Source of the DNA: Verrucomicrobiia bacterium
Lineage (GTDB): Bacteria > Verrucomicrobiota > Verrucomicrobiia > Palsa-1439
NCBI GenBank assembly: GCA_022072455.1
Contig: JAJVHY010000015.1
Location: 124,001 to 188,000, forward strand
Direction of reading: 5' to 3'
DNA length: 64,000 bases
Below the pieces are notes generated by a model. The model was not told the DNA's origin. It made no database searches and worked only from the letters and a program-made list of their open reading frames with translations. How positions within the stretch are numbered: the stretch's first letter is position 1; each line of letters starts with the position of its first letter. Below, in pieces: positions 1 to 64,000 of this stretch. The translations under genes were made by a program, and so were the position numbers.

Positions 1-1
1 G

Positions 2-466
2 CGGCCGGGGCAGGATGTGTTCGTGGATTTTGGATCCGGCAAGGGACGGATTGTCGTGTTGGCGGCGGAATATCCATTCCGCCGGGTGATTGGCGTGGAG
101 TTTGTGGAGTCGCTGCATCGTGTCGCGAAAAAGAACCTGAGTCACCGGGCAAGGCACCGGGTCTGTCAGGATATTCAACTGATTCGGGCTGACGCGACCC
201 AGTGGCCAATTCCCGCCGACGCCAACATACTCTTTTTCTACAATCCATTTGAGGGGGCGGTGCTCGCCAAAGTCTGGGAGAACATCCGGCAATCGCTCCA
301 CGATGCTCCCCGGTTCATGACCATTGTCTATGTGCGGCCTGAAGCTTTTTTTGAGTCGCAGATTCGCTGGCAGGAGTTGCTGACGTGCCGCGTGCGGATG
401 GTCTGTCGGGAAGGCACGTTGGCCATCTACGAACACACACCGGCGACGGGGGGGATCAACGCATGA
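2..466 (+). CDS. Class I SAM-dependent methyltransferase, 5' end outside window
   Basis: The reading frame is open from the left edge, so the N terminus is missing. The visible part begins just before a SAM-binding glycine-rich motif I (DFGSGKGR), followed by an acidic residue at the end of strand beta-2 (GVEF) and a motif IV-like NPF segment (FFYNPFEG). This arrangement is typical of small DOT1-like or rRNA-type class I methyltransferases, but substrate cannot be inferred. Its TGA stop (464-466) overlaps the ATG of the large peptide synthetase (463) as ATGA, which implies translational coupling. It could modify the peptide, but that rests only on position. Confidence 0.75.
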   Translation, partial: RPGQDVFVDFGSGKGRIVVLAAEYPFRRVIGVEFVESLHRVAKKNLSHRARHRVCQDIQLIRADATQWPIPADANILFFYNPFEGAVLAKVWENIRQSLHDAPRFMTIVYVRPEAFFESQIRWQELLTCRVRMVCREGTLAIYEHTPATGGINA

Positions 467-3400
467 CGTTGGACCAACTCGTCGCGAAACTGCGTGAGCA
501 GAATATCACGTTGTGGGTCGAGGGCGACCGGCTGCGGTACCGGGCGGCGCCGGAGGCGGTGACTCCCGAATTGCTGGCGACCTTGCGCGAGCGAAAGACT
601 GAGCTGATTGATTTTCTGCGGAAGGTGGGACAGGGCAACCCGAGTGCGCCGCCCGCCATTCCGCGACTGGACCGGACGAGGCCGTTGCCGCTCTCGTTCG
701 CGCAGGAGCGCTTGTGTTTCCTCGATCGGTTCGAGCCGAACAGTCCGGCGTTCAACATACCCGTCGGGACGCGGTTGACGGGACCGCTGAACGAGACGGC
801 ATTGCGGCAGGCGCTACAGGCGATCGTGGACCGGCATGAGGCGTTGCGGACGAATTTAGAGATCGTGGACGGGTTGCCGGCGCAGCGGATTGTGGCGGCG
901 ATGCCGGTGGAATTGCCGGTGGTGGATTTGACGGGGATGCCGGAGGCGGAAGTCATGCGCCGGGCGGAGCTGGAAGCGCAGCGGCCGTTCCAGTTGGCGA
1001 CGGAGTGCAAGTTGCGGGCGACGTTGTTCCGGGTGGGGGCGACGGAACATTGGTTGGTGATGAACCTGCATCACATCGCGGCGGACGGTTGGTCGCTGGG
1101 GATTGTGTTCCGGGAACTGGCGGCGTTTTACGAGAGTTTTGTCGCGGGAAAGCCGGCGCAGTTGCCGGCGTTGCCGATTCAATACGCGGATTATGGGGCG
1201 TGGCAGCGGGAGTGGTTGCAGGGCGAGACGCTGGACCGGCAGATGCAATACTGGCGGCACCGGCTTGCGAATGCGCCGGCGCTCTTGGAGTTGCCGACGG
1301 ATAAACCGCGGCCGGCGGTGTTGACGCAGGCCGGGAGCGCAGTGGTGGAGACGTACCCGCCGGCGGTGGCGCCGGCGGTGGCGGAGTTCAGCCGGCTGGA
1401 AGGCGTGAGTCCGTTCATGACGTTGTTGGCGGCGTTCCAAGTTTTGTTGCATCGCTATTCACGGCAAGACGACATTTTGGTCGGGACACCGATGGCGTGC
1501 CGGAACCGGACGGAAATCGAGGGGTTGATCGGCTTTTTTGTGAACACGGTGGTGATGCGCGAGAATCTCGCCGGTAACCCGTCGTTCCGCGAGTTGGTGC
1601 GCCGGGGACGGGAGGCGACACTGGAGGCGTTGGCGCATCAAGAGTTGCCGTTTGAGAAACTGGTCGAGGAGTTGAAGCCGGAACGGAATCTGGCGCACGC
1701 GCCGGTGTTCCAAGTGTTGTTCACGGCGAATAATTTTGAGCGGACGCCTGTGCAGATGGCGGGCGTGCAGATGACGCCGGTCGAATTCATCGGGCGGACG
1801 GCGAAGTATGATCTGACGTTGTACTGGCAACTGAACGCGCAAGGTCTGGCGGTAACGTTGGAGTATGCAACGGATCTATTCGAGGCCGACACGATGCGGC
1901 GGATGCTCGGGCATTACCGGACATTGGTGGAAAGTCTGGTGGCGCGGCCCGAAGCGGGAATTGAAACAGCGGAACTGTTGCCGGCGAGTGAACGCCGGCA
2001 GGTGTTGGAAGAGTGGAACGCGACGCAGGCGGAGTATCCGACGGAGCGGTGTGTGCATGAATTGGTCGAGGCGCAGGTGGCGCGGACGCCGGACGCGGTG
2101 GCGGTGGTGTGCGGGAAAGAGACGCTGACGTACCGGGAGTTGAATGAACGGGCGGACCGGCTGGCGGGACATCTGGCCGGGCTGGGATTGGGGCCGGGGC
2201 AGTTGGCGGGGATTTATGTGGAGCGGTCGCTCGACATGCTGGTCGGGTTGCTGGGTGTGCTCAAGGCCGGTGGGGCGTATTTGCCGTTGGATCCGAGTTT
2301 CCCGGCGGAGCGATTGGCGTTCATGGTGGCGGACGCGCGGCCGGTGGTGATCTTGACGCAGCAGAAGTTGGCGGGATCGGTGCCGGCGCATGAGTCGCAG
2401 GTGGTGATTCTCGATGCGTTGACGGAGAGCACGCAGAAGACGGAACTGCGGAAGCCGCAGTCCACGGACTTGGCGTATGTGCTGTACACGTCGGGGTCGA
2501 CCGGGAAACCGAAGGGGGTGCAGATTCCGCATCGGGCGGTGGTGAATTTCTTGTTGAGCATGCAGCGGGAGCCGGGGCTGTCGGCGAGCGATGTGTTGGT
2601 GGCGGTAACGACGTTGTCTTTTGATATTGCCGGGCTGGAGTTGTACCTGCCGCTGGTGACCGGGGCGCGGGTGGTGATTGCGAGTCGGGTGGAAGCGGCG
2701 GATCCGGAACGGTTGCTGGAGCTGTTGACGAAGTCGGGGGCGACGGTGTTGCAGGCGACGCCGGTGACGTGGCGGTTGTTGGTGGGAGCGGGGTGGAATG
2801 GGACGCCGAAGTTGAAGGTGTTGTGCGGGGGCGAGGCGTTGCCGGTGGAGTTGGCGGAGCAGTTGGTGGAGCGGAGTGACGAGGTGTGGAATTTGTATGG
2901 GCCGACGGAGACGACGATTTGGTCGGCAGTGAGTCGGGTGCTTCCCAATCAGGCATTGAGTTTGGGCCGGCCGATTGCGAACACGGATTTCTATGTGTTG
3001 GATGCGTTGCTGCAGCCGGTGCCGGTGGGTGTGCCGGGGGAATTGTTGATTGGCGGGGCCGGGGTGGCGCGGGGTTATTTGAATCGGCCGGAGTTGACGG
3101 CGGAGAAGTTCATTGCGCATCCGTTCCGGGCTGGGGAGCGGTTGTATCGGACGGGGGATTTGGTGCGGTACCGCGGGGATGGGACGGTGGAGTTTTTGGG
3201 GCGGTTGGATCATCAGGTGAAGATCCGCGGGTTCCGGATTGAGTTGGGGGAGATCGAGACAGCGTTGGGACAACTGCCGGCGGTGCGGCAGGCGGTGGTG
3301 ATCGCGCGGGAAGACGAGCCGGGGGAGAAACGGTTGGTGGCGTATTTGCTCGGGACGGAGACGCCGGAGAGTGAGTTGCGCGCGTTTTTGAAAGAGCGGG

Positions 3401-6400
3401 TGCCGGATTACATGGTGCCGGCGGCGTTCGTGTGGTTGGAGAAATATCCGCTGACGCCGAACGGGAAGGTGGATCGGAAGGCATTGCCGGCACCGGCGGT
3501 GACGGCTGTGACCGGGACAGAATATGTGGCGCCGCGGACGGAGTGGGAGCGGCAGTTGGTGGCAGTGTGGGAGAGGATTTTCAATCGGCAGCGGATTGGG
3601 GTGCGGGATAACTTTTTTGAGTTGGGCGGGCATTCGTTGTTGGCGTTGCGGTTGATGGCGAAGGTGGAGCAGTTGGCGGGAGCGGAGGTGCCGTTGTTGA
3701 CGTTGTTCCAGGCGCCGACGGTGGAGCAGTTGGCGGCGGCGGTGCAGCCGAAGGCCGGCGCGGTGGCGGAGGAGCGTCCGGCGGAAGAAGTGGTGGTGGA
3801 GTTGACGGCGGCACCGGTGGATCCGGCAAGTGTGCCGGTGGATCCGCGGCCGTTGTCGTACGCGCAGGAGCGGTTGTGGTTCCTGGATCAACTCGAACCG
3901 AATACCGCCACATATAATATCGTGTCGGCTGTTGAGTTGACGGGACCGCTGAACGTCGAGGCGTTACGGCGGAGTTTTGCGTTGATTTTCCAGCGGCATG
4001 AAGCGTTGCGGACGACGTTCGACGTGGTGGATGGGAAACCGGCGCAGCGAATTGCGCCGCCGGGCGGATGGGAGTTGCCGGTGGAGGATGTGCGCGGGTT
4101 GCCGGCGGCGGAGGTGCAGCGGCGGGCGAACGCGGAGGCGCAACGGCCATTCGTGCTGGCGCGGGACCGGCTGCTGCGGACCAAATTGTTCCGGGCGGGC
4201 GATCAGGAACATTTGTTGGTGATCGTGCTCCATCACATCGTGTCGGACGGTTGGTCGATCGGGGTGTTGTACCGTGAGTTGGGGGCGGCGTATGCGGCGT
4301 TGGCGGCGGGGCGGGCAGCGCGCTTGCCGGTGTTGCGGGCGCAGTATGCGGAGTTCGCGGTGGGGCAACGGGAGTGGTTGCGCGGGCCGGTGCTGGAACA
4401 GCAGTTGAATTTTTGGCGGAACCGGCTGGCGGGCGCGCCGGTGTTGTTGGATTTGCCGACAGACCGGCCGCGGCCGCCGGCGCAGACGTACCGGGGGGAC
4501 ATGGCGCTGGAGATTTTCCCGGTGGAGTTGCTGCGCCGGTTGCAGGAGTTGAGCCGGGCGGAGAGTGCGAGTTTGTTCATGATTTTGCTGGCGGCGTTCG
4601 AGGCGTTGTTGGCGCGGTACACCCGGCAGGAGGACATTTTGATCGGGACGCCGACGGCGTGTCGGAGCCGGGCGGACGTGGAGAATCTGATCGGGTTGTT
4701 TGTGAACACGGTGGTGATGCGCGCCGATTTGAGCGGGAATCCGACGTTCCGGGAATTGGTGGCGCAGACGCGGGCGGCAACGCTGGCGGCGTTGGCACAT
4801 CAGGAGTTGCCGTTTGAGAAATTGGTGGAGGAGTTGCAGGTGGCGCGGAATCTGGCGCATTCGCCGTTGTTCCAGGTGATGTTCGTGGCGATCAACGAGG
4901 AGCAGGTTGCCGGCAAGATTGGCGGGTTGCAGACGGAGAGCCGGGTGTTGTCGACGCGGACGGCGAAGTTTGATCTGACGTTGTACTGGGAGGCGACGGC
5001 GCAGGGGTTGGTGTTGAGCATGGAGTACAACACCGACTTGTTCGAGGCGGCGACGATCCGGCGGATGTTGGGGCATTACCGGATGTTGTTGGAGGGGTTT
5101 GTGGCAAATCCGGCCGCACGGGTCGGGGCGGTGCCGCTGTTGACGGCGCTGGAGCAGAACCAGTTGGCGCAGTGGAATGCGACCGAGGTGCCGTATCCGC
5201 AGGACGTTTGTTTGCACCAGCTTTTCGAGGCGCAGGTCGAACGCACGCCGGACACGGTGGCGGTGGTGTTCGAGGGGCAACAGCTCACGTACCGGGAGTT
5301 GGACGCGCGGGCGAATCAACTAGCCCGGCATTTACTCACGCTCGGAGTGCAGCCGGATAATTTCGTCGGCGTGTACATGGAGCGGTCGGTGGAGATGGTG
5401 GTGGCGTTGTACGCAACGTTGAAGGCCGGGGCGGCGTATGTGCCGATTGATCCGACGTACCCGGCTGACCGGGTGGCGTTCATGTTGAACGACGCACAGC
5501 CGCCGGTGTTGCTGACGCAGGAGAAACTCGTGGCGACGTTGCCGGCGCATCAGGCGCGGGTGGTGATCGTGGGCCGGGAATTGACAGAGAGCACGGCGCG
5601 GCCGGTGACGAAGGTGAATTCCCGGAACTTGGCGTACATGATTTATACGAGCGGTTCGACCGGTAAGCCGAAGGGGGCGATGAACGAACACCGGGGGATC
5701 GTGAACCGGTTGTTGTGGATGCAGGACGAGTACCGGCTGGGGACGGCGGACCGGGTGTTGCAGAAGACGCCGTTCAGCTTCGATGTGTCGGTGTGGGAAT
5801 TTTTCTGGCCGTTGTTGACCGGGGCGCGGTTGATTGTCGCGAAGCCGGAAGGTCACCGCGACACGGAGTATTTGGTCGAGGTGATCCGGCAACACGGGAT
5901 CACGACGCTGCATTTTGTGCCGTCCATGTTGGCGGTGTTTTTGACGGATGAAAAAGTGGGGACGTGCCGGTCGTTGCGGCGGGTGATTTGCAGCGGCGAG
6001 GCGTTGGGGGTGGAGTTGCAGGAGAGCTTTTTCGCGAAACTCCCCGGCGTGGAGTTGCACAATCTGTACGGGCCGACCGAGGCGGCGGTGGATGTGACGT
6101 ATTGGGCGTGCCGGCGCGACAGCGGGTTGCGGACGGTGCCGATTGGGCGACCGATCGCGAATATCCAAATGCACATTTTGGACGCGCAGTTGTTGCCGGT
6201 GCCGGTCGGGGTGGCGGGGGAGTTGCACATTGCCGGGATTGGGTTGGGGCGCGGGTATTGGAATCGGCCGGAGTTGACGGCAGAGAAGTTTCTGCCGAAT
6301 CCGTTCCGGGCTGGTGAGCGGTTGTACAAGACCGGCGATCTGGCGCGGTATCTGCCCGACGGGAACATCGAGTATCTGGGCCGGTTGGATCATCAGGTAA

Positions 6401-9400
6401 AAATTCGCGGGTTCCGGATTGAGTTGGGTGAAATCGAGGTGGCGCTGGGGCAGCATCCGGCGGTGCGCGAAGTGGTGATTGTGGCGCGCGAGGATGTGCC
6501 GGGCGACAAACGGCTCGTGGCGTTCCTCGTGGCGAACGGGGCGGCGCCGTCGGTGGCGGAGTTGCGGGCGCATTTATTGGCGAAGTTGCCGGAGTACATG
6601 CTGCCGGCGGCGTTTGTGTTTTTACCGGCGATGCCGTTGTCGCCGAATGGGAAGATTGACCGGCGGTTGTTGCCGGCGCCGGATCCGCACCGGCCGGATT
6701 TGGCGCGGGCTGTGGTGGCGCCGCGGACGCCGGCAGAGAAAACACTCGCGGAGATTTGGGCAAAGGTGTTGCGGCTCGATGTGGTGGGAATCCACGACAA
6801 GTTTTTCGAGTTGGGCGGTGATTCGATTTTGAGCATTCATGTGATCGCGAAGGCGAATCAGGCCGGACTGAAGTTGACGCCCAAACAGATTTTCCAACAT
6901 CAGACGATTGCGGAGTTGGCGGCGGTGGCCGGTACGTCGGTCGCGCCGGCCAGTGAACAGGGTGCGGTGATGGGTGAGGTGCCGTTGACGCCGATTCAGC
7001 GGTGGTTCGTTGCGCAGAACCACGTCGAGCCGCACCACTGGAATCAGGCGCAGCAATTGGAGACGCATTTTGCACCGGACGTGATTGAGGCGGCGGTGCA
7101 ACGAGTGGTGGCGCAGCATGACGCGTTGCGGTTGCGGTTTGCGAATGGCCGGCAGTTCCACGCGCCGGTCGGCGAGCCGGTCACGGTGGCGCGGTTTGGC
7201 GGGGCGGAATATGAAATGCGGCTGGCGGAGTTGCAGGCAAGTCTGGATCTGGCGAACGGGCCGATTTTCCGCGTGGCGATTTTCGAGTTTGGCGACAAGC
7301 GCCGGGTGTTGTGGGTGATTCATCATCTCGCGGTGGACGGGGTGTCGTGGCAGATCTTGTGGGAGGATTTGGAGGCGGCTTGCCGGGGGGCGGCGTTACC
7401 GGCGAAGACGACTTCGTTCCAAAGTTGGGCGCGGCGGTTGGCGGCGCATTCGATTCCGGGTGAAGTGGAATTTTGGCGGGCGAGTTTGACGGGCTGTGAG
7501 GGAACGTTGCCGGTGGATTTTGCGGACGGGGCGAATACGGAAGGGTCGGTGGCGACGGTGGAGGTGGCGTTGCCGGCGGCGGAGACGACGGCGTTGTTGC
7601 AGGAGGCGCCGCGGGCGTATCGGACGCAGATCAATGATTTGTTGTTGGCGGCGCTGGCGCGGGCGTTGGGCCGGTGGTGCGGGCGGTCGGAGGCGTTGAT
7701 TGATCTGGAAGGTCATGGCCGGGAGGAGTTGTTTGCCGACGTGGATTTGTCGCGGACGGTGGGGTGGTTCACGACGTTGTTCCCGGTGGCATTGCGGTTT
7801 GACACGGCGATGGACGACGGCGCGTTCATCAAGTCGGTGAAAGAGCAACTGCGGGCGATTCCGCACCGGGGTCTGGGGTATGGGTTGGTGCGGGAGCAAC
7901 TGGCGGGGTTGCCGGAGCCGCGGGTGATTTTTAATTATCTCGGCCAAGCCGGCAAGGGCGGGGCGCAGTGGGCGGGCGGTCCGAGTCGGAGTCCGCGGAC
8001 GCACCGGACGCATTTGTTGGAGATCAATGGGTTGGTGACGGATGGGGAGTTGCGGTTGGGATGGAATTTTAGTGGGAATGTTTTCCGGCGCGAGACAGTG
8101 GCGGCGGTGGCGGCGGATTTTGCGCGGGAGTTGCGCGGGTTGGTGGAGCATTGCCGGACGCGGACGGTGGCGGGGGCGACGCCGACGGATTTTCCGCTGG
8201 CAAAGCTTTCCCAGGTGGCGGTGGATGGGTTGTTGGAGCGGTACCCGGATTTGGAGGATGTGTACCGGTTGTCGCCGATGCAGCAGTTGTTTTACAGCGT
8301 GGCGAATCCGGCGGGGGACGTGGGGTTTGAGCAGTGGTGTTACACGGTGCGCGGGGCGTTGGATGCGGCGGCGTTCCGGCGGGCGTGGCAGACGGTGTTG
8401 GACCGGCATGCGGCGTTGCGGACGCTGTTTGTGACGGAGGGATTGAGTGAGCCGCATCAGGTGGTGCGCCGGCAGGTGACGGTGCCGGTGGTGGAATTGG
8501 ATTGGCGGACGCTGGACGGGAAGGCGCAGGAGCGGCAGTGGACAGAGTTGTTGGCGAGTGACCGCACGCAGGGGTTCGCGTTGACGGAGGCGCCGTTGAT
8601 GCGGTTGACGGTGGTGCGGTTGGCCGAGGCGGTTTACCGGGTGGTGTGGACGCATCATCATTTGTTGATGGACGGCTGGTCGTGGCCGCTGGTGTTGCAG
8701 GAAGTCGCGGCAGTTTATGCGGGGAAGCCGACGGCGTTGCCGCCGAGCCGGGCGTACCGGAATTATATTGCCTGGTTGCAGCAACAGGATTTGGGGAAGG
8801 CGGAGGCGTTTTGGCGGAAGGCGTTGGCGGGGTTGAAGGAGCCGACGCCATTACCGGTGGGCGGTGGGAGCGGGACGGGGCCGGGCGCGAAACGGATGGA
8901 GTTGACGGAGACTGAGACGGCCGCGGTGCAGGAGATGGCGCGCGAGCTGGGGGTGACGGTGAACGCGGTGGTGCAGACGGCGTGGGCGTTGTGGTTGAGC
9001 CGGAGTTCGGGCCGGCAGGACGTGGCGTTTGGAGCGGCGGTGTCGGGTCGGCCGGCGGCTGTGCCGGGGGTGGAATCCATCGTGGGGATGTTGATCAATA
9101 ATTTGCCGGTGCATTTGCGGGTGGCGGCGGCGGAGCCGGTGGGGGCGTTGTTGCGCCGGCAACAGGGCGCCTGGGTGGAGTTGCAGGAGTATGAATTTAC
9201 GCCGTTGTTGCAGGTGCAGGAGTGGAGCGAGGTGCCGTGGCAGTACCGGCTGTTTGAGAGTTTGATTGTGTTTCAGAATTATGTGGCCGGCGGGGCGGCG
9301 GAGCATTGGTTGGGGCCGGGGTTGCAGGTGGAGAGTCTGCACACGCTGGTGCAGTCGAATTATCAACTGGCGTTGGTGGTGGCGCCGGGGCCACGCTTGG

Positions 9401-10683
9401 GAGTGGAGATGATTTATCCGCAGTCGACATTCGCGGCGGCGACGATCACGGAGACGCTGGCGCAGTTGCGGACGTTGTTGGTGGAAATGCCGGCCCGGGT
9501 GGCGGCGCCGGTCGGGGAGTTGTTGGAGAAGTTGCCGGCGCCGGTGGCGCGGGCGACGGTGGCCGGGAAAAAAGCCGAATACGTGGCGCCGCGGGATCCG
9601 TTGGAACAGCAGTTGGCGAAGTTGTGGGAGCAGATTTTTGGGATTTCGCCGATTGGAATTCAGGACAATTTTTTTGCGCTGGGCGGGCATTCGTTGCTGG
9701 CGGTGCGGTTGTTTCCGCAGATCGAGAAGTTGACGGGGAAGAATTTGCCGATGGTGACGTTGTTCCAGGCGCCGACGGTGGAGAAACTGGCGGCGGTGTT
9801 GCGGCAGGAGGGTTGGACGCCGCCGTGGCAGACGTTGGTTCCGATCAAAGCCGGTGGGAGCAAGCCGCCGTTCTATTGCGTGCACGGTGTGGGCGGCAAC
9901 ATTTTGGAGTATCTCGACTTGGCGAAGTACATGGACGATGACCAGCCGTTTTATGGGATTCAGGCGGTGGGCTTGGACGGGAAACAGCCGTGGCTGAAGA
10001 CGATTGAAGAACAGGCGGCGCATCACATCGGGGAGATCCGGGCGTTTCAGCCGACGGGGCCGTACTACTTGGGCGGGTCGTCGTATGGTGGGTTGGTGGC
10101 GTATGAGATGGCGCAGCAGTTGCATCGGGCCGGGGAGGCGGTGGCGTTGCTGGCGTTTTTTGATACGGCGGGGCCGGGGTATCCGCAGCCGTTGGACAAG
10201 GTTTCGTATTGGCAGAAGCGGTGGGACTACAACCGGTACCGGTTTGCATTGCACTGGGGGAATTTCCAAGCGGCCAGTGGCGCGCAGAAGTTGGAGTATG
10301 TGCGGGAGAAGACGAAGCGGTTGTCGAATCGGATGGTTTGGTACGTGCGCCGGTATCGGGCGCGGATGAAGAAACGCGTGGCGGAGATCAATTTGCCGAA
10401 AGTCATCGCGCAAACGAAGAAGGTCGGAGAGGCGGCGGCGACACGGTACGTGCTGAAACCGTACCCCGGCAAGGCAGTGTTGTTCCGCGCCACGCACCAA
10501 CCGCCGGGGATTCGGCCGGATCCGACATTGGGCTGGGGTCCCTATGTGTTGGGTGGTTTGGAATTTTACGATACGCCGGGTCATCACGGGGCGATTGTGC
10601 GTGATCCCCGGGCGCAGAAACTGGCAGAACAGTTGATGGATGCGTTGTCGAAAGCGCAAGTGACGGGAGCAGCGAGAGGTTAA
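463..10683 (+). CDS. Nonribosomal peptide synthetase, TubC-C-A(Gly)-T-C-A(Ser)-T-E-C-T-TE
   Basis: A 3406-aa multimodular synthetase. ATG at 463 is chosen because it gives a clean TubC-type N-terminal docking domain (residues about 1-50) and overlaps the upstream stop. Order: C1 (HHIAADG near 203), A1 (about 530-1000), T1 (GGHS, Ser1058), C2 (HHIVSDG near 1257), A2 (about 1585-2065), T2 (GGDS, Ser2121), epimerase E (HHLAVDG near 2287), C3 (HHLLMDG near 2732, LSPMQ start typical of a D-accepting C), T3 (Ser3077) and TE (GSSYG, Ser3207; late GHHG histidine). Hand-aligned specificity codes are DILQCGLIW-K (glycine-like) and DVWHISLVD-K (serine-like); the E domain predicts D-Ser. The last module has no A domain, so T3 must be loaded in trans or passed over. 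Family and domains are secure; residue predictions are inferred. Confidence 0.95.
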   Translation: MTLDQLVAKLREQNITLWVEGDRLRYRAAPEAVTPELLATLRERKTELIDFLRKVGQGNPSAPPAIPRLDRTRPLPLSFAQERLCFLDRFEPNSPAFNIPVGTRLTGPLNETALRQALQAIVDRHEALRTNLEIVDGLPAQRIVAAMPVELPVVDLTGMPEAEVMRRAELEAQRPFQLATECKLRATLFRVGATEHWLVMNLHHIAADGWSLGIVFRELAAFYESFVAGKPAQLPALPIQYADYGAWQREWLQGETLDRQMQYWRHRLANAPALLELPTDKPRPAVLTQAGSAVVETYPPAVAPAVAEFSRLEGVSPFMTLLAAFQVLLHRYSRQDDILVGTPMACRNRTEIEGLIGFFVNTVVMRENLAGNPSFRELVRRGREATLEALAHQELPFEKLVEELKPERNLAHAPVFQVLFTANNFERTPVQMAGVQMTPVEFIGRTAKYDLTLYWQLNAQGLAVTLEYATDLFEADTMRRMLGHYRTLVESLVARPEAGIETAELLPASERRQVLEEWNATQAEYPTERCVHELVEAQVARTPDAVAVVCGKETLTYRELNERADRLAGHLAGLGLGPGQLAGIYVERSLDMLVGLLGVLKAGGAYLPLDPSFPAERLAFMVADARPVVILTQQKLAGSVPAHESQVVILDALTESTQKTELRKPQSTDLAYVLYTSGSTGKPKGVQIPHRAVVNFLLSMQREPGLSASDVLVAVTTLSFDIAGLELYLPLVTGARVVIASRVEAADPERLLELLTKSGATVLQATPVTWRLLVGAGWNGTPKLKVLCGGEALPVELAEQLVERSDEVWNLYGPTETTIWSAVSRVLPNQALSLGRPIANTDFYVLDALLQPVPVGVPGELLIGGAGVARGYLNRPELTAEKFIAHPFRAGERLYRTGDLVRYRGDGTVEFLGRLDHQVKIRGFRIELGEIETALGQLPAVRQAVVIAREDEPGEKRLVAYLLGTETPESELRAFLKERVPDYMVPAAFVWLEKYPLTPNGKVDRKALPAPAVTAVTGTEYVAPRTEWERQLVAVWERIFNRQRIGVRDNFFELGGHSLLALRLMAKVEQLAGAEVPLLTLFQAPTVEQLAAAVQPKAGAVAEERPAEEVVVELTAAPVDPASVPVDPRPLSYAQERLWFLDQLEPNTATYNIVSAVELTGPLNVEALRRSFALIFQRHEALRTTFDVVDGKPAQRIAPPGGWELPVEDVRGLPAAEVQRRANAEAQRPFVLARDRLLRTKLFRAGDQEHLLVIVLHHIVSDGWSIGVLYRELGAAYAALAAGRAARLPVLRAQYAEFAVGQREWLRGPVLEQQLNFWRNRLAGAPVLLDLPTDRPRPPAQTYRGDMALEIFPVELLRRLQELSRAESASLFMILLAAFEALLARYTRQEDILIGTPTACRSRADVENLIGLFVNTVVMRADLSGNPTFRELVAQTRAATLAALAHQELPFEKLVEELQVARNLAHSPLFQVMFVAINEEQVAGKIGGLQTESRVLSTRTAKFDLTLYWEATAQGLVLSMEYNTDLFEAATIRRMLGHYRMLLEGFVANPAARVGAVPLLTALEQNQLAQWNATEVPYPQDVCLHQLFEAQVERTPDTVAVVFEGQQLTYRELDARANQLARHLLTLGVQPDNFVGVYMERSVEMVVALYATLKAGAAYVPIDPTYPADRVAFMLNDAQPPVLLTQEKLVATLPAHQARVVIVGRELTESTARPVTKVNSRNLAYMIYTSGSTGKPKGAMNEHRGIVNRLLWMQDEYRLGTADRVLQKTPFSFDVSVWEFFWPLLTGARLIVAKPEGHRDTEYLVEVIRQHGITTLHFVPSMLAVFLTDEKVGTCRSLRRVICSGEALGVELQESFFAKLPGVELHNLYGPTEAAVDVTYWACRRDSGLRTVPIGRPIANIQMHILDAQLLPVPVGVAGELHIAGIGLGRGYWNRPELTAEKFLPNPFRAGERLYKTGDLARYLPDGNIEYLGRLDHQVKIRGFRIELGEIEVALGQHPAVREVVIVAREDVPGDKRLVAFLVANGAAPSVAELRAHLLAKLPEYMLPAAFVFLPAMPLSPNGKIDRRLLPAPDPHRPDLARAVVAPRTPAEKTLAEIWAKVLRLDVVGIHDKFFELGGDSILSIHVIAKANQAGLKLTPKQIFQHQTIAELAAVAGTSVAPASEQGAVMGEVPLTPIQRWFVAQNHVEPHHWNQAQQLETHFAPDVIEAAVQRVVAQHDALRLRFANGRQFHAPVGEPVTVARFGGAEYEMRLAELQASLDLANGPIFRVAIFEFGDKRRVLWVIHHLAVDGVSWQILWEDLEAACRGAALPAKTTSFQSWARRLAAHSIPGEVEFWRASLTGCEGTLPVDFADGANTEGSVATVEVALPAAETTALLQEAPRAYRTQINDLLLAALARALGRWCGRSEALIDLEGHGREELFADVDLSRTVGWFTTLFPVALRFDTAMDDGAFIKSVKEQLRAIPHRGLGYGLVREQLAGLPEPRVIFNYLGQAGKGGAQWAGGPSRSPRTHRTHLLEINGLVTDGELRLGWNFSGNVFRRETVAAVAADFARELRGLVEHCRTRTVAGATPTDFPLAKLSQVAVDGLLERYPDLEDVYRLSPMQQLFYSVANPAGDVGFEQWCYTVRGALDAAAFRRAWQTVLDRHAALRTLFVTEGLSEPHQVVRRQVTVPVVELDWRTLDGKAQERQWTELLASDRTQGFALTEAPLMRLTVVRLAEAVYRVVWTHHHLLMDGWSWPLVLQEVAAVYAGKPTALPPSRAYRNYIAWLQQQDLGKAEAFWRKALAGLKEPTPLPVGGGSGTGPGAKRMELTETETAAVQEMARELGVTVNAVVQTAWALWLSRSSGRQDVAFGAAVSGRPAAVPGVESIVGMLINNLPVHLRVAAAEPVGALLRRQQGAWVELQEYEFTPLLQVQEWSEVPWQYRLFESLIVFQNYVAGGAAEHWLGPGLQVESLHTLVQSNYQLALVVAPGPRLGVEMIYPQSTFAAATITETLAQLRTLLVEMPARVAAPVGELLEKLPAPVARATVAGKKAEYVAPRDPLEQQLAKLWEQIFGISPIGIQDNFFALGGHSLLAVRLFPQIEKLTGKNLPMVTLFQAPTVEKLAAVLRQEGWTPPWQTLVPIKAGGSKPPFYCVHGVGGNILEYLDLAKYMDDDQPFYGIQAVGLDGKQPWLKTIEEQAAHHIGEIRAFQPTGPYYLGGSSYGGLVAYEMAQQLHRAGEAVALLAFFDTAGPGYPQPLDKVSYWQKRWDYNRYRFALHWGNFQAASGAQKLEYVREKTKRLSNRMVWYVRRYRARMKKRVAEINLPKVIAQTKKVGEAAATRYVLKPYPGKAVLFRATHQPPGIRPDPTLGWGPYVLGGLEFYDTPGHHGAIVRDPRAQKLAEQLMDALSKAQVTGAARG

Positions 10684-13478
10684 TGACAGGAACAGTCAAA
10701 TTACCGGTGGAATTAGTGGCGGAGCAGGCGCGAGTGCGGCCGGCAGCGCCGGCGCTTGTGTCGGGCCGCCGGCAGTGGAGTTATGCGGAGTTGCAGGCGC
10801 AGGCGAACGCGGTGGCGGCGGAATTGGTTCGCCACGGGGCTGGTCCTGGGATGGTGGTCGGCGTGTATGGTGACGGGGCGCAGTCGCTGGAGGTGTTTGC
10901 AGCATTGTTGGGAATCTGGCAGGCGCGGGCCGTGTATTTGCCGCTGAATCCGGATTATCCGGCCAGTCGGTTGGCGTACAAGGTGGCAACGACAGGAGTG
11001 AAGGTGGTCTTGACGGAGCCGGGGCGGCGATTGCCGGCGGAGATGAAGGCGGTGGCGGTGGAGTTGGGGACGTTGGCCCGACCGGCGGGGGTGATTGAGT
11101 TGCCGGCAGGGCGGGCGGAGGATTTGGCGTATATCATTTTTACGTCGGGCAGCACGGGGCAGCCGAAAGGGGTGGAGGTCGAACAAGGTGGGTTGGCGAA
11201 TTTTGTGGCGAGTTGCGTGGCGAATTATGAACTGACGCCGGCGGATCGGGTGTTGCAGTTTGCGGCGTTGAGTTTTGATGTGAGCTTGGAGGAGATTTTG
11301 CCGACGTGGGCGGCGGGTGGAGCGTTGGTGTTGGGCGGGACGGAGCTGGTGGGGGCGTGGCCGCATTTTTTCAAGCAGTGCCGGGAGTTGGGCGTGACAG
11401 TGTTGAATTTGCCGACAGCGTACTGGCAGCAGATGGTGGCGGCGTTGGCGGCGGAGCCGACGCTGAAGTTGCCGGCGAGTGTGCGGTTGATGATCATCGG
11501 GGGTGAGGCGGCCCACGCGGAAGTGGTGGCGGAATGGCGCCGCCAGACGACGGTGCGGTTGCTGAATGCGTATGGGCCGACGGAAACGACAGTGGCGGCA
11601 ACGCTGGCGGATTTGACGAATTGGAACGGGACCGGAGTGGTGCCGATTGGGCGGCCGTTGGCGAATGTGACGGTGAAAGTGGTGGATGAACAATTGCGGG
11701 AGGTGCCGGAGGGCGAGTTGTTGATTGGTGGTGTCGGAGTGGCGCGGGGGTATGTGGGACAGCCGGAGTTGACGGCGGCGAAGTTCCTTTCCATCGGCAA
11801 TTGGAGTCGGTGGTATCGGACGGGAGATCGGGTCCGAAGTGGGGCGGACGGTCAGCTTGAGTTTTTGGGGCGGATTGATCAGCAGGTGAAGATTCGGGGA
11901 TTCCGTATTGAACCCGGCGAGGTTGAGGCGGAGTTGTTGACACATCCGCGTGTGCAGGCGGCGGCGGTGGTGGCCCACGCGGAAGCCGGGCATGAACCGC
12001 GACTCGTGGCGTATGTCGCGCCGAAACCGACGGCGGCGGTCGAATGTTGGCCGTGTCCGGGCGATTACGGGATTTACGATGAGGCGCTGTATTATGCGAT
12101 GACGCATGATGAGCAGCGGAATCAAGGTTACCGGGCGGCGCTCAAGCAGTGTGTGGCCGGTAAAGTGGTGATGGATTTGGGGACGGGAGCGGATGTGTTG
12201 TGGGCGCGGGAGTGTGTGGCGGCGGGGGCGACGCGGGTGTATGCGGTGGAGATTCAGGAGGCGGCTTACCGGCGGGGGATGGAGTTGGTGCAGCGGTTGG
12301 GGTTGGCCGACAAGATTCGGGTGTTGCACGGGGACGTGGCGACGATTCCCATCCCAGAATTGGTGGATGTTTGCGTGTCGGAATTGATCGGGTCGGTGGG
12401 GAGTTCGGAGGGCGCGGTGACTTTGTTGAATGCGGCGCGCCAGTGGTTGAAGCCGACGGGGGTCATGATTCCACGGCATTGCACGACGTTGATTGCCGGG
12501 TTGGAGTTGCCGGAGCCGGTGCCGCGGTTGGGGGAACTGGCGGCGCATTATGTGGAGCAGATTTTTGCGCAGAATGGCGGCCCCGGTGATTTGCGGATTG
12601 CGTTGAAGGGCTTGCGACCGGAGCAGGTGTTGTCGGATACCGCGGTGTTCGAGGAGTTGGATTTCCAGGAGCCGATGGCGGCGGAGTTTTCGCGGCCGGT
12701 AACGCTGACGGTCAAACGGGCGGGGCGACTTGATGGCTGGGTGTTGTGGTTGCAGTTGGCAGCGGGGGGCGGGGAGTTGATTGATAGTTTGCGGTGTCCG
12801 GGGAACTGGTTGCCGGTTTATTTTCCGGCGTTTGCGCCGGGGTTGCCGGTGCAGCCGGGGGATGTGGTGACGGGGACGGCGCGGGCGGTTTTGGCGGCGG
12901 ATGGCCGGCGGCCGGATTATTTCTTTGAAGGTGTGGTGACGCGGGCGGGGCAGGCGCCGGTGCCGTTTGCGGTGGAGTCGCGCGTGGTGCCGACGCGGTG
13001 GCGGCAGGCGCCGTTTTATGACCGGTTGTTTGCGGGTGAGTTGCCGGCGCGGTTGACGGCGGGAGCGGTGCAGCAGCATTTGCGGGGACGGTTGCCGGAA
13101 CACATGGTGCCGAGCGCGGTGGTTTTGTTGGAGCAGTTGCCGCTGACGCCGGGCGGGAAGGTTGACCGGCAGAAGTTGCCGGTGGTGCGCGGGGGGATGG
13201 GACCGGTTGGGGTCAAGCCGCGGACGCCGCTGGAGGCGGAGTTGGCGCAGATCTGGGCGGATGTGTTCGGCGTGCCGGCAGTCGGGGTCGAGGATAACTT
13301 TTTTGAGTTGGGCGGGCATTCACTGATGGCGGTGCAGATTGTGTCGCGCGTGTTGGCGAAGCTGGCGGTGGATTTGCCGATGGAGGTCGTATTTCAGCAG
13401 CCGACGATCCGGAGCATGGCGAAGTCTCTCGCGCCGGCAGTGGCGGCAGCTGAGGCGATCACGGAGGGTGAGTTATGA
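10683..13478 (+). CDS. NRPS A-(PRMT-like MT)-T protein, no condensation domain
   Basis: A 931-aa protein whose ATG shares one base with the preceding TAA. The adenylation domain (TSGSTGQPKG near 153, FDVSLEE near 198, NAYGPTE, KIRGFRIEPGE near 405) is interrupted after core A8 by about 330 residues and resumes with the A10 lysine motif (LTPGGKVDRQ near 822). The insert is a class I methyltransferase with motif I VMDLGTGADV near 496 and a C-terminal beta-barrel-like part. It resembles protein arginine methyltransferases, including a double-E loop (SELIGSVGSSE). A carrier domain follows (GGHS, Ser880), then an acidic tail (AITEGEL) that could engage TubC-type docking domains. The hand-aligned A code (DVLNIGAVA-K) matches nothing I can name confidently. 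Without a C domain it probably loads a starter or supplies a methylated residue in trans. Confidence 0.93.
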   Translation: MTGTVKLPVELVAEQARVRPAAPALVSGRRQWSYAELQAQANAVAAELVRHGAGPGMVVGVYGDGAQSLEVFAALLGIWQARAVYLPLNPDYPASRLAYKVATTGVKVVLTEPGRRLPAEMKAVAVELGTLARPAGVIELPAGRAEDLAYIIFTSGSTGQPKGVEVEQGGLANFVASCVANYELTPADRVLQFAALSFDVSLEEILPTWAAGGALVLGGTELVGAWPHFFKQCRELGVTVLNLPTAYWQQMVAALAAEPTLKLPASVRLMIIGGEAAHAEVVAEWRRQTTVRLLNAYGPTETTVAATLADLTNWNGTGVVPIGRPLANVTVKVVDEQLREVPEGELLIGGVGVARGYVGQPELTAAKFLSIGNWSRWYRTGDRVRSGADGQLEFLGRIDQQVKIRGFRIEPGEVEAELLTHPRVQAAAVVAHAEAGHEPRLVAYVAPKPTAAVECWPCPGDYGIYDEALYYAMTHDEQRNQGYRAALKQCVAGKVVMDLGTGADVLWARECVAAGATRVYAVEIQEAAYRRGMELVQRLGLADKIRVLHGDVATIPIPELVDVCVSELIGSVGSSEGAVTLLNAARQWLKPTGVMIPRHCTTLIAGLELPEPVPRLGELAAHYVEQIFAQNGGPGDLRIALKGLRPEQVLSDTAVFEELDFQEPMAAEFSRPVTLTVKRAGRLDGWVLWLQLAAGGGELIDSLRCPGNWLPVYFPAFAPGLPVQPGDVVTGTARAVLAADGRRPDYFFEGVVTRAGQAPVPFAVESRVVPTRWRQAPFYDRLFAGELPARLTAGAVQQHLRGRLPEHMVPSAVVLLEQLPLTPGGKVDRQKLPVVRGGMGPVGVKPRTPLEAELAQIWADVFGVPAVGVEDNFFELGGHSLMAVQIVSRVLAKLAVDLPMEVVFQQPTIRSMAKSLAPAVAAAEAITEGEL

Positions 13479-16400
13479 CGGTGGAGCAACTGATAGAGTC
13501 GTTGGAGCAACAAGGGGTGCAGCTCTGGTTGGAGGGTGACCGGGTGCAGTATAAGGCGGCGGCGAAGGTGTTGACGCCGGCGGTGATTGCGGCGTTGCGG
13601 GAACGGAAGCCGCAAATCGTGGAGTATTTGCAGAAGAAGGCGGCCGGGAGTGAGGGGCCGGCGACGTTGTCGTTTACGCAGGAGGCGCTGTGGTTTCTGG
13701 ACAAGCTGGTGCCGAATAGTTTGGCGTACGTGATTCCGTTGGCGGTGCGGTTGAGCGGGTCGTTGAATTTGGCGGCGCTGCAACGGAGCTTTGGGGAGAT
13801 TGTCCGGCGGCATGAGGTGTTGCGGACGGTGTTCGAGGCGCCGGAGGGGAAGCCGATCGCGCGGGTCCTGCCGGCGCAGGAGTGGAGTTTGCCGGTGGTG
13901 GATTTGCCGGGTTGTCCCGAGGCGCAGTGGGAGGCGGAGATCAAGCGGTTGGTGGAGGAGGAATCGCGGCGCCCATTTGATTTGACGCGCGATTTGATGA
14001 TGCGGACGAAGTTGTTCCGGTTGGCGCCGACGGAGCATGTGCTGACGGTGATGATGCATCATATCGCGTCGGACGGCTGGTCGGTGGAGGTGTTACTCAA
14101 GGAGTTGAGTGCGTTGTACGAGGCGGATTGCGCGAATCGGCCGGCGCAGTTGCCGGAGTTGCCGCTGCAGTATGCGGGGCATGTCATCCGGCAGCGGCAG
14201 CGGTTGCGCGGGCCGGTGATGCAGCAGCAGCTGGAATATTGGCGGACGGCGCTCGCGGGGGCACCGCCGCGATTGGATTTGCCGATTGATAAGCCGCGGC
14301 CGCCAGTGCAGACGATGAACGGGTGGCGCGTGCAGGAGGTTTTTTCGCCGGCGCTGTTGGCGGGGCTGCAGGAGTTGAGTCGGCGGGAGAAGGCAAGTTT
14401 GTTCATGACGCTGCTGGCAGCGTTTCAGGTGTTGCTGCACCGGTATACGCAGCAGGAAGACATTTTGGTGGGCACACCCGTGGCGTGCCGGAATCGGCCG
14501 GAAGTGGAGAACCTCATCGGGTGTTTCGTCAACACGGCGGTGATCCGCGGGAAGTTGACTGGCGCGACCACTTTTCGCGAGGTGTTGGCAAGCGCGCGGG
14601 AGGCGACGTTTGGGGCGCTGGCCAATCAGGAATTTCCGCTGGAATTGTTGGTGAAGGAGTTGCAGCCGGAGCGGGATTTGGCGTACGCGCCGCTGTTTCA
14701 GGTGATGTTCGTCGCCAACAATTACGAAGAGTCGTTGCGCGAGATGGCGGGCTTGAAGCTGACGCCGGTGGAGGCGGTGGCGCCGGCGGCCCCAGTGGAT
14801 TTGACCTTGTATTTCGAGGCCATCAAAGATGGGTTGGCGATCCAGTTGGAGTTCAACACGGATTTGTTCGAGCCGGCGTCGATCGGCAGGATGTTCGGGC
14901 ATTACCGGACTTTGCTCGAAGGGATTGTCGCGAACCCGGCCCAGCCCATCGGGGAATTGCCGTTGTTGCCGGCGGCCGAGAAGCGGCAAATTCTGGTCGA
15001 GTGGAATGATTCGTACTTGAAGTTCCGCGATGAGCAGACGTTGGCGGACTTGTTTGAGGAACAGGCGGCGAAGACGCCGGATGCGGTGGCGGTGGTGGCC
15101 GGGAAGCGGCGGTTGACGTATGCGGAGTTAAATGCGGCGGCCAATCAACTGGCGGATTATCTGCGCGGGTTGGGAGTGCAGCCGGAGGTGTTGGTGGCGA
15201 TTTGTGTCAAACGCTCGCCGCAGATGATCATCGCGATTTTGGCCATTCTGAAAGCCGGTGGTGCGTACGTGCCGGTGGATCCGAATTATCCGCGCGAACG
15301 CATGGCGTTTCTTCTGGAAGATTCGCAGGCGAAGATTTTGCTGACGCAACGGGAGTTGCGCGACCGGTTGCCGGCGCTTGCGGCGCAAGTGGTGGAACTG
15401 GATGGGCTGGATGTGACAGAACAGAGCCGGGAGAATTTACCGGCGACAGCCACGGCGACGAATCTGGCGTATCTCATTTTCACTTCCGGTTCGACTGGCC
15501 GGCCGAAGGCGGTGGCGGTTGAACACCGGAACGCAGTGGTCATGGTTGCGTGGGCACGCACGGTGTATGCGCCGGCTGATTACGCCGGGTTGCTGTTCGC
15601 GACGTCGATTTGTTTTGATTTGTCGGTGTACGAACTCTTTTTCCCGTTGGGCAGCGGGGGGAAGGTGATTCTGGCGGAGAATGCGTTGGAGTTGCATTCG
15701 TTGCCGGCGGTCAAGGAAGTGACGTTGATCAATACGGTGCCGTCGGTGATGGCGGAGTTGCTGCGGGTGGGGCCGTTGCCGGCGAATGTGCGCATCGTGA
15801 ATCTGGCGGGAGAATTTTTGCCGCAGGCGATGGTGGAGCAGTTGTATGGGCTGGGGGTGAGCAAGGTGTTCGATTTGTACGGCCCGAGCGAGGATACGAC
15901 GTATTCGACATGGACGTTGCGGACGCCGGGCGGCACCCCCAACATCGGGCGGCCGATTTCGAATACGCAAGCTTACGTGCTGGATAAGCGGTTGCAGCCG
16001 GTGCCGGTCGGGGTGGCGGGGGAAATTTATCTCGCGGGGACAGGGGTTTGCCGGGGGTATTTGAATCGGCCCGAGTTGACGGCGGAGAAATTTCTGCCGA
16101 ATCCATTCCGGCCGGGGGGCCGGATGTATCGGACGGGTGATTTGGCCCGGTACCGGCCGGATGGGTTGTTGGAGTATTTGGGCCGGGTGGACCGGCAGGT
16201 GAAGATCCGGGGATTTCGGATCGAGCCGGATGAGGTGCAGGCCACCCTCCGGAAACATCCCCAAGTACACGAGGCGGTGGTCACGGTGCGGGAAGATGTG
16301 CCGGGGGACAAACGGTTGGTCGCGTATGTCGTGAGCAACAAGGGGCAAGAGCCAACGGCGGCGATCTTGCGGGAGTTTGTGGAGCAGAAGTTGCCGGCGT

Positions 16401-17617
16401 ACATGGTGCCGAGCGCGTTTGTGTTGTTGCCGGCGTTGCCGTTGACGCCGAATGGGAAATTGGATCACCGGGCGTTGCCGGCGCCGCAGGTGATGGCGGC
16501 GGATGCCGCGCCGGCGTACGTGGCGCCGCGCGATGAGTTGGAGGTGCAGTTGGCTGGGGTTTGGGCGGAGTTGTTTAACCGGTCGCCGATCGGGCGGGAT
16601 GACAATTTTTTTGAGTTGGGTGGACATTCGTTATTGGCGGTGCGGCTGATGGCGCATATCGAGAAGCTCACCGGCAAGAATCTGCCGTTGGTGACGTTGT
16701 TTCAGGCGCCGACAATCGAGCGGCTGGCGGCGGTGTTGCGACAGGAGGGTTGGACGCCGCCGTGGCAGACCTTGGTGGCAATCAAGCCGGGCGGGAGCAA
16801 GCCGCCATTTTATTGTGTCCACGGCGTGGGCGGGAACATTTTGGAGTACCTCGACCTGGCGAAGTACATGGACAATGACCAGCCGTTTTATGGGATTCAA
16901 GCGGTGGGCTTGGATGGGAAGCAGCGGTGGCTGGAGACGGTCGAGGAACAGGCGGCGCATCACATCGGGGAGATCCGGGCGTTTCAGCCGACGGGGCCGT
17001 ATTTCTTGGGTGGGTCGTCGTATGGCGGGTTGGTGGCGTATGAGATGGCGCAGCAGTTGCACCGGGCTGGGCAGAAAGTGGCGCTGTTGGCGTTTTTCGA
17101 TACCGGCGGGCCGGGGTATCCGGAGTATCTCGACACAGCGTCGTGTGTCCAGAAGTGGTGGGATTATCAGCGGTACCGGTTTGCGTTGCATTGGGGGAAT
17201 TTTCGCGCGGCGAGTGGCCGGCAGAAATGGGATTATGTGCGGGAGAAGACCACGCGGTTGGTTTTCCGGGTGGGGTGGTACGCCCGGCGGTTCCGGGATC
17301 GCTTCAAGAAGCGAGTGGCGGAAATCAATTTGCCGAAAGTCCTCGCGCAAACCAAAAAAGTGGGTGAAGCCGCAGCCGACCAGTATGTGGTGAAGCCGTA
17401 TCCCGGCAAGGCTGTGTTGTTCCGGGCGACTCAGCAGCCGCCAGGAATTCGGCCGGATCCGACGTTGGGGTGGGGGCCGTATGTGTTGGGTGGGATTGAG
17501 TTTTATGATACGCCGGGTCATCACGGGGCGATTGTGCGGGATCCGCGGGCGCAGAAGTTGGCGGAGCAGTTGATGGACGCGTTGAAGAAGGTGCATGCAG
17601 AAGAACGGAAGAGTTGA
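13475..17617 (+). CDS. Nonribosomal peptide synthetase, TubC-C-A-T-TE
   Basis: A 1380-aa single-module termination synthetase, overlapping the previous gene as ATGA. Domains: TubC-type docking (1-50), C (HHIASDG near 195), A (TSGSTGRPKA near 670, FDLSVYE near 714, LYGPSED), T (GGHS, Ser1052) and TE (GSSYG, Ser1182; LLAFFDT and a late GHHG). The hand-aligned A code DLYNNALTY-K resembles codes reported for small residues such as Ala (DLFNNALTYK); this prediction is weak. The T-TE part is nearly a copy of the end of the large synthetase, including long identical DNA stretches, so the two ends share a recent duplication or gene conversion. Because both proteins have a TE, either there are two release points or one TE is auxiliary. 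Confidence 0.94.
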   Translation: MTVEQLIESLEQQGVQLWLEGDRVQYKAAAKVLTPAVIAALRERKPQIVEYLQKKAAGSEGPATLSFTQEALWFLDKLVPNSLAYVIPLAVRLSGSLNLAALQRSFGEIVRRHEVLRTVFEAPEGKPIARVLPAQEWSLPVVDLPGCPEAQWEAEIKRLVEEESRRPFDLTRDLMMRTKLFRLAPTEHVLTVMMHHIASDGWSVEVLLKELSALYEADCANRPAQLPELPLQYAGHVIRQRQRLRGPVMQQQLEYWRTALAGAPPRLDLPIDKPRPPVQTMNGWRVQEVFSPALLAGLQELSRREKASLFMTLLAAFQVLLHRYTQQEDILVGTPVACRNRPEVENLIGCFVNTAVIRGKLTGATTFREVLASAREATFGALANQEFPLELLVKELQPERDLAYAPLFQVMFVANNYEESLREMAGLKLTPVEAVAPAAPVDLTLYFEAIKDGLAIQLEFNTDLFEPASIGRMFGHYRTLLEGIVANPAQPIGELPLLPAAEKRQILVEWNDSYLKFRDEQTLADLFEEQAAKTPDAVAVVAGKRRLTYAELNAAANQLADYLRGLGVQPEVLVAICVKRSPQMIIAILAILKAGGAYVPVDPNYPRERMAFLLEDSQAKILLTQRELRDRLPALAAQVVELDGLDVTEQSRENLPATATATNLAYLIFTSGSTGRPKAVAVEHRNAVVMVAWARTVYAPADYAGLLFATSICFDLSVYELFFPLGSGGKVILAENALELHSLPAVKEVTLINTVPSVMAELLRVGPLPANVRIVNLAGEFLPQAMVEQLYGLGVSKVFDLYGPSEDTTYSTWTLRTPGGTPNIGRPISNTQAYVLDKRLQPVPVGVAGEIYLAGTGVCRGYLNRPELTAEKFLPNPFRPGGRMYRTGDLARYRPDGLLEYLGRVDRQVKIRGFRIEPDEVQATLRKHPQVHEAVVTVREDVPGDKRLVAYVVSNKGQEPTAAILREFVEQKLPAYMVPSAFVLLPALPLTPNGKLDHRALPAPQVMAADAAPAYVAPRDELEVQLAGVWAELFNRSPIGRDDNFFELGGHSLLAVRLMAHIEKLTGKNLPLVTLFQAPTIERLAAVLRQEGWTPPWQTLVAIKPGGSKPPFYCVHGVGGNILEYLDLAKYMDNDQPFYGIQAVGLDGKQRWLETVEEQAAHHIGEIRAFQPTGPYFLGGSSYGGLVAYEMAQQLHRAGQKVALLAFFDTGGPGYPEYLDTASCVQKWWDYQRYRFALHWGNFRAASGRQKWDYVREKTTRLVFRVGWYARRFRDRFKKRVAEINLPKVLAQTKKVGEAAADQYVVKPYPGKAVLFRATQQPPGIRPDPTLGWGPYVLGGIEFYDTPGHHGAIVRDPRAQKLAEQLMDALKKVHAEERKS

Positions 17618-17621
17618 CGGC

Positions 17622-18320
17622 ATGGCGAACGAAACCCAACGCATCCAAAAGACTTATCAGGAATATCGTGAGAGCGCGGCGGCGCAGTCCCGGTGGTCGA
17701 TCGCCAATCCCGGGAATCGGTGGATTGAAGAGGAGCGCGCGCGGCGGGTGGCGGCGTTGTGGGCGGCGCCGCGGTCGCCGGCGGCGGGTGAGCGGCGGGT
17801 GTTGGAGATTGGGTGTGGCGCGGGCGGGGTTTTGGGCGGGTTGATCCCGTTGGGGGCGCGGCCGGAGAATTTGTACGGGGTGGATTTGGTGCCGGAGCGA
17901 ATCGCGGCGGCGCAGGTGGCATATCCGCGCATTCATTTTCAAGCCGGGAATGCGGAGCAGTTGGAGTTTGCGCCGGGAATGTTCGATTGGGTGCTGGTGT
18001 TCACGGTGTTCAGTTCGATTTTGGACCCGCAGATGGCGCGGAATGTGGCCGGCGAGGTGCGGCGGGTGCTCAAACCGGGCGGCGTCGTGCTGTGGTATGA
18101 CTTTCGCTATAACAATCCGCAGAATCCCAACGTGCGGGGGATGAAGTTGGGGCGGATTCGGGAGTTGTTTCCGGATTTTGCGCTGGAATTGCGCTCGATC
18201 ACGTTGTTGCCGCCGTTGAGTCGGCGGTTGAATGGGTTGTTGCCGGTTCTCTATCCGGTGCTATCGTGGCTGCCGCCGTTGCGGACGCATTATTTGGGTT
18301 TGATGACGCGGACAAAATGA
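17622..18320 (+). CDS. Methyltransferase type 11 (SAM-dependent)
   Basis: About 232 aa from ATG 17622, which sits 4 bases after the synthetase stop; an in-frame ATG at 17595 inside the synthetase gene is possible but less likely. Motif I is VLEIGCGAGG, the acidic strand-2 end is YGVDLVPE, and a motif near VLKPGGVVLWYD matches the Methyltransf_11 fold. The product is soluble, with no membrane segment. It probably methylates an amine, hydroxyl or carboxylate on the peptide or its sugar, but the target cannot be read from sequence. Its stop overlaps the start of the aminotransferase, linking the peptide genes to the sugar genes. Confidence 0.88.
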   Translation: MANETQRIQKTYQEYRESAAAQSRWSIANPGNRWIEEERARRVAALWAAPRSPAAGERRVLEIGCGAGGVLGGLIPLGARPENLYGVDLVPERIAAAQVAYPRIHFQAGNAEQLEFAPGMFDWVLVFTVFSSILDPQMARNVAGEVRRVLKPGGVVLWYDFRYNNPQNPNVRGMKLGRIRELFPDFALELRSITLLPPLSRRLNGLLPVLYPVLSWLPPLRTHYLGLMTRTK

Positions 18321-19507
18321 AAACGATTCCTTTTTATAAGCCCCACATCGGCCAGGCGGAAATTGATGCCGTCGTGGACACGCTGCGGAGTGGGTGGCTG
18401 ACGACCGGGCCGAAGACGAAGCAGTTCGAGGCGGAGTTTGCCCGGTATGTCGGTCAACAACATGCGGTGGCGCTGAATTCGTGCACGGCGGCGTTGCATT
18501 TGGCGTTGGAGGCGATCGGGTTGAAGCCCGGGCAGTCGGTAGTAGTTCCGACATTGACATTTGCGGCAACGGCGGAGGTGGTCCGGTATTTCAACGCGAA
18601 ACCGATTTTGGTGGATTGCCGGGTGACGGATTTCAATCTCGATCCCCATGACGCTGAGGCGAAGATTAGCGCGGCCCGGCAACGTGGGGAAGAGGTGGTA
18701 GCCATCATCCCGGTGCATTACGGCGGACAGATTGCGGATATGGCGGCGATATTGCGGTTGGCGGCCAAGTTTGGGTTGAAGGTGATTGAGGACGCGGCGC
18801 ATTGTTGTCCGGCGTATTACCGGCAGGATGCGAGCTCACCGTGGTTGCCGGTGGGAGCGGAGTCGGCGGTGAGTTGTTATTCGTTTTATGCGAACAAGAC
18901 GATCACGACCGGCGAGGGCGGGATGGCTTGTACGTCAAATGCGGAGTTGGCTGACCGGATGCGGGTGATGTCGTTGCATGGGATTTCCAAGGATGCCTGG
19001 AAGCGGTTTACGGCCAGCGGATCGTGGTATTACGAGATCGTGGCGCCGGGGTTTAAGTACAATTTGACGGATATTGCGGCGGCCATCGGGTTGGAGCAGT
19101 TGCGGCAAGCCGACCGGCTGCGGGAACTGCGGGAGCAATGGGCGCGAATGTATTCGGAGTTGCTGGGTGGGGTGGAGGAGTTGGTCTTGCCGGTGGTGCA
19201 GGCGGAGCGGATTCATTCATGGCATTTGTATGTGATCCGGTTGCGATTGAATCGGCTGCGGATTGACCGGGCCCAGTTCATCACGGAACTGAAGGAGCGG
19301 GGGATTGGGAGCAGCGTGCATTGGCTGCCGTTGCACATGCACCCGTATTACCGGCAGACGTATGGGTACCGGGCGGAGGATTTGCCGGTGGCGGCGGGAT
19401 TGTATCCGGAGTTGATTACGTTGCCGCTTTTCCCGGATATGACGGCAGATGACGTGGCGACCGTAAGTTCGGCGGTACGCGGAATCATCGAGGCGAATCG
19501 GAAGTGA
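18317..19507 (+). CDS. DegT/DnrJ/EryC1/StrS-family nucleotide-sugar aminotransferase
   Basis: 396 aa from ATG 18317, overlapping the methyltransferase stop as ATGA. This start gives the canonical family opening (IPFYKPHIG, then SGWLTTGPK). A PLP-binding lysine lies in SFYANKTITTGEGG (K194), with EDAAH upstream as the usual pyridine-contacting acidic motif. Members transfer an amino group from glutamate to a keto-sugar nucleotide. Together with the downstream 4,6-dehydratase and PglC-like transferase it makes the core of a bacillosamine-like (amino-sugar) route: dehydratase, aminotransferase, phosphoglycosyl transferase. No PglD-like acetyltransferase is present in the window. PglE-like function is inferred from these neighbours; exact sugar unknown. 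Confidence 0.93.
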   Translation: MKTIPFYKPHIGQAEIDAVVDTLRSGWLTTGPKTKQFEAEFARYVGQQHAVALNSCTAALHLALEAIGLKPGQSVVVPTLTFAATAEVVRYFNAKPILVDCRVTDFNLDPHDAEAKISAARQRGEEVVAIIPVHYGGQIADMAAILRLAAKFGLKVIEDAAHCCPAYYRQDASSPWLPVGAESAVSCYSFYANKTITTGEGGMACTSNAELADRMRVMSLHGISKDAWKRFTASGSWYYEIVAPGFKYNLTDIAAAIGLEQLRQADRLRELREQWARMYSELLGGVEELVLPVVQAERIHSWHLYVIRLRLNRLRIDRAQFITELKERGIGSSVHWLPLHMHPYYRQTYGYRAEDLPVAAGLYPELITLPLFPDMTADDVATVSSAVRGIIEANRK

Positions 19508-19508
19508 G

Positions 19509-20129
19509 ATGACGAATCCAGTGGTCAAACGAGTGTTCGATTTCAGTTTGGCGGCGATCGGACTGTTGGTATTGAGTCCGGTGTTGCTGGTTTTGGCGCT
19601 GTTGGTGAAGATTTCTGACGGCGGGCCGTCTTTCTACCGGCAGCAACGAGTTGGCCAAGGAGGTCAGCTTTTTTGGATCTGGAAATTTCGGACAATGATC
19701 GTGAACGCGGAGCGGCAAGGGCTTGGGGTGACGAAAGATGGGGATGCGCGGATCACTCGGATCGGACGGTGGTTGCGGAAGTCAAAACTTGATGAATTGC
19801 CCCAGTTGTGGAATGTCTTACGGGGCGATATGAGCCTCGTCGGGCCTCGTCCAGAAGTTCCACGCTATGTCGCGCGTTATACAGAAGCACAACGTGCGGT
19901 TTTGACATTAAAGCCTGGGGTTACCGATTTGGCGACTTTAGCGTTTCGTAATGAGGAAGAGCTTTTGGCCAGCGCCGCAGATGTGGAAAAATATTATGTG
20001 GAGCAGTGTCTCCCGCGGAAGATTGAGTTGAATTTGGCCTATCAACAGCGGGCGAATTTGTGGCAGGATATGCGGTTAATTGGGCAAACAATAATTGGCG
20101 GTCGCGGTCAGGGAACAGGGAAAATTTAG
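19509..20129 (+). CDS. Bacterial sugar transferase, PglC/WcaJ-type phosphoglycosyl transferase
   Basis: 206 aa, starting one base after the aminotransferase stop. There is a single hydrophobic N-terminal segment (about 12-35), then the Bac_transf motifs: KFRTM, an acidic LDELPQLWNVLRGDMS segment and LVGPRPE. The length equals that of monotopic PglC rather than the long polytopic WcaJ/WbaP enzymes. The family moves a phospho-sugar from a UDP-sugar to undecaprenyl phosphate at the inner face of the cytoplasmic membrane, starting assembly of a glycan. It most likely uses the amino sugar made by the flanking enzymes. Confidence 0.93.
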   Translation: MTNPVVKRVFDFSLAAIGLLVLSPVLLVLALLVKISDGGPSFYRQQRVGQGGQLFWIWKFRTMIVNAERQGLGVTKDGDARITRIGRWLRKSKLDELPQLWNVLRGDMSLVGPRPEVPRYVARYTEAQRAVLTLKPGVTDLATLAFRNEEELLASAADVEKYYVEQCLPRKIELNLAYQQRANLWQDMRLIGQTIIGGRGQGTGKI

Positions 20130-22124
20130 ATGAACGAATCAGGGGGGGAAAGCAGCCAATTGCGAAAGTTCTGGCACCACGAAGTGGTGACGGTGGCGCG
20201 CGCTTTGTGGGAGCGGTTTCCATCGCACAGCCGGATTCCGGTGGCTTTGGTGACGTATTTCGTGGGACTGACGGTGAGTTTGTGGCTGGCGTATTTATTG
20301 CGGTATGACTTTTACCTTCCGCCGGAAATCTGGCAGCAGTTTTGCCGGGTCGCTTTCTGGCTGATTCCACTGCAACTGGCGTCCTTGCTTGTGATCGGGC
20401 AATTTGCCGGGTTGTTGAGTTATTTCGGGGTGCCGGATCTGCGGCGGTTAGCGTTGACGTTGGGGGCGGCATTTGTCACCACGGGGATCGTTTATTTCAA
20501 ATCCGACGGCGAATTGGCGCCACCCCCCAGTGTGATGGTGGCGGATTTGGTGATCTCGTTCGGGGTGTTGTGCAGCATTCGGCTTTTCTGTCGGCGAGTT
20601 CGCGAGATATATACGGAGTCGTTGCACTTGGGCAGCGCAATTGTCCGCCGTGTCGGCATTCTTGGCGCGGGCGATGCCGGTGCGGCCTTGGCCTGCGAGT
20701 TATTATCCAAACCGCGGTTGGGACTTCGGCCGGTGTTGTTCTTAGATGATGACACGGACAAACATGATTCGCGGATTCACGATATCCGGGTGATGGGCGC
20801 GCCAGAGTTGTTGATGCAGAAAGCCAAGGAATGGAAACTGGATAAGATCATCATCGCCATGCCGTCGGCGCCGGTGAAGCGCATTCAAGCATTGGTCAAA
20901 ATGTTGGCCGAACTGCATCTTGATTTCGCGACGATTCCCTCGATGGGCCAACTGGCGACCGGGCGCGTCCAAGTCAGCCAGATTCGGCCGGTGGACATTA
21001 CGGATTTGCTGGGCCGCGAGCCGGTGGAATTGCAGATGGACAATATCCGGGGCTTGTTACAGGACAGGGTGGTATTGGTGACTGGCGCTGGCGGAAGTAT
21101 CGGCAGTGAATTGTGCCGGCAAATTGTGACGTACCAACCGCAAAGTCTCGTGTTGGTGGAACAAAGCGAAGGCCAGATGTTCCAGATCGAGCAAGAATTA
21201 CGGCGGAGTGGGCATGGTGATCTGGTCATCCCGCAAATCGGCAACATTCTCGATGACCGGCGCATGCGCGAAATCTTCGCGCAATTTCAGCCGGCCGTGG
21301 TTTTCCACGCCGCCGCCCATAAACATGTCCCGTTGATGGAAAGTCACCCGGCCGAGGCGATCAAAAACAACTCTTTCGGGACGGTCAAACTCGCGCGGTT
21401 GGCGGTCGAGTTCAATGTGCAGCGCTTCGTCCTGATTTCCACCGACAAGGCCATCAATCCCACCAGCGTCATGGGGGCCACGAAACGTCTGGCCGAAATT
21501 TTCCTGCAATCGCTCGCGGCAAACAACGGTCATCAGACCAAATTCATGGCAGTGCGCTTCGGCAATGTTCTCGATTCCTCCGGCAGCGTGGTGCCGATCT
21601 TCAAACAGCAGATCGCCGCCGGCGGCCCCGTGACCGTCACCCATCCTGAAGTAACCCGCTATTTCATGACCATTCCCGAGGCGGTCAGTCTCGTTTTGCA
21701 GAGCGCCACCCAAGGTCTGGGCGGCGAAATTTTCGTTCTTGATATGGGGCAGCCGGTCAAGATCGTGGATCTGGCGCGTCAGTTGATTGAACTCTCCGGC
21801 TTGAAACCCGACGAAGACATCGCCATCCAATTCGTTGGCTTGCGTCCGGGTGAGAAACTATTCGAGGAAATCAGTCACGACGGCGAGAACATCCAGCCCA
21901 CCAACCACAGCAAAATCATGCGGTTCGTCTCTCCGGCCGCGGCGTTGGACTGGGTGGAAGAAACTTTGGCGCGAATGGAGGGGGCCCTGCATTCTGCCAG
22001 TGCCGTGCAATTGAAGCGCTTGCTCAAGCGGGCGATCCCGGAGTATCAACTTCAACCGCCCAGCGATGCCACCCCACAACGAACTGCCGTGCCCGAACTG
22101 GCCGCGCTCAAGAACACTGAATAG
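20130..22124 (+). CDS. Membrane-bound nucleotide-sugar 4,6-dehydratase (CapD/WbpM/PglF family)
   Basis: 664 aa, starting immediately after the previous stop. There are about four N-terminal membrane helices (residues 25-170), a first Rossmann-like region (GILGAGDAG near 178) and the catalytic short-chain dehydrogenase domain with TGAGGSIGSE near 318. STDKAINPTSVMGATKR has the Met-x3-Lys variant that replaces Tyr-x3-Lys in this family. The reaction is conversion of UDP-GlcNAc (or similar) to a 4-keto-6-deoxy sugar, which feeds the upstream aminotransferase. Base use changes inside the gene: the 5' third is G/T-rich on the coding strand like the synthetases, the 3' part C-rich like the export genes. 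Confidence 0.93.
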   Translation: MNESGGESSQLRKFWHHEVVTVARALWERFPSHSRIPVALVTYFVGLTVSLWLAYLLRYDFYLPPEIWQQFCRVAFWLIPLQLASLLVIGQFAGLLSYFGVPDLRRLALTLGAAFVTTGIVYFKSDGELAPPPSVMVADLVISFGVLCSIRLFCRRVREIYTESLHLGSAIVRRVGILGAGDAGAALACELLSKPRLGLRPVLFLDDDTDKHDSRIHDIRVMGAPELLMQKAKEWKLDKIIIAMPSAPVKRIQALVKMLAELHLDFATIPSMGQLATGRVQVSQIRPVDITDLLGREPVELQMDNIRGLLQDRVVLVTGAGGSIGSELCRQIVTYQPQSLVLVEQSEGQMFQIEQELRRSGHGDLVIPQIGNILDDRRMREIFAQFQPAVVFHAAAHKHVPLMESHPAEAIKNNSFGTVKLARLAVEFNVQRFVLISTDKAINPTSVMGATKRLAEIFLQSLAANNGHQTKFMAVRFGNVLDSSGSVVPIFKQQIAAGGPVTVTHPEVTRYFMTIPEAVSLVLQSATQGLGGEIFVLDMGQPVKIVDLARQLIELSGLKPDEDIAIQFVGLRPGEKLFEEISHDGENIQPTNHSKIMRFVSPAAALDWVEETLARMEGALHSASAVQLKRLLKRAIPEYQLQPPSDATPQRTAVPELAALKNTE

Positions 22125-22142
22125 CCGGATTAAAGGAAACGA

Positions 22143-23339
22143 ATGAAACAAGTCTTCTCGCTGGCTGTGTTGGTGTCGCTGACCGCAACGGTAGTGTTGG
22201 CGCAAGACCCATTGCAGCCCGCGCCTGCGCAAAATCTGGGTGCGCCCGTCATGACCGACCCCGGCCTGCGCGTCGGCCCGGTGGATCTCCACCCGCGAAT
22301 CACCACCGGGGTGACCTATGACGACAATATTTTACTCAGCAATAATTCAACCAACCGGCTGCAGGCGTTCATTACCGCGATTTCACCAGAGTTGACCGCG
22401 GGCCTGGGCAACAAGCCCGCGGGCCGTGACACTTGGTTGACGCTCAATTACCGCCCCACGTTTTTAATTTTCAGTGACCACACGGACAACAACACGGTGG
22501 ATCATTCCGCCGGTCTCACAGCCCAGTGGATGTTGACGAAACTGACCTTGGGTGTCAGCCAAGAATACAACCAGACCCACGGCGCGATGGTGGAAGTCGG
22601 CCAACGTTTCCGGCAAGATTCCTACCGCACGACCTTGCTTGCCCGGTATGCTTTCAGCGAAAAAACCTCCCTCGAAATAAGCCCACGCTTGACCATTCAA
22701 GACAACGAAGACTTTCTCTCCTCCCGCGACTGGGGGGTGGATCTCTTCCTCAACCGCGCCCTCGGCGCCAAACTGATTGGCGGTCTTGGCGGGTCGATCG
22801 GTCTATTCACGATTGATAACAGCCCCGACCAATATTATGAACGCGGCTTGGCGCGCCTCACCTATGCCGTTGCCGCCAAGGCCGATGTCATCGCCACCGT
22901 CGGCATCGAAGGTCGACAATATGACGGTTCCCAATCCAGCAAACTCCAGCCCGTCCTCGGCTTGGCAGGTGTCTACCGGCCTTGGGAAACTGCGTCCTTC
23001 ACAATTGAAGCCCACCGGCGCGAAGAGGCCTCGGTCACGCAGGTCGCCCAAAACTACGTGACGACCGGCGGCAGCGCCCAACTCCGGCAAGGCCTGGGCG
23101 AACGTTTCTTTGTGAGTGTTGGTGGCAGTTATGATTACCGGTCCTATTCCGAGAACACACCAGGGGTCATTGCCAATCGGACCGACAAATACTACACGAT
23201 CCGCACAGCCGCCGGCACGACGATCACCCGGCGGGGGGCCGTGAATGTCTTCTATCAGTATCAATCTAATGCTTCGACCGGCATCCTCCGGGATTTCCGA
23301 AATAACCAGATTGGCATTCAAGGATCATGGGGATTCTAA
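22143..23339 (+). CDS. Outer-membrane beta-barrel protein of the glycan export set
   Basis: 398 aa with an N-terminal signal peptide ending in VLAQ (about residue 22). The rest alternates polar and hydrophobic residues in many short strands separated by turns, and the protein ends in phenylalanine (GSWGF), the usual C-terminal signature for BAM-dependent barrels. Similar barrels often lie beside Wza/Wzc genes in Gram-negative exopolysaccharide clusters. It starts 18 bases after the dehydratase and its stop nearly touches the Wza-like start. A role as secretion pore or surface anchor for the polymer is inferred; I do not recognise a named family with certainty. Confidence 0.75.
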   Translation: MKQVFSLAVLVSLTATVVLAQDPLQPAPAQNLGAPVMTDPGLRVGPVDLHPRITTGVTYDDNILLSNNSTNRLQAFITAISPELTAGLGNKPAGRDTWLTLNYRPTFLIFSDHTDNNTVDHSAGLTAQWMLTKLTLGVSQEYNQTHGAMVEVGQRFRQDSYRTTLLARYAFSEKTSLEISPRLTIQDNEDFLSSRDWGVDLFLNRALGAKLIGGLGGSIGLFTIDNSPDQYYERGLARLTYAVAAKADVIATVGIEGRQYDGSQSSKLQPVLGLAGVYRPWETASFTIEAHRREEASVTQVAQNYVTTGGSAQLRQGLGERFFVSVGGSYDYRSYSENTPGVIANRTDKYYTIRTAAGTTITRRGAVNVFYQYQSNASTGILRDFRNNQIGIQGSWGF

Positions 23340-23340
23340 T

Positions 23341-23952
23341 TTGCGCCTAACCCAAACCATCGTTGGCAGTATAATCGCAGCCGGTCTCTTTCTCATCGCC
23401 ACTGGTGGAGTCGCCCGGGCGCAGGTCAAACCCACAGGCGACCCCACCACCAAATCCCGTTCCCTCGTGCCGGGCGACGTCATCGAAGTCAAAGTCTACC
23501 GGCAAACCGACCTCGACACCCGCGCGCGGTTGGCTACGGATGGCTCAGTCACAATTCCCTTGCTCGGGTCAGTTACCGTGGGGGGCATGTCAGCCGAGCA
23601 AGCCCGGGAGCATATCCGCGCCTTGTTGGCCAAAGACTACCTCGTCAACCCACAGGTCACCCTGACGATTGTCGAATACGCCAAAAACCTTTGCACCGTT
23701 CTCGGCGAAGTCCAACGCCCCGGCGCCTACGAAATCCCGCCGGAACAATCCCTCAATCTTCTGCAAGCCATCGCCATGGCCGGCGGCTACACCCGGCTCG
23801 GCGCCCCCGGCAAAGTCACCGTGCAGCGCCTCGAACAAGGTCAGAAAAAAGTCTACCGCCTCGACACCAGCGCAACCGGCCCCGAAGACAAAGGTGCCCT
23901 CTTCGAAATCCTGCCCGGCGACATGATCACCGTCGGCGAAAGGGTGTTCTGA
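23341..23952 (+). CDS. Wza-like polysaccharide export protein, short form
   Basis: 203 aa from TTG 23341, one base after the barrel gene stop. This start is preferred because translation from it gives a good signal peptide ending in GVARAQ, while the longer frame upstream lies inside the barrel gene. A Poly_export domain (LVPGDVIEVKVY ... GSVTIPLLGSV, residues about 40-115) is followed by one SLBB domain (VLGEVQRPGAYEIP, about 120-200). The protein is about half the length of E. coli Wza, has no lipobox cysteine and lacks the C-terminal outer-membrane helix. It may therefore act as a periplasmic ring working with the adjacent barrel instead of forming the pore alone. Confidence 0.88.
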   Translation: MRLTQTIVGSIIAAGLFLIATGGVARAQVKPTGDPTTKSRSLVPGDVIEVKVYRQTDLDTRARLATDGSVTIPLLGSVTVGGMSAEQAREHIRALLAKDYLVNPQVTLTIVEYAKNLCTVLGEVQRPGAYEIPPEQSLNLLQAIAMAGGYTRLGAPGKVTVQRLEQGQKKVYRLDTSATGPEDKGALFEILPGDMITVGERVF

Positions 23953-23985
23953 GAAATCCGCCCCGTATCGAAAGCCAGCCTCTCC

Positions 23986-26094
23986 ATGTTTGACGACGAC
24001 GCCCAACCAACCACTCGCGAAACCACGCCCGCGCCCGCCGCGTTCAACCTCCGGCAACTCTGGTGGTTCATCACGGAACGCTGGTGGATCATGGCCCTCT
24101 GCATCGTCGTCGTCGGTCTCGCCGCCTTGGGCTATGCTCTGCAAGCCGTTCGCATCTATGCCGCAACCGTGGCCATCAAATTTGAATCCGAAGCTCCCCA
24201 AGCCCTCAAGATCGAAGGCATCGCCGACGACGAGTTCCGGGGCGACGACCGGCGGCAGGAAAAACTCAAAGAACTCCAACAGGTCATCCAGAGCCGCAAC
24301 CTCCTGACCCAAGTCATCGTTCAAAACAATCTGACCGCCAACCCCTCATTCGCCCCCCCGCGCCTCAACCTCCCGCCCGAAAAATTGGCCAACCGCCTGC
24401 GGAGTGCCGTGCGCGCCACCCTTCGTCCTGGCACCCGCATCATTGACATCAGTGTCGAAAATCCCGACCCCGAACTGGCTGCCCAGCTCGCCAACTCCAT
24501 CGCCAAAGAACTCATCCGGCAAGATGCTGAATCCCACCGCTCGTCCTCCCAATCCGCCACCTCATTTCTCGGTGAAGAAGCCCAGCGCCTCCAAACCAAA
24601 CTCACCGATGTCGATTCCCGCCTCCAAGAATACAAAGACCAATCCCTGTCCCTCGAACAACGCCAAGCCGTCGTCAGCGAAAACATCAAAAACCTGACCC
24701 GCCAACTCAGTGAAGCCAAAATCGAACGCATCCGCCTTGAATCCGAATACCTCGTCATCCGCGAGCTCGACGGCAACACTGCCAAACTCCTGACCGTACC
24801 CCGCATTGCCGGCGACCCAACCGTCATGGCTCTCCAAGCCTCCCTCGCGCAACAAGACGTCGAATTCGCCAACGTCCGTCAAGTTTACCTCCCGAAACAC
24901 CCGACCTACATCCAAGCTGAAGGCCGCCTCGTCGAACTCCGCGCCTCACTCTCTAATGCCACCATCAAAGCCAGCCTCACCCTCCGGCAAGCCTGCGACA
25001 ATGCCCAGGCTCGCGAGGCCACCCTCATCAAAGAGCTCGAGGGACAGGAACAAATCGTCCGCGCCCTCAACGCCCAAACCGTCCCCTACAACACCCTCCT
25101 CCGCGACCGCGAACAACTCCGCGCTCTCTACGACGCCGTCGTTAAACGCATGGGCGAGACCACCATGGCCGGCAACCTCGTTGTGAGCCGCCTCCAAATC
25201 TTCCAATCCGCCGAAGTCCCTCGCAACTCCATCAAACCCAACCGCCCCCTCATCCTCGCTGGTGGCCTCTTCATCGGCCTCCTCGTCGGCGTCCTCATCA
25301 ACCTCGGCCTCATGCTTTGGGACGACTCACTCAAAACCCTCGCCGAAGCTGAACAAGTCCTCCAACTGCCCGTCCTCAGCACCATCCCCCAAATCAAAAA
25401 CGGCAAAGCCAAAGGCGCCCGCTTCGTCGTCAGCAACGAAGCCCCGTCCGCCGGTGCCCAATCCTTCCGCTACCTCCGCACATCCCTCGCCATCACCGAT
25501 CCCGACAACAAGTGCCACAGCTTCCTTCTCACCAGCACCATGCCGGGCGAAGGCAAAACCTTCTGCGCCCTCAACCTCGCCGCCAGCCTCGCCCGCCAAG
25601 GCCTCCGCACCCTTCTGATTGACTGCGATTTTCTCCGCCCAACCCTCTCCAAACAAATCCTCGGCGACAAACATCCCATTGCCGGCGTCGCTGACTTCCT
25701 GGCCGGTAAATCCAGCGACATCCGCGCCACCGAAATCGAAAACCTCTCCTTCTGTTCCGCCGGCAACCCGCTCCCCAACGCCTCCGAACTTCTGGCCCAA
25801 CGCCGCCTCACCGATTTGCTCGCGACCGCTTTCGAGCAATATGATCGGGTCGTCGTGGACAGCGCGCCGATTTTTGGCGTCAGCGACACCTTGCTCCTCG
25901 TTCATGACATCCAAGCTGTCTGCCTCGTCGTCCGTGCCGGGGTGACTCCGCGCGCCGCCGTCCTGCGCTCTGTCCAAACCCTGCGCAAGGCCGGGGCCGC
26001 CCTCACCGGCGTCATACTCAACGCCGTCCCCGAATCCCGCATGGCGACCTACGGCAACCCGTACTACGACTACGGCTACAAAGCCAAAGCCTGA
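23986..26094 (+). CDS. Wzc-like chain-length regulator and BY-kinase
   Basis: 702 aa. A Wzz-type N-terminal domain has a first membrane helix at about 35-55, a long coiled-coil periplasmic region, and a second helix at about 420-440. The cytoplasmic bacterial tyrosine kinase follows, with Walker A STMPGEGKT near 520, Walker A' LLIDCDFLRP and Walker B VVVDSAPI. The C terminus is a tyrosine cluster (YGNPYYDYGY), the usual autophosphorylation tail. It controls polymer length and couples cytoplasmic synthesis to the Wza-like exporter. It is the last gene of the plus-strand set, and its stop is 5 bases from the stop of the convergent PPTase gene. Confidence 0.94.
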   Translation: MFDDDAQPTTRETTPAPAAFNLRQLWWFITERWWIMALCIVVVGLAALGYALQAVRIYAATVAIKFESEAPQALKIEGIADDEFRGDDRRQEKLKELQQVIQSRNLLTQVIVQNNLTANPSFAPPRLNLPPEKLANRLRSAVRATLRPGTRIIDISVENPDPELAAQLANSIAKELIRQDAESHRSSSQSATSFLGEEAQRLQTKLTDVDSRLQEYKDQSLSLEQRQAVVSENIKNLTRQLSEAKIERIRLESEYLVIRELDGNTAKLLTVPRIAGDPTVMALQASLAQQDVEFANVRQVYLPKHPTYIQAEGRLVELRASLSNATIKASLTLRQACDNAQAREATLIKELEGQEQIVRALNAQTVPYNTLLRDREQLRALYDAVVKRMGETTMAGNLVVSRLQIFQSAEVPRNSIKPNRPLILAGGLFIGLLVGVLINLGLMLWDDSLKTLAEAEQVLQLPVLSTIPQIKNGKAKGARFVVSNEAPSAGAQSFRYLRTSLAITDPDNKCHSFLLTSTMPGEGKTFCALNLAASLARQGLRTLLIDCDFLRPTLSKQILGDKHPIAGVADFLAGKSSDIRATEIENLSFCSAGNPLPNASELLAQRRLTDLLATAFEQYDRVVVDSAPIFGVSDTLLLVHDIQAVCLVVRAGVTPRAAVLRSVQTLRKAGAALTGVILNAVPESRMATYGNPYYDYGYKAKA

Positions 26095-26101
26095 CCGGCT
26101 T
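26087..26101. terminator. Possible short bidirectional hairpin between convergent operons
   Basis: AAGCC and GGCTT form a 5-bp stem with a 5-base loop exactly where the two convergent operons meet, overlapping both stop-codon regions. No long T-run follows on either strand, so intrinsic termination would be weak. Listed because no other terminator candidate is visible between the two transcription units. Confidence 0.2.
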
Positions 26102-26765
26102 AAACCCGGACAACCACGGCCGCCACCGTTGTCGCCGTCGGCTCCCACTGCGCCCACTCCCAGCGCGACCCATCCGCCAACTCACGCACCGGTTGCCCAC
26201 CGCGCAACAACGCCGTAAAATCTTCCCGCGCCAACGGCGATCCCAACCCGCCCCCGGTAGCTTTCACGAACGCCTCCTTGATCGTCCACAACCGGAAAAA
26301 ATCCCGCCCTGGCACATTGGCCCGCAAATAGGCGACCTCGGCCGGATGATAAAAACTCTCCGCCACTTCCGCCCACGCGAAATCCGGCGCGACAATCGCC
26401 AGATCAACTCCCACCGCCCGGCCCCGGCAAAACCCATACAACGCCAACTCGCCCGCGCTCGACAAATTGAACTCCAAATCCCCGGTCACCCCCAGCTTGC
26501 CGGCGGCGTTGGCGGAAAGCTCGATGCTGGCCGGCTCACACCCCCGGTAAGCCCCCAACAATTGTCGGAGAATGGCGCGCCGGGTGATGAACCGCTGCCG
26601 GTCGATCGCAAAGTGATACCGGGCCGCACGGTCCCGTTCGCCGGCATTGAGAAAGTCAGGGTTCGGCGTGGCGCGGGCGAGATCAATCAACCAGAGGTGC
26701 AACTCCTCCACTGGTAAAGCCGGCACCGCCGGCAAGTGGCGGTTGTCAAACCGGCTTGGATGCAT
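26100..26765 (-). CDS. Sfp-type 4'-phosphopantetheinyl transferase
   Basis: 221 aa from ATG 26765; a longer frame exists, but this start overlaps the upstream ABC gene by 20 bases and gives a sensible N terminus. Motifs are VGVDLAIV (the metal-binding Asp is kept; the second acidic residue of the usual DxE is Ala, as in some PPTases such as the human enzyme) and FRLWTIKEAFVKATG (WxxKEAxxK). The enzyme transfers the phosphopantetheine arm of CoA to the carrier-domain serine, so it can activate the T domains of the three synthetases encoded convergently nearby. It is the last gene of the minus-strand operon, which ties that operon to peptide synthesis. Confidence 0.9.
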   Translation of the reverse strand: MHPSRFDNRHLPAVPALPVEELHLWLIDLARATPNPDFLNAGERDRAARYHFAIDRQRFITRRAILRQLLGAYRGCEPASIELSANAAGKLGVTGDLEFNLSSAGELALYGFCRGRAVGVDLAIVAPDFAWAEVAESFYHPAEVAYLRANVPGRDFFRLWTIKEAFVKATGGGLGSPLAREDFTALLRGGQPVRELADGSRWEWAQWEPTATTVAAVVVRV

Positions 26766-27498
26766 CGCCTGGATTGATCCCGCCGGTTTGAACGGAGAGG
26801 TTGGCGCGGTCGTCGAGGCGTTCCAGTTTGCCGTCGCGAATCCACGCGACCCGGTCGGAAATCGCAATCATCCGCGCGTCGTGCGTGGCGGTGATGACGG
26901 TCACATTCTTTTCGCGCTGGAGGCGGCGCAGCAGGTCAATGATTTCCTGACCGGTCTTGCTATCGAGGTTGCCGGTTGGTTCGTCGGCGAGGATGACGGC
27001 CGGTGCATTCACCAACGCGCGGGCGATGGCGACGCGTTGTTGTTGGCCGCCGGACAATTGCATGGGCAGGTGGTGGAGCCGGTGACCGAGGCCGACCATT
27101 TCGAGAACTTCGGTGGCGCGCCGGCTGGCTTGGGCGGGTTCGTCGCCGCGCAGGATCAGCGGGAGCGCGACGTTGTCGAGCGCGGTCATTACGGTGACGA
27201 GATTGAACGTCTGGAAGATGTAGCCGATTTTGTTGCAGCGGATCCACGCCTGCTGGTCTTCGGGCAATTTGAACAGGTCGGCACCCATGAATTCCACCAG
27301 TCCCGACGATGGCACGTCGAGTGCGCCAATCATGTTGAAGAAGGTGGACTTGCCGGAGCCGGAGGGGCCCATGATGGAGAGGTATTCGCCCCGGTAAATG
27401 CTGAGGGATACGCCGCGCAAGGCCCAGACGGTTTCTTTGCCGAGCGTGTATTGCCGGGTCACGTCCACGGCGCGGGCGATGACATCCGTGGTCTTCAT
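26746..27498 (-). CDS. ABC transporter ATP-binding protein, MacB/LolD type (second copy)
   Basis: 250 aa. Walker A is GPSGSGKST, the signature is LSGGQQQR, Walker B ends in [10 protein letters not shown], and the switch histidine lies in ATHDAR; the [11 protein letters not shown]-loop is typical of the MacB/LolD/FtsE branch. It starts with an ATGA overlap to the PqqD-like gene. Partners are probably the FtsX permease at 28654-29622 and/or the giant FtsX-like protein, giving a mechanotransmission ABC transporter that pulls periplasmic parts instead of importing solutes. It is a clear paralogue of the ATPase at 27878-28657 rather than a recent copy. Confidence 0.95.
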
Positions 27499-27878
27499 GA
27501 CTTGGCTTGAACCTTGAGGGCGAGCATATTTCGCGTCATCAACATTTTCGTAAACATCACGACCATCGTGGCGACTTCACGCCGGTCTTTGCTGAGTTTT
27601 TTGGTCAGCTCATCCACGATGGTCGCGAGGGTATGCTGGCCGTCCACGAGCTGGTAGTACGCCGTGCCGGTTTCGTCCAACGCCAGTTTGTGGGTGTAAT
27701 CGTAGCCAAGCCATTGCGTGACCTTGCGCTGGGTGGGCTTGAGCTGGGGCGTGAGACGGAGATGCAGGCAACCTTGGCTGTCGTGTTTCAATTCGACGTT
27801 GGCCGGTTTCAACGGGATCGCCGTCAGCGGATCGGTGGCGGGCGGCAATGGGGGAGTTGATTTGCGGCGCCAGCGCAT
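27495..27878 (-). CDS. PqqD-like (RRE-type) small protein between two ABC ATPases
   Basis: 127 aa, ATG at 27878 overlapping the upstream ABC stop by one base. The C-terminal half (LALDETGTAYYQLVDGQH, then TLATIVDELTKKL and a helical tail ending MLMTRNML) has the hydrophobic pattern of PqqD/RiPP-recognition-element winged helices (Ld.tg...w.l.dG..t...i...l). The N-terminal 50 residues are proline-rich and basic and match nothing I recognise. PqqD domains usually bind a peptide substrate for a modifying enzyme, but no RiPP precursor or radical-SAM gene is visible here. The fold assignment is by eye and moderately confident; the partner is unknown. Confidence 0.6.
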   Translation of the reverse strand: MRWRRKSTPPLPPATDPLTAIPLKPANVELKHDSQGCLHLRLTPQLKPTQRKVTQWLGYDYTHKLALDETGTAYYQLVDGQHTLATIVDELTKKLSKDRREVATMVVMFTKMLMTRNMLALKVQAKS

Positions 27879-28657
27879 CAGTGGACATCCTCCACTTGGA
27901 TGTTGGCTTCGGCTGGGGTGCAGATGCGCGCCAGCCGGCCATCATCAATCCACACGATCCGGTCGGAGGCTTTGAGCATCTTGAGGTCGTGCGTCGCGGT
28001 GATGATCGTCACGCCGAGGTCGTCGCGCAATTTACGGAAGAGCTCGATGATTTCCTCGCCGGTCTTGAGATCCAGGTTGCCGGTCGGTTCGTCGGCCAGC
28101 AGGATGTCCGGTGAATTCGCCAGCGCGCGGGCGATGGCGACGCGTTGCTGTTGACCGCCGGACATTTCAGCGGGTTTGTGCAATGCGCGCTCTTTCAAGC
28201 CGACCATTTCCAAAATCTCCAAGGCCCGGTCGCGCGCTTCTTCGCTGTCTTTGCCGGCGAAGGACATGGGTAGCATCACGTTTTCGATGCAGGACATGAC
28301 TTGGATCAGATTAAACATCTGGAAAATGTAACCCACCTTCCGGCAGCGCAACCACGCGAGCTCGTACGGGTCCAATTGTGCAATGTCCACCTGATCAATG
28401 TAAACCTTGCCGGCGGTGGGTTTGTCGAGGCCGCCGATCATGTTGAAAAAGGTGGACTTGCCGGAACCGGATGGGCCCATGATGGACATGTATTCACCAC
28501 GGCGCACGTCGAGCGTGACGCCGCGCAAGGCATGGGTTTCCGAATCGCCCATCTTGTAGATCTTTTTCACATCAACGGCGCGGATGACATGGCTGCCTTT
28601 GGCCGAATCACCGGCCGTGGCCAGGAGCTCATCGAGGCGGGTGGACAATGGGTTCAT
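27878..28657 (-). CDS. ABC transporter ATP-binding protein, MacB/LolD type (first copy)
   Basis: 259 aa from ATG 28657, which overlaps the permease stop as ATGA; a longer frame upstream is rejected for that reason. It contains Walker [11 protein letters not shown]-loop GYIFQMFNL, signature MSGGQQQR, Walker [11 protein letters not shown] and switch ATHDLK. About 30 extra residues precede the core domain. Two such ATPases beside two FtsX-like permeases suggests a heterodimeric transporter (one pair each) or two related ones. Confidence 0.95.
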   Translation of the reverse strand: MNPLSTRLDELLATAGDSAKGSHVIRAVDVKKIYKMGDSETHALRGVTLDVRRGEYMSIMGPSGSGKSTFFNMIGGLDKPTAGKVYIDQVDIAQLDPYELAWLRCRKVGYIFQMFNLIQVMSCIENVMLPMSFAGKDSEEARDRALEILEMVGLKERALHKPAEMSGGQQQRVAIARALANSPDILLADEPTGNLDLKTGEEIIELFRKLRDDLGVTIITATHDLKMLKASDRIVWIDDGRLARICTPAEANIQVEDVH

Positions 28658-29622
28658 ACCGTGCTCCGTAAGGCTGAGGCCGGCACCATGCGCGAGGCAA
28701 ACCACGCGGGGTAGATCGCCGCCAGCACGGCCAGCAAGGTTCCGGTCACGGCTGCGGCGACGGCATACACCAACAACCAGCCGTAGGATAGCGTCCCAAA
28801 CACCAGGGCAAACCGATAGGCAAACCCATACGCAAGCAGCGGCAGCAGGGCGCCGACAATCACCCCCACGATGGAGCCGGCCAGCCCGATCAAGGAGCTT
28901 TCAATCAAGAACAGCCGGCGAATGAAACTCGACAACGCCCCGAGGCATTTCATCGTCCCAATTTCGCGGAAACGTTCCGTCACCGACATGAGCAACGCAT
29001 TGGCCACGCCGAACACGGTAACCAGGAGCGAAATCGTCACGATCCACCAGTTGCGGAATTTTTCAGTCTGCGCCAGTTGCGCTTCTTTCGCGAGTTGGTC
29101 CTCGCTTTCCTTCCCAAAAAACAGTTCGCGCCGCACGGGCGCCGCCGTGTCACCGGCGGCATAGGCGCGGGTGGCCAGGGAATCAATCACCACCGACTGG
29201 CTCATCCCAGCGGTCAGACTGGCGAGGGTGACCGGGACTTGGGGTTGATCGCCGAGGACGATGCGCAGGCCCGCCTCCGGACCATCGCGAACGATCGCCG
29301 TGGCTTTCAGTTGGGTTAAGAGAAGTTGCTCGACGGGCGAGAGTTGGCCGAAGGTCGAAACCGCGATCTGCCGGCCGGCCACTTCACCGATTTCCGCTTT
29401 GATCAGTGAAAGCATCAAGTTGACGGTGTTTCGCTGGTCGCGTTCTTCGGCGATGGACTTTTTGATGAGTTGGCCGGTCAGGTTGCTCATCAAAAACGCA
29501 ATGCCGAGGACGACGCCGGAAACTGTCACCACGGACCGGCCGAAGCGGATCCGAATCCCGCTCAGGGCAATCTGGAAGGCCCGGCGAAAGGGCAAGCGGA
29601 CTTGTTTGCCTATTTGTTCCAT
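28654..29622 (-). CDS. FtsX/MacB-type ABC transporter permease
   Basis: 322 aa from ATG 29622; a TTG at 29628 overlapping the upstream stop (TTGA) would add two residues. Membrane segments lie near residues 30-50 and three more in the C-terminal half, with a periplasmic domain of about 130 residues between the first two: the standard FtsX four-helix layout. ERFREIGTMKCLGA is the conserved coupling segment of the FtsX domain that contacts the ATPase. It probably works with the two MacB/LolD-type ATPases immediately downstream. Confidence 0.9.
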   Translation of the reverse strand: MEQIGKQVRLPFRRAFQIALSGIRIRFGRSVVTVSGVVLGIAFLMSNLTGQLIKKSIAEERDQRNTVNLMLSLIKAEIGEVAGRQIAVSTFGQLSPVEQLLLTQLKATAIVRDGPEAGLRIVLGDQPQVPVTLASLTAGMSQSVVIDSLATRAYAAGDTAAPVRRELFFGKESEDQLAKEAQLAQTEKFRNWWIVTISLLVTVFGVANALLMSVTERFREIGTMKCLGALSSFIRRLFLIESSLIGLAGSIVGVIVGALLPLLAYGFAYRFALVFGTLSYGWLLVYAVAAAVTGTLLAVLAAIYPAWFASRMVPASALRSTV

Positions 29623-29624
29623 AA

Positions 29625-31625
29625 TCAAAACCGTGAGGCTGACACTGCGGAAACGATCAAATTAATGGCGACGCCAATCAAAGCGATCAAGCCCACTCCC
29701 GTCCCGTACCCGGCTGCGAGAACTGGAGTGATTTGGAGAAAGCGTTTTTGGCCAAATTTCTTGTGGAAATAAAACTTGCCGATCAGTGCGCCGATCAAAA
29801 TACAAACAAAGCCGTGCGGCATGTTCCCGACTCCCCCGACAAATCCGTAAATCGCCATGATCGGCAGGCTGAATGTGGAGAGCAACACGAACGCGATCAT
29901 CGTGAAGGAAAACGCGCCGGCGATGACGCCAGGATGCAAGGCTTGGTAGAACAACGGTTGCGCCCCGCCGGTTTCCAGCGTGGCGGAATACAACAGGACG
30001 GTGTTCTTGGCGTTCAACTCCCACATCTTGTTGACGAATGGGAAGAGATCCGACGGAATTGCACTCGAATGCCAGATGAACGCCCAAAAAATGAAACTCA
30101 AAATAAAGGTCAGCGGTGTTACCAAACACTCGGCCTTCACATACGACCAGAAATTCGTACCGGTCAGTTCCTTCGACCGAAACGCCTGCGCGGCCCCACC
30201 ATAATTCTCAATCGGTATCGGCGCCAGCCAGATTTCCACGCCTTTATAGCCAGATAGGATAAACGCGGCTTCGCGGACAAAGGGAATCTCAACATGTTGG
30301 CCGACAATGCCGACCAGCCGGGCATTGATGTAGGAGATCAACGGCGTGTAAAGGAAAGTGAAAAACGCCAGAAACAAAACTGGAAAACCCGGCACCATCC
30401 AATGACAGACCCCGATCACGATGATGGAACAGAAAATGTAGATGGCGACCGCAATCCATGGTGAAAAATCACCTCGACCGGCTGGCGCCGCCCAGACATT
30501 CTCGCGCCGGGTGGTTTCTTGCGATGCCGAGCGCCGCACGCGCAGTTCCCGCGCTTTCTTGAGAAGGTCCCGAACGGTTTGGTAGATGGAAATCACCGCG
30601 ATCCCGGCCGTCACCCCCAAACCAAAACTCATCCAGAAATCCACGTTGTTCGCAAATGTTGTCGCGACGGTATCCATGCCCGGTTGCCAGCGTGTCAACA
30701 GGCCCAACTTGTAGAGCAGCGGATTCATGACCAGCGTCAACACCATGGCGGCCGCCGCGCCGATCATCGCCCAAAACGGAATCACCATCCCGGTGATGAT
30801 CAGGCCCAAATCCAGCACCACCCCCGTCGGCGTCGCGGGCAAGATCCCCTGTGTCAATGTTGTTGAGTCGTACCACGGCAGCGGAATGAATTGGATCGGT
30901 TTGGCTAGCAATGAGCCGGTTATCAGCGGGACGCCGATTTGCAAAAAGCCAAAGGCGATACCGATGACGGCACCGAGTGAAAACACCCGCCATTTCCAGG
31001 TCGTTTTCCGCTCGCCCGACTCCGCCAACGCCATCGCCCCCTGCGCGCCGATGGCGGCGAACGGAAACGGCAGGCGTTCCACATCGGAGGTAACCCGGAA
31101 GAAAAAATACCCCAAGGTATAACTCTTGATCCGCCCGATGATCGTCATGAAGAAGATCAACAAAATCGGCACCAGCCAATCAGCGTGGAACAGACTCCGG
31201 CTTTGAATCGCTTCACTCATGGGCGCCGGCGCAAACCATGCCGGGAATTTACCGAGCAAACCGATGTCGCGCACGGCATCGCTCTGAATGAAGAACTGCC
31301 GCCACACCAATTGGGCAAATGGCCCGCCGACGGCCATCGCGCCGGCCACCGTCAACAAAATCACCAATTCCTGCTGGCTCAACGTCCGCATCGCGCGGCG
31401 GCTGACTTCCGAGAAGATGATGAGCGTCACCCACGCCGCCGCAATCCCACCGCCGGTCATCAACCCCAGGTAAATGGACGCTGGCATCATCAACAGGCCG
31501 CAGAAAAACGCGCCCGCCACGGCGACCCAGGTAAAGCCGTTCTTGAACTCGGTCGGCGTCTCCAGGACGGAACGGTAGACCTCCAGTTCCTTGTCCATCA
31601 CGACCGGGCGTTGGTCGTCAGGCAT
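29625..31625 (-). CDS. OPT-family-like polytopic membrane protein
   Basis: 666 aa with about 14 hydrophobic segments and no signal peptide. The arrangement and phrases such as SIYLGLMTGGGIAAAWVTLI near the N terminus and a repeated half-structure recall the oligopeptide transporter (OPT) superfamily, which moves peptides or metal chelates with protons. It overlaps the giant FtsX-like gene by 8 bases. The DUF6785-like protein 5 kb upstream in the same operon seems to be a distant relative, so the operon encodes two such transporters. Substrate unknown; a peptide or a peptide-like product of the nearby synthetases is a reasonable guess only. Confidence 0.65.
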   Translation of the reverse strand: MPDDQRPVVMDKELEVYRSVLETPTEFKNGFTWVAVAGAFFCGLLMMPASIYLGLMTGGGIAAAWVTLIIFSEVSRRAMRTLSQQELVILLTVAGAMAVGGPFAQLVWRQFFIQSDAVRDIGLLGKFPAWFAPAPMSEAIQSRSLFHADWLVPILLIFFMTIIGRIKSYTLGYFFFRVTSDVERLPFPFAAIGAQGAMALAESGERKTTWKWRVFSLGAVIGIAFGFLQIGVPLITGSLLAKPIQFIPLPWYDSTTLTQGILPATPTGVVLDLGLIITGMVIPFWAMIGAAAAMVLTLVMNPLLYKLGLLTRWQPGMDTVATTFANNVDFWMSFGLGVTAGIAVISIYQTVRDLLKKARELRVRRSASQETTRRENVWAAPAGRGDFSPWIAVAIYIFCSIIVIGVCHWMVPGFPVLFLAFFTFLYTPLISYINARLVGIVGQHVEIPFVREAAFILSGYKGVEIWLAPIPIENYGGAAQAFRSKELTGTNFWSYVKAECLVTPLTFILSFIFWAFIWHSSAIPSDLFPFVNKMWELNAKNTVLLYSATLETGGAQPLFYQALHPGVIAGAFSFTMIAFVLLSTFSLPIMAIYGFVGGVGNMPHGFVCILIGALIGKFYFHKKFGQKRFLQITPVLAAGYGTGVGLIALIGVAINLIVSAVSASRF

Positions 31626-34600
31626 GCGGTGTCTCCTTGGCCATGGCGTTCTTCAATAGCTGTTGGGCTTCTGTAAACATTTCCTGCCGTTCTGCGTCCG
31701 TGGTAGCCCGCCAGTTCAAAAACTGTTTCCGCAGCACGCCGAGGAACGGACGCAATGTGCGATTCCAACCGGCGAGATGACCACTCAAACGGGTCAACGT
31801 GATCCGCGCCGCATACTCACCGGTTTCCGGATCTGTCGGCAAGGAAATTTCCATCCGTTGCGACACGCCGAGATCGTACGGCTTCAGCCAGACCGTGCTG
31901 GCCACCGCCAACACCATTTCCTCGTGCCCGTCCACCGCGCTCGGTTGCAGGCGCACCTGGGCTTCCGGCGGCGAACAGAAAAACGGCCCGGAACTCCCCG
32001 CGCCGTTCGCATCCAGCCAGCGTTGAAAATAGCTGACCACCGCCACCCGGTCATGCGCCGTGAACGTGAACGGCAGCGAGAAGGTCATCGTATCGCCTTC
32101 GGCTTTGGGCACCGTCCAACTCACGATCTCTGACGGTGCCGCCAGCTTCGCCGCGTCCCGCGCCGGGATGATCGTCGAAAGCAAGACCGACCCCATGATC
32201 GCCAGCGACGCGTAAATCGTCTCCATCGAACTGTAATCCATGTTCATCCCGCCGGTCATATCGAGCGCCGTCAATAATCGCCCCGTTCCCTGGCTCAGGA
32301 TGTACCCCAGCACCGCCCCCAGCACCGCGTACACGCACGCCTCCGCCATGAACATGAAAAACACATGACTCGGCGCGATCCCGACGGCGTTGTACACGTA
32401 AATTTCACTCTTGCGCTCGTATACCGAGCCGCGCATCGTGTTGAACACCGTCAACGCCGCGATAAAGATCGGCACCAGCAACTCCAACAGCCCCGCAAAC
32501 GTCGTTGCCCGCTGCCGCGACCCATAATACGCAATCCCGTCAATCGCGTAATACGCCGGTTGCCCGATCCGCTCCAAATACCCGAGCACCAAGCGCCGTT
32601 GCGTCCGATAATCCAACGGCGGATACTCTGGATCATGCGCGCGAAGTTGATACGCGGTCTTCGGGAAACCAACCAGACACGCAGCTGTTACCGGCCCGTC
32701 CGAACCCGGTTTGGCGGGCGGCAACGAATTCACCAGGATCACCTGCGTCGCCGGTAACCGGCCGATGTCCGGCGGGATGAGTGCACTGCCAGAGGTGCTT
32801 GTGCCCAGCCCTTGCACCGTATTCAGATCGTAGGGCAGGATGGATTGGCCATCCAACCCCTGACATTTGGCCAACTCGGCCGAATCAATGATTCCCTGCA
32901 CCACATACTCGGTGCCGCGAATGTTGACGGTCAGCTCACCTTCATTGACATCTTCGACGCGAATGCCCAGCTCCTGCGCCACCGTATCCGGCAGGATGAT
33001 CAGATTCTTCTGCCGGTAGCCGCTCTCCAGCGCTTGTAGTCGTTCCGTCCGCGAATCCGGCGGGCGCGGAAACCAGCCTTTCTTTGTCGTGAGCCACCGG
33101 TCAAGACCGGTGAACATCGGCTCGTTCCAACCCAATGCCATGGCGGCATGCACGCGGCTCCGCTTCACCAACTTGCTCTCGGCCACGACATATTCACGAT
33201 CAATGAGAATTTCTGAATTCTCGAAAAGTCCATTGATGCCGACTCCTGCCACCAGCCACTGATGGATCGTGATTGGATACCGCGTGCCATACATCTGGCG
33301 GAGGTTGGTGACTTGCGCCGCGTCCAGTGACCGGAAATTCAGATCCCGCACCATCAATCCGTTCCACCCTGACCGGCCGGTCGGCTGCTCGACGTTGACC
33401 AGATCGTTCGAGACCGACGTGAAACAGATCATCACAAACGTGATCAAGACCAGCGTCGCGCACGTCAACCCCGTCCGCACCTTGCGCCGTCGCATATTAT
33501 TCAAGCCCAGCATGAACGCCGTTCCCACCACGCCGCCGCGGCTGATGTCGGCGCCCTCGACCCGGCCTTCCTTGCTGCGCAGTTCCTTCAAGTTCTGCTT
33601 GAACTTCCCGCCGACCATCAACGTCACCACAAACGTCAGCAATAAAATCACAAACCCCAGCAGAATCATCAACGACGACCGCACCATCTCGAATGCCGGA
33701 TGAAACAACCGCAGCAACATGAACACGATCAGGAAAATCACCCCGATCGCCACCAACTGCTTGCGGATGTCCGTAAACCCGCACACCAGTTTCTCCGTGA
33801 AAAACACAAACGGCACCAATAGCCCCAGGTACCACAAAATCCCCACCACCGCCTGCGAAATACGCGAGCGGATGACCGGATTATTATTGATCGCGTAAGC
33901 CAGACTTGTCCCCGCCGAATTCACCGCGCCGGCAGGATCCTTGGCCGCCAATTTCTCCCGCGCATCCGCCAACCACTCCACCCCCTGCTGGTGAAATCCG
34001 AGCATCTGCTCATCGGCCATCCCAAACTTCTTCTGCAACTGGAGCCGCTTCTCACTCGTCCGCAACATGGATGCCGCCGCGTCAAACGCCGGCAACGCCA
34101 ACACAGGCGCATCCGCGGCCAAATACCCGCGCCCGAACACATCCGGTTCACCCGGCGCCGCGGGCTGTTCGGAATTGACATTCAGCATGTACGCCCGATC
34201 CGTCAATAACTCCGGGTTATCGGCCGCGCCATCCTGCAGCCCGATATAAAACAGAAAATCCGGCGGCAAAAACGCCGTGAACCCACTGTAATGAAACCGC
34301 GGCGGCCCCGACAATCCGAGCCGGTCCAAATACGCGACCCCTTTGAACGCCTTCGTTGTCTGTGGATTAATCTGATCGTACAACGCGACTGGCGTGCAGC
34401 GGAACAGCGATAAATTCACCGACTTGGCTTCCGTACGCCCCAGCGAATTCACATCCGCGCCCGGCACCGCCTGGGACTTGAACAACGATTGGCTGGCCGG
34501 TGACGTATCATTGAAGTATTCCACTTGCCCGGCGGCATTGAACCGCACGGCCGCCACCGACAGGGGCGACCCCCACGCGGACAGATCAAACAGAAATTCC

Positions 34601-36810
34601 CGCCCAAACTCCCCATCCGGATTGGCAGCCAAAATCGGATACAATTGAACCCCACGGGTGTCCTGCCGGGATAACGGCAAGTGGCCCCGTGCAAACGCGC
34701 GCGCAAACGTCCGCGGTGCCATCCGATGACTCGGGACCACACTCGAAGTCCCGGCATTGCCATAGACGGTCCCGCGGACCGTGTTCAACCCCGACCGACC
34801 CGGTGGAATCGTCTTGAATGGCACCTGCCCCGACGCCAATTCCAGCACCGTTTTCCCGATCAGTGGCACCTGTTGCTCCATCACCCCCAGCGCCAAGTTG
34901 GGCCACACATCCTCCGGCGTCCCGATCCGCGATGGATAAAAGTCATGGTTCGTCACCGTAAACGCCAGCCGCCCACAGCGGAACCAAACCGCGGATTCAA
35001 TCGTCGTCATCCCGCCCAATGTCCCCCGGTTTTCCCGAGTACTGATGTCGCGCGATCCCCAATGAACCACTTGGATGTCCCGCGCATGATTGAGGAGCAC
35101 GTGCGTCAAATCGCTGACCTGCGGCTCCACCACTGTCCCCGGCATGCCGACGCCCACCGCCACCGCCAGATTCCGCCGCGCTTGTTGGCCGCCGGAATAC
35201 AAATCCAGATTCACCGTCAACGTCCGCTCATACCGGGCGAACAACTGTTGCACCGCCAGTGAATCATCAAGCTGTCGAAGTTTCGCTTCGTGATCCACCA
35301 CGCGCGCCGCAAAAATCCCCCGCGCCTTCGGCAGATAACCCCACTCCAAAAACTCCGGCCGCCGCACCAACTCCGCCGCTGTCAACCCCATCAAATTCGC
35401 CGCCGCATTGTCGCGCGTCTGCAATTCAATATACTGGCGCAACAACGGATGCGTATTTTCCGGGGCCGCCCGCTCCGCATCGGTCGCCTTCGCTGCCGCA
35501 AAACCATCCCGGTAAATCGGCCGCCCGGCGCGGAAGTACGCGAGTTGGGCCGTGATCACCTCATTGCGAATATCGAGGTTGATTTCGCCCGCCGCGATTT
35601 TCAACCCTTCAGCAAACGATTCATCCGCACTGATCGGTCCGGTGCCGCCCGCGTCGCACCACGCCAGTGCTTGCCGGGCGGCGGTGAGTTCCTTCGCGTG
35701 CAGCGCCCGCCGGTCCGCCAGCGACCGGTAATCCGTCCGTTTTGCCGAAAAGGTTTCAATCGCCGCCAAGAGCTGGGCCGCGCCTGCCATGGCCTGGGCA
35801 TGTCCGGCCGTGACCACAAAAACGAGATCGCGCTGCAACTGCCCCCGATACGGCGCCAAGGCCTGCACATATTCCAGCAAGGCCGCCAGCGACAACGCTT
35901 GTTCCGCGCCCGGCGCCAGTTCCGGCACCAGCGAACTGCTGTCATAATACGTCGTCACCACCAACGCTTCCCGACTCGTCCCTTTGCCCGGCAACACGCC
36001 GATGATGTTACGGACCGGCTTGAGCTGCCAGGTGACTTTGGCGCGAATCGTCACCGTCTGCCCGGCAAATTTCTCAATCGGCCCGCGCGCGACAAACCGC
36101 GGGAACAGCGTTTCCGCACCATTCACCGCCGCTGCCCACGCCGCCGGTACGTCGGGATTGGCGCGCAGCGATTTGGTGATTTCATCCTCGCGCACGATCA
36201 AGGCCTGCACGCCCGCCCCGGCTGCCGTCAGCCACCCAACCGCCGCATCCACATACGTCAGCAGGATGGTCTCACGCGGGTCATGCCCGGCCAGCAATGT
36301 CAGATCAATCCGCTCGGCTTCGACCAGTTGCGCCTTGATCCCTGCCGCCGGCAACGCAATCGGCGTCAACCCGGACGGCTCGAACGGATACAGTTCCACC
36401 CCGGGTAAAGGTTGGCCATCGGCGCCAACGATTTCGCAGTACTCGGTGACCGGGACGACGACTTCAAATTCCTGTTTCTGGATCGTCAAACCGCTGGCGG
36501 CAAACTCCCGGGTGATCAACTCTTCGGTCCGATAAAAGCCGGGGCTGCCACTGGCGCGGCCGATCTGGCGTTCGCCGGGGCGGACGCTGAGGGCGGCCAG
36601 TTGCGCGACGCGCGCTTGGAGGGCGGTTGGGGTGAGGCGTTCGATAAGCGGTTCTTCGGAATAATCCCGCTGGTAGGGTGTTCGCAGGGTGCGGTGGGGC
36701 GGCTCGGCAAACAGGACGAAAAATGCGAGCAACGCCAGTCCAGCCAGCGCAAAGAGCGCGACCAGCAGCCATTGGCTAATCCACGGATTGTCAGTTTGCT
36801 GATTTTTCAC
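31618..36810 (-). CDS. Giant FtsX-like permease with degenerate M28-peptidase-like domain
   Basis: 1730 aa from GTG 36810 (GTGA overlap with the upstream stop). One N-terminal membrane helix (about 12-34) is followed by a very large extracytoplasmic region. Residues about 80-400 look like a PA/M28 aminopeptidase fold (ALVVTTYYDSSSLVPELAPG, AEQALSLAALLEYVQAL, LVFVVTAGHAQAMAGA), but the metal-ligand positions HxD, GADD and EE of active M28 enzymes read YYD, GAEQ and GH, so it is probably inactive. Membrane helices resume near 985-1075, then an FtsX-type unit (MRRRKVRTGLTCATLVLITF near 1130; four-helix end at about 1415-1545; SEIYVYNAVGIAPSH coupling segment) and a C-terminal domain of about 180 residues. 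Likely partner of the adjacent ABC ATPases. Confidence 0.85.
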   Translation of the reverse strand: MKNQQTDNPWISQWLLVALFALAGLALLAFFVLFAEPPHRTLRTPYQRDYSEEPLIERLTPTALQARVAQLAALSVRPGERQIGRASGSPGFYRTEELITREFAASGLTIQKQEFEVVVPVTEYCEIVGADGQPLPGVELYPFEPSGLTPIALPAAGIKAQLVEAERIDLTLLAGHDPRETILLTYVDAAVGWLTAAGAGVQALIVREDEITKSLRANPDVPAAWAAAVNGAETLFPRFVARGPIEKFAGQTVTIRAKVTWQLKPVRNIIGVLPGKGTSREALVVTTYYDSSSLVPELAPGAEQALSLAALLEYVQALAPYRGQLQRDLVFVVTAGHAQAMAGAAQLLAAIETFSAKRTDYRSLADRRALHAKELTAARQALAWCDAGGTGPISADESFAEGLKIAAGEINLDIRNEVITAQLAYFRAGRPIYRDGFAAAKATDAERAAPENTHPLLRQYIELQTRDNAAANLMGLTAAELVRRPEFLEWGYLPKARGIFAARVVDHEAKLRQLDDSLAVQQLFARYERTLTVNLDLYSGGQQARRNLAVAVGVGMPGTVVEPQVSDLTHVLLNHARDIQVVHWGSRDISTRENRGTLGGMTTIESAVWFRCGRLAFTVTNHDFYPSRIGTPEDVWPNLALGVMEQQVPLIGKTVLELASGQVPFKTIPPGRSGLNTVRGTVYGNAGTSSVVPSHRMAPRTFARAFARGHLPLSRQDTRGVQLYPILAANPDGEFGREFLFDLSAWGSPLSVAAVRFNAAGQVEYFNDTSPASQSLFKSQAVPGADVNSLGRTEAKSVNLSLFRCTPVALYDQINPQTTKAFKGVAYLDRLGLSGPPRFHYSGFTAFLPPDFLFYIGLQDGAADNPELLTDRAYMLNVNSEQPAAPGEPDVFGRGYLAADAPVLALPAFDAAASMLRTSEKRLQLQKKFGMADEQMLGFHQQGVEWLADAREKLAAKDPAGAVNSAGTSLAYAINNNPVIRSRISQAVVGILWYLGLLVPFVFFTEKLVCGFTDIRKQLVAIGVIFLIVFMLLRLFHPAFEMVRSSLMILLGFVILLLTFVVTLMVGGKFKQNLKELRSKEGRVEGADISRGGVVGTAFMLGLNNMRRRKVRTGLTCATLVLITFVMICFTSVSNDLVNVEQPTGRSGWNGLMVRDLNFRSLDAAQVTNLRQMYGTRYPITIHQWLVAGVGINGLFENSEILIDREYVVAESKLVKRSRVHAAMALGWNEPMFTGLDRWLTTKKGWFPRPPDSRTERLQALESGYRQKNLIILPDTVAQELGIRVEDVNEGELTVNIRGTEYVVQGIIDSAELAKCQGLDGQSILPYDLNTVQGLGTSTSGSALIPPDIGRLPATQVILVNSLPPAKPGSDGPVTAACLVGFPKTAYQLRAHDPEYPPLDYRTQRRLVLGYLERIGQPAYYAIDGIAYYGSRQRATTFAGLLELLVPIFIAALTVFNTMRGSVYERKSEIYVYNAVGIAPSHVFFMFMAEACVYAVLGAVLGYILSQGTGRLLTALDMTGGMNMDYSSMETIYASLAIMGSVLLSTIIPARDAAKLAAPSEIVSWTVPKAEGDTMTFSLPFTFTAHDRVAVVSYFQRWLDANGAGSSGPFFCSPPEAQVRLQPSAVDGHEEMVLAVASTVWLKPYDLGVSQRMEISLPTDPETGEYAARITLTRLSGHLAGWNRTLRPFLGVLRKQFLNWRATTDAERQEMFTEAQQLLKNAMAKETPHA

Positions 36811-39416
36811 GGCATTTTCGAGTAAACTTCCATCACTCCTTGCGTTCGCAGGTAAATCCCGACGACATCAAAAATCACAATCGACGCGATACAGGCCAGG
36901 AACATGCCGACCGCGACCGGCACCAGACCGCGCCGGATCACTTGCGCGCCGCCAATGCGGAAGACGAGTTGCCGGACGCCCCACGCCAGAAACAGGGCAA
37001 ACCACACGTTGCGCATCAGGTAGCTCGAAGCCAGCACATAGCCCAGTGGATGAAACGGAAACCACATGAATTTCATTCGGAAAAACGCCAGCACCACGGT
37101 CGTGATGGCGCCGATGGACAAGCCTTTCAAGTCGGTATGCGTGAAGAATTCGCCCGGACGAGTCCACGACAAGTCACCCAACGTACCGGCGGCAAACGCG
37201 CGATCGGCGTTGGCGTCACCGGGCCGGAAATGATTGAAGTACCAGTTCTGTTCGTACGGCCAAGTCGTCTTCATGTTGTTCGCGCCGAACCCGTACAGCC
37301 AGCACAACAACACAAACCCGCCGATGAACAACCCGCCGAGCAATCCCAACGTCAGCCCGGCCCCGATGTCCCGCGGCCGCACGCGGAAATGCCGGCCGAG
37401 TTCCATCATCTCCACCTGCACCGGTGCGATGAGCAAAAACACCGACGTGCACATGAACCCGCTCGCCAGCGTTACCACCAACATCGCGGACGACTTGAAT
37501 ACCGCAAATCCGCCGAGTGCGACCATCAGGTGCATCCCGATGTATGGCGTCAGATAGCCGAACGGGGCCCCGCATTCCGCACGAATTTTGCTCGCCGCAA
37601 ACCCGGTCAGCAACAGGTACCCGAAAAACAAGAGGCTCGCGCCCGCGCCAATCTTCGTCCAAATCCCCCACAACAACAACGTCGCCAGTGACGCCAGCAC
37701 GAGCACGACCGCGACCCGATACGTGCTGATATCCTCCGCGGTCCCGGCCTCGCGCCGGCAGATGAGCCGGAACACTTTCGCCAGGTGATGCCGGCCGACA
37801 AATATCGCCAGCAGTGCATAGGCAATAAAGGCGCCGGTGGCTTGTTCAAATTCCCATGGATAACCCGCGTACCGGGTCAGGTTGAACGCCCGGCCAAACA
37901 GATGCCAGAGCTGGAAAATCAAGAACATCGACCAGAGCGACAACAGAATGTCGGTCTCGATCAACAGCGCAATTGCCAAAACACACAACGACAACCCAAT
38001 CTGGCTGCCGCGCCCGACGCCGACGTTGTTCAGAAACGCCTTCAAGACCGGGCTGTTCACATACTCGGCAAATGACGAGGTCGCAATGTCAGGAGAGGGC
38101 ACGCCCGGAAAATAGAAATTCAGCCCCTTCATCAACGCCAGCACCAGCGTGATCCCAAATGCTGTCCACATCACCCGGTTGCGGAAGATCGGCCGGAATA
38201 ATTTGCCATCCGGCCCAACCTGTTCCTCGAACATCGCCTTCGGCACAATCGTCAACGGGAACGTGAACCGCTCATGTTCCACCCACTGTTTCCGCATCAG
38301 CATGTTCATCCCCAAGAACCCGATGAACAACGCGGCGATGAGGGTGCCCCATGCCAGCGCCGGCTGTTTCCATTGATCCAACGGAATAAACCCGGTCACC
38401 AAATACTTCACCCCGGCCACACTCCATAAATTATCCGGCCGCACGATCGTGAAATCCCGCTGGTCCGGCGGCAAGTTCGCCAGCTCACTCTCCGTCACCA
38501 CCCGCCGGCCGGCATACGCCCCCGCGATGGCTTCCACGTTGATGAATTCCAAGTCCTGCACCGTCAACCGCCCGTCGCCCGCCAAGCCAATCCGGAACGT
38601 CAGCCGGTCTTTCAAATCCGTCGGAATCTTGACCGGATTGACGCCGACCCGTTGAAAGCCTCCCGGCAGCGCAAACGTCGGCCGGGTTTCCTCCGCATTG
38701 ATGAACAGCGGCTGCGCCGGCCCGTCATCCGCCTGCAACCGCGCAAAATAACTTGACCCCTTCGTGAACCCCTCCGCCTTCACCAGCACCGAGAAGAGGA
38801 AGCTCTCCCCCGGCACCAACACCTCCCGGCCCTGTGCGTCATACCGGTAAATCGTCCACTCCAACGTTGCCTGTGCCTGCGGGTCGCCGGCGTTGGACAA
38901 GACCGGACTGGAGCGCACGTCCTTGCCGAGCACCTGCACATCCGCCCACGTGACCGTCCCGCCGCCCGTGTGCCGGTACCCTTCGAGTTGCTGCTGAAAC
39001 TTTGGGTTCGGACACAGATTCGGCCCGTGCGGCCATAACATCGAGGGCAGGCTCTGGTAGGACTTGAAATCCTGATTGTGCGGCAGGCCGGCCACCAACC
39101 CGAAGAACCGGTGCCACATCCCCTGCGTCATCAACGGCGCCGACAACACCAGCGCCGCGTAAATCACCACCAACTCCGCCGGCACCAGCCGCAACGGGCG
39201 GCGCAGCTTGTAGAGCAACGCGCTGATGATCAGGAGGGCCCAGATGACGCCGACCGCGCTGTTGGGAGGGGAATTCTCGGCGAGCGGCCCGCCGTAAAGA
39301 TTATACAGCTCCTCGTATTCAATCCACACACCCATGGCAAACATCGCCACGATCGCAATCACGAACGACCGGATAGTCAAACCGCGTTGTGTGTGTTGAG
39401 CAGTATCAGCCGACAC
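36807..39416 (-). CDS. DUF6785/OPT-like polytopic membrane protein with inserted beta-sandwich
   Basis: About 869 aa from GTG 39416, chosen because GAAGGA lies 5 bases upstream; a TTG at 39473 would add 19 residues but has no good ribosome site. About 12-14 membrane helices. Between the third and fourth helix there is an extracytoplasmic insert of some 240 residues (about 110-345) rich in beta structure, with LEWTIYRYDAQGREVLVPGE and FALPGGFQRVGVNP, resembling a carbohydrate-binding-like sandwich. The family resembles the DUF6785/DUF6784 membrane proteins known from PVC bacteria, which look OPT-related. It precedes the giant FtsX-like gene with a GTGA overlap. Function unknown. Confidence 0.7.
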   Translation of the reverse strand: MSADTAQHTQRGLTIRSFVIAIVAMFAMGVWIEYEELYNLYGGPLAENSPPNSAVGVIWALLIISALLYKLRRPLRLVPAELVVIYAALVLSAPLMTQGMWHRFFGLVAGLPHNQDFKSYQSLPSMLWPHGPNLCPNPKFQQQLEGYRHTGGGTVTWADVQVLGKDVRSSPVLSNAGDPQAQATLEWTIYRYDAQGREVLVPGESFLFSVLVKAEGFTKGSSYFARLQADDGPAQPLFINAEETRPTFALPGGFQRVGVNPVKIPTDLKDRLTFRIGLAGDGRLTVQDLEFINVEAIAGAYAGRRVVTESELANLPPDQRDFTIVRPDNLWSVAGVKYLVTGFIPLDQWKQPALAWGTLIAALFIGFLGMNMLMRKQWVEHERFTFPLTIVPKAMFEEQVGPDGKLFRPIFRNRVMWTAFGITLVLALMKGLNFYFPGVPSPDIATSSFAEYVNSPVLKAFLNNVGVGRGSQIGLSLCVLAIALLIETDILLSLWSMFLIFQLWHLFGRAFNLTRYAGYPWEFEQATGAFIAYALLAIFVGRHHLAKVFRLICRREAGTAEDISTYRVAVVLVLASLATLLLWGIWTKIGAGASLLFFGYLLLTGFAASKIRAECGAPFGYLTPYIGMHLMVALGGFAVFKSSAMLVVTLASGFMCTSVFLLIAPVQVEMMELGRHFRVRPRDIGAGLTLGLLGGLFIGGFVLLCWLYGFGANNMKTTWPYEQNWYFNHFRPGDANADRAFAAGTLGDLSWTRPGEFFTHTDLKGLSIGAITTVVLAFFRMKFMWFPFHPLGYVLASSYLMRNVWFALFLAWGVRQLVFRIGGAQVIRRGLVPVAVGMFLACIASIVIFDVVGIYLRTQGVMEVYSKMP

Positions 39417-39486
39417 GGAAATCCTTCGCAAGCTCGCGCGTGTTTGTTTGCCAATTAACCGGCCAAGTTGCAATCAGCTTTTTCAT
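39406..39486 (-). CDS. Possible 26-codon coupling ORF in the junction
   Basis: ATG 39486 overlaps the stop of the 329-aa gene as ATGA and reads MKKLIATWPVNWQTNT... for 26 codons to a TGA at 39406-39408, just past the GTG start (39416) of the DUF6785-like gene. It fills the only sizeable gap in the middle of the operon. It could carry terminating ribosomes across to the next ribosome site; equally it may be chance. Confidence 0.25.
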   Translation of the reverse strand: MKKLIATWPVNWQTNTRELAKDFRVG

Positions 39487-40472
39487 GGAAGTGTTTCCGC
39501 AAACTCCCTGCGCTCCATGGCGGGATTTCGTACAAGAAATCGGAAATTGGTTTCGCCAAACAACTCCCGCAGATCCACCGGCGGCGCTTCCGGGAGATCC
39601 CACGCCACGGTCACCGTTTGGCGCGCCGCAGCTTTGGTCATTTTGCGCCACTGTAAATACGCCGCCAGTTGCCGGAACACGACTGCGGCGTTCGCGGCCG
39701 GCACCAGCACGCAATACCGGTTGAACCAGACTGCGTCGAAATAAAACTCCGCATCCGCCGGGACGCCGTACACGAGTTTCGGCAACGGCCAATATTTTCC
39801 CAAGCGCGGCAGCGCCGGCTCCGGCCACGGGTCGGCCGCCGTGAAATAGAGGAACGTCTCCCTCCGGCGCACAAAAGTTTCGAGCAACGGCGGCAACTCC
39901 GTCGTCCCGGCCCACACGGTCAGCGGCTTCGGGACCAGCCGGTCCAACCACGGCGCGGCCAGCGGCAACGGATATGAACCGCCGATCGTGCGGTTGAATC
40001 GCGCCAGATAATCGGTGATGAGCGCCAGCAGCGCCAACCACAACGTCCCGCGCGCCAGCAACAGATTCCACCGGTCCAGCCGGTTCGCTTCGAGTAATTG
40101 GTCTTCCTTGAAGGTCCGTTCCGCTTTTGCGTCCGGCGGGGCCACGCCGGTTTCGACGCTGACCGTTTTGCCCGCGGTGCGTTGCTGTTTGCCTTGTTGC
40201 CGGTAAGCCGGCACGCCGGCTTCCAAGCCAACCTCGTCCGCCGCGACCGGTGCGACCGTCAACGGTTCCTCAGCCAAGCGCACGGAACTGACGCGTTCGG
40301 AGTTGACCACGGCCAGCACCCAGCCGATGACCGCCAATTCGAGCGCGAGCACGTAATACCAGCCGCGTTTCCGGTGCCGGACGAAGCCGACCAGCACCAG
40401 CAACGCCACTGCCCAGACGACAATGGACGCGCAGCCGAGAACGCCAAAATAGTCGTATAGTCGCGCGATCAT
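39483..40472 (-). CDS. Unknown membrane protein, 329 aa
   Basis: Not recognised. ATG 40472 overlaps the DUF4159 gene stop as ATGA. Two N-terminal helices (about 12-33 and 40-56), a polar, probably periplasmic stretch of about 75 residues, and a third helix near 145-160 precede a C-terminal domain of about 170 residues with many aromatic and proline residues (ETFLYFTAADPWPEPAL, FYFDAVWFNRYCVLV). That domain looks compact and soluble but shows no motif I can name. It is conserved in place between DUF4159 and the OPT-like proteins only as far as this window shows. Confidence 0.75.
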   Translation of the reverse strand: MIARLYDYFGVLGCASIVVWAVALLVLVGFVRHRKRGWYYVLALELAVIGWVLAVVNSERVSSVRLAEEPLTVAPVAADEVGLEAGVPAYRQQGKQQRTAGKTVSVETGVAPPDAKAERTFKEDQLLEANRLDRWNLLLARGTLWLALLALITDYLARFNRTIGGSYPLPLAAPWLDRLVPKPLTVWAGTTELPPLLETFVRRRETFLYFTAADPWPEPALPRLGKYWPLPKLVYGVPADAEFYFDAVWFNRYCVLVPAANAAVVFRQLAAYLQWRKMTKAAARQTVTVAWDLPEAPPVDLRELFGETNFRFLVRNPAMERREFAETLP

Positions 40473-42043
40473 TTCCGGTATTTCCGCGTCAGTTCCAGAT
40501 AGTGGGTGAATGAGTAGTAAACGATGTTCACGCCCATTTCGATGGCCCCGTCAGCCAGACGCGGGTCCAGGCCGCTGTGGCCGGTCTTCCACGCGTCGTT
40601 GATGTCGCCGGGATGATAGAAGACGACCCACCGATTTTTGTATTTTACGCCGAGCGCCCGCCGGCCACCATGATGCCAGAGTGGCGGCGCGCCGTTGGCG
40701 AACGTGAATGGCGCTTGAAAAATCGGATCATCGTCGGCAATCGTCAGCAACGGATTCCCCGGCAAGACGCGGCCAATGAAGCTGCGGAACGCCGTGTGCC
40801 ATTGCGGACTGCCGCAATCGGCGAACAACATGCCGCCATCTTGTAGGTAGTCGCGGAGGATTTTGACGTCGGATTCCGCGACGTTGATGCTGCCGTCGCC
40901 GGTGATGTAGACGAATGGCGGCGCGAAGCCTTTCGGGTATTTCTTCAACGACGAAATCGGATGGCTTTCGCCTTGGGCCGCCACCTTGAAGCCGGTCATG
41001 CGCCGGAACGCAGTGAGGAAATTCACGTCCGCGCGCGTCAGCGAATCCATGCCGTCATCCCAACCCCGGCCACTGTATTCGAGACGGATGAAGCGGACGA
41101 CGGCCTTGTCCATCCCATCGGGCCAGCCGCCTTTCTTCCCGCCGCCGGCCCCCATCTTGCCAACCACGCGCGAGGCATTGGCCACATAGGTCAACTGGGT
41201 CATCTCATCCACTTTTTGTTGCACGTCTGAATCATCGAGTTGCGGGATGTAGAACGAAATCGGGGAGTTCGGATTGACGAGGTATTTTTTCTTTTTTTCC
41301 TTCGGCTTCGGCTTGACGATTTTGACGAGCGCCACCACCGGGTTGCCGCTGCCCTTCGGCACCCGGTACGGTTCGACACAGCCGCTGAGTTGCAGCAGCC
41401 ACGGCAGGAGAATGATGATCGCGATGTGGTACCCAAAACTCTGGAGCAAACTGCGCCGATACCGGGGATCTTTTCCGTGGGTGCGGAGATTTTCGACGAC
41501 TTGATCGCCGAGCACCGGCTCCGGCGGGGGCGGCCGGAAAATTTCAATCACATGCCGGCGCCACGAATAGATATAGAGCCCAACCGCCCAGAGGAACACC
41601 ATGGCGGCCGGCCAACATAAATCCCAGCGCCAGTAGAATAACCGGACGGTGTCCACCGGCGCGTCATCAATCAACACGCTCCGGTCACTGATGACGCCGG
41701 TTGCGGCGAGCACGGCGTACAGGAAGACAAACACCCAAGCCGCGACCACGATCAGACATTTGCGGATGAATCCGAGCGCCCATGGCCGGCGCGTGAACCC
41801 GGCCGCGAATCCGGCCAGTGCGACCAGCGCGGCAAACACCGAAAAGATCGCCAACACATTCAACACGCCAGGAATGCCGGCGCTCAGGAAGGCCGGGCCG
41901 GCTTGCGGGTGTTGGAGCAACCACTCGTCAGACGCCGCCGGTAAACGCACGGCCAGCGGCAAGCCGAAGGCTGCCAGCAATCCCAGCGGGGTGACGAGCC
42001 ACAGCACCGAGTGGCGCGCCGATTGGGCGGGGGCGGAAGCCAT
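40469..42043 (-). CDS. DUF4159 membrane protein
   Basis: 524 aa. Four or five N-terminal membrane helices (to about residue 220), then a short lysine-rich linker (KPKPKEKKKKYLVNP) and a C-terminal DUF4159 domain: FVYITGDGSINVAESDV, LRDYLQDGGMLFADCG, HPGDINDAWKTGH. DUF4159 has a class-I glutamine-amidotransferase-like fold without an obvious catalytic triad. It is common in PVC, myxobacterial and Bacteroidota gene sets with ATPases or ExbBD-like motors, where its job is unknown. Start shares one base with the TonB-like gene's stop (TAATG). Confidence 0.85.
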   Translation of the reverse strand: MASAPAQSARHSVLWLVTPLGLLAAFGLPLAVRLPAASDEWLLQHPQAGPAFLSAGIPGVLNVLAIFSVFAALVALAGFAAGFTRRPWALGFIRKCLIVVAAWVFVFLYAVLAATGVISDRSVLIDDAPVDTVRLFYWRWDLCWPAAMVFLWAVGLYIYSWRRHVIEIFRPPPPEPVLGDQVVENLRTHGKDPRYRRSLLQSFGYHIAIIILLPWLLQLSGCVEPYRVPKGSGNPVVALVKIVKPKPKEKKKKYLVNPNSPISFYIPQLDDSDVQQKVDEMTQLTYVANASRVVGKMGAGGGKKGGWPDGMDKAVVRFIRLEYSGRGWDDGMDSLTRADVNFLTAFRRMTGFKVAAQGESHPISSLKKYPKGFAPPFVYITGDGSINVAESDVKILRDYLQDGGMLFADCGSPQWHTAFRSFIGRVLPGNPLLTIADDDPIFQAPFTFANGAPPLWHHGGRRALGVKYKNRWVVFYHPGDINDAWKTGHSGLDPRLADGAIEMGVNIVYYSFTHYLELTRKYRK

Positions 42044-42462
42044 TACTTCACGCGGGTGTCATCCAGTGAAATGCCAAGGTCATTGGGTTGTTTGGGAATT
42101 TCGGTTTTGTCCGGCAAGTCGGTGATGGCTTTGATGATGGGCGCGTTGCTGCGTTGTTGCATCAACGTCTTGTCGCTGACCGGCGCGGCGGCGACATTGG
42201 TCGACGCGGGGGCCGGGGCCGGCGTGGGTGGGGCCGGTGGTTTGGGGGCGTTGGCTTTTACGAGCGCCTCGACGGCAGCTTTGCGTTCCGCCGCGCCTTC
42301 GGGGTCAATCCAGGTGTCGCGGATGTACCCGAGCGACAGGGTGCCGATGCAGAAAACATGGACGACCACCGCCAGCCCGATCCAGAGACCGAAGCGGCTG
42401 CGGGTGAACCCGGCCATCAATTTTTCCGGGGACATTTTCAGGACATCTTGGGATTCATTCAT
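42043..42462 (-). CDS. TonB-like transmembrane protein lacking a TonB C-terminal domain
   Basis: 139 aa from ATG 42462 with AGGAA upstream; a longer in-frame start inside the exbD gene is rejected. A cytoplasmic N terminus and one membrane helix (FGLWIGLAVVVHVFCIGT) with a TonB-style buried histidine (VVHVFCIG) are followed by a proline/alanine-rich spacer (PKPPAPPTPAPAPAS) and about 45 polar residues. The helix and spacer match TonB, but there is no TonB_C domain to grip an outer-membrane receptor. It likely links the ExbB/ExbD motor to some other periplasmic partner, perhaps the TPR proteins. Confidence 0.75.
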   Translation of the reverse strand: MNESQDVLKMSPEKLMAGFTRSRFGLWIGLAVVVHVFCIGTLSLGYIRDTWIDPEGAAERKAAVEALVKANAPKPPAPPTPAPAPASTNVAAAPVSDKTLMQQRSNAPIIKAITDLPDKTEIPKQPNDLGISLDDTRVK

Positions 42463-42475
42463 CGGTTGTTCCTCA

Positions 42476-42889
42476 TTACTTGGTACTTGGTTCGCCCACG
42501 GCGGCGATGGTGGCGCCGGCTTTGCCAATCGCGTCCAACACCGGCTCGAAAACGGCTTTGTCCACGGCTTTGTCACACTTGAACATCACGAGCCGCGCGG
42601 TCGGATCCGTCCGGCCTTCCAGCAGCGCGGTGACGCCGAGTTCGATGGACTGCGCGTCCGGGATTTCCTGGCCTTGCAGGTAAATCTTGCCTTCCTCGTC
42701 AATCGCGACCGAGATGGCGGATTCTTCCAGTTGGCGCACCGTCGGGACCTGCGGCAACTCCATTTTGATGCCGGTCTCCTTCGTGAAATTGCTGCACACC
42801 ATGAAAAAGATCGTCAGCAGAAACGCGATGTCGCCCATGCTGGCGGTCGGCAGGACGATGCCGCGACGTTTCCGGCGGGGCATTCTCAT
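42476..42889 (-). CDS. exbD: ExbD/TolR family protein (second)
   Basis: 137 aa. One N-terminal membrane helix (about 18-38) contains the essential aspartate in MGDIAFLLTIFFM, preceded by a basic cytoplasmic tip (PRRKRRG); the periplasmic ExbD domain follows. It overlaps the first exbD by 4 bases. In this family the helix sits inside an ExbB pentamer, and its Asp carries protons that rotate or pull the complex. The two ExbD proteins are divergent from each other, which suggests a heterodimer inside a single ExbB ring. Confidence 0.93.
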   Translation of the reverse strand: MRMPRRKRRGIVLPTASMGDIAFLLTIFFMVCSNFTKETGIKMELPQVPTVRQLEESAISVAIDEEGKIYLQGQEIPDAQSIELGVTALLEGRTDPTARLVMFKCDKAVDKAVFEPVLDAIGKAGATIAAVGEPSTK

Positions 42890-43308
42890 CGGCCGCCTCC
42901 CGGTGTTTCAGCGACCACGCCCAACACGCCGCTGGCGGCGCTAACGGCGGCCATGACTTCGTAGTACTGCTGGTAGTTGACCAATCCGCTCGCTTCCAAT
43001 ACGACGATCCGCTCGCCTTCGGGGCGGTTGGGCAGGTTTAACGCCAGCAGCTTGGCCCGCAAGTCCTCGATGGCGATCGGTTGATCGTCGAGTGTCAGCG
43101 CCCCGTCGCGCAATTTGATCCCCGGCATTTTGTCCTGCGTCGCGGTCGCATCGGTATGTTGCGCTGCCGGCATATCGCTGGTGATCCCACTGATCCGTTG
43201 GATGGAAGTCGTCAGGATGAAGAAGATGATCAGCAAAAATGCGACGTCCGACAGCGAATCCGTCGGAACGTTCGCTTCACTGGGTTTGCGTTGACGGCGC
43301 GCCGGCAT
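42886..43308 (-). CDS. exbD: ExbD/TolR family protein (first)
   Basis: 140 aa with an N-terminal helix carrying the proton-path aspartate (LSDVAFLLIIFFILTTS) and a periplasmic domain with a conserved-looking tail (YYEVMAAVSAASG). It starts 6 bases after exbB. The basic tip is PARRQRKPSEANVPTDS, similar to other ExbD N termini that bind ExbB. Confidence 0.93.
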   Translation of the reverse strand: MPARRQRKPSEANVPTDSLSDVAFLLIIFFILTTSIQRISGITSDMPAAQHTDATATQDKMPGIKLRDGALTLDDQPIAIEDLRAKLLALNLPNRPEGERIVVLEASGLVNYQQYYEVMAAVSAASGVLGVVAETPGGGR

Positions 43309-43314
43309 GGCGGA

Positions 43315-43968
43315 TCAGCGGGCGGCTTCGGAATGCCGGAGAGTGACGAAGTCCAGCAATTCGGCGGAGGCTTCGTGGACTTCCAGTTCGATCTGTTCGG
43401 CCCGGCTGGAGTAGTAGTGGAAGGGGATGACGGCAACCATCGCGATCAACAACCCGGCGGCCGTGGTGATCAACGCCTCGGAGATGCCGGCGGCGACGAT
43501 GCCACCTTGCAGCGCACCGGCGCCGGCAATCGCGGCGAACGATTTGATCATGCCGGTAACCGTCCCGGTCATGCCCAACAACGGCGCGGAGTTGCCAATG
43601 AATGACAGGATGTTGAGCCGTTTCTGGACGGCGTTCATCGCGGAGTAGGAGTAGTCCTCCAAGGCGTCTTCGACCAAGGGGCGGAGGACTTCGGGGCGCT
43701 GGGTGGCGTGGCTGTGTTTCTCATACGCCTGCAAGCCGGCGAGCAACACGGCCGACACCGGGCCGGGTGTGTTGGCGCACAACTGCGCCGCCTCGGCAAT
43801 TTTGTCCTCGTTCAAGAGTTGGAGGATTTTGGCCCGGAGCGCGCGGGTGTCCACCCGGCCGTTGGCGCGAAACGCCAGCGCGCGGTCAATGAACACGCCG
43901 ATGGCCAAAATGCTCTCGATCATCAGCGGGATCATCAGCGGCCCGCCTTTAATTATGTATTCTAACAT
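43315..43968 (-). CDS. exbB: ExbB/TolQ/MotA-family motor protein
   Basis: 217 aa from ATG 43968, which overlaps the preceding gene by 7 bases; a longer frame from 44037 lies in that gene. Three membrane helices: residues about 6-26, then near 110-135 (NSAPLLGMTGTVTGMIKSF, the family signature) and 150-175. A cytoplasmic loop separates the first two. ExbB pentamers enclose an ExbD dimer and convert proton flow to movement. One exbB with two exbD genes and a TonB-like protein forms a complete-looking motor here. Confidence 0.94.
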   Translation of the reverse strand: MLEYIIKGGPLMIPLMIESILAIGVFIDRALAFRANGRVDTRALRAKILQLLNEDKIAEAAQLCANTPGPVSAVLLAGLQAYEKHSHATQRPEVLRPLVEDALEDYSYSAMNAVQKRLNILSFIGNSAPLLGMTGTVTGMIKSFAAIAGAGALQGGIVAAGISEALITTAAGLLIAMVAVIPFHYYSSRAEQIELEVHEASAELLDFVTLRHSEAAR

Positions 43969-44303
43969 GAACTCGTCTCCTTCTGCTGGATCTGCGCCAG
44001 CAATTGATGGCCTTCCACCGGGGCCAGCTTCAAACACCGATACGGCACGCCGGTGGCGGGCGCCAAAATCACTTCACCGGTCACGGCGTTATACAAACTC
44101 GCGCGGAGGTCGGTCAACGGCACCCGCACCACGACCGGCCGCGGTCCGGCGGCGACCAGCAGCAACTCGGTTTCTGTTCCGACCGCCCACAATCGGGCCG
44201 GCTGCCACCACCGGCCCACGTCAACTTTCGTGGCAGTCGGCAGCGTCCACTGCGGGTTGGCAGTGTCCACCAGTTGGCGTTCGGGATTGGGGAGTGGGCT
44301 CAG
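43962..44303 (-). CDS. Small unknown protein (about 113 aa) between TPR and exbB genes
   Basis: No ATG is available downstream of the previous gene's stop. The best coupled start is CTG 44303-44301, overlapping that stop as CTGA; GTG 44270 is an alternative giving 102 aa. The frame downstream is open with a protein-like composition (VGRWWQPARLWAVGTE, VVVRVPLTDLRASLYNAV) and looks like a short beta-rich fold of SH3-like size. No signal peptide or membrane helix. Its 3' end overlaps exbB. Function unknown; expressed with the motor if real. Confidence 0.55.
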   Translation of the reverse strand: MSPLPNPERQLVDTANPQWTLPTATKVDVGRWWQPARLWAVGTETELLLVAAGPRPVVVRVPLTDLRASLYNAVTGEVILAPATGVPYRCLKLAPVEGHQLLAQIQQKETSSC

Positions 44304-47300
44304 TTGGTGCCTGCCTGATCGTTTTGTTCGACTTGGACCAACGCGTCTTCCGTCAGGCGTCCCCGCGCCGATTTGGCCCATTTGCTCTCGGGGTAATCCC
44401 ACGTCAGCTTCTTGTACATCCGGTAAGCGTTCACGTAATCGGGTTGCCGGAGTTTCATGTAACACTCGCCGCACCAGAACATGGATTGTGCGATCAAATC
44501 CGGTTCGGCTTTCTTTTCTTCGATGACGCGTTTGAAGACTTCGATGGCCTTCGGCAAATCTTCGGCGCGCATGTAACACTGCGCCGCGAGCACGGTGGTC
44601 TTGCCGGAGAGTTTGTGGTCGGGGAATCGGACGGCCAAGCGGCTGAACACTTGGGCGGCGGTCTTGAACATGTCGCGCGCTTGCATGAGCGCTTTTTCTT
44701 TTTCTACCACGCTGGCTTCCGCCGCCGCCTTGTCCTGGATTTCCCGGCCTTTGGTCAGGAAGTATTGGCCAAGCCGGGCGATGGTTTCGGCCACCAATTC
44801 ATTGTCGGGATACCGGTAGGAGAGTTTGACGTACTCCTCGCACGCCTGATCCACCTGGCCGGTCTTCTCGAAGATCAACGCTTTCTTGAATTGCGCTTTC
44901 GGCGCGTACGCGCTGTCGGGGTAGGTCGCCACGATGTCGCTGAAACGGACGACGGCTTCCATGTACGCCTTTTTCTTGGCTTCCTCGGTCGCGGCGTCGG
45001 TCGCGCCTTCGTAGGCGAGGTCGGCCAACAGGTAATCCGCCTGCGCCCGCGCTTCGGTGTTCGGGTAATCGCGGATGACTTCTTCGAGCAGTTTCTTGCC
45101 CTGGGCGATTTCCTGGCGCGACAATTCTTCCTGACCGAGTTCGCGGTGTTTCTTGGCCATTTCGAAATACGCTTCCGCGATCGTGAACTGCGTTTGCACG
45201 GCAATTTCCGGATCCTTGAAGCGTTTTGTGAACGGCAACACCGAGCCGGTCGCGCCTTTGAACACCTGCACCGTCCGTTCAACTTCGCCCGCCCGGTAAA
45301 TCGCGCGGATCGTGTCACCGTAGTTTACGCGCACCACATCGGTGGCGTTCGACTTGGCGGCGTCACCGGCAAACACCACATCCGCCCGGCCTTTGAACGT
45401 GCCGGAGTGCGAGAAGGTTTCGGTCAGTTTCAACGTCGTGCTCGGGCCGGAGGAGGCGACGAGTTTGATTTCGAGTTGATCCTTTTCGTCGGTGGTATCG
45501 CCAAGCGGATCAATCACGCGGAAATAGAGCGATTCCCCAACGTGCAGCGAGCTGACCGGCTGTTGATAGCGCCGCTCCATTACATCAAACAACGCATCGG
45601 CCTTTACCGCCACGTGTTGGGTGATCCAGTTGGTGCCGACTTGGAACGCGACGCGAATCTCGTCGCCCGGCCGCACCCCGAGCGCGGGGACTTTGGACTC
45701 GCCTTCGACCCAGCGCGTCTCGCCCTGGGTATCGACGGCGGGACCGCGGACTGAGACAGAGACGAAATCATCTTCCTTGAGGCTGGTCTGCCCCAGTTTG
45801 ATCGGGATCATGAATTGGAAGCGCCCGTCTTCCAGCGGATCGCGCGCCCGCGGGTTGCCGCGCACCTGCACTTCCCGGTAGCCCGGCGGCGGCGCCAACC
45901 GACCGGCATCGCCCACCGCACGGGTGAGCGTGATGGTGGCCGGCAGGGTTGGGTCGAAGGGTTGTGGTTTGCCGGCTTGGACGAGGATTGTGGCGGTGCT
46001 CTTGAAGGATTGGGCGATGGTCGGATAGACCAGATCCACCAGAAGCGGTGTGCCGACGAGGGCGCTGGCGGCTTGATTGCTCCAGACTGCCGCCACCGTG
46101 CGGGTGACCGGGATGAATTCTTCGAGGTGTTTGCCTTCGGCGGCGCGGGCGGCGACTTTCAGTTCATCCTCAGTCAGGGGGCGCGAGACCATGTCGTAAA
46201 CTTTCAAGACCGGCGTGGTTTCGACCGTTTGTTCGACGACCACGGTGCGATCCCACGGCACGCCGGGATCGGTGTTTTCTTCGTCGAGGTAGCCGATGAG
46301 TACGTCGTCGCCGGAGCGGACGGTGAGTTCGGCGGGACGTTGTGGCGCGCCGGCGACAGGAAAGACTTTGCCGATGAAGACGCCGGAATGGAGTTCGGTT
46401 TCGAGCGCTTCGAGGTTGATGCGTTGGCCGTCGCCGACGCGCGCCCAGAATTTCACTTTGTCCTGCGCGTCGCTGATGTCGCCGTCGGCGTCTTTGATGA
46501 AGATGTTGACGGCATCGCCGGGTTTGAAGCGGCGGAGTGGGATGTACTCGGGCCGGCGGTTGCCATTGGCATCCACGCGGCTTTCGATGAAGCACGCGCT
46601 CAACGTCGCGTTGTGATAGGTGGCGCGCAGCGATTCGGTGAGGACTTGCCGTTCTTTGGTGATGACGCGCGGGTCTTCGTAGGTGATGGTGACGCGGTCG
46701 CCGGGGACGACCTCGAGGATTTGGTTTTTACGCGCATTGATGACGTCGGCCGCGGCCGGCAAGACGGTCAGGCCGGTCGCATCGGTCAACGTGAGGCGTT
46801 TAATCGCCGGTGCATCGGTTTCGAAGTCCACGAGCCAGAGGCGCAGGACCCGGGCGCGGCTGTCCGGGGCGAAGGCCACGGTGAAGCCGGTATTTGTCGC
46901 CGTCACCACGGCCGGCTGCGGAAGTCCGGTGGCTTTGGGGGCGAAGACGATGGGATTATCATCCATCAGGAGTTCAAACTCCATCGGCGCGTTTTTCAGG
47001 ACGCGGACGTAGAGGTCAAGCCGGTGTTGGCCTTTGCTGAGGGAGCGGGTGATTTCGTGCGGGGAGCGGGTTTCAGTCTGGCCGTCCACCACCAGCAGGT
47101 AGTGGACGTTTTTGAGTTGGTTTTTGTGGTCGACGCGGAAGGTGTGCAGTTGGCGTTCGGCCAATTCCACGATGCCGGAGAATCGGGCGATGTGCCAGGC
47201 GGTACCGGGTGTTTTGAGTTTTTCCGTGCCGGGTTGCAGGGCTTTGCTGGCGCCGGCGGCAAGATAGCCAACGTCGAGGTAATCACGGCATTGCTCGACT

Positions 47301-50300
47301 GTGAGGGGGAGCGGGCGACCGCTCGCGAGAGGCGCCACTTCCCACCGCGGGGCCCCATCCCAAATCGGCAGGGCGGTCGGCCAGGCGGCCACATTGTTGA
47401 AATCGCGGCCATTGAGCGAGGTTTGGAGCAGGAAGTTTTTGAGTTTGCGGCCCGGCACGTCGGCTTGAATGACGAGTTGACCGAGGGGGACGTTGTTGTT
47501 GAGGTCCACGTTGAAGATTTTCGGGCGGTTGTTGTCGGCGAGACCAACCCAGGCCGGGTGATCGCCTTTGGCGATGACGAAGTTGGGCTCGCGGCCTTCT
47601 TCGGAGTCCGAGGCGTACGCGGTGGCCGGGGCCGAGGCCGTCGGAAGCTTGCCTTCAAAGACGCCGGTATAGGGCGCGGTTTCGGCGAGGACAAACGCAT
47701 CCACACGGTCGCCGCTGGTGGTGGCGGCGCGGATGGTGAGCGTGTTTTTGCCGCCAGTGGTGCTTTGGTCGAGGTCGGTGACGCGGACGTTGATGGCGGC
47801 GCCGGGTTTGATTTCGTTGTCCGCGCGGATGGTGCTGAGGGCGACGGAACTCTCGGCGGTGTCGTCCACGGCGACGCGGGCGCGGATTTGAGCTTCAAGG
47901 GCGCGTTCTTCCTGTTCGGCCTTGGAGAGGATTTTGCCGGAGGAGATGGCGAGTTCGGCGTCGGAAATCACGCTGATATTGGCGGGATCGCCGGCGGTGA
48001 TTTTGTGGAGCTGTTTGAATTTATCAGAATAGTCGTAGCGGACGACGTCGGCGCCGAGGACTTGGAGGAGGCGGTCGCCTTTTTTCGGGGCGCCGAGGGT
48101 GGTGCTGAGGGTGCCTTCGAATTTGGTCTTGGAATCGCCGAAGGGCAGGAGATTGAAGATTTCTTCGTCGCCGGAATCGGCCCAGACGCGGATTTCGATG
48201 TTGGCGGATTTGCCGGCAATGGCGAGGTTGCGGTCTTCGAGTTGGATTTTGAGCGGGCGGCCGGGCACGATGGTCTGCTGGTTGGCGGCGAGGCCGACGC
48301 GAACTTCAGTGGCTTCGACGAGTTTTTTGAGTTTGAGATACAGTTTACCTTCGAGGATGCGGGCGTTGGGGTGGGTGGGTTCGAGGGCGAAGACTTGTTC
48401 GAGGGCTTGCCGGGCTTCGGGGAATTGTTCCTGGTCGAATTTGACGAGGGCGAGTTGGTAGTTGGCTTGGGCTTGGAGGTAGGGGTCTTTGCGGCGGGCG
48501 AGTTTCTCGAGGAGATCGGTGGCTTTGTCGTAGTGTTTGGTGAGGCGGTCGACTTCGGCGATTTTCAACTCGGCTTCGCGGCGGGCGTCAGTGTCGGCGT
48601 ATTCCTTGGCGGTGGCGATTTGTTCGAATTGGGCGCGGGCGCGGGGAAATTCCTGCCGGGCAAAGGCAATGGAGGCGAAGGCGACGTAGAGGCGCGCGCG
48701 CACTTCAGGGTCGAAGTTGGTCGGGGCGGAGTCCACCCATTGCAGCAGGGTGCGGGCGAGGCTTTCGGCGTCATCGAAGTTGCCGAGGTCAGTCTGTTTT
48801 TCGACGATCCAGATGGTGAAGTTCGGGTCGAGTTCGCGGAAGGTGGAGGAGATGAGGTCGGCGCTGGTGCTGGCCAGTTGCCAGGCGTTGTCGAGTTTGC
48901 CACCGAGGTAGGCGGCTTGCGCGGCGAACAGCGGGTAACGCCGGTCGCTCCGTTCGACGGGGATGATGGTGCCGATGTTGGCCAGCGCGCGGGAACGCAT
49001 GGCGGCGAGGGCATTGCGGAGGCTTTCGTGGGCCGTCGCGCCGAGGAGGTCGAGGCCGACGGTGGCGTTGACCGCGGCGAGGTCGGCGGCGAGGCCGGGT
49101 TCGAGCAGGGCGCGGGCAAGGTTCGCATCGCCGGTATCGCGTTGGATGCGCCAGAGATGGGGCAGGATGGCGAAGAGTTCGGCGTCACGGTTTTCGGCGC
49201 GGAGCGCTTCGAAGATGAGGATGCCAAGCCGGTCATGGCCAGCGCCGGGAGCCCACGGGATGACGTTGGCATTTTGAATCAGACGGAGGCCGGTTTCAAA
49301 TTCGGCGGCCGTGAGTTTGGCCGGAGTGAGTCGGACGAGCTGGGTGAGACCGGGACGGCCGAAGGTGATCGGGAGGGAAGCGGCGAGGGTGGTGAAGGCG
49401 TTGAAGCGGTCGAAAAATTCTTTGCGACCGGCCTCGGTGCTGGCGTCGGCTTGGGTCGCCATCCAAGCGCCGCCGTTGGCGTAGTAGTCGAAGCGGGTTT
49501 TGCCGGCGTAGGTGGCGAGTTTGGCGAATAGGGCGGCGCGGACTGGCGGGTCAGCGAGAAGGGCGCGGTTGTGAATGTCGAAGAAGGCGGTGCGGGTGTA
49601 AACCTCTTTTTCGGATTCGTAGCCGAACGGATATTTTTCGTAGTCACCGAGGACTTCGGCGGTGGCGTTGGCGGCGAGGCGTTTTTCGTCGGTGCTGTAG
49701 AGCCAGAAGGCGGGGTCCACGAAGCGGGTGGCACGGACTTCGGCGGCGAACATTTCGTCGAAGGCGGTGAGGACGGAGTAGTTTTTGGCGAGTGCGTTGA
49801 ATTCGTTGCGGATGAGGTATTGGTAGGTCGCGGTGGCGCTGCGGTGGTCGGGCCGGTAGGCGGATTGGAGGAGGACTTTCTGGTCAATCATCTTGGCGAG
49901 GACTTCGGGGTGGAGGTTCTGGTTCAGACCGGATTCGAGGCGGCGGGAGAGGCGGAACCAGTGGAAGATTTCGGAGTGGAATTGTTTTTTCGCGAGTTGG
50001 TCGAGGAGCGCTTTGGCGAAGACGCCGCTGAGCTGTGTGTAGCGGGCGCGATTGGCCATGAGGGCGGTAACGGTTTCTTGGAGGGGGCGGTTGGCGGCTT
50101 GGGGTTCGTACCGGGTCAATTGGTCGGCGAGAATTTCGGCTTGGAAGTCGAAGGCGTCCGGGCGGGATTGAAGGAGGTAGGCGAGGGCCGCGCTGCCGCT
50201 GGGAGTTTTTTTGATGTCGTAGTCGCGCAGGAGGGCATAGGCCGCGCGGGCGGCAGCGAGAAACCCCGGTGTATCTTTCGCGCGAGTGGCGACGACGGCT

Positions 50301-51754
50301 TTGGCGAGGTGCTGACAAAGCGGGTTGGGTGCTTTGGCGGGATCGCCAGTCGCCGGGTCAAGTGCTTGTTTGAAGGCGGCATCAACTGCGGTGATGACGG
50401 CGGCTTGCTCTTTGTTCTTGGGGTCGGCAGCCCATTGTTTGAATTCGTTTTGGGCACTGGTGAAGACCGTGCGGCGTTGTTCGAGGGTGTAGGGCACCCA
50501 GTCGAGGGTGCGGAGGAGGGCGGGAAGTTGCGTCTTGTCGGTTTTGGCGGCGGTGGTGGTGATGTAATCACGCGCGGCTTCGACGCTGAAGAGGGGCAAC
50601 GGGGTTTGCATCAGTTTGACGGCGTCAGCGGCCGGGACGGCGCGGATTTGGGCGGCGATTTCGGTGAAGGAGAGCCGCCATGATTCGGGCAAGACTTCGG
50701 CGGGTGCGGGGGTGAAGGGGATTTTGAGCGCGCCCGGTGATTTGCGGAAAATGGCGGGGTGTTTGGCAGCCAGTGCAGTCCATTGCGCCGGGGTGGCGAG
50801 TGAGGTCATCAGGTCGGAGCGGTTGAGGAAGGTTTCGCGTTCGGCGTCGGTGAATTTGCCGAAGGCGTAGAGGAAGATTTCGCCACGGACATTGAGGATT
50901 TGGGTCAACGTCGGGTTTTCGTACCGGCTGTTGGCGAGGCAGAGGACGATGTCGCGCAAGGTGTCGGAGTTCGGCGCGGCGTCGAGGTAAGCACGCGCGG
51001 CGGTGACGAGCGGGGTGAGATCGCCGGGGGTGCTGCGGGTGGCGAGGTTGGTGACGAGGAATTGGAGGCGGGTTTGGATGCGCGGGCTGTTGCGAATCAA
51101 AGCGGGCAGGCGTTGGAGGTGCGGGAGCGCGGGGTAGAGTTCGGGCGTCGGTGTGGCCAGTTCGGTCATCAGCCACTCGAGGCTTTCCCAGTAAACCAGG
51201 CGTTCGAGTTCGACCGGGAGTTGATCGGCAAGGATCAAGCCGAGCCGGCGGGCGACGGCAACGTGCTGCCGGCGGGCGCGGGCGGTGTTGAGAAACCATT
51301 GGTCGTACCGGCGGGCGGCGACGGATTGGCGGAGGCTGTCACCGAATTCGTCCATGAACCGGTAGGCGTCGTCGGTGGCGCCGAGGAAGTCAACCTGGAG
51401 CTGGTAGAGGCGGGCGGCGATGACCGAGGATTCGGCGTTGCCGGGGACGAGGCGGAGGTATTGTTTGTAGCGGGTGACGGCGGTGCGGAAGTCGCCGGCC
51501 AAGGCGGCGTTTTCGGCGGCGGCTTTGAGCAACGGGGCCGGGACGTTGAGGTTCTGGGTGAAGTAGGCTTTGACGGCAGTGGCGGCGGTGTAGGGGCGGT
51601 TGAGTTCTTGGCTGAGTTGGAGGAGTTTGGTGACTTCGGCGGTGGTGGCGGCGCCGGGCGTTTTTTGGACGCGCTCGACGAGGGCGACGAATTCGTTGGA
51701 GGATTGGGCGTGAACGCCGGTGGCGAGCAGGAGGAGGAGCAGGTAGGGTTTCAT
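44300..51754 (-). CDS. Giant exported TPR and Ig-like repeat protein, 2484 aa
   Basis: ATG 51754 overlaps the upstream stop as ATGA and gives a signal peptide (MKPYLLLLLLATGVHAQ). The first 1150 residues are helical, TPR-like repeats. The middle holds beta domains that repeat the pattern D-x-D ... ETxxxTGxFxG at about residues 1355 (ETAPYTGVFEGK), 1783 (ETELHSGVFIGK) and 2110 (ETFSHSGTFKGR). The last 300 residues are clear TPRs (GDFRTAVTRYKQYLRLVPGN-like units; LSYRYPDNELVAETIARLG). It is presumably periplasmic or outer-membrane attached and is a likely scaffold for the ExbB/D motor encoded just downstream. No enzyme motif found. Confidence 0.85.
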   Translation of the reverse strand: MKPYLLLLLLATGVHAQSSNEFVALVERVQKTPGAATTAEVTKLLQLSQELNRPYTAATAVKAYFTQNLNVPAPLLKAAAENAALAGDFRTAVTRYKQYLRLVPGNAESSVIAARLYQLQVDFLGATDDAYRFMDEFGDSLRQSVAARRYDQWFLNTARARRQHVAVARRLGLILADQLPVELERLVYWESLEWLMTELATPTPELYPALPHLQRLPALIRNSPRIQTRLQFLVTNLATRSTPGDLTPLVTAARAYLDAAPNSDTLRDIVLCLANSRYENPTLTQILNVRGEIFLYAFGKFTDAERETFLNRSDLMTSLATPAQWTALAAKHPAIFRKSPGALKIPFTPAPAEVLPESWRLSFTEIAAQIRAVPAADAVKLMQTPLPLFSVEAARDYITTTAAKTDKTQLPALLRTLDWVPYTLEQRRTVFTSAQNEFKQWAADPKNKEQAAVITAVDAAFKQALDPATGDPAKAPNPLCQHLAKAVVATRAKDTPGFLAAARAAYALLRDYDIKKTPSGSAALAYLLQSRPDAFDFQAEILADQLTRYEPQAANRPLQETVTALMANRARYTQLSGVFAKALLDQLAKKQFHSEIFHWFRLSRRLESGLNQNLHPEVLAKMIDQKVLLQSAYRPDHRSATATYQYLIRNEFNALAKNYSVLTAFDEMFAAEVRATRFVDPAFWLYSTDEKRLAANATAEVLGDYEKYPFGYESEKEVYTRTAFFDIHNRALLADPPVRAALFAKLATYAGKTRFDYYANGGAWMATQADASTEAGRKEFFDRFNAFTTLAASLPITFGRPGLTQLVRLTPAKLTAAEFETGLRLIQNANVIPWAPGAGHDRLGILIFEALRAENRDAELFAILPHLWRIQRDTGDANLARALLEPGLAADLAAVNATVGLDLLGATAHESLRNALAAMRSRALANIGTIIPVERSDRRYPLFAAQAAYLGGKLDNAWQLASTSADLISSTFRELDPNFTIWIVEKQTDLGNFDDAESLARTLLQWVDSAPTNFDPEVRARLYVAFASIAFARQEFPRARAQFEQIATAKEYADTDARREAELKIAEVDRLTKHYDKATDLLEKLARRKDPYLQAQANYQLALVKFDQEQFPEARQALEQVFALEPTHPNARILEGKLYLKLKKLVEATEVRVGLAANQQTIVPGRPLKIQLEDRNLAIAGKSANIEIRVWADSGDEEIFNLLPFGDSKTKFEGTLSTTLGAPKKGDRLLQVLGADVVRYDYSDKFKQLHKITAGDPANISVISDAELAISSGKILSKAEQEERALEAQIRARVAVDDTAESSVALSTIRADNEIKPGAAINVRVTDLDQSTTGGKNTLTIRAATTSGDRVDAFVLAETAPYTGVFEGKLPTASAPATAYASDSEEGREPNFVIAKGDHPAWVGLADNNRPKIFNVDLNNNVPLGQLVIQADVPGRKLKNFLLQTSLNGRDFNNVAAWPTALPIWDGAPRWEVAPLASGRPLPLTVEQCRDYLDVGYLAAGASKALQPGTEKLKTPGTAWHIARFSGIVELAERQLHTFRVDHKNQLKNVHYLLVVDGQTETRSPHEITRSLSKGQHRLDLYVRVLKNAPMEFELLMDDNPIVFAPKATGLPQPAVVTATNTGFTVAFAPDSRARVLRLWLVDFETDAPAIKRLTLTDATGLTVLPAAADVINARKNQILEVVPGDRVTITYEDPRVITKERQVLTESLRATYHNATLSACFIESRVDANGNRRPEYIPLRRFKPGDAVNIFIKDADGDISDAQDKVKFWARVGDGQRINLEALETELHSGVFIGKVFPVAGAPQRPAELTVRSGDDVLIGYLDEENTDPGVPWDRTVVVEQTVETTPVLKVYDMVSRPLTEDELKVAARAAEGKHLEEFIPVTRTVAAVWSNQAASALVGTPLLVDLVYPTIAQSFKSTATILVQAGKPQPFDPTLPATITLTRAVGDAGRLAPPPGYREVQVRGNPRARDPLEDGRFQFMIPIKLGQTSLKEDDFVSVSVRGPAVDTQGETRWVEGESKVPALGVRPGDEIRVAFQVGTNWITQHVAVKADALFDVMERRYQQPVSSLHVGESLYFRVIDPLGDTTDEKDQLEIKLVASSGPSTTLKLTETFSHSGTFKGRADVVFAGDAAKSNATDVVRVNYGDTIRAIYRAGEVERTVQVFKGATGSVLPFTKRFKDPEIAVQTQFTIAEAYFEMAKKHRELGQEELSRQEIAQGKKLLEEVIRDYPNTEARAQADYLLADLAYEGATDAATEEAKKKAYMEAVVRFSDIVATYPDSAYAPKAQFKKALIFEKTGQVDQACEEYVKLSYRYPDNELVAETIARLGQYFLTKGREIQDKAAAEASVVEKEKALMQARDMFKTAAQVFSRLAVRFPDHKLSGKTTVLAAQCYMRAEDLPKAIEVFKRVIEEKKAEPDLIAQSMFWCGECYMKLRQPDYVNAYRMYKKLTWDYPESKWAKSARGRLTEDALVQVEQNDQAGTN

Positions 51755-53946
51755 TTTTTCAAGCGGGCTTCGATTTGGGGCATGATCTGTTTGGCTTTTT
51801 CGGCGTAGGAACTTTCGGGGTATTCCATGAGGAGCTTGGCGCATTTGTCGTAGGCTTTGGCGACGTCGCCGGAGCGGTAGGCGACGAGGACCCATTTCAA
51901 GAGCATCGCGTCGAGAAAGGCGGCGTCGGGGTGGTCCTGAAAGACTTGTTCGAGGAGGCTGGTGGCCTGGCTGAAGTCTTTGGTTTCGATGTAGTAGTCC
52001 ACGAGTTTGGCCAGCGCGGCACCGGCAAATTCGCTGTCGGGGTAGCGTTCGGCGCAGATTTTGTATTGCTGAACGGCGGCATCTTTCCTGCCGGTGCCGG
52101 CCAGCGCCTCAGTGGCTTCGGCGATGCGGAATTGGGCTTCGGCTTTGGCTTGGGATTTGGGGAGTTGGAGGACTTGGGAGAAGACAGTGATCGCTTCGCG
52201 GTATTGTTTGTTTTCGAGGCGGATGTTGCCAATGCCCATCAACGCTTGGTCCGCAAACGGGGAGTCGGGGAAGAGGCGGTTAAAGGCGTTGCAGGTCGCC
52301 ATCGCGGCGGCAAAATCGTCGGCGGCGAGGTGGAGTTCCCATTTGAGTTTGAAGGCGTCTTGTTGGAGGGCGACTGGAACGCTGCGTTGCGAGCGGATGA
52401 CGAAGGCGACGCGGTCGAGGCCTTCGACTGATTTCTCTTTCGCGCCTTTCATCAGGCCCATGCTTTGGAAGATGCGCGCCAGTTCGAGGAAGGCGGTGGC
52501 TTCGACGAGGTTTTTGCGGGCTTTGATGACGGGATCGTTGACGACATCCTGGGAAGCGCGGGGGCGGTTGTCGATTTCGCCGCCGACGATGAGCCGGGCT
52601 TCGACGGTGCGGGGGGATTCGCCGTTGATGTGGCGGTCATCGGTGTAGGTGAGGATGATTTCGTCGTCGAGGGCGCAGGTGAGGATTTGGTCACCTTGAT
52701 CGGCAGGCTTGCCGGTTTCGGCGGGGCCGATGGTGAGTTTGCCGCCGAACCGGCCGGTGTGGACAGGGGCGGTGCCGAGTTCGCTGAGTTTGAGGGTGAC
52801 TTGGTCGCGGGTTTGGTAAGCCTGTTGACCGGCCGCGAGAAGTTTTTCGACGTCGACGCCTTTCGTGCTGGCATCGGGGACGTTGTCTTCGTCTTTGTAC
52901 CGGGCGAGGATGGTCAGGGTAGCGGTGTCGGCGGCCGGGGAGACGTCGAGGTCGGCGTCTTGGAGGACGACGAAGAGGGGTTGGTCGAGGAAGGCGGCGG
53001 TGGCGCGCGTTTCGTAGTCGCCGAGGGTGAAGTTGAGGACGCCGGTGGAGACGACTTTGACTTGGGCTTCGCGGGTGACATTAAGTTTGCCGGTTTCATC
53101 GTTGGTGTCGGTGTAGCGGGTGGTGAGTGAGTCGCCGCCGATGACTTGGAGCACGCGGTCGCCGGGTTTGGCGAGGCCGATGGCGGTCGCGAGGGAGCCG
53201 ATGTAGACGTCGCTGCCGGCGGTGAGGGGGACGCATTCGATGGTTTCTTTGTCGCCGCGGGCGGTTTCGATGGTGACGTTGACCGGTTTACCGAGGGCGG
53301 TGAGGACTGGGAGGTCGGCATCTTGGATTTTGACGAAGAAGCGGCGACCGGCTTCGATAAATTGGATGGTGGGACTATCGGCGTCCACGAAGGTGCCGAC
53401 CATGCTGAGGGCTTCGATGGCCTTGCCCCAGTTCTGTTGGGCGAAGTGGCACATGCCGATGTAGTAGTAGGCTTGGTTGGCCCAGACGGAGTTGGGGTAG
53501 TCGTTGGTGATTTTGCGGAGGATGGGGAAGGCGGTGCTGAATTGCCGGCCTTGGAAGTAGGCGACGCCGAGGAGGTAGAGGCCTTCGAGGTAAGTCTCAC
53601 GATCGGCCGGGTTGAGTTCGGTGTCAGGCTGTTCCATGGCGCGAATGTTGGCGAGGTAGCCGATGGCTTTGGGCAGATCCATGGCGGCGACGTAGTGGCG
53701 GCCGAGGGCGAGTTGGGCACCGAACCGGGCGCGGCTCTTGGGGTATTGTTCGAGGACGGTTTCGAGCATTTTGACGCCGCGCTCGGTATCCTTGAGTTGG
53801 AGGAGTTCCTGGCCTTTTTCGACGAGGCGTTGCGGTTCGCTTTCACCAGGGGCAGCGTCGGGCCGGGCTTTGGCTTCGCGGGCCGCGTGCGCGGTCAGGG
53901 GTAAGAGTGTTGCGAGGATCAGGATGGACCAGAGTTTATTCTGCAT
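51751..53946 (-). CDS. Exported TPR and Ig-like repeat protein, 731 aa
   Basis: Signal peptide (MQNKLWSILILATLLPLTAHA). TPR-type helices occupy about 30-210 (YYYIGMCHFAQQNWGKAIEAL) and the last 250 residues (QYKICAERYPDSEFAGAALAKL, shortened here). Between them are two beta domains with the same D-x-D ... TGxFxG pattern as the giant protein (FFVKIQDADLPV near 205; LFVVLQDADLDV near 325, ending VHTGRFGGKL near 385). It overlaps both neighbours (11 and 4 bases). It looks like a smaller version of the 2484-aa protein, so the two may form a stacked periplasmic structure. Confidence 0.85.
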   Translation of the reverse strand: MQNKLWSILILATLLPLTAHAAREAKARPDAAPGESEPQRLVEKGQELLQLKDTERGVKMLETVLEQYPKSRARFGAQLALGRHYVAAMDLPKAIGYLANIRAMEQPDTELNPADRETYLEGLYLLGVAYFQGRQFSTAFPILRKITNDYPNSVWANQAYYYIGMCHFAQQNWGKAIEALSMVGTFVDADSPTIQFIEAGRRFFVKIQDADLPVLTALGKPVNVTIETARGDKETIECVPLTAGSDVYIGSLATAIGLAKPGDRVLQVIGGDSLTTRYTDTNDETGKLNVTREAQVKVVSTGVLNFTLGDYETRATAAFLDQPLFVVLQDADLDVSPAADTATLTILARYKDEDNVPDASTKGVDVEKLLAAGQQAYQTRDQVTLKLSELGTAPVHTGRFGGKLTIGPAETGKPADQGDQILTCALDDEIILTYTDDRHINGESPRTVEARLIVGGEIDNRPRASQDVVNDPVIKARKNLVEATAFLELARIFQSMGLMKGAKEKSVEGLDRVAFVIRSQRSVPVALQQDAFKLKWELHLAADDFAAAMATCNAFNRLFPDSPFADQALMGIGNIRLENKQYREAITVFSQVLQLPKSQAKAEAQFRIAEATEALAGTGRKDAAVQQYKICAERYPDSEFAGAALAKLVDYYIETKDFSQATSLLEQVFQDHPDAAFLDAMLLKWVLVAYRSGDVAKAYDKCAKLLMEYPESSYAEKAKQIMPQIEARLKK

Positions 53947-55615
53947 CTACGCCTCCGCCGATGGGCACACCCAAGCGTTCGAGTTCGAGGTGGGCCGTGT
54001 TGGATTGACTGCTTTTCGGATATTTTTTGAGGATGCCGCGGAGATAGCGGACATATTGTTTTTGGTCGTCGCGGTGCAGCGACGCGATGCGCAGGGCGGC
54101 CTCCGCGGCGTGGTCTTTGAAGAAATTTTCAATCTCGCGCAACTGGGCGAGGGCTTGGTCGCGTTTCTTCAAGCCGAGGTGGCAATCCACAATGCGCCAG
54201 AGGTTGGCCGGTGGATTGTCGGCGGCTTGATAGGCCGGGATGGCGTCGGCGAAACGGCCAGTATTCTGGAGAAGATTGGCTTTGAGCCAATAGGCCTCCT
54301 TGGCAACGGCGGGAATCTTGGTGGCTTCGTCGGCGAGCGGCAGGCCTTTGCCGGCGTTGCGCTTGTATTCGTAGTAACGCAGGCGCTCCATCACCCCGCG
54401 ATTCTTGTCCGTCATCGTCTGGCAGGGGGCTTCGACCATTTGGTCGTTGCCAAAATTCCAGACGGACCGGGCGAGGTTCGCTTTTTCGTTGTCGTTCATC
54501 TGGTCGAGGCGGATTTTGTCGAACACGTTTTTCGCCATGCCGGCGTCTTGCACAGTCTGGAAGAGGATATGCATCAAGCGCTGCAATTGCGCGTTGTTCA
54601 TTTTCGCGAAGTTCAGTTTGCCATAATATTCCTGCACTTTTGGTTTCTGGCCGGCAAATAGCTGGATCCATTTGATGACCCGGTCGAAGTCGTCGGGTTT
54701 TTGGTGGTCGCGGAATTGCCGGTCGAGGCGCTCCGTCCATTTGCCAGTGTCGCGTTCGTAAGCGCGCCGGAAACCAGCGAGGTCAATCTGGTAATCATCC
54801 CAACTGGCAAACTTGCCCTCCATCTGGTCGGCCCAGTACCGGTAGAATGTGTCGCGCGTTTTGGCTTCGGCTTCGCTGAAAGTGCCGGCTTGATGCTGGA
54901 TGCTGGTGCGGACGCGCGTCCAGTAATCGCCGTCGCTGCCTTTGCCTTCAAAGCCGTCAAGTTTGTCGTAAAACTCGCGCAATTTCGGCTGGTCGGGCTG
55001 GAGGCGAATGCGGATGCGCATGATTTTGGAAATGGCCTCGCGGTAAACCTCGGGGTTGGCGCGGCGGAAATTGGTCGCGGCTTGCTCGTAGAAGTTGGCG
55101 GCTTCGGAAATGCGGCCGAGTTTGAGGAGGTTGTCAGCCAGCGAGGTTAACGCGCCAGCGGCCAGGAAGTGTTTTTGGTAATCCACGTCCCGCGCCATTT
55201 CCGTCCAGGACTTGAGGGCTTCTTCAACGTGCCCGTTGGCCTCGTGGCAGACACCGATGTAATAGAGCGCGGCGGCAGCGTACTGGACGGCGTTGGGAAA
55301 ATAGTCCAGGACTTCGGTGTAGGTCTTGATGGCCTCGAAACGCTTGTTGCCGAGTTGTTGACACCGGCCTTTGCGGAGAATCGCATACGCGGTCGCCGAG
55401 GATTTGGCGTATTGAACGAGGAAAGCCTCATACGCCGCCGCCGCGCTCCGAAAATCTTTTGCAGCGAACAGCTTGTCGGCCTTCGCCAACTCGTGACCTT
55501 CGAACGTATCGAGCTTCGCGAATTCCTCCGCCGACAACGCGACCTCTTGCGCGTGGCCAACCCAAAGGCCGGCGCTCAGTCCAGCCCAGATAAAAATGGC
55601 GGTAAGTAGTTTCAC
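53936..55615 (-). CDS. Exported TPR protein, first gene of the 18-gene operon
   Basis: 559 aa from GTG 55615; this start gives a signal peptide ending GHAQ near residue 23. TPR-like units run through the N-terminal half (SAAAAYEAFLVQYAKSSATA; YYIGVCHEANGHVEEALKSW) and again at the C terminus. The centre is a helical region rich in charged and aromatic residues without a recognised motif. 113 bases separate it from the serine hydrolase gene upstream on the same strand; no clear sigma70 boxes are visible there, so the operon promoter is not located. Confidence 0.85.
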   Translation of the reverse strand: MKLLTAIFIWAGLSAGLWVGHAQEVALSAEEFAKLDTFEGHELAKADKLFAAKDFRSAAAAYEAFLVQYAKSSATAYAILRKGRCQQLGNKRFEAIKTYTEVLDYFPNAVQYAAAALYYIGVCHEANGHVEEALKSWTEMARDVDYQKHFLAAGALTSLADNLLKLGRISEAANFYEQAATNFRRANPEVYREAISKIMRIRIRLQPDQPKLREFYDKLDGFEGKGSDGDYWTRVRTSIQHQAGTFSEAEAKTRDTFYRYWADQMEGKFASWDDYQIDLAGFRRAYERDTGKWTERLDRQFRDHQKPDDFDRVIKWIQLFAGQKPKVQEYYGKLNFAKMNNAQLQRLMHILFQTVQDAGMAKNVFDKIRLDQMNDNEKANLARSVWNFGNDQMVEAPCQTMTDKNRGVMERLRYYEYKRNAGKGLPLADEATKIPAVAKEAYWLKANLLQNTGRFADAIPAYQAADNPPANLWRIVDCHLGLKKRDQALAQLREIENFFKDHAAEAALRIASLHRDDQKQYVRYLRGILKKYPKSSQSNTAHLELERLGVPIGGGVDAE

Positions 55616-55728
55616 GTTACTGATTGGTATTTAACGAAACAATTCAACCCGCGTGTACCTTCTACCCGGTAAGCGGTCTGGTTGACAATGACTTCTTCCT
55701 GTTAGATATGCCATTCCCCGGTTGGTTC

Positions 55729-56799
55729 TTACTGCAATAACGGTGCCGTATTACGCACCACCTCGATGGCTCGGTTGCCGCCATTCGGGAAGTCGAAGTG
55801 TTGGACGAGGTAAATCGCAATCAAGCCATTCTTCCAGGAAATCGCCATGTTGGTCGCCAACGCGCCGCCGTGACCGCCCCATTCGTCGCCCGCCTGCCAT
55901 CCATATCCATACGCCTCCGCAACACCCGGCGCCGTCTGCTTCCGCGTCATTGCCGCCACTGCCGCCTCCGACAAATAGCGGCGACCGCCGAAGACCCCCC
56001 GGTTCAGCACCATCTGACAAAACCGCGCACAATCCTGAGCCGTCGAAAACAACCCTCCCGCCGGCAACGCCTCCCGCCGCCGATCCGAGTACGGCTGACT
56101 TAACTGCGCGATGGGACTTTCAACCAAGCCGGTCTTTGCGGCATCGGCCTTGTAAGTTTTCGCAAGCCGGGCCAATTGCGCCGGGTTCGGCCAAAACGTC
56201 GTATTCTCCATTCCGAGTGGCTGCAGCAGCCGGGTAGCGAGAAAATCCGCGTACGCCTGGCCGCTCACAACTTCGATGATGCGCCCGCAAAGATTGGTGC
56301 CGACATTGGAATATAGATATTTGGTGTCGGGCTCGAACTGCAACGGCAGTTGCGCATAACACGCGCTCCGCACCGCCAACGACAACAAATCCAGTGTCGG
56401 TTGCTCCACCGGCGAACTGAACGGCAACCCGCTGGTGTGCGTCAGGATGTTGTGAACCGTGATCGGATGCACCGGTGGCCGCAACAAGACATGGGCGTCG
56501 TCCTTCTCGACCACCACCATCTGCCCTTTGAACTCCGGTAAATATTTCGCCACCGGATCCGCGACATTGACCCGGCCTTCATCCACCAACATCAACAACG
56601 CCGCCGCCGTCATCGGTTTGGTCATGGACGCGATCCAGAACAGACTATCCGGCTGCATCGGCTTGCCGGCGCCGATGTCCGCGAACCCCACCGCCGTCAC
56701 ATCCAACACCCTGACCGCCGTCGCCACCAACGTCACCGCCCCGGCCAAAGACCCATTGGCGACAAACGGTTGCAGCCCGGTGGCGATCAGCGAAGACAT
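55729..56799 (-). CDS. Serine beta-lactamase-like hydrolase (class C/esterase type)
   Basis: 356 aa from ATG 56799, which has AAGAGG about 8 bases upstream; a TTG at 56838 would add 13 residues. Catalytic motifs of the beta-lactamase/transpeptidase fold are present: SMTK (Ser-x-x-Lys, near residue 58), YSN (near 165) and GHGGAL (the HxG third motif) near the C terminus. HNILTHTSGLPF is also typical. No signal peptide is evident, so a cytoplasmic esterase or peptidase role is as likely as beta-lactam hydrolysis. It was originally divergent from nnr before the insertion at 56854. Confidence 0.9.
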   Translation of the reverse strand: MSSLIATGLQPFVANGSLAGAVTLVATAVRVLDVTAVGFADIGAGKPMQPDSLFWIASMTKPMTAAALLMLVDEGRVNVADPVAKYLPEFKGQMVVVEKDDAHVLLRPPVHPITVHNILTHTSGLPFSSPVEQPTLDLLSLAVRSACYAQLPLQFEPDTKYLYSNVGTNLCGRIIEVVSGQAYADFLATRLLQPLGMENTTFWPNPAQLARLAKTYKADAAKTGLVESPIAQLSQPYSDRRREALPAGGLFSTAQDCARFCQMVLNRGVFGGRRYLSEAAVAAMTRKQTAPGVAEAYGYGWQAGDEWGGHGGALATNMAISWKNGLIAIYLVQHFDFPNGGNRAIEVVRNTAPLLQ

Positions 56800-56845
56800 G
56801 CGCCGTGCCTCTTGCCACAGCCCCACCGTCCCTGTCAATCCCTCC

Positions 56846-56853
56846 GCCGGTTC
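56846..56853. repeat. Target-site duplication, left copy (GCCGGTTC)
   Basis: GCCGGTTC abuts the left inverted repeat and recurs at 59165-59172 beside the right one. Eight to nine bases is the usual duplication for IS1-family insertion. One base of ambiguity exists because a C precedes both copies. Confidence 0.9.
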
Positions 56854-56870
56854 GGTAGTGGGCTACTTTC
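56854..56870 (+). repeat. Left terminal inverted repeat of the IS1-family element
   Basis: 17 bp, perfect match to the complement of 59148-59164. It lies 2 bases beyond the transposase stop codon, as is usual for compact IS ends. Confidence 0.92.
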
Positions 56871-56872
56871 AT

Positions 56873-57700
56873 TTAAGGTAGCAATTTAGCAAGTTCTTCG
56901 ATGCTCCACACATGGTCAGCAATTCCCGCCTCCATTGCTGGCGTCACTCGCAAGGTGGTGTGGATGCGGCAAAAGTTGTAGTGCATGAAGTACAATGCCA
57001 GCGCGTGCTTGTGGTTCTCAATCTTCTTTGAGAATGCGTTCGTCAAACGGGTAAAGCGACGATTACCCATTCGGATTGAAAGGTTAGACCGTTCGGCAAA
57101 GCTGGTAGAAATCTGAGCATCCACAGGACGGCCAGTGATCGGAGTCTTCCGCGCACCGGTGCACGCTGCCGGACTATACCGCACTTCCCCCTGTGCAGGT
57201 TCGTTACCGTAGAGCTTTACCAGTTGAGCAAAATCAATATCCGCCCCAAATGCGCTTTCGACAGCTTGCAGATAGGCTTTGTGACCGTCGCTGGTCAGTT
57301 GCACGCGGTCAGCCAAACGAGCCTTGAGATCGTGAATGAAAAAGTAGGCATCCTCAGCACCACGACTACCCACGCGGTAAGCGGGAATCAATTTGCTGTT
57401 TGCATCAATCGCGACCCACGTCCAAGTATCGCCAATACCTTTCTTTCCTTCCATTCCCTTTGGAATGTTTGCCTGTTTGCAGTAGGTGAAGCTCCACACT
57501 TCGTCAACCTGTAGCACCTTGCAGTTGAGATTGCGCATGATGCCGTCGTGATACTTGGCGCATGCCTCACCGGCTTCCACCACGAGCCGAGCCACGGTGC
57601 GCTTGCACACGCCAGTCATGCGAACAGTGGAGCGCATGGAGCAACCTTCGATTAGACACGAAATCACTTGCGCTCGCTTCTGAGTAGTCAGCTTGTTCAT
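56873..57700 (-). CDS. IS1-family transposase (single ORF)
   Basis: 275 aa. An N-terminal helix-turn-helix (IEGCSMRSTVRMTGVCKRTVARLV) is shown only in part here: CSMRSTVRMTGVCKRTVAR. The catalytic domain has the first Asp in LQVDEVWSF, the second in LTSDGHKAY, and a C-terminal conserved block (FAERSNLSIRMGNRRFTR, then RIHTTLRVTPAMEAG) typical of IS1 relatives. Unlike E. coli IS1 there is no InsA/InsB frameshift; many environmental members use one ORF. Appears full length and intact, so the element may still move. Confidence 0.92.
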   Translation of the reverse strand: MNKLTTQKRAQVISCLIEGCSMRSTVRMTGVCKRTVARLVVEAGEACAKYHDGIMRNLNCKVLQVDEVWSFTYCKQANIPKGMEGKKGIGDTWTWVAIDANSKLIPAYRVGSRGAEDAYFFIHDLKARLADRVQLTSDGHKAYLQAVESAFGADIDFAQLVKLYGNEPAQGEVRYSPAACTGARKTPITGRPVDAQISTSFAERSNLSIRMGNRRFTRLTNAFSKKIENHKHALALYFMHYNFCRIHTTLRVTPAMEAGIADHVWSIEELAKLLP

Positions 57701-57746
57701 GGATTAGATGTACACACAAAAAATATAACCGTCAACTATTATTTGT

Positions 57747-57944
57747 GTGGACAATAAATATTCTTTGACCTATCTTGCTACTGTGAAAAAGAGAGGCCGA
57801 CCCAAAAAGCCTGAGAGGGATAGACGCAAAGAACGCCTCGACGTAAGGCTTACCAAAGAGGAGAAGGAAAAGATCAACGCCGATGCAAAGGCTGCCGGCG
57901 TTGGTGAATCTAAATGGGTACGCTCAAGGTTGGGCTTGACATAA
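57747..57944 (+). CDS. Passenger AT-hook / ribbon-helix-helix small protein
   Basis: Up to 65 aa; the start may be GTG 57747 or GTG 57783 (53 aa, VKKRGRPKK...). An AT-hook core (KKRGRPKKPER) is followed by a CopG/MobC-like ribbon-helix-helix pattern (LDVRLTKEEKEKINADAK, then AGVGESKWVRSRL). Such proteins bind DNA as dimers and act as small repressors or relaxosome-type accessory factors. The gene is flanked by imperfect inverted copies of TTATT(T)GTGTGG(A/T)CAATA (near 57739 and 57962), which could be its binding sites. It diverges from the transposase, so it may regulate it. Confidence 0.6.
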   Translation: MDNKYSLTYLATVKKRGRPKKPERDRRKERLDVRLTKEEKEKINADAKAAGVGESKWVRSRLGLT

Positions 57945-57984
57945 AGTCGCGGCTTGATATATTGACCACACAATAAATTTAGAC

Positions 57985-58058
57985 TGGACACGGCGGGGAT
58001 TGGACCCGCAACTCTGGACTGTAAGGGACCAGCGGTTTGCCGATTAACCTACGTGCCC
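57985..58058 (-). tRNA. tRNA-like gene or relic with abnormal anticodon arm, inside the IS element
   Basis: On the minus strand a cloverleaf is apparent: acceptor GGGCACG/CGTGTCC (one G-U), U8-A9, D arm GGTT-AATCGGCA-AACC with canonical A14, G18-G19 and A21, T arm GCGGG-TCCAATC-CCCGC, and discriminator A. The anticodon arm is 19 rather than 17 bases (CTGG/CCAG stem with a T-T mismatch), leaving an enlarged loop CCCTTACAG, so the anticodon cannot be assigned. UAC (Val) or UUA (would read UAA) are possible. Flanking TTTAGAC (57978) and GTCTAAA (58059) extend the acceptor helix by 7 bp. No encoded CCA. It may be a functional variant, a decoy structure or a decayed tRNA. Confidence 0.5.
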
Positions 58059-58073
58059 GTCTAAACTGAGGCA

Positions 58074-58125
58074 GGCGAGTAGCTTGTGACTACTCGCCCC
58101 AGCGGTTCTCCCCATGTAGAACTGC
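58074..58125. other. Two consecutive hairpins beside the tRNA-like segment
   Basis: GGCGAGTAG/CTACTCGCC (58074-58082 with 58090-58098) is a perfect 9-bp stem with a 7-base loop. GCGGTTCT/AGAACTGC (58102-58109 with 58118-58125) is an 8-bp stem with one G-U pair when read as RNA. With the tRNA-like fold and the hairpin at 58151 they make about 200 bases of nearly continuous secondary structure and no ORF. Confidence 0.55.
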
Positions 58126-58150
58126 GAGGATAGACGCTGTTGCCTGTTCT

Positions 58151-58180
58151 AGCGGCCACATCCGAAAGGGTGTGGCCGTT
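58151..58180 (+). terminator. Strong 11-13 bp hairpin with GAAA tetraloop
   Basis: CGGCCACATCC-GAAA-GGGTGTGGCCG forms 11 pairs (plus A-T and G-U at the base), closed by a stable C(GAAA)G tetraloop on the plus strand. A weak T-rich tail (TTGTATTT) follows. It lies just past the stop of the 238-aa minus-strand gene and could terminate either strand or cap a structured RNA. Confidence 0.45.
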
Positions 58181-58191
58181 GTATTTCGATC

Positions 58192-58908
58192 TCATATTCT
58201 TTCGTAAACATTTCCCTGCGTGCTTCTTTCAATTATTCGCACCCCAACCTCATGTTGAGCCAAACGATTGAGCACGGCACCAACGATGTCCACCGTTAGA
58301 CGCTCCTTGTGCTCAGGATATTGTTTGACGGCAAACTCAGTCAGTTCGTTCCTTCCGAACCGGTTCTGTGGTATATGTTTAATGCTCTCTGCGACTATGC
58401 TCTGAAGCGGATAACCCCGTATGATTGGCTTTTTCGTTGGCGTCAAAAGCTCGTTCTGACCAACGATAACGCGATATTTGCCAGGTAGATTGCCCCTGCG
58501 CGGCTCGACGACGGCTAAGACGCCGGTCTGGCACAACCAAAAGACGGTTGAACTCCACACATTCTGAGATAGTTGAGATGAAGGATGGTTCGATTTCTCT
58601 GCTGCCTCAAGAATCTGAGGGATTGTGAAGCTACCAGTCCAGCCTGCCAAAAAGTCCCGTATGGCTTGCCGATTGTTGCTTTTACCACTTGAAATAACCG
58701 TTCTAGGAATTGAGTCAATAACGATAGGATCGACGGGTAACTTGGTTTGGTGCTGTTTTGAAAGCGCGATTTCCTTAATCCTCAACCAAGCAGATCGCTC
58801 CTCCTCGTATGCTTTTCGCGCATGCTCAAACTGCTTGTCGAGGGTGGCGAGCTCTTTGTTTATCTGTTCAATATTCACTGGCTCACTTATTACATTAGAG
58901 TGAGCCAT
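58192..58908 (-). CDS. Unknown passenger protein of the IS element, 238 aa
   Basis: Not recognised. An N-terminal coiled coil (about residues 12-50, IEQINKELATLDKQFEHARK) is followed by two regions that look like winged-helix domains: about 75-150 (RDFLAGWTGSFTIPQILEAA, then VFWLCQTGVLAVVE) and about 165-238 (FGRNELTEFAVKQYP). This layout suggests a DNA-binding regulator. ATG 58908 is the longest start; GTG 58878 (V11) is an alternative because a palindrome and a TTGACA box overlap the first codons. Base use differs from the host genes, consistent with arrival inside the element. Confidence 0.7.
   Translation of the reverse strand: MAHSNVISEPVNIEQINKELATLDKQFEHARKAYEEERSAWLRIKEIALSKQHQTKLPVDPIVIDSIPRTVISSGKSNNRQAIRDFLAGWTGSFTIPQILEAAEKSNHPSSQLSQNVWSSTVFWLCQTGVLAVVEPRRGNLPGKYRVIVGQNELLTPTKKPIIRGYPLQSIVAESIKHIPQNRFGRNELTEFAVKQYPEHKERLTVDIVGAVLNRLAQHEVGVRIIERSTQGNVYERI
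58880..58906. promoter_or_regulatory. Palindromic operator candidate at the start of the 238-aa gene
   Basis: GGCTCACT and AGTGAGCC (8 bp each, 11-base spacer) form a perfect inverted repeat whose edge touches the ATG at 58908-58906. A TTGACA box (58915-58910, minus strand) lies immediately upstream, and TAATAA follows 17 bases after it. This would place a promoter and operator over the first ten codons and favour the GTG start at 58878. Confidence 0.45.
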
Positions 58909-58965
58909 CTGTCAAGTGTTTGATTTACACCGCTCGTTTTCCGGTCAAAAATCTCCGCAGCGCGC

Positions 58966-59100
58966 CTAACGAGGTTTTCGGTTCTTCTGGGGCGCCTTTG
59001 GCGGGATAATCGGCTTCTCAGTCAGGCGGACAGCATCCATGACCACCGATCTAGCTACCTGTGCGAAATCACCTTTGCGCTTTTTCTTTGGCTTTACCAT
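58966..59100 (-). CDS. Small basic peptide, 44 aa, in the IS element
   Basis: ATG 59098-59100 to TAG 58966-58968. The sequence starts MVKPKKKRKGDFAQVARSV and ends in a lysine/proline-rich tail (PPKAPQKNRKPR). It lies between the right inverted repeat and the 238-aa gene, on the same strand. The net charge is strongly positive, suggesting nucleic-acid binding, but there is no known motif. Too short to be sure it is translated. Confidence 0.4.
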   Translation of the reverse strand: MVKPKKKRKGDFAQVARSVVMDAVRLTEKPIIPPKAPQKNRKPR

Positions 59101-59147
59101 TCGTGAAGCGTAACACTCCGGCGAGTGTGGTCAAGACTCAGTAAATC

Positions 59148-59164
59148 GAAAGTAGCCCACTACC
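59148..59164 (-). repeat. Right terminal inverted repeat of the IS1-family element
   Basis: 17 bp, the exact complement of 56854-56870, followed directly by the second copy of GCCGGTTC. Confidence 0.92.
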
Positions 59165-59172
59165 GCCGGTTC
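59165..59172. repeat. Target-site duplication, right copy (GCCGGTTC)
   Basis: Matches 56846-56853. Removing the element plus one copy restores a short intergenic region between the serine hydrolase and nnr starts. Confidence 0.9.
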
Positions 59173-59186
59173 GTTGCTTTTGCCGG

Positions 59187-59205
59187 GGAAGTTCACTAAA
59201 CTTCC
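59187..59205. promoter_or_regulatory. Palindrome just upstream of nnr
   Basis: GGAAGTT-CACTA-AACTTCC is a perfect 7-bp inverted repeat ending 4 bases before the nnr ATG. As DNA it could be an operator; as RNA it would form a hairpin that includes the most likely ribosome-binding purines (GGGGAAG). Function not known. Confidence 0.45.
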
Positions 59206-59209
59206 GCCA

Positions 59210-60571
59210 ATGAAGGCCGTTACCACCGAACAAATCCGGCACCTCGACGAACGCACCATCGCCGCCGGCATCCCGGCCATCGAGTTGATGGAACGCGCCG
59301 GTTATGCCGTCGCCCGCACCACTTTTGCCCTGCTAAAAAAACGCGATGCCCGCTCCGTCCTCCTCTTCGCCGGCAAAGGCAACAACGGTGGCGATGCCTT
59401 CGTCGCCGCCCGGCATCTGGCCAGCGCTGGCTGCGCGGTCACGCTGACACTGCTCTGCCGGCGCGGCGAATTGCGCGGGGCCGCGCTCCATCATTTTCAA
59501 CAACTCGTCGGCGTCAAAGTCCTCGAATGGCCGGATGAACTCCCGGCGGCAGCCGTGATCGTGGACGGCCTCCTCGGGACGGGTTTCACCGGCGTCGTCC
59601 GTGAACCCTACGCTGCCGCCATCGAGTTCATGAATCACCAATCAGCTCCCATTGTCGCGATTGACGTCCCGTCGGGTTTTGCGGTGCGCGCAACTGTCAC
59701 CGTGACGATTGGCTTGCCGAAAATTGAGCTGCTGAAGAATCTCGATTCGGCCGGGCGAATTGAAGTCGCCGATATCGGGCTGAGTGGCGACGTCGTGAGC
59801 GACATCGAATTGATTGCCCCCGGTGATATTCATTTACCCGCCCGGCGGCGCAGCATGCACAAGGGCGACTGCGGTCATCTCCTCATCATCGCCGGCAGCG
59901 AAGGCTACACCGGTGCGCCGGTGTTGTGCGCCCATGCCGCCGCCCGCGCGGGTGTCGGCCTCGTGACACTGGCGGTACCGCGCGAAATCTACCCGATTGT
60001 CGCCGCGCAATGCCCACCGGAAATCATGCCCTGTCCGTTGGAATCTGTGACCGGCAAGTTTGACGCCGTGGCGATTGGCCCCGGCCTGCGCGCGCCGGTC
60101 CAACAGGATTTTTCAACGAATGTGGTGTTGGATGCCGGCGCGTTGGTCCCCGAGGCGATCCGGCCGGGCGTGGTCATCACTCCACACCCCGGTGAAATGG
60201 GCCGGTTGATCGGTAAATCGGCAACAGAAGTCCAAGCCACTCGCTGGGAAACCGCCCGGCAGTTCGCCCGCGACAAACGGGTGACGTTGGTCTTGAAGGG
60301 AGCCGGCACCGTCGTGACGGACGCCGCCAGTCCGCTCTGGATCAACGCCACCGGCAACCCCGGTATGGCCAAGGGCGGGATGGGGGATGCATTAACCGGG
60401 ATCATCGGCGCTTTACTGGCGCAAGGCCTGCCAGCCCTTGAAGCCGCCAAAGTCGGCGTCTACCTGCATGGCTTGGCCGGCGATCTGGCCGCCGATAAGC
60501 ACGGCAGCCGGTCGATGGTGACGACCGATTTAATCAATAACCTCGGTGCGGCGTTCGCGACTTTTGAATAG
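59210..60571 (+). CDS. nnr: Bifunctional NAD(P)HX epimerase/dehydratase
   Basis: 453 aa from ATG 59210, which gives the family start (MKAVTTEQIRHLDERT); a longer frame begins at 59174 close to the IS end. The N-terminal YjeF_N epimerase domain (FAGKGNNGGDAFVAARHL; VDGLLGTGFTG; IDVPSG) is followed by the C-terminal ADP/ATP-dependent dehydratase (KGDCGHLLIIAGS; VVITPHPGEMGRL; VLKGAGTVV; GNPGMAKGGMGDALTG). It repairs hydrated NAD(P)H. Odd point: after DVPSG about ten residues usual in the family (the D..TG stretch) are missing before the AVRATVTVTIG strand, so the epimerase loop is short. The IS inserted about 38 bases upstream of the start may affect its promoter. Confidence 0.93.
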   Translation: MKAVTTEQIRHLDERTIAAGIPAIELMERAGYAVARTTFALLKKRDARSVLLFAGKGNNGGDAFVAARHLASAGCAVTLTLLCRRGELRGAALHHFQQLVGVKVLEWPDELPAAAVIVDGLLGTGFTGVVREPYAAAIEFMNHQSAPIVAIDVPSGFAVRATVTVTIGLPKIELLKNLDSAGRIEVADIGLSGDVVSDIELIAPGDIHLPARRRSMHKGDCGHLLIIAGSEGYTGAPVLCAHAAARAGVGLVTLAVPREIYPIVAAQCPPEIMPCPLESVTGKFDAVAIGPGLRAPVQQDFSTNVVLDAGALVPEAIRPGVVITPHPGEMGRLIGKSATEVQATRWETARQFARDKRVTLVLKGAGTVVTDAASPLWINATGNPGMAKGGMGDALTGIIGALLAQGLPALEAAKVGVYLHGLAGDLAADKHGSRSMVTTDLINNLGAAFATFE

Positions 60572-60578
60572 CCGGCAC

Positions 60579-60607
60579 TTGCAGTTCCCCGAAAAACTCG
60601 GCATAGT
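60579..60607 (+). promoter_or_regulatory. Possible sigma70-type promoter for tRNA-Thr
   Basis: TTGCAG (60579-60584), a 17-base spacer, then CATAGT (60602-60607). The tRNA begins 15 bases later, fitting a start a few bases upstream of it. The boxes match the consensus only partly. Confidence 0.35.
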
Positions 60608-60621
60608 CGCCGCGGTGAAAC

Positions 60622-60697
60622 GCCGGCATAGCTCAATCGGTAGAGCATCTGATTTGTAATCAGAAGGTTGTCGGTTCAAGTCCGACTGTCGGCTCCA
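60622..60697 (+). tRNA. tRNA-Thr (anticodon TGT), CCA encoded
   Basis: Full cloverleaf: acceptor GCCGGCA/TGTCGGC (one G-U), D arm GCTC-AATCGGTAGA-GC (3-4 pairs), anticodon stem TCTGA/TCAGA with loop TTTGTAA (TGT at 60655-60657), T arm GTCGG-TTCAAGT-CCGAC, discriminator T and genomic CCA at 60695-60697. All conserved bases are in place. It lies between nnr and the large surface protein. Confidence 0.97.
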
Positions 60698-60726
60698 GTT
60701 TTCGTGCGAGTTGAGGAAAATTACCT

Positions 60727-63700
60727 ATGATAACCTACCTGCGTTCACTTTTGGTCGCTGCCGTTTCACTGGCCGCCTTCGCGGCTCACGCCGCCACCAT
60801 CACCGTCATCTCCATTGCCGATAGTGGCCCCGGCTCATTGCGTCAAGCCATTGCGGATGCCAACAACGGCGACACCATTGTCTTCGACCCGATTCTCGCC
60901 ACGAAAAGCATCGCGCTGACCAGCGGTGAATTGCTCATCAATAAAAACATTACGATTAACGGTTTGGGGGCGACGAATCTCGCGGTGACTGGAACGAGCA
61001 CCTCCCGCGTCTTTACGGTGACCGGCGGCGCGACCGCCACGCTCGCGGCGCTCACCATTAGTGGCGGCACCGCCACCAACGGCGGTGGCATCGCGAACTT
61101 TGCCACGCTCACCCTTAACAACGTCACCCTCACCAACAATACCGCCACCGCCGGCGGCGCGCTCTTTACCTCCAACGGCGTCCTGACCGTCAACAACTCC
61201 ACCCTCGCCGGCAATGCCGCGACGGAGGGCGGCGCGCTCTTCGTCGCCGCCGGCACCGCCACGTTCGCCAGCAGCGCGTTGGCCACCAACAATGCCGACT
61301 CCGGTGGCGCGATTGCCAACCACGGCACCGTGACGTTGACCAATGTCACTCTGACCGGCAACAGCGCCACCTTCGGCGGCGGCCTCTACTCCACCAACGG
61401 CACCGCCACCATCCGCGCCAGCGCGTTCCGCAACAACACCGCCAATGCCGGCGGCGCCGTCTACAACGATGCCGGCAACACCCTCACGCTCACCCAAGCC
61501 AGCGCCGTTACCGGCAATGGCGCGTTCGGCGGCGGCGGCCTCTATAACGAGGGTACCCTCACCGTCACCGCCAGCCTTATCGGCACCAACAACGCCCTCG
61601 ACGGCGGCGGCCTCTACAACAGTGCCACCCTCATCGTGGACGGCGCGACCGTTGCCGGCAACACAGCCGACCGCGGGGCCGGTCTCTTCTCCAGTAATGG
61701 CAGCGCCACCGTCACCAACTCCGTCCTGACCGGCAACGCCGCGAATGCCGGCGGCGGGATTTACAACGATCAACCCGGCAGCTTGCTGCTTCACACCGCC
61801 ACGGTGCACTCGAACTCCGCCACCAGCGGCGGCGGCCTCGCCACGTTTGGCGACACGCAGGTAAATCGCAGCACCATTCTCAGCAATACCGCCGTGGCTG
61901 GTGGAGGCGTTTATGCGGGCGATGGAACGACGGTGGTGGCCGGCTCGCTCGTGAGCGCGAACTCCGGCGGCGGTCTTTATAATGATGGCGGCACCCGCCT
62001 CACGGTTGTCATCAGCACACTGGCCGGCAACACCGGCGGCGCGCTTCTGAATGCCGGCACTCTCACGCTCGCCGAGAGCACCATCGCCGGCAACTCTGGC
62101 GGCGGCCTCAACAATGCCGGCACGGCGACGGTGGACAACACACTTTTCGCGGCCAACACCGGCGGCAACCTCAGCGGCGCCGTCACCTCGAAAGGCTTCA
62201 ATCTTTCTGACGATTCGACCGGCGTCGCCGCGCTCACCGCCGCCGGCGACCAGAACAACACGCCGGCCGGTCTCGACCCCGCCGGTCTCCAAAACAATGG
62301 CGGTCCCACCGCGACGATTGCGCTCGCGCCCGGCAGCGCGGCGATTGCGGCTGGCGGCTCGGTGTATCCACCGTTTGAACCGATTGTCGGTGGCGGGTTG
62401 CCGGTGTATCCACCGTTCACTGATCAACGCGGCGAACCGCGCTTCGTTTGCGGCACGATGGACATCGGCGCGTTCCAGACGGCATCCACCACGGTGCCGG
62501 CAATCGAACTTTTGGGCGGCGCGGTGGTGACGAATGAATGTCTCGCGGCGTTCGTCGATCCCGACGCGCTGGCCGGTAACACGTGCGGGGATGCGTTGAG
62601 TGTGGCCGGCGGCGGAACGCATACGCTCGCGTTGAGACAGAACGGCAGCGTCGTTGCGTGGGGCGATAATTCGTTCGGCCAAACGAGCGTCCCGGCAGAG
62701 TTGACTGACCCGGTCGCCATCGCGGCGGGTGAATTTCACAGCCTCGGTCTGCGCGAGGACGGCGTGGTGATCGCGTGGGGCCGCAACGGCAATGGGCAGT
62801 CCACCGTCCCGGCCGAGGCGACCAATATCGTTGCCATCGCCGCCGGTGGTTTCCACAGTCTCGCCGTAAACCAAGCCGGTAACGTGTTTGGCTGGGGTGA
62901 TAACACGTTTAACCAAACCACCATTCCGGTCGATCTCACCAACGCCGTCACCGTGGCGGCCGGCCGGTATCACAGTCTGGCGTTGCGCACCGACGGCACC
63001 GTCGTGGGGTGGGGCGGCGGGACGTTCACCGCTGTGCCGGAAGACGGAGTGAATTACGGTCAGGCCAATGTGCCTGGCAGTTTGAGCGACGTGGTCGCGA
63101 TTGCGGCGGGCGCGTATCACAGTTTGGCGTTGCGCGGTGATGGCCAAGTCGTGGCGTGGGGCGCGGGCTTGTCGAATCTGTTTCCCTTCGTGGATTTCGG
63201 CCAAGCGCTCGTCCCGGCGAACTTGAGCAACGTCGTTGCGATTGCCGCCGGCGGTTTCCATAGTTTGGCGCTCGGCGTCGATGGTGCCGTGACGCTGTGG
63301 GGCAACAACACTTACGGACAAAGGACGCCTCCGGCGCACTTGCATAGCGCCGCGGCGATTGCCGGCGGCACATATCACAGCCTGGCGATTGCCGATGGCG
63401 GTGCGATTGCCGGCTGGGGTTTGAATTCCAACAATCAGACCGTCGCGACGAGTGCCGTGTTGCGGTTTGATTTGTCCAATCTCATCCAGGTTAAAACCAA
63501 CGGCACCTTGACCACCTCGGGTACTGCGACGCTGACGTATTCCGTCACTGACTCGCGCGGCTTGAGCAATTCCGTCGCGCGGACAGTGATCACCACGGAC
63601 ACGACACCGCCGGTGCCCAACGTGGCGAACCTCCCGATTCTCACGAACGCCTGTTCGATCACTCTCAGCCGGCCTACCGCAACCGATGCCTGTGCCGGTG

Positions 63701-64000
63701 CCATTACCGCCACGACCAGCGATCCGACCAACTACACCGCCCGCGGCACCCACACCGTCAACTGGGTCTACACCGACCTCGCCGGCAACACCGCGACGCA
63801 GCAGCAGAGCGTCGTCATTGACCGGCCGACACCGCCGGCCATTCAATGTCCCGCCAACATCACCACCGGCACCTCGCCCGGCCAATGCGGCGCGGTGGTT
63901 TTCTTCAACACGCCGGTCACCACGCCGAACTGCGCCAGCGCGGTCATCACTCAACTGGCCGGGTTGCCCAGCGGCGCGTTGTTCCCGGTCGGCGTCACCA
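60727..64000 (+). CDS. Large secreted beta-helix / RCC1 / HYR-repeat surface protein, 3' end outside window
   Basis: Starts at ATG 60727 with GAGGA about 10 bases upstream and stays open to the right edge (over 1090 codons). Signal peptide ends near AAHAA (residue 23). Residues about 24-590 are a CSLREA/choice-of-anchor-Q beta-helix: DSGPGSLRQAIADANNGDTI, then many GNTA..GGG(I/L)YN turns, closing with MDIGAFQ. Seven RCC1-type repeats follow (AAGxxHSLAL...VxAWG), about residues 630-905, enough for a whole seven-bladed propeller. They sit inside what looks like one Ig/DUF5011-type domain, and HYR domains follow (DTTPPV; IQCPANITT). Probably exported to the cell surface, perhaps for adhesion. 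The coding DNA is C-rich and repetitive but has no stop. Confidence 0.9.
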   Translation, partial: MITYLRSLLVAAVSLAAFAAHAATITVISIADSGPGSLRQAIADANNGDTIVFDPILATKSIALTSGELLINKNITINGLGATNLAVTGTSTSRVFTVTGGATATLAALTISGGTATNGGGIANFATLTLNNVTLTNNTATAGGALFTSNGVLTVNNSTLAGNAATEGGALFVAAGTATFASSALATNNADSGGAIANHGTVTLTNVTLTGNSATFGGGLYSTNGTATIRASAFRNNTANAGGAVYNDAGNTLTLTQASAVTGNGAFGGGGLYNEGTLTVTASLIGTNNALDGGGLYNSATLIVDGATVAGNTADRGAGLFSSNGSATVTNSVLTGNAANAGGGIYNDQPGSLLLHTATVHSNSATSGGGLATFGDTQVNRSTILSNTAVAGGGVYAGDGTTVVAGSLVSANSGGGLYNDGGTRLTVVISTLAGNTGGALLNAGTLTLAESTIAGNSGGGLNNAGTATVDNTLFAANTGGNLSGAVTSKGFNLSDDSTGVAALTAAGDQNNTPAGLDPAGLQNNGGPTATIALAPGSAAIAAGGSVYPPFEPIVGGGLPVYPPFTDQRGEPRFVCGTMDIGAFQTASTTVPAIELLGGAVVTNECLAAFVDPDALAGNTCGDALSVAGGGTHTLALRQNGSVVAWGDNSFGQTSVPAELTDPVAIAAGEFHSLGLREDGVVIAWGRNGNGQSTVPAEATNIVAIAAGGFHSLAVNQAGNVFGWGDNTFNQTTIPVDLTNAVTVAAGRYHSLALRTDGTVVGWGGGTFTAVPEDGVNYGQANVPGSLSDVVAIAAGAYHSLALRGDGQVVAWGAGLSNLFPFVDFGQALVPANLSNVVAIAAGGFHSLALGVDGAVTLWGNNTYGQRTPPAHLHSAAAIAGGTYHSLAIADGGAIAGWGLNSNNQTVATSAVLRFDLSNLIQVKTNGTLTTSGTATLTYSVTDSRGLSNSVARTVITTDTTPPVPNVANLPILTNACSITLSRPTATDACAGAITATTSDPTNYTARGTHTVNWVYTDLAGNTATQQQSVVIDRPTPPAIQCPANITTGTSPGQCGAVVFFNTPVTTPNCASAVITQLAGLPSGALFPVGVT

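Follow-up and report, generated by a model that had tools for sequence, protein, structure and literature searches.

The stretch of DNA analyzed here, referred to as the window, comprises 64,000 nucleotides from a Verrucomicrobiia bacterium. Within an apparent insertion sequence (IS), its minus strand holds a tRNA-like fold with an unusually long anticodon arm. This locus raises the question of why a transposon should carry such an RNA, and whether it decodes, regulates the element, or serves a neighboring gene.

An IS1-related transposon encloses the tRNA-like gene

The ends of the element bear out a preliminary description of the window, which had placed the fold in an IS element. An IS1-related transposon of 2311 bp (56854–59164) is bounded by terminal inverted repeats and by an 8-bp target-site duplication, GCCGGTTC, seen by sequence inspection as a direct repeat at both ends (56846–56853 and 59165–59172). 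The inverted repeat at the transposase end (GGTAGTGGGCTACTTTC; 56854–56870) was defined by its arms and by family comparison, and the one at the cargo end (59148–59164) by inverted-repeat matching. The arms are 18 nt long and 100% complementary (56853–56870 with 59148–59165), one base being part of the duplication, and the same type of repeat is found across the related family. Lying between inverted repeats that are themselves flanked by the duplication, the tRNA-like gene is transposon cargo by position.

Present as a single copy in its genome, the element contains an IS1-related transposase, a divergent small NikA/ribbon-helix-helix (RHH)-like ORF, the tRNA-like region, and a 238-amino-acid cargo gene. 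The DDE transposase (275 amino acids; 56873–57700, minus strand) is recognized by the NCBIfam IS1 model (E = 1.4e-11; 44.7 bits, with a curated cut-off of 100) and by Pfam DDE_Tnp_IS1 (E = 1.4e-4; 22.7 bits, with a cut-off of 24.1), in both cases short of the threshold, and has full-length homologues across many phyla. The RHH-like ORF (57747–57944, plus strand; PF21983, 32.1 bits) has homologues at the equivalent place in L015, L017, L029, L030, L031, and other loci. A strong sigma-70-like promoter with an extended −10 element (TTGACA-16-TATATT; 57936–57963, plus strand) points antisense into the tRNA-like region. An inverted motif, TATT(T)GTGTGGWCAATA, matches at 57740–57756, beside the transposase/RHH intergenic region, and at 57960–57975, just past the tRNA-like gene; the pair are possible candidate operators of the RHH-like protein.

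A tRNA-like fold with an irregular anticodon arm

The tRNA-like gene is 74 nt long (57985–58058, minus strand) and carries G3:U70, A73, C55, and a long anticodon arm with UUA in the structural register, as judged from ARAGORN, Rfam, and comparison with relatives. ARAGORN, which calls tRNA-Stop with anticodon TTA, and Rfam, in which RF00005 matches with 50 bits against a gathering score of 29 (E = 9.8e-8 in 64 kb), independently agree on these coordinates and uphold the minus-strand cloverleaf first proposed. The acceptor stem is paired at 7 of 7 positions and the T stem at 5 of 5. The D and T arms and U8-A9 had been called canonical; the D-arm GG and U8-A9 are present, whereas the T loop, TCCAATC, has C55 in place of the usual U55. 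The anticodon arm is two nucleotides too long, as originally noted, and departs from the standard 5-bp stem, 7-nt loop, and U33. It forms either a 6-bp stem with a U.U mismatch and C33 (CUGGUC-CCUUACA-GUCCAG) or, equally possibly, a 4-bp stem with an 11-nt loop. Neither ARAGORN nor Rfam finds a tmRNA match or tag ORF in the window.

Fold computation recovers the proposed seven-pair extension of the acceptor stem, in which the 3' strand GTCTAAA (57978–57984) pairs with the 5' strand TTTAGAC (58059–58065, both minus strand), with A73 (57985) bulged between extension and acceptor stem. The extension is not a general feature, because L031 has a related form and L030 has none. Three hairpins likewise lie upstream of the tRNA-like gene on the minus strand: hairpin 1 (GGCCACACCC...GGATGTGGCC; 58152–58178), hairpin 2 (CAGCG...CGCTG, enclosing an inner stem; 58100–58139), and hairpin 3 (GGCGAGTAGTCACAAGCTACTCGCC; 58074–58099), and the 241-nt region folds 4.8 standard deviations better than dinucleotide shuffles. 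The cloverleaf by itself is less exceptional in folding energy (z = −1.8), and the case for the fold therefore rests on comparative evidence.

Recurrence and covariation in related elements

Among transposase homologues in relatives of the same class, L030 and L031 share the layout of the window element, including a tRNA call. A further 160 loci of transposase homologues came from reference genomes and viral contigs. In total, 16 of 155 distinct elements (distinct transposases, with L053 counted) carry tRNA-likes, usually 80–340 bp upstream of the transposase. ARAGORN calls tRNAs directly upstream of the transposase and on the same strand in L048, L054, L059, L068, L072, L082, L137–L140, and L170. 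T-arm motifs are enriched at this position. A combined T-arm and acceptor scan matched at 16 loci in 82.7 kb of upstream sequence, against 5 matches in 510 kb downstream, and added L029 and a second L082 copy. Terminal inverted repeats bracket the tRNA-like gene in the window, L029, L030, L031, L048, L053, L054, L059, L068, L072, and L133. The inverted repeats, the target duplication, and this recurrence together substantiate the proposal of a mobile element carrying its own tRNA.

Direct DNA searches of phages and plasmids gave no match, and a D-arm DNA pattern in viral contigs retrieved mostly ordinary phage tRNAs. Several individual loci show further variation. L059 has tandem tRNA-likes (3197–3360), a Ser-like body with UAG followed by a Gly-like body, and the L133 copy (3341–3439) combines normal D and T arms with an anticodon arm of ~43 nt. 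A 72-nt tRNA-like in L015 (1139–1210) scores on the tmRNA model (E = 3.4e-7) and lacks a tag region. In L202 (9500–9824), the transposase is cut after 44 codons and followed directly by an inverted repeat, with the tRNA-like gene retained; this element is an internally deleted derivative. Two contigs come from the virus collection. L369 (1700–2911) holds a truncated L053 module with a partial tRNA and an 86%-identical cargo C-terminus, and L201 (1–1100) holds a large GGGTCAG...CTGATCC-A tRNA-like with G3:U70 and two CTTGA-N4-TCAAG palindromes, with no transposase found nearby.

The preliminary description had proposed looking for copies in which the stems are broken without compensation. In a minihelix alignment of the acceptor and T stems of 16 tRNA-likes, the stems are instead maintained, with 98.4% of cells paired, two-sided changes at 10 of the 12 stem pairs, and a covariation score of 0.90 against 0.24 for shuffled alignments and at most 0.24 for slid controls, values to be read in light of the fact that most members were picked by tools that require pairing and that the T-stem scan required five pairs. 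A six-pair helix, often mismatched beside its top pair, persists in the anticodon arm of six alanine-type members (pairing 77.8%; score 0.80 against 0.22), evidence that is weaker because the alignment rows were delimited manually. A covarying pair (C-G, U-A, and G-C) closes the 7-nt loop in the window, L029, and L030. Covariation in this arm favors the register in which the window, L029, L030, and L044 are predicted to read UUA. Comparative sequence analysis thus indicates that the window fold is a real, conserved tRNA-like structure.

Alanine identity elements with stop or foreign anticodons

G3:U70 and A73 are the identity elements by which alanyl-tRNA synthetase recognizes alanine tRNAs. 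Both occur in seven IS-borne tRNA-likes (window, L015, L029, L030, L031, L044, and L082a) and in two homologues outside any IS (L272 and L273), and by these two features the window RNA is of the tRNA-Ala acceptor type. Among the 45 host tRNAs, G3:U70 is confined to three tRNA-Ala, and the pair is enriched among IS-borne tRNA-likes (p = 8e-5). The host tRNA set appears complete without the window gene. Simple capture of a host tRNA was rejected, as the best identity between the window RNA and any host tRNA is 64%.

Other members have different bodies. The closest isotype is tRNA-Ser for L048, L059a, and L068, the last with anticodon UAU, and tRNA-Leu for L137. The L053 tRNA is of class II, has G73-CCA, and bears UUA in a regular arm; L054, L072, and L202 were tentatively assigned by eye as Arg-like (A20 and C35). 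Anticodons vary widely across the group. The ochre anticodon UUA appears in the structural register of the window, L029, L030, L044, L053, and L137, and accounts for 4 of the 13 tRNA-likes called by ARAGORN (p = 4e-5). Regular 5-bp anticodon arms are found in L053, L072, and L137, the first and last of these with UUA. In the window, UUA is read both by ARAGORN and from the covarying closing pair, and a second register of the arm reads UAC. Neither is an alanine anticodon, and the RNA therefore combines alanine identity with a foreign anticodon, as allo-tRNAs do.

Alanine, serine, and leucine are isotypes whose synthetases are independent of the anticodon. Bodies of these types with foreign or stop anticodons therefore resemble missense or nonsense suppressors, and by sequence the IS-borne tRNA-likes look like candidates for such a role. 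The earlier suggestion of a suppressor tRNA is thus a good lead, given the structural-register UUA, the regular UUA arms of L053 and L137, and the retention of G3:U70; that of a frameshifting tRNA found no support. Suppression of a stop codon in the element's own transposase or cargo was considered and dropped, as the window ORFs are intact and the cargo gene ends in TGA, not TAA.

The tRNA-like gene accompanies the cargo

The cargo gene (58192–58908, minus strand) encodes a 238-amino-acid protein with a coiled coil and two winged helices, and belongs to no Pfam family. Its AlphaFold2 model (mean pLDDT 77.9; pTM 0.41) predicts a helix at residues 13–54 and winged-helix-like folds at 75–147 and 167–237. 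Foldseek searches with this model returned only generic winged-helix regulators, none with E < 1e-3. Used as a query, the protein found no relatives in viral contigs or in 141 relatives; the family is too divergent for direct search and was therefore assembled from neighbor genes. The resulting cargo proteins lack enzymatic domains and are very divergent, at 10–25% identity. Coiled-coil/winged-helix cargo is present in the tRNA-bearing window element, L031, L048, L059, L072, and L133, and DUF5343-like cargo in L068 and L137, the latter a PADLOC candidate (PDC-M34A). L053 and L054 have a third cargo family in common and the same divergent tRNA–cargo layout, with its orientation to the transposase reversed.

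Winged-helix cargo occurs in 10 of the 16 tRNA-bearing elements against 8 of the 139 others (155 distinct elements; p = 1.6e-7), association p-values being indicative because the cargo classes were named after inspection. The common cargo of the IS1-related family consists of HigB/IrrE-type toxin–antitoxin genes (44 loci), alongside SocA/Panacea, Fic, STAND-like ATPase, and ClpP-like genes. None of the 42 elements with HigBA-type cargo carries a tRNA-like, nor were tRNA-likes found in the STAND-like ATPase elements L124, L125, and L100. On the transposase tree, the tRNA and HigBA labels are scattered alike, with 10 changes each, a pattern that exchangeable cargo should give. Most elements place the RNA 3' of the cargo gene. 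The pairing is incomplete: roughly half of the coiled-coil/winged-helix elements lack a recognizable tRNA-like, and L030 has a tRNA-like and no cargo ORF. Taken across these distributions, the tRNA-like gene is associated with the cargo and not with the transposase. A small conserved left-end gene near the cargo-end inverted repeat, with a GGLKGGKARA motif and no Pfam family, was also found at 126 loci (e.g., L080, 2230–2460) and was not seen in the window element.

BLAST of the window RNA against 286 relatives identified two homologues, L272 (81% identity) and L273 (75%), where no IS1-like transposase is detectable. At L273, a hairpin and the tRNA-like accompany a coiled-coil/winged-helix gene, with C5-methylase and Vsr-like genes alongside. 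The L272 tRNA-like lies behind a STAND-like ATPase that is 39% identical to the cargo of the sister IS element L125. At this locus (4674–4683), the TAG stop of the ATPase falls within the first bases of the tRNA-like (GGGCGCG-TAG), whose anticodon in the structural register may be CUA.

A two-gene cargo module and its alternatives

We tentatively favor a reading in which the cargo is a two-gene module and the tRNA-like gene supplies its RNA component, a tRNA-derived RNA paired with a winged-helix protein in a toxin–antitoxin- or defense-like arrangement. The recurrence of the pair in related transposons, and in one case next to DNA-modification genes, makes it probable that the two form a mobile module and not a chance association. 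Transcription would run along the cargo strand, host enzymes would trim the RNA and add CCA, and alanine would be attached. Its UUA anticodon could then cause stop-codon read-through or otherwise disturb translation, an effect that the winged-helix protein would keep in check. Such a module would act as a toxin–antitoxin or defense cassette, occupying the position taken in sister elements by HigBA, Panacea-type, Fic, or STAND-like genes. The location inside the element, the conservation of the fold, the alanyl identity elements, and the cargo association are the observations that support it. Against it stand the irregular anticodon arm of the window RNA and its alternative UAC register, and RNase P could be impeded by the lengthened acceptor stem. 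It also counts against this reading that comparable irregular tRNA-likes were not aminoacylated by Escherichia coli enzymes (PMC7609411).

A non-decoding tRNA mimic, somewhat unlikely in our estimate, would be an alanylatable or RNase P/tRNase Z-recognized fold that processes, protects, or tags the cargo RNA or recruits a protein while its anticodon arm drifts freely. Consistent with this, the anticodon arm is the least regular part of the group (a U.U or C.C mismatch, a 9–10-bp stem in L044, and the very long arm of L133), the codons read are diverse, and D arms are minimal in L015, L044, and L082a; the tmRNA-like copy in L015 and the usual position 3' of the cargo gene fit as well. The regular arms of L053, L072, and L137 and the covarying loop-closing pair argue otherwise, and the divergent orientation of tRNA and cargo in L053 and L054 precludes processing of the cargo mRNA there. 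That host or phage tRNA genes are hitch-hiking on the transposon, some as ordinary active extras and others decaying, is quite unlikely. Diverse isotypes and anticodons, tandem copies in L059 and L082, and several degraded copies are what this would produce; yet stems remain paired despite sequence change, identity to host tRNAs is low, anticodons mismatch their bodies, and neither the G3:U70 enrichment nor the winged-helix association and non-IS homologues are accounted for.

The usual same-strand position upstream of the transposase could also indicate a cis-regulator whose processing or structure insulates the transposase from read-through transcription. This explanation is improbable. Several elements have a sigma-70-like promoter with a CTTGA-N4-TCAAG palindrome between tRNA and transposase, and insulation is disfavored because the transposase promoter then lies downstream of the tRNA. 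In addition, only ~10% of elements carry a tRNA-like, the L053 tRNA is on the opposite strand and more than 1 kb away, and L272 and L273 have homologues without a transposase. Because the RNA tracks the cargo gene, lies outside the transposase promoter where one is visible, and occurs with no transposase in L272 and L273, the initial idea of a regulatory RNA of the element is weakened.

A bolder extension of the two-gene reading is a new mobile toxin–antitoxin or defense class, whose effector tRNA accepts Ala, Ser, or Leu, bears a stop or foreign anticodon, and mistranslates or reads through stops once a winged-helix or STAND-like partner releases it; in this general form we consider it rather unlikely. 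Were the module active, a dedicated mobile tRNA would exert toxicity or defense through mistranslation, a mode of action for which no description was found in the literature searched. A non-decoding mimic would extend mobile-element biology by an alanylatable RNA. The irregular, mis-anticodoned bacterial tRNAs, so far an orphan class, are given a known carrier, partner genes, and a function open to testing.

Comparison with known systems

The window element shares with the IS1 family a related DDE transposase, an inverted repeat starting GGT, and an 8-bp duplication; it differs in scoring under the curated cut-offs, in having one transposase ORF, and in belonging to elements of 2–3.5 kb with cargo. 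Transposon-borne type II/III toxin–antitoxin systems are comparable in cargo slot and gene pairing, with one protein and one RNA in the slot used by sister HigBA, SocA/Panacea, or Fic genes, although a ToxN-like toxin and a repeat-type antitoxin RNA are absent. An alanine-type acceptor with G3:U70 is shared with tmRNA, on whose model L015 scores, whereas the window RNA has an anticodon arm and no recognized mRNA-like domain or pseudoknots. With nonsense suppressor tRNAs the group shares a UUA structural register and Ala, Ser, and Leu bodies with anticodon-independent synthetases, here known by sequence; the window arm, in contrast, is irregular and permits a UAC register.

The irregular allo-tRNAs (Mukai 2017) appear by analogy to be the nearest precedent and are the only one that our literature search on IS-borne tRNAs returned; these RNAs may already have been described in the original 2017 allo-tRNA paper or in a 2017 paper on 224 structured RNAs. 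Allo-tRNAs have Ser or Ala identity with foreign anticodons, and an allo-tRNA(UAU) pseudogene overlaps a transposon-related ORF (PMC7609411, reviewing Mukai 2017). The IS-borne RNAs share with them, and with irregular tRNA-likes of soil bacteria, Ser- or Ala-accepting bodies (G3:U70) and foreign or stop anticodons. The window RNA is not itself an allo-tRNA, because its 12-bp acceptor branch is split 7/5 rather than 8/4 or 9/3, and its anticodon arm is long. Beyond the allo-tRNAs, the present analysis identifies a carrier in the IS1-related family, linked winged-helix genes, and homologues outside any IS.
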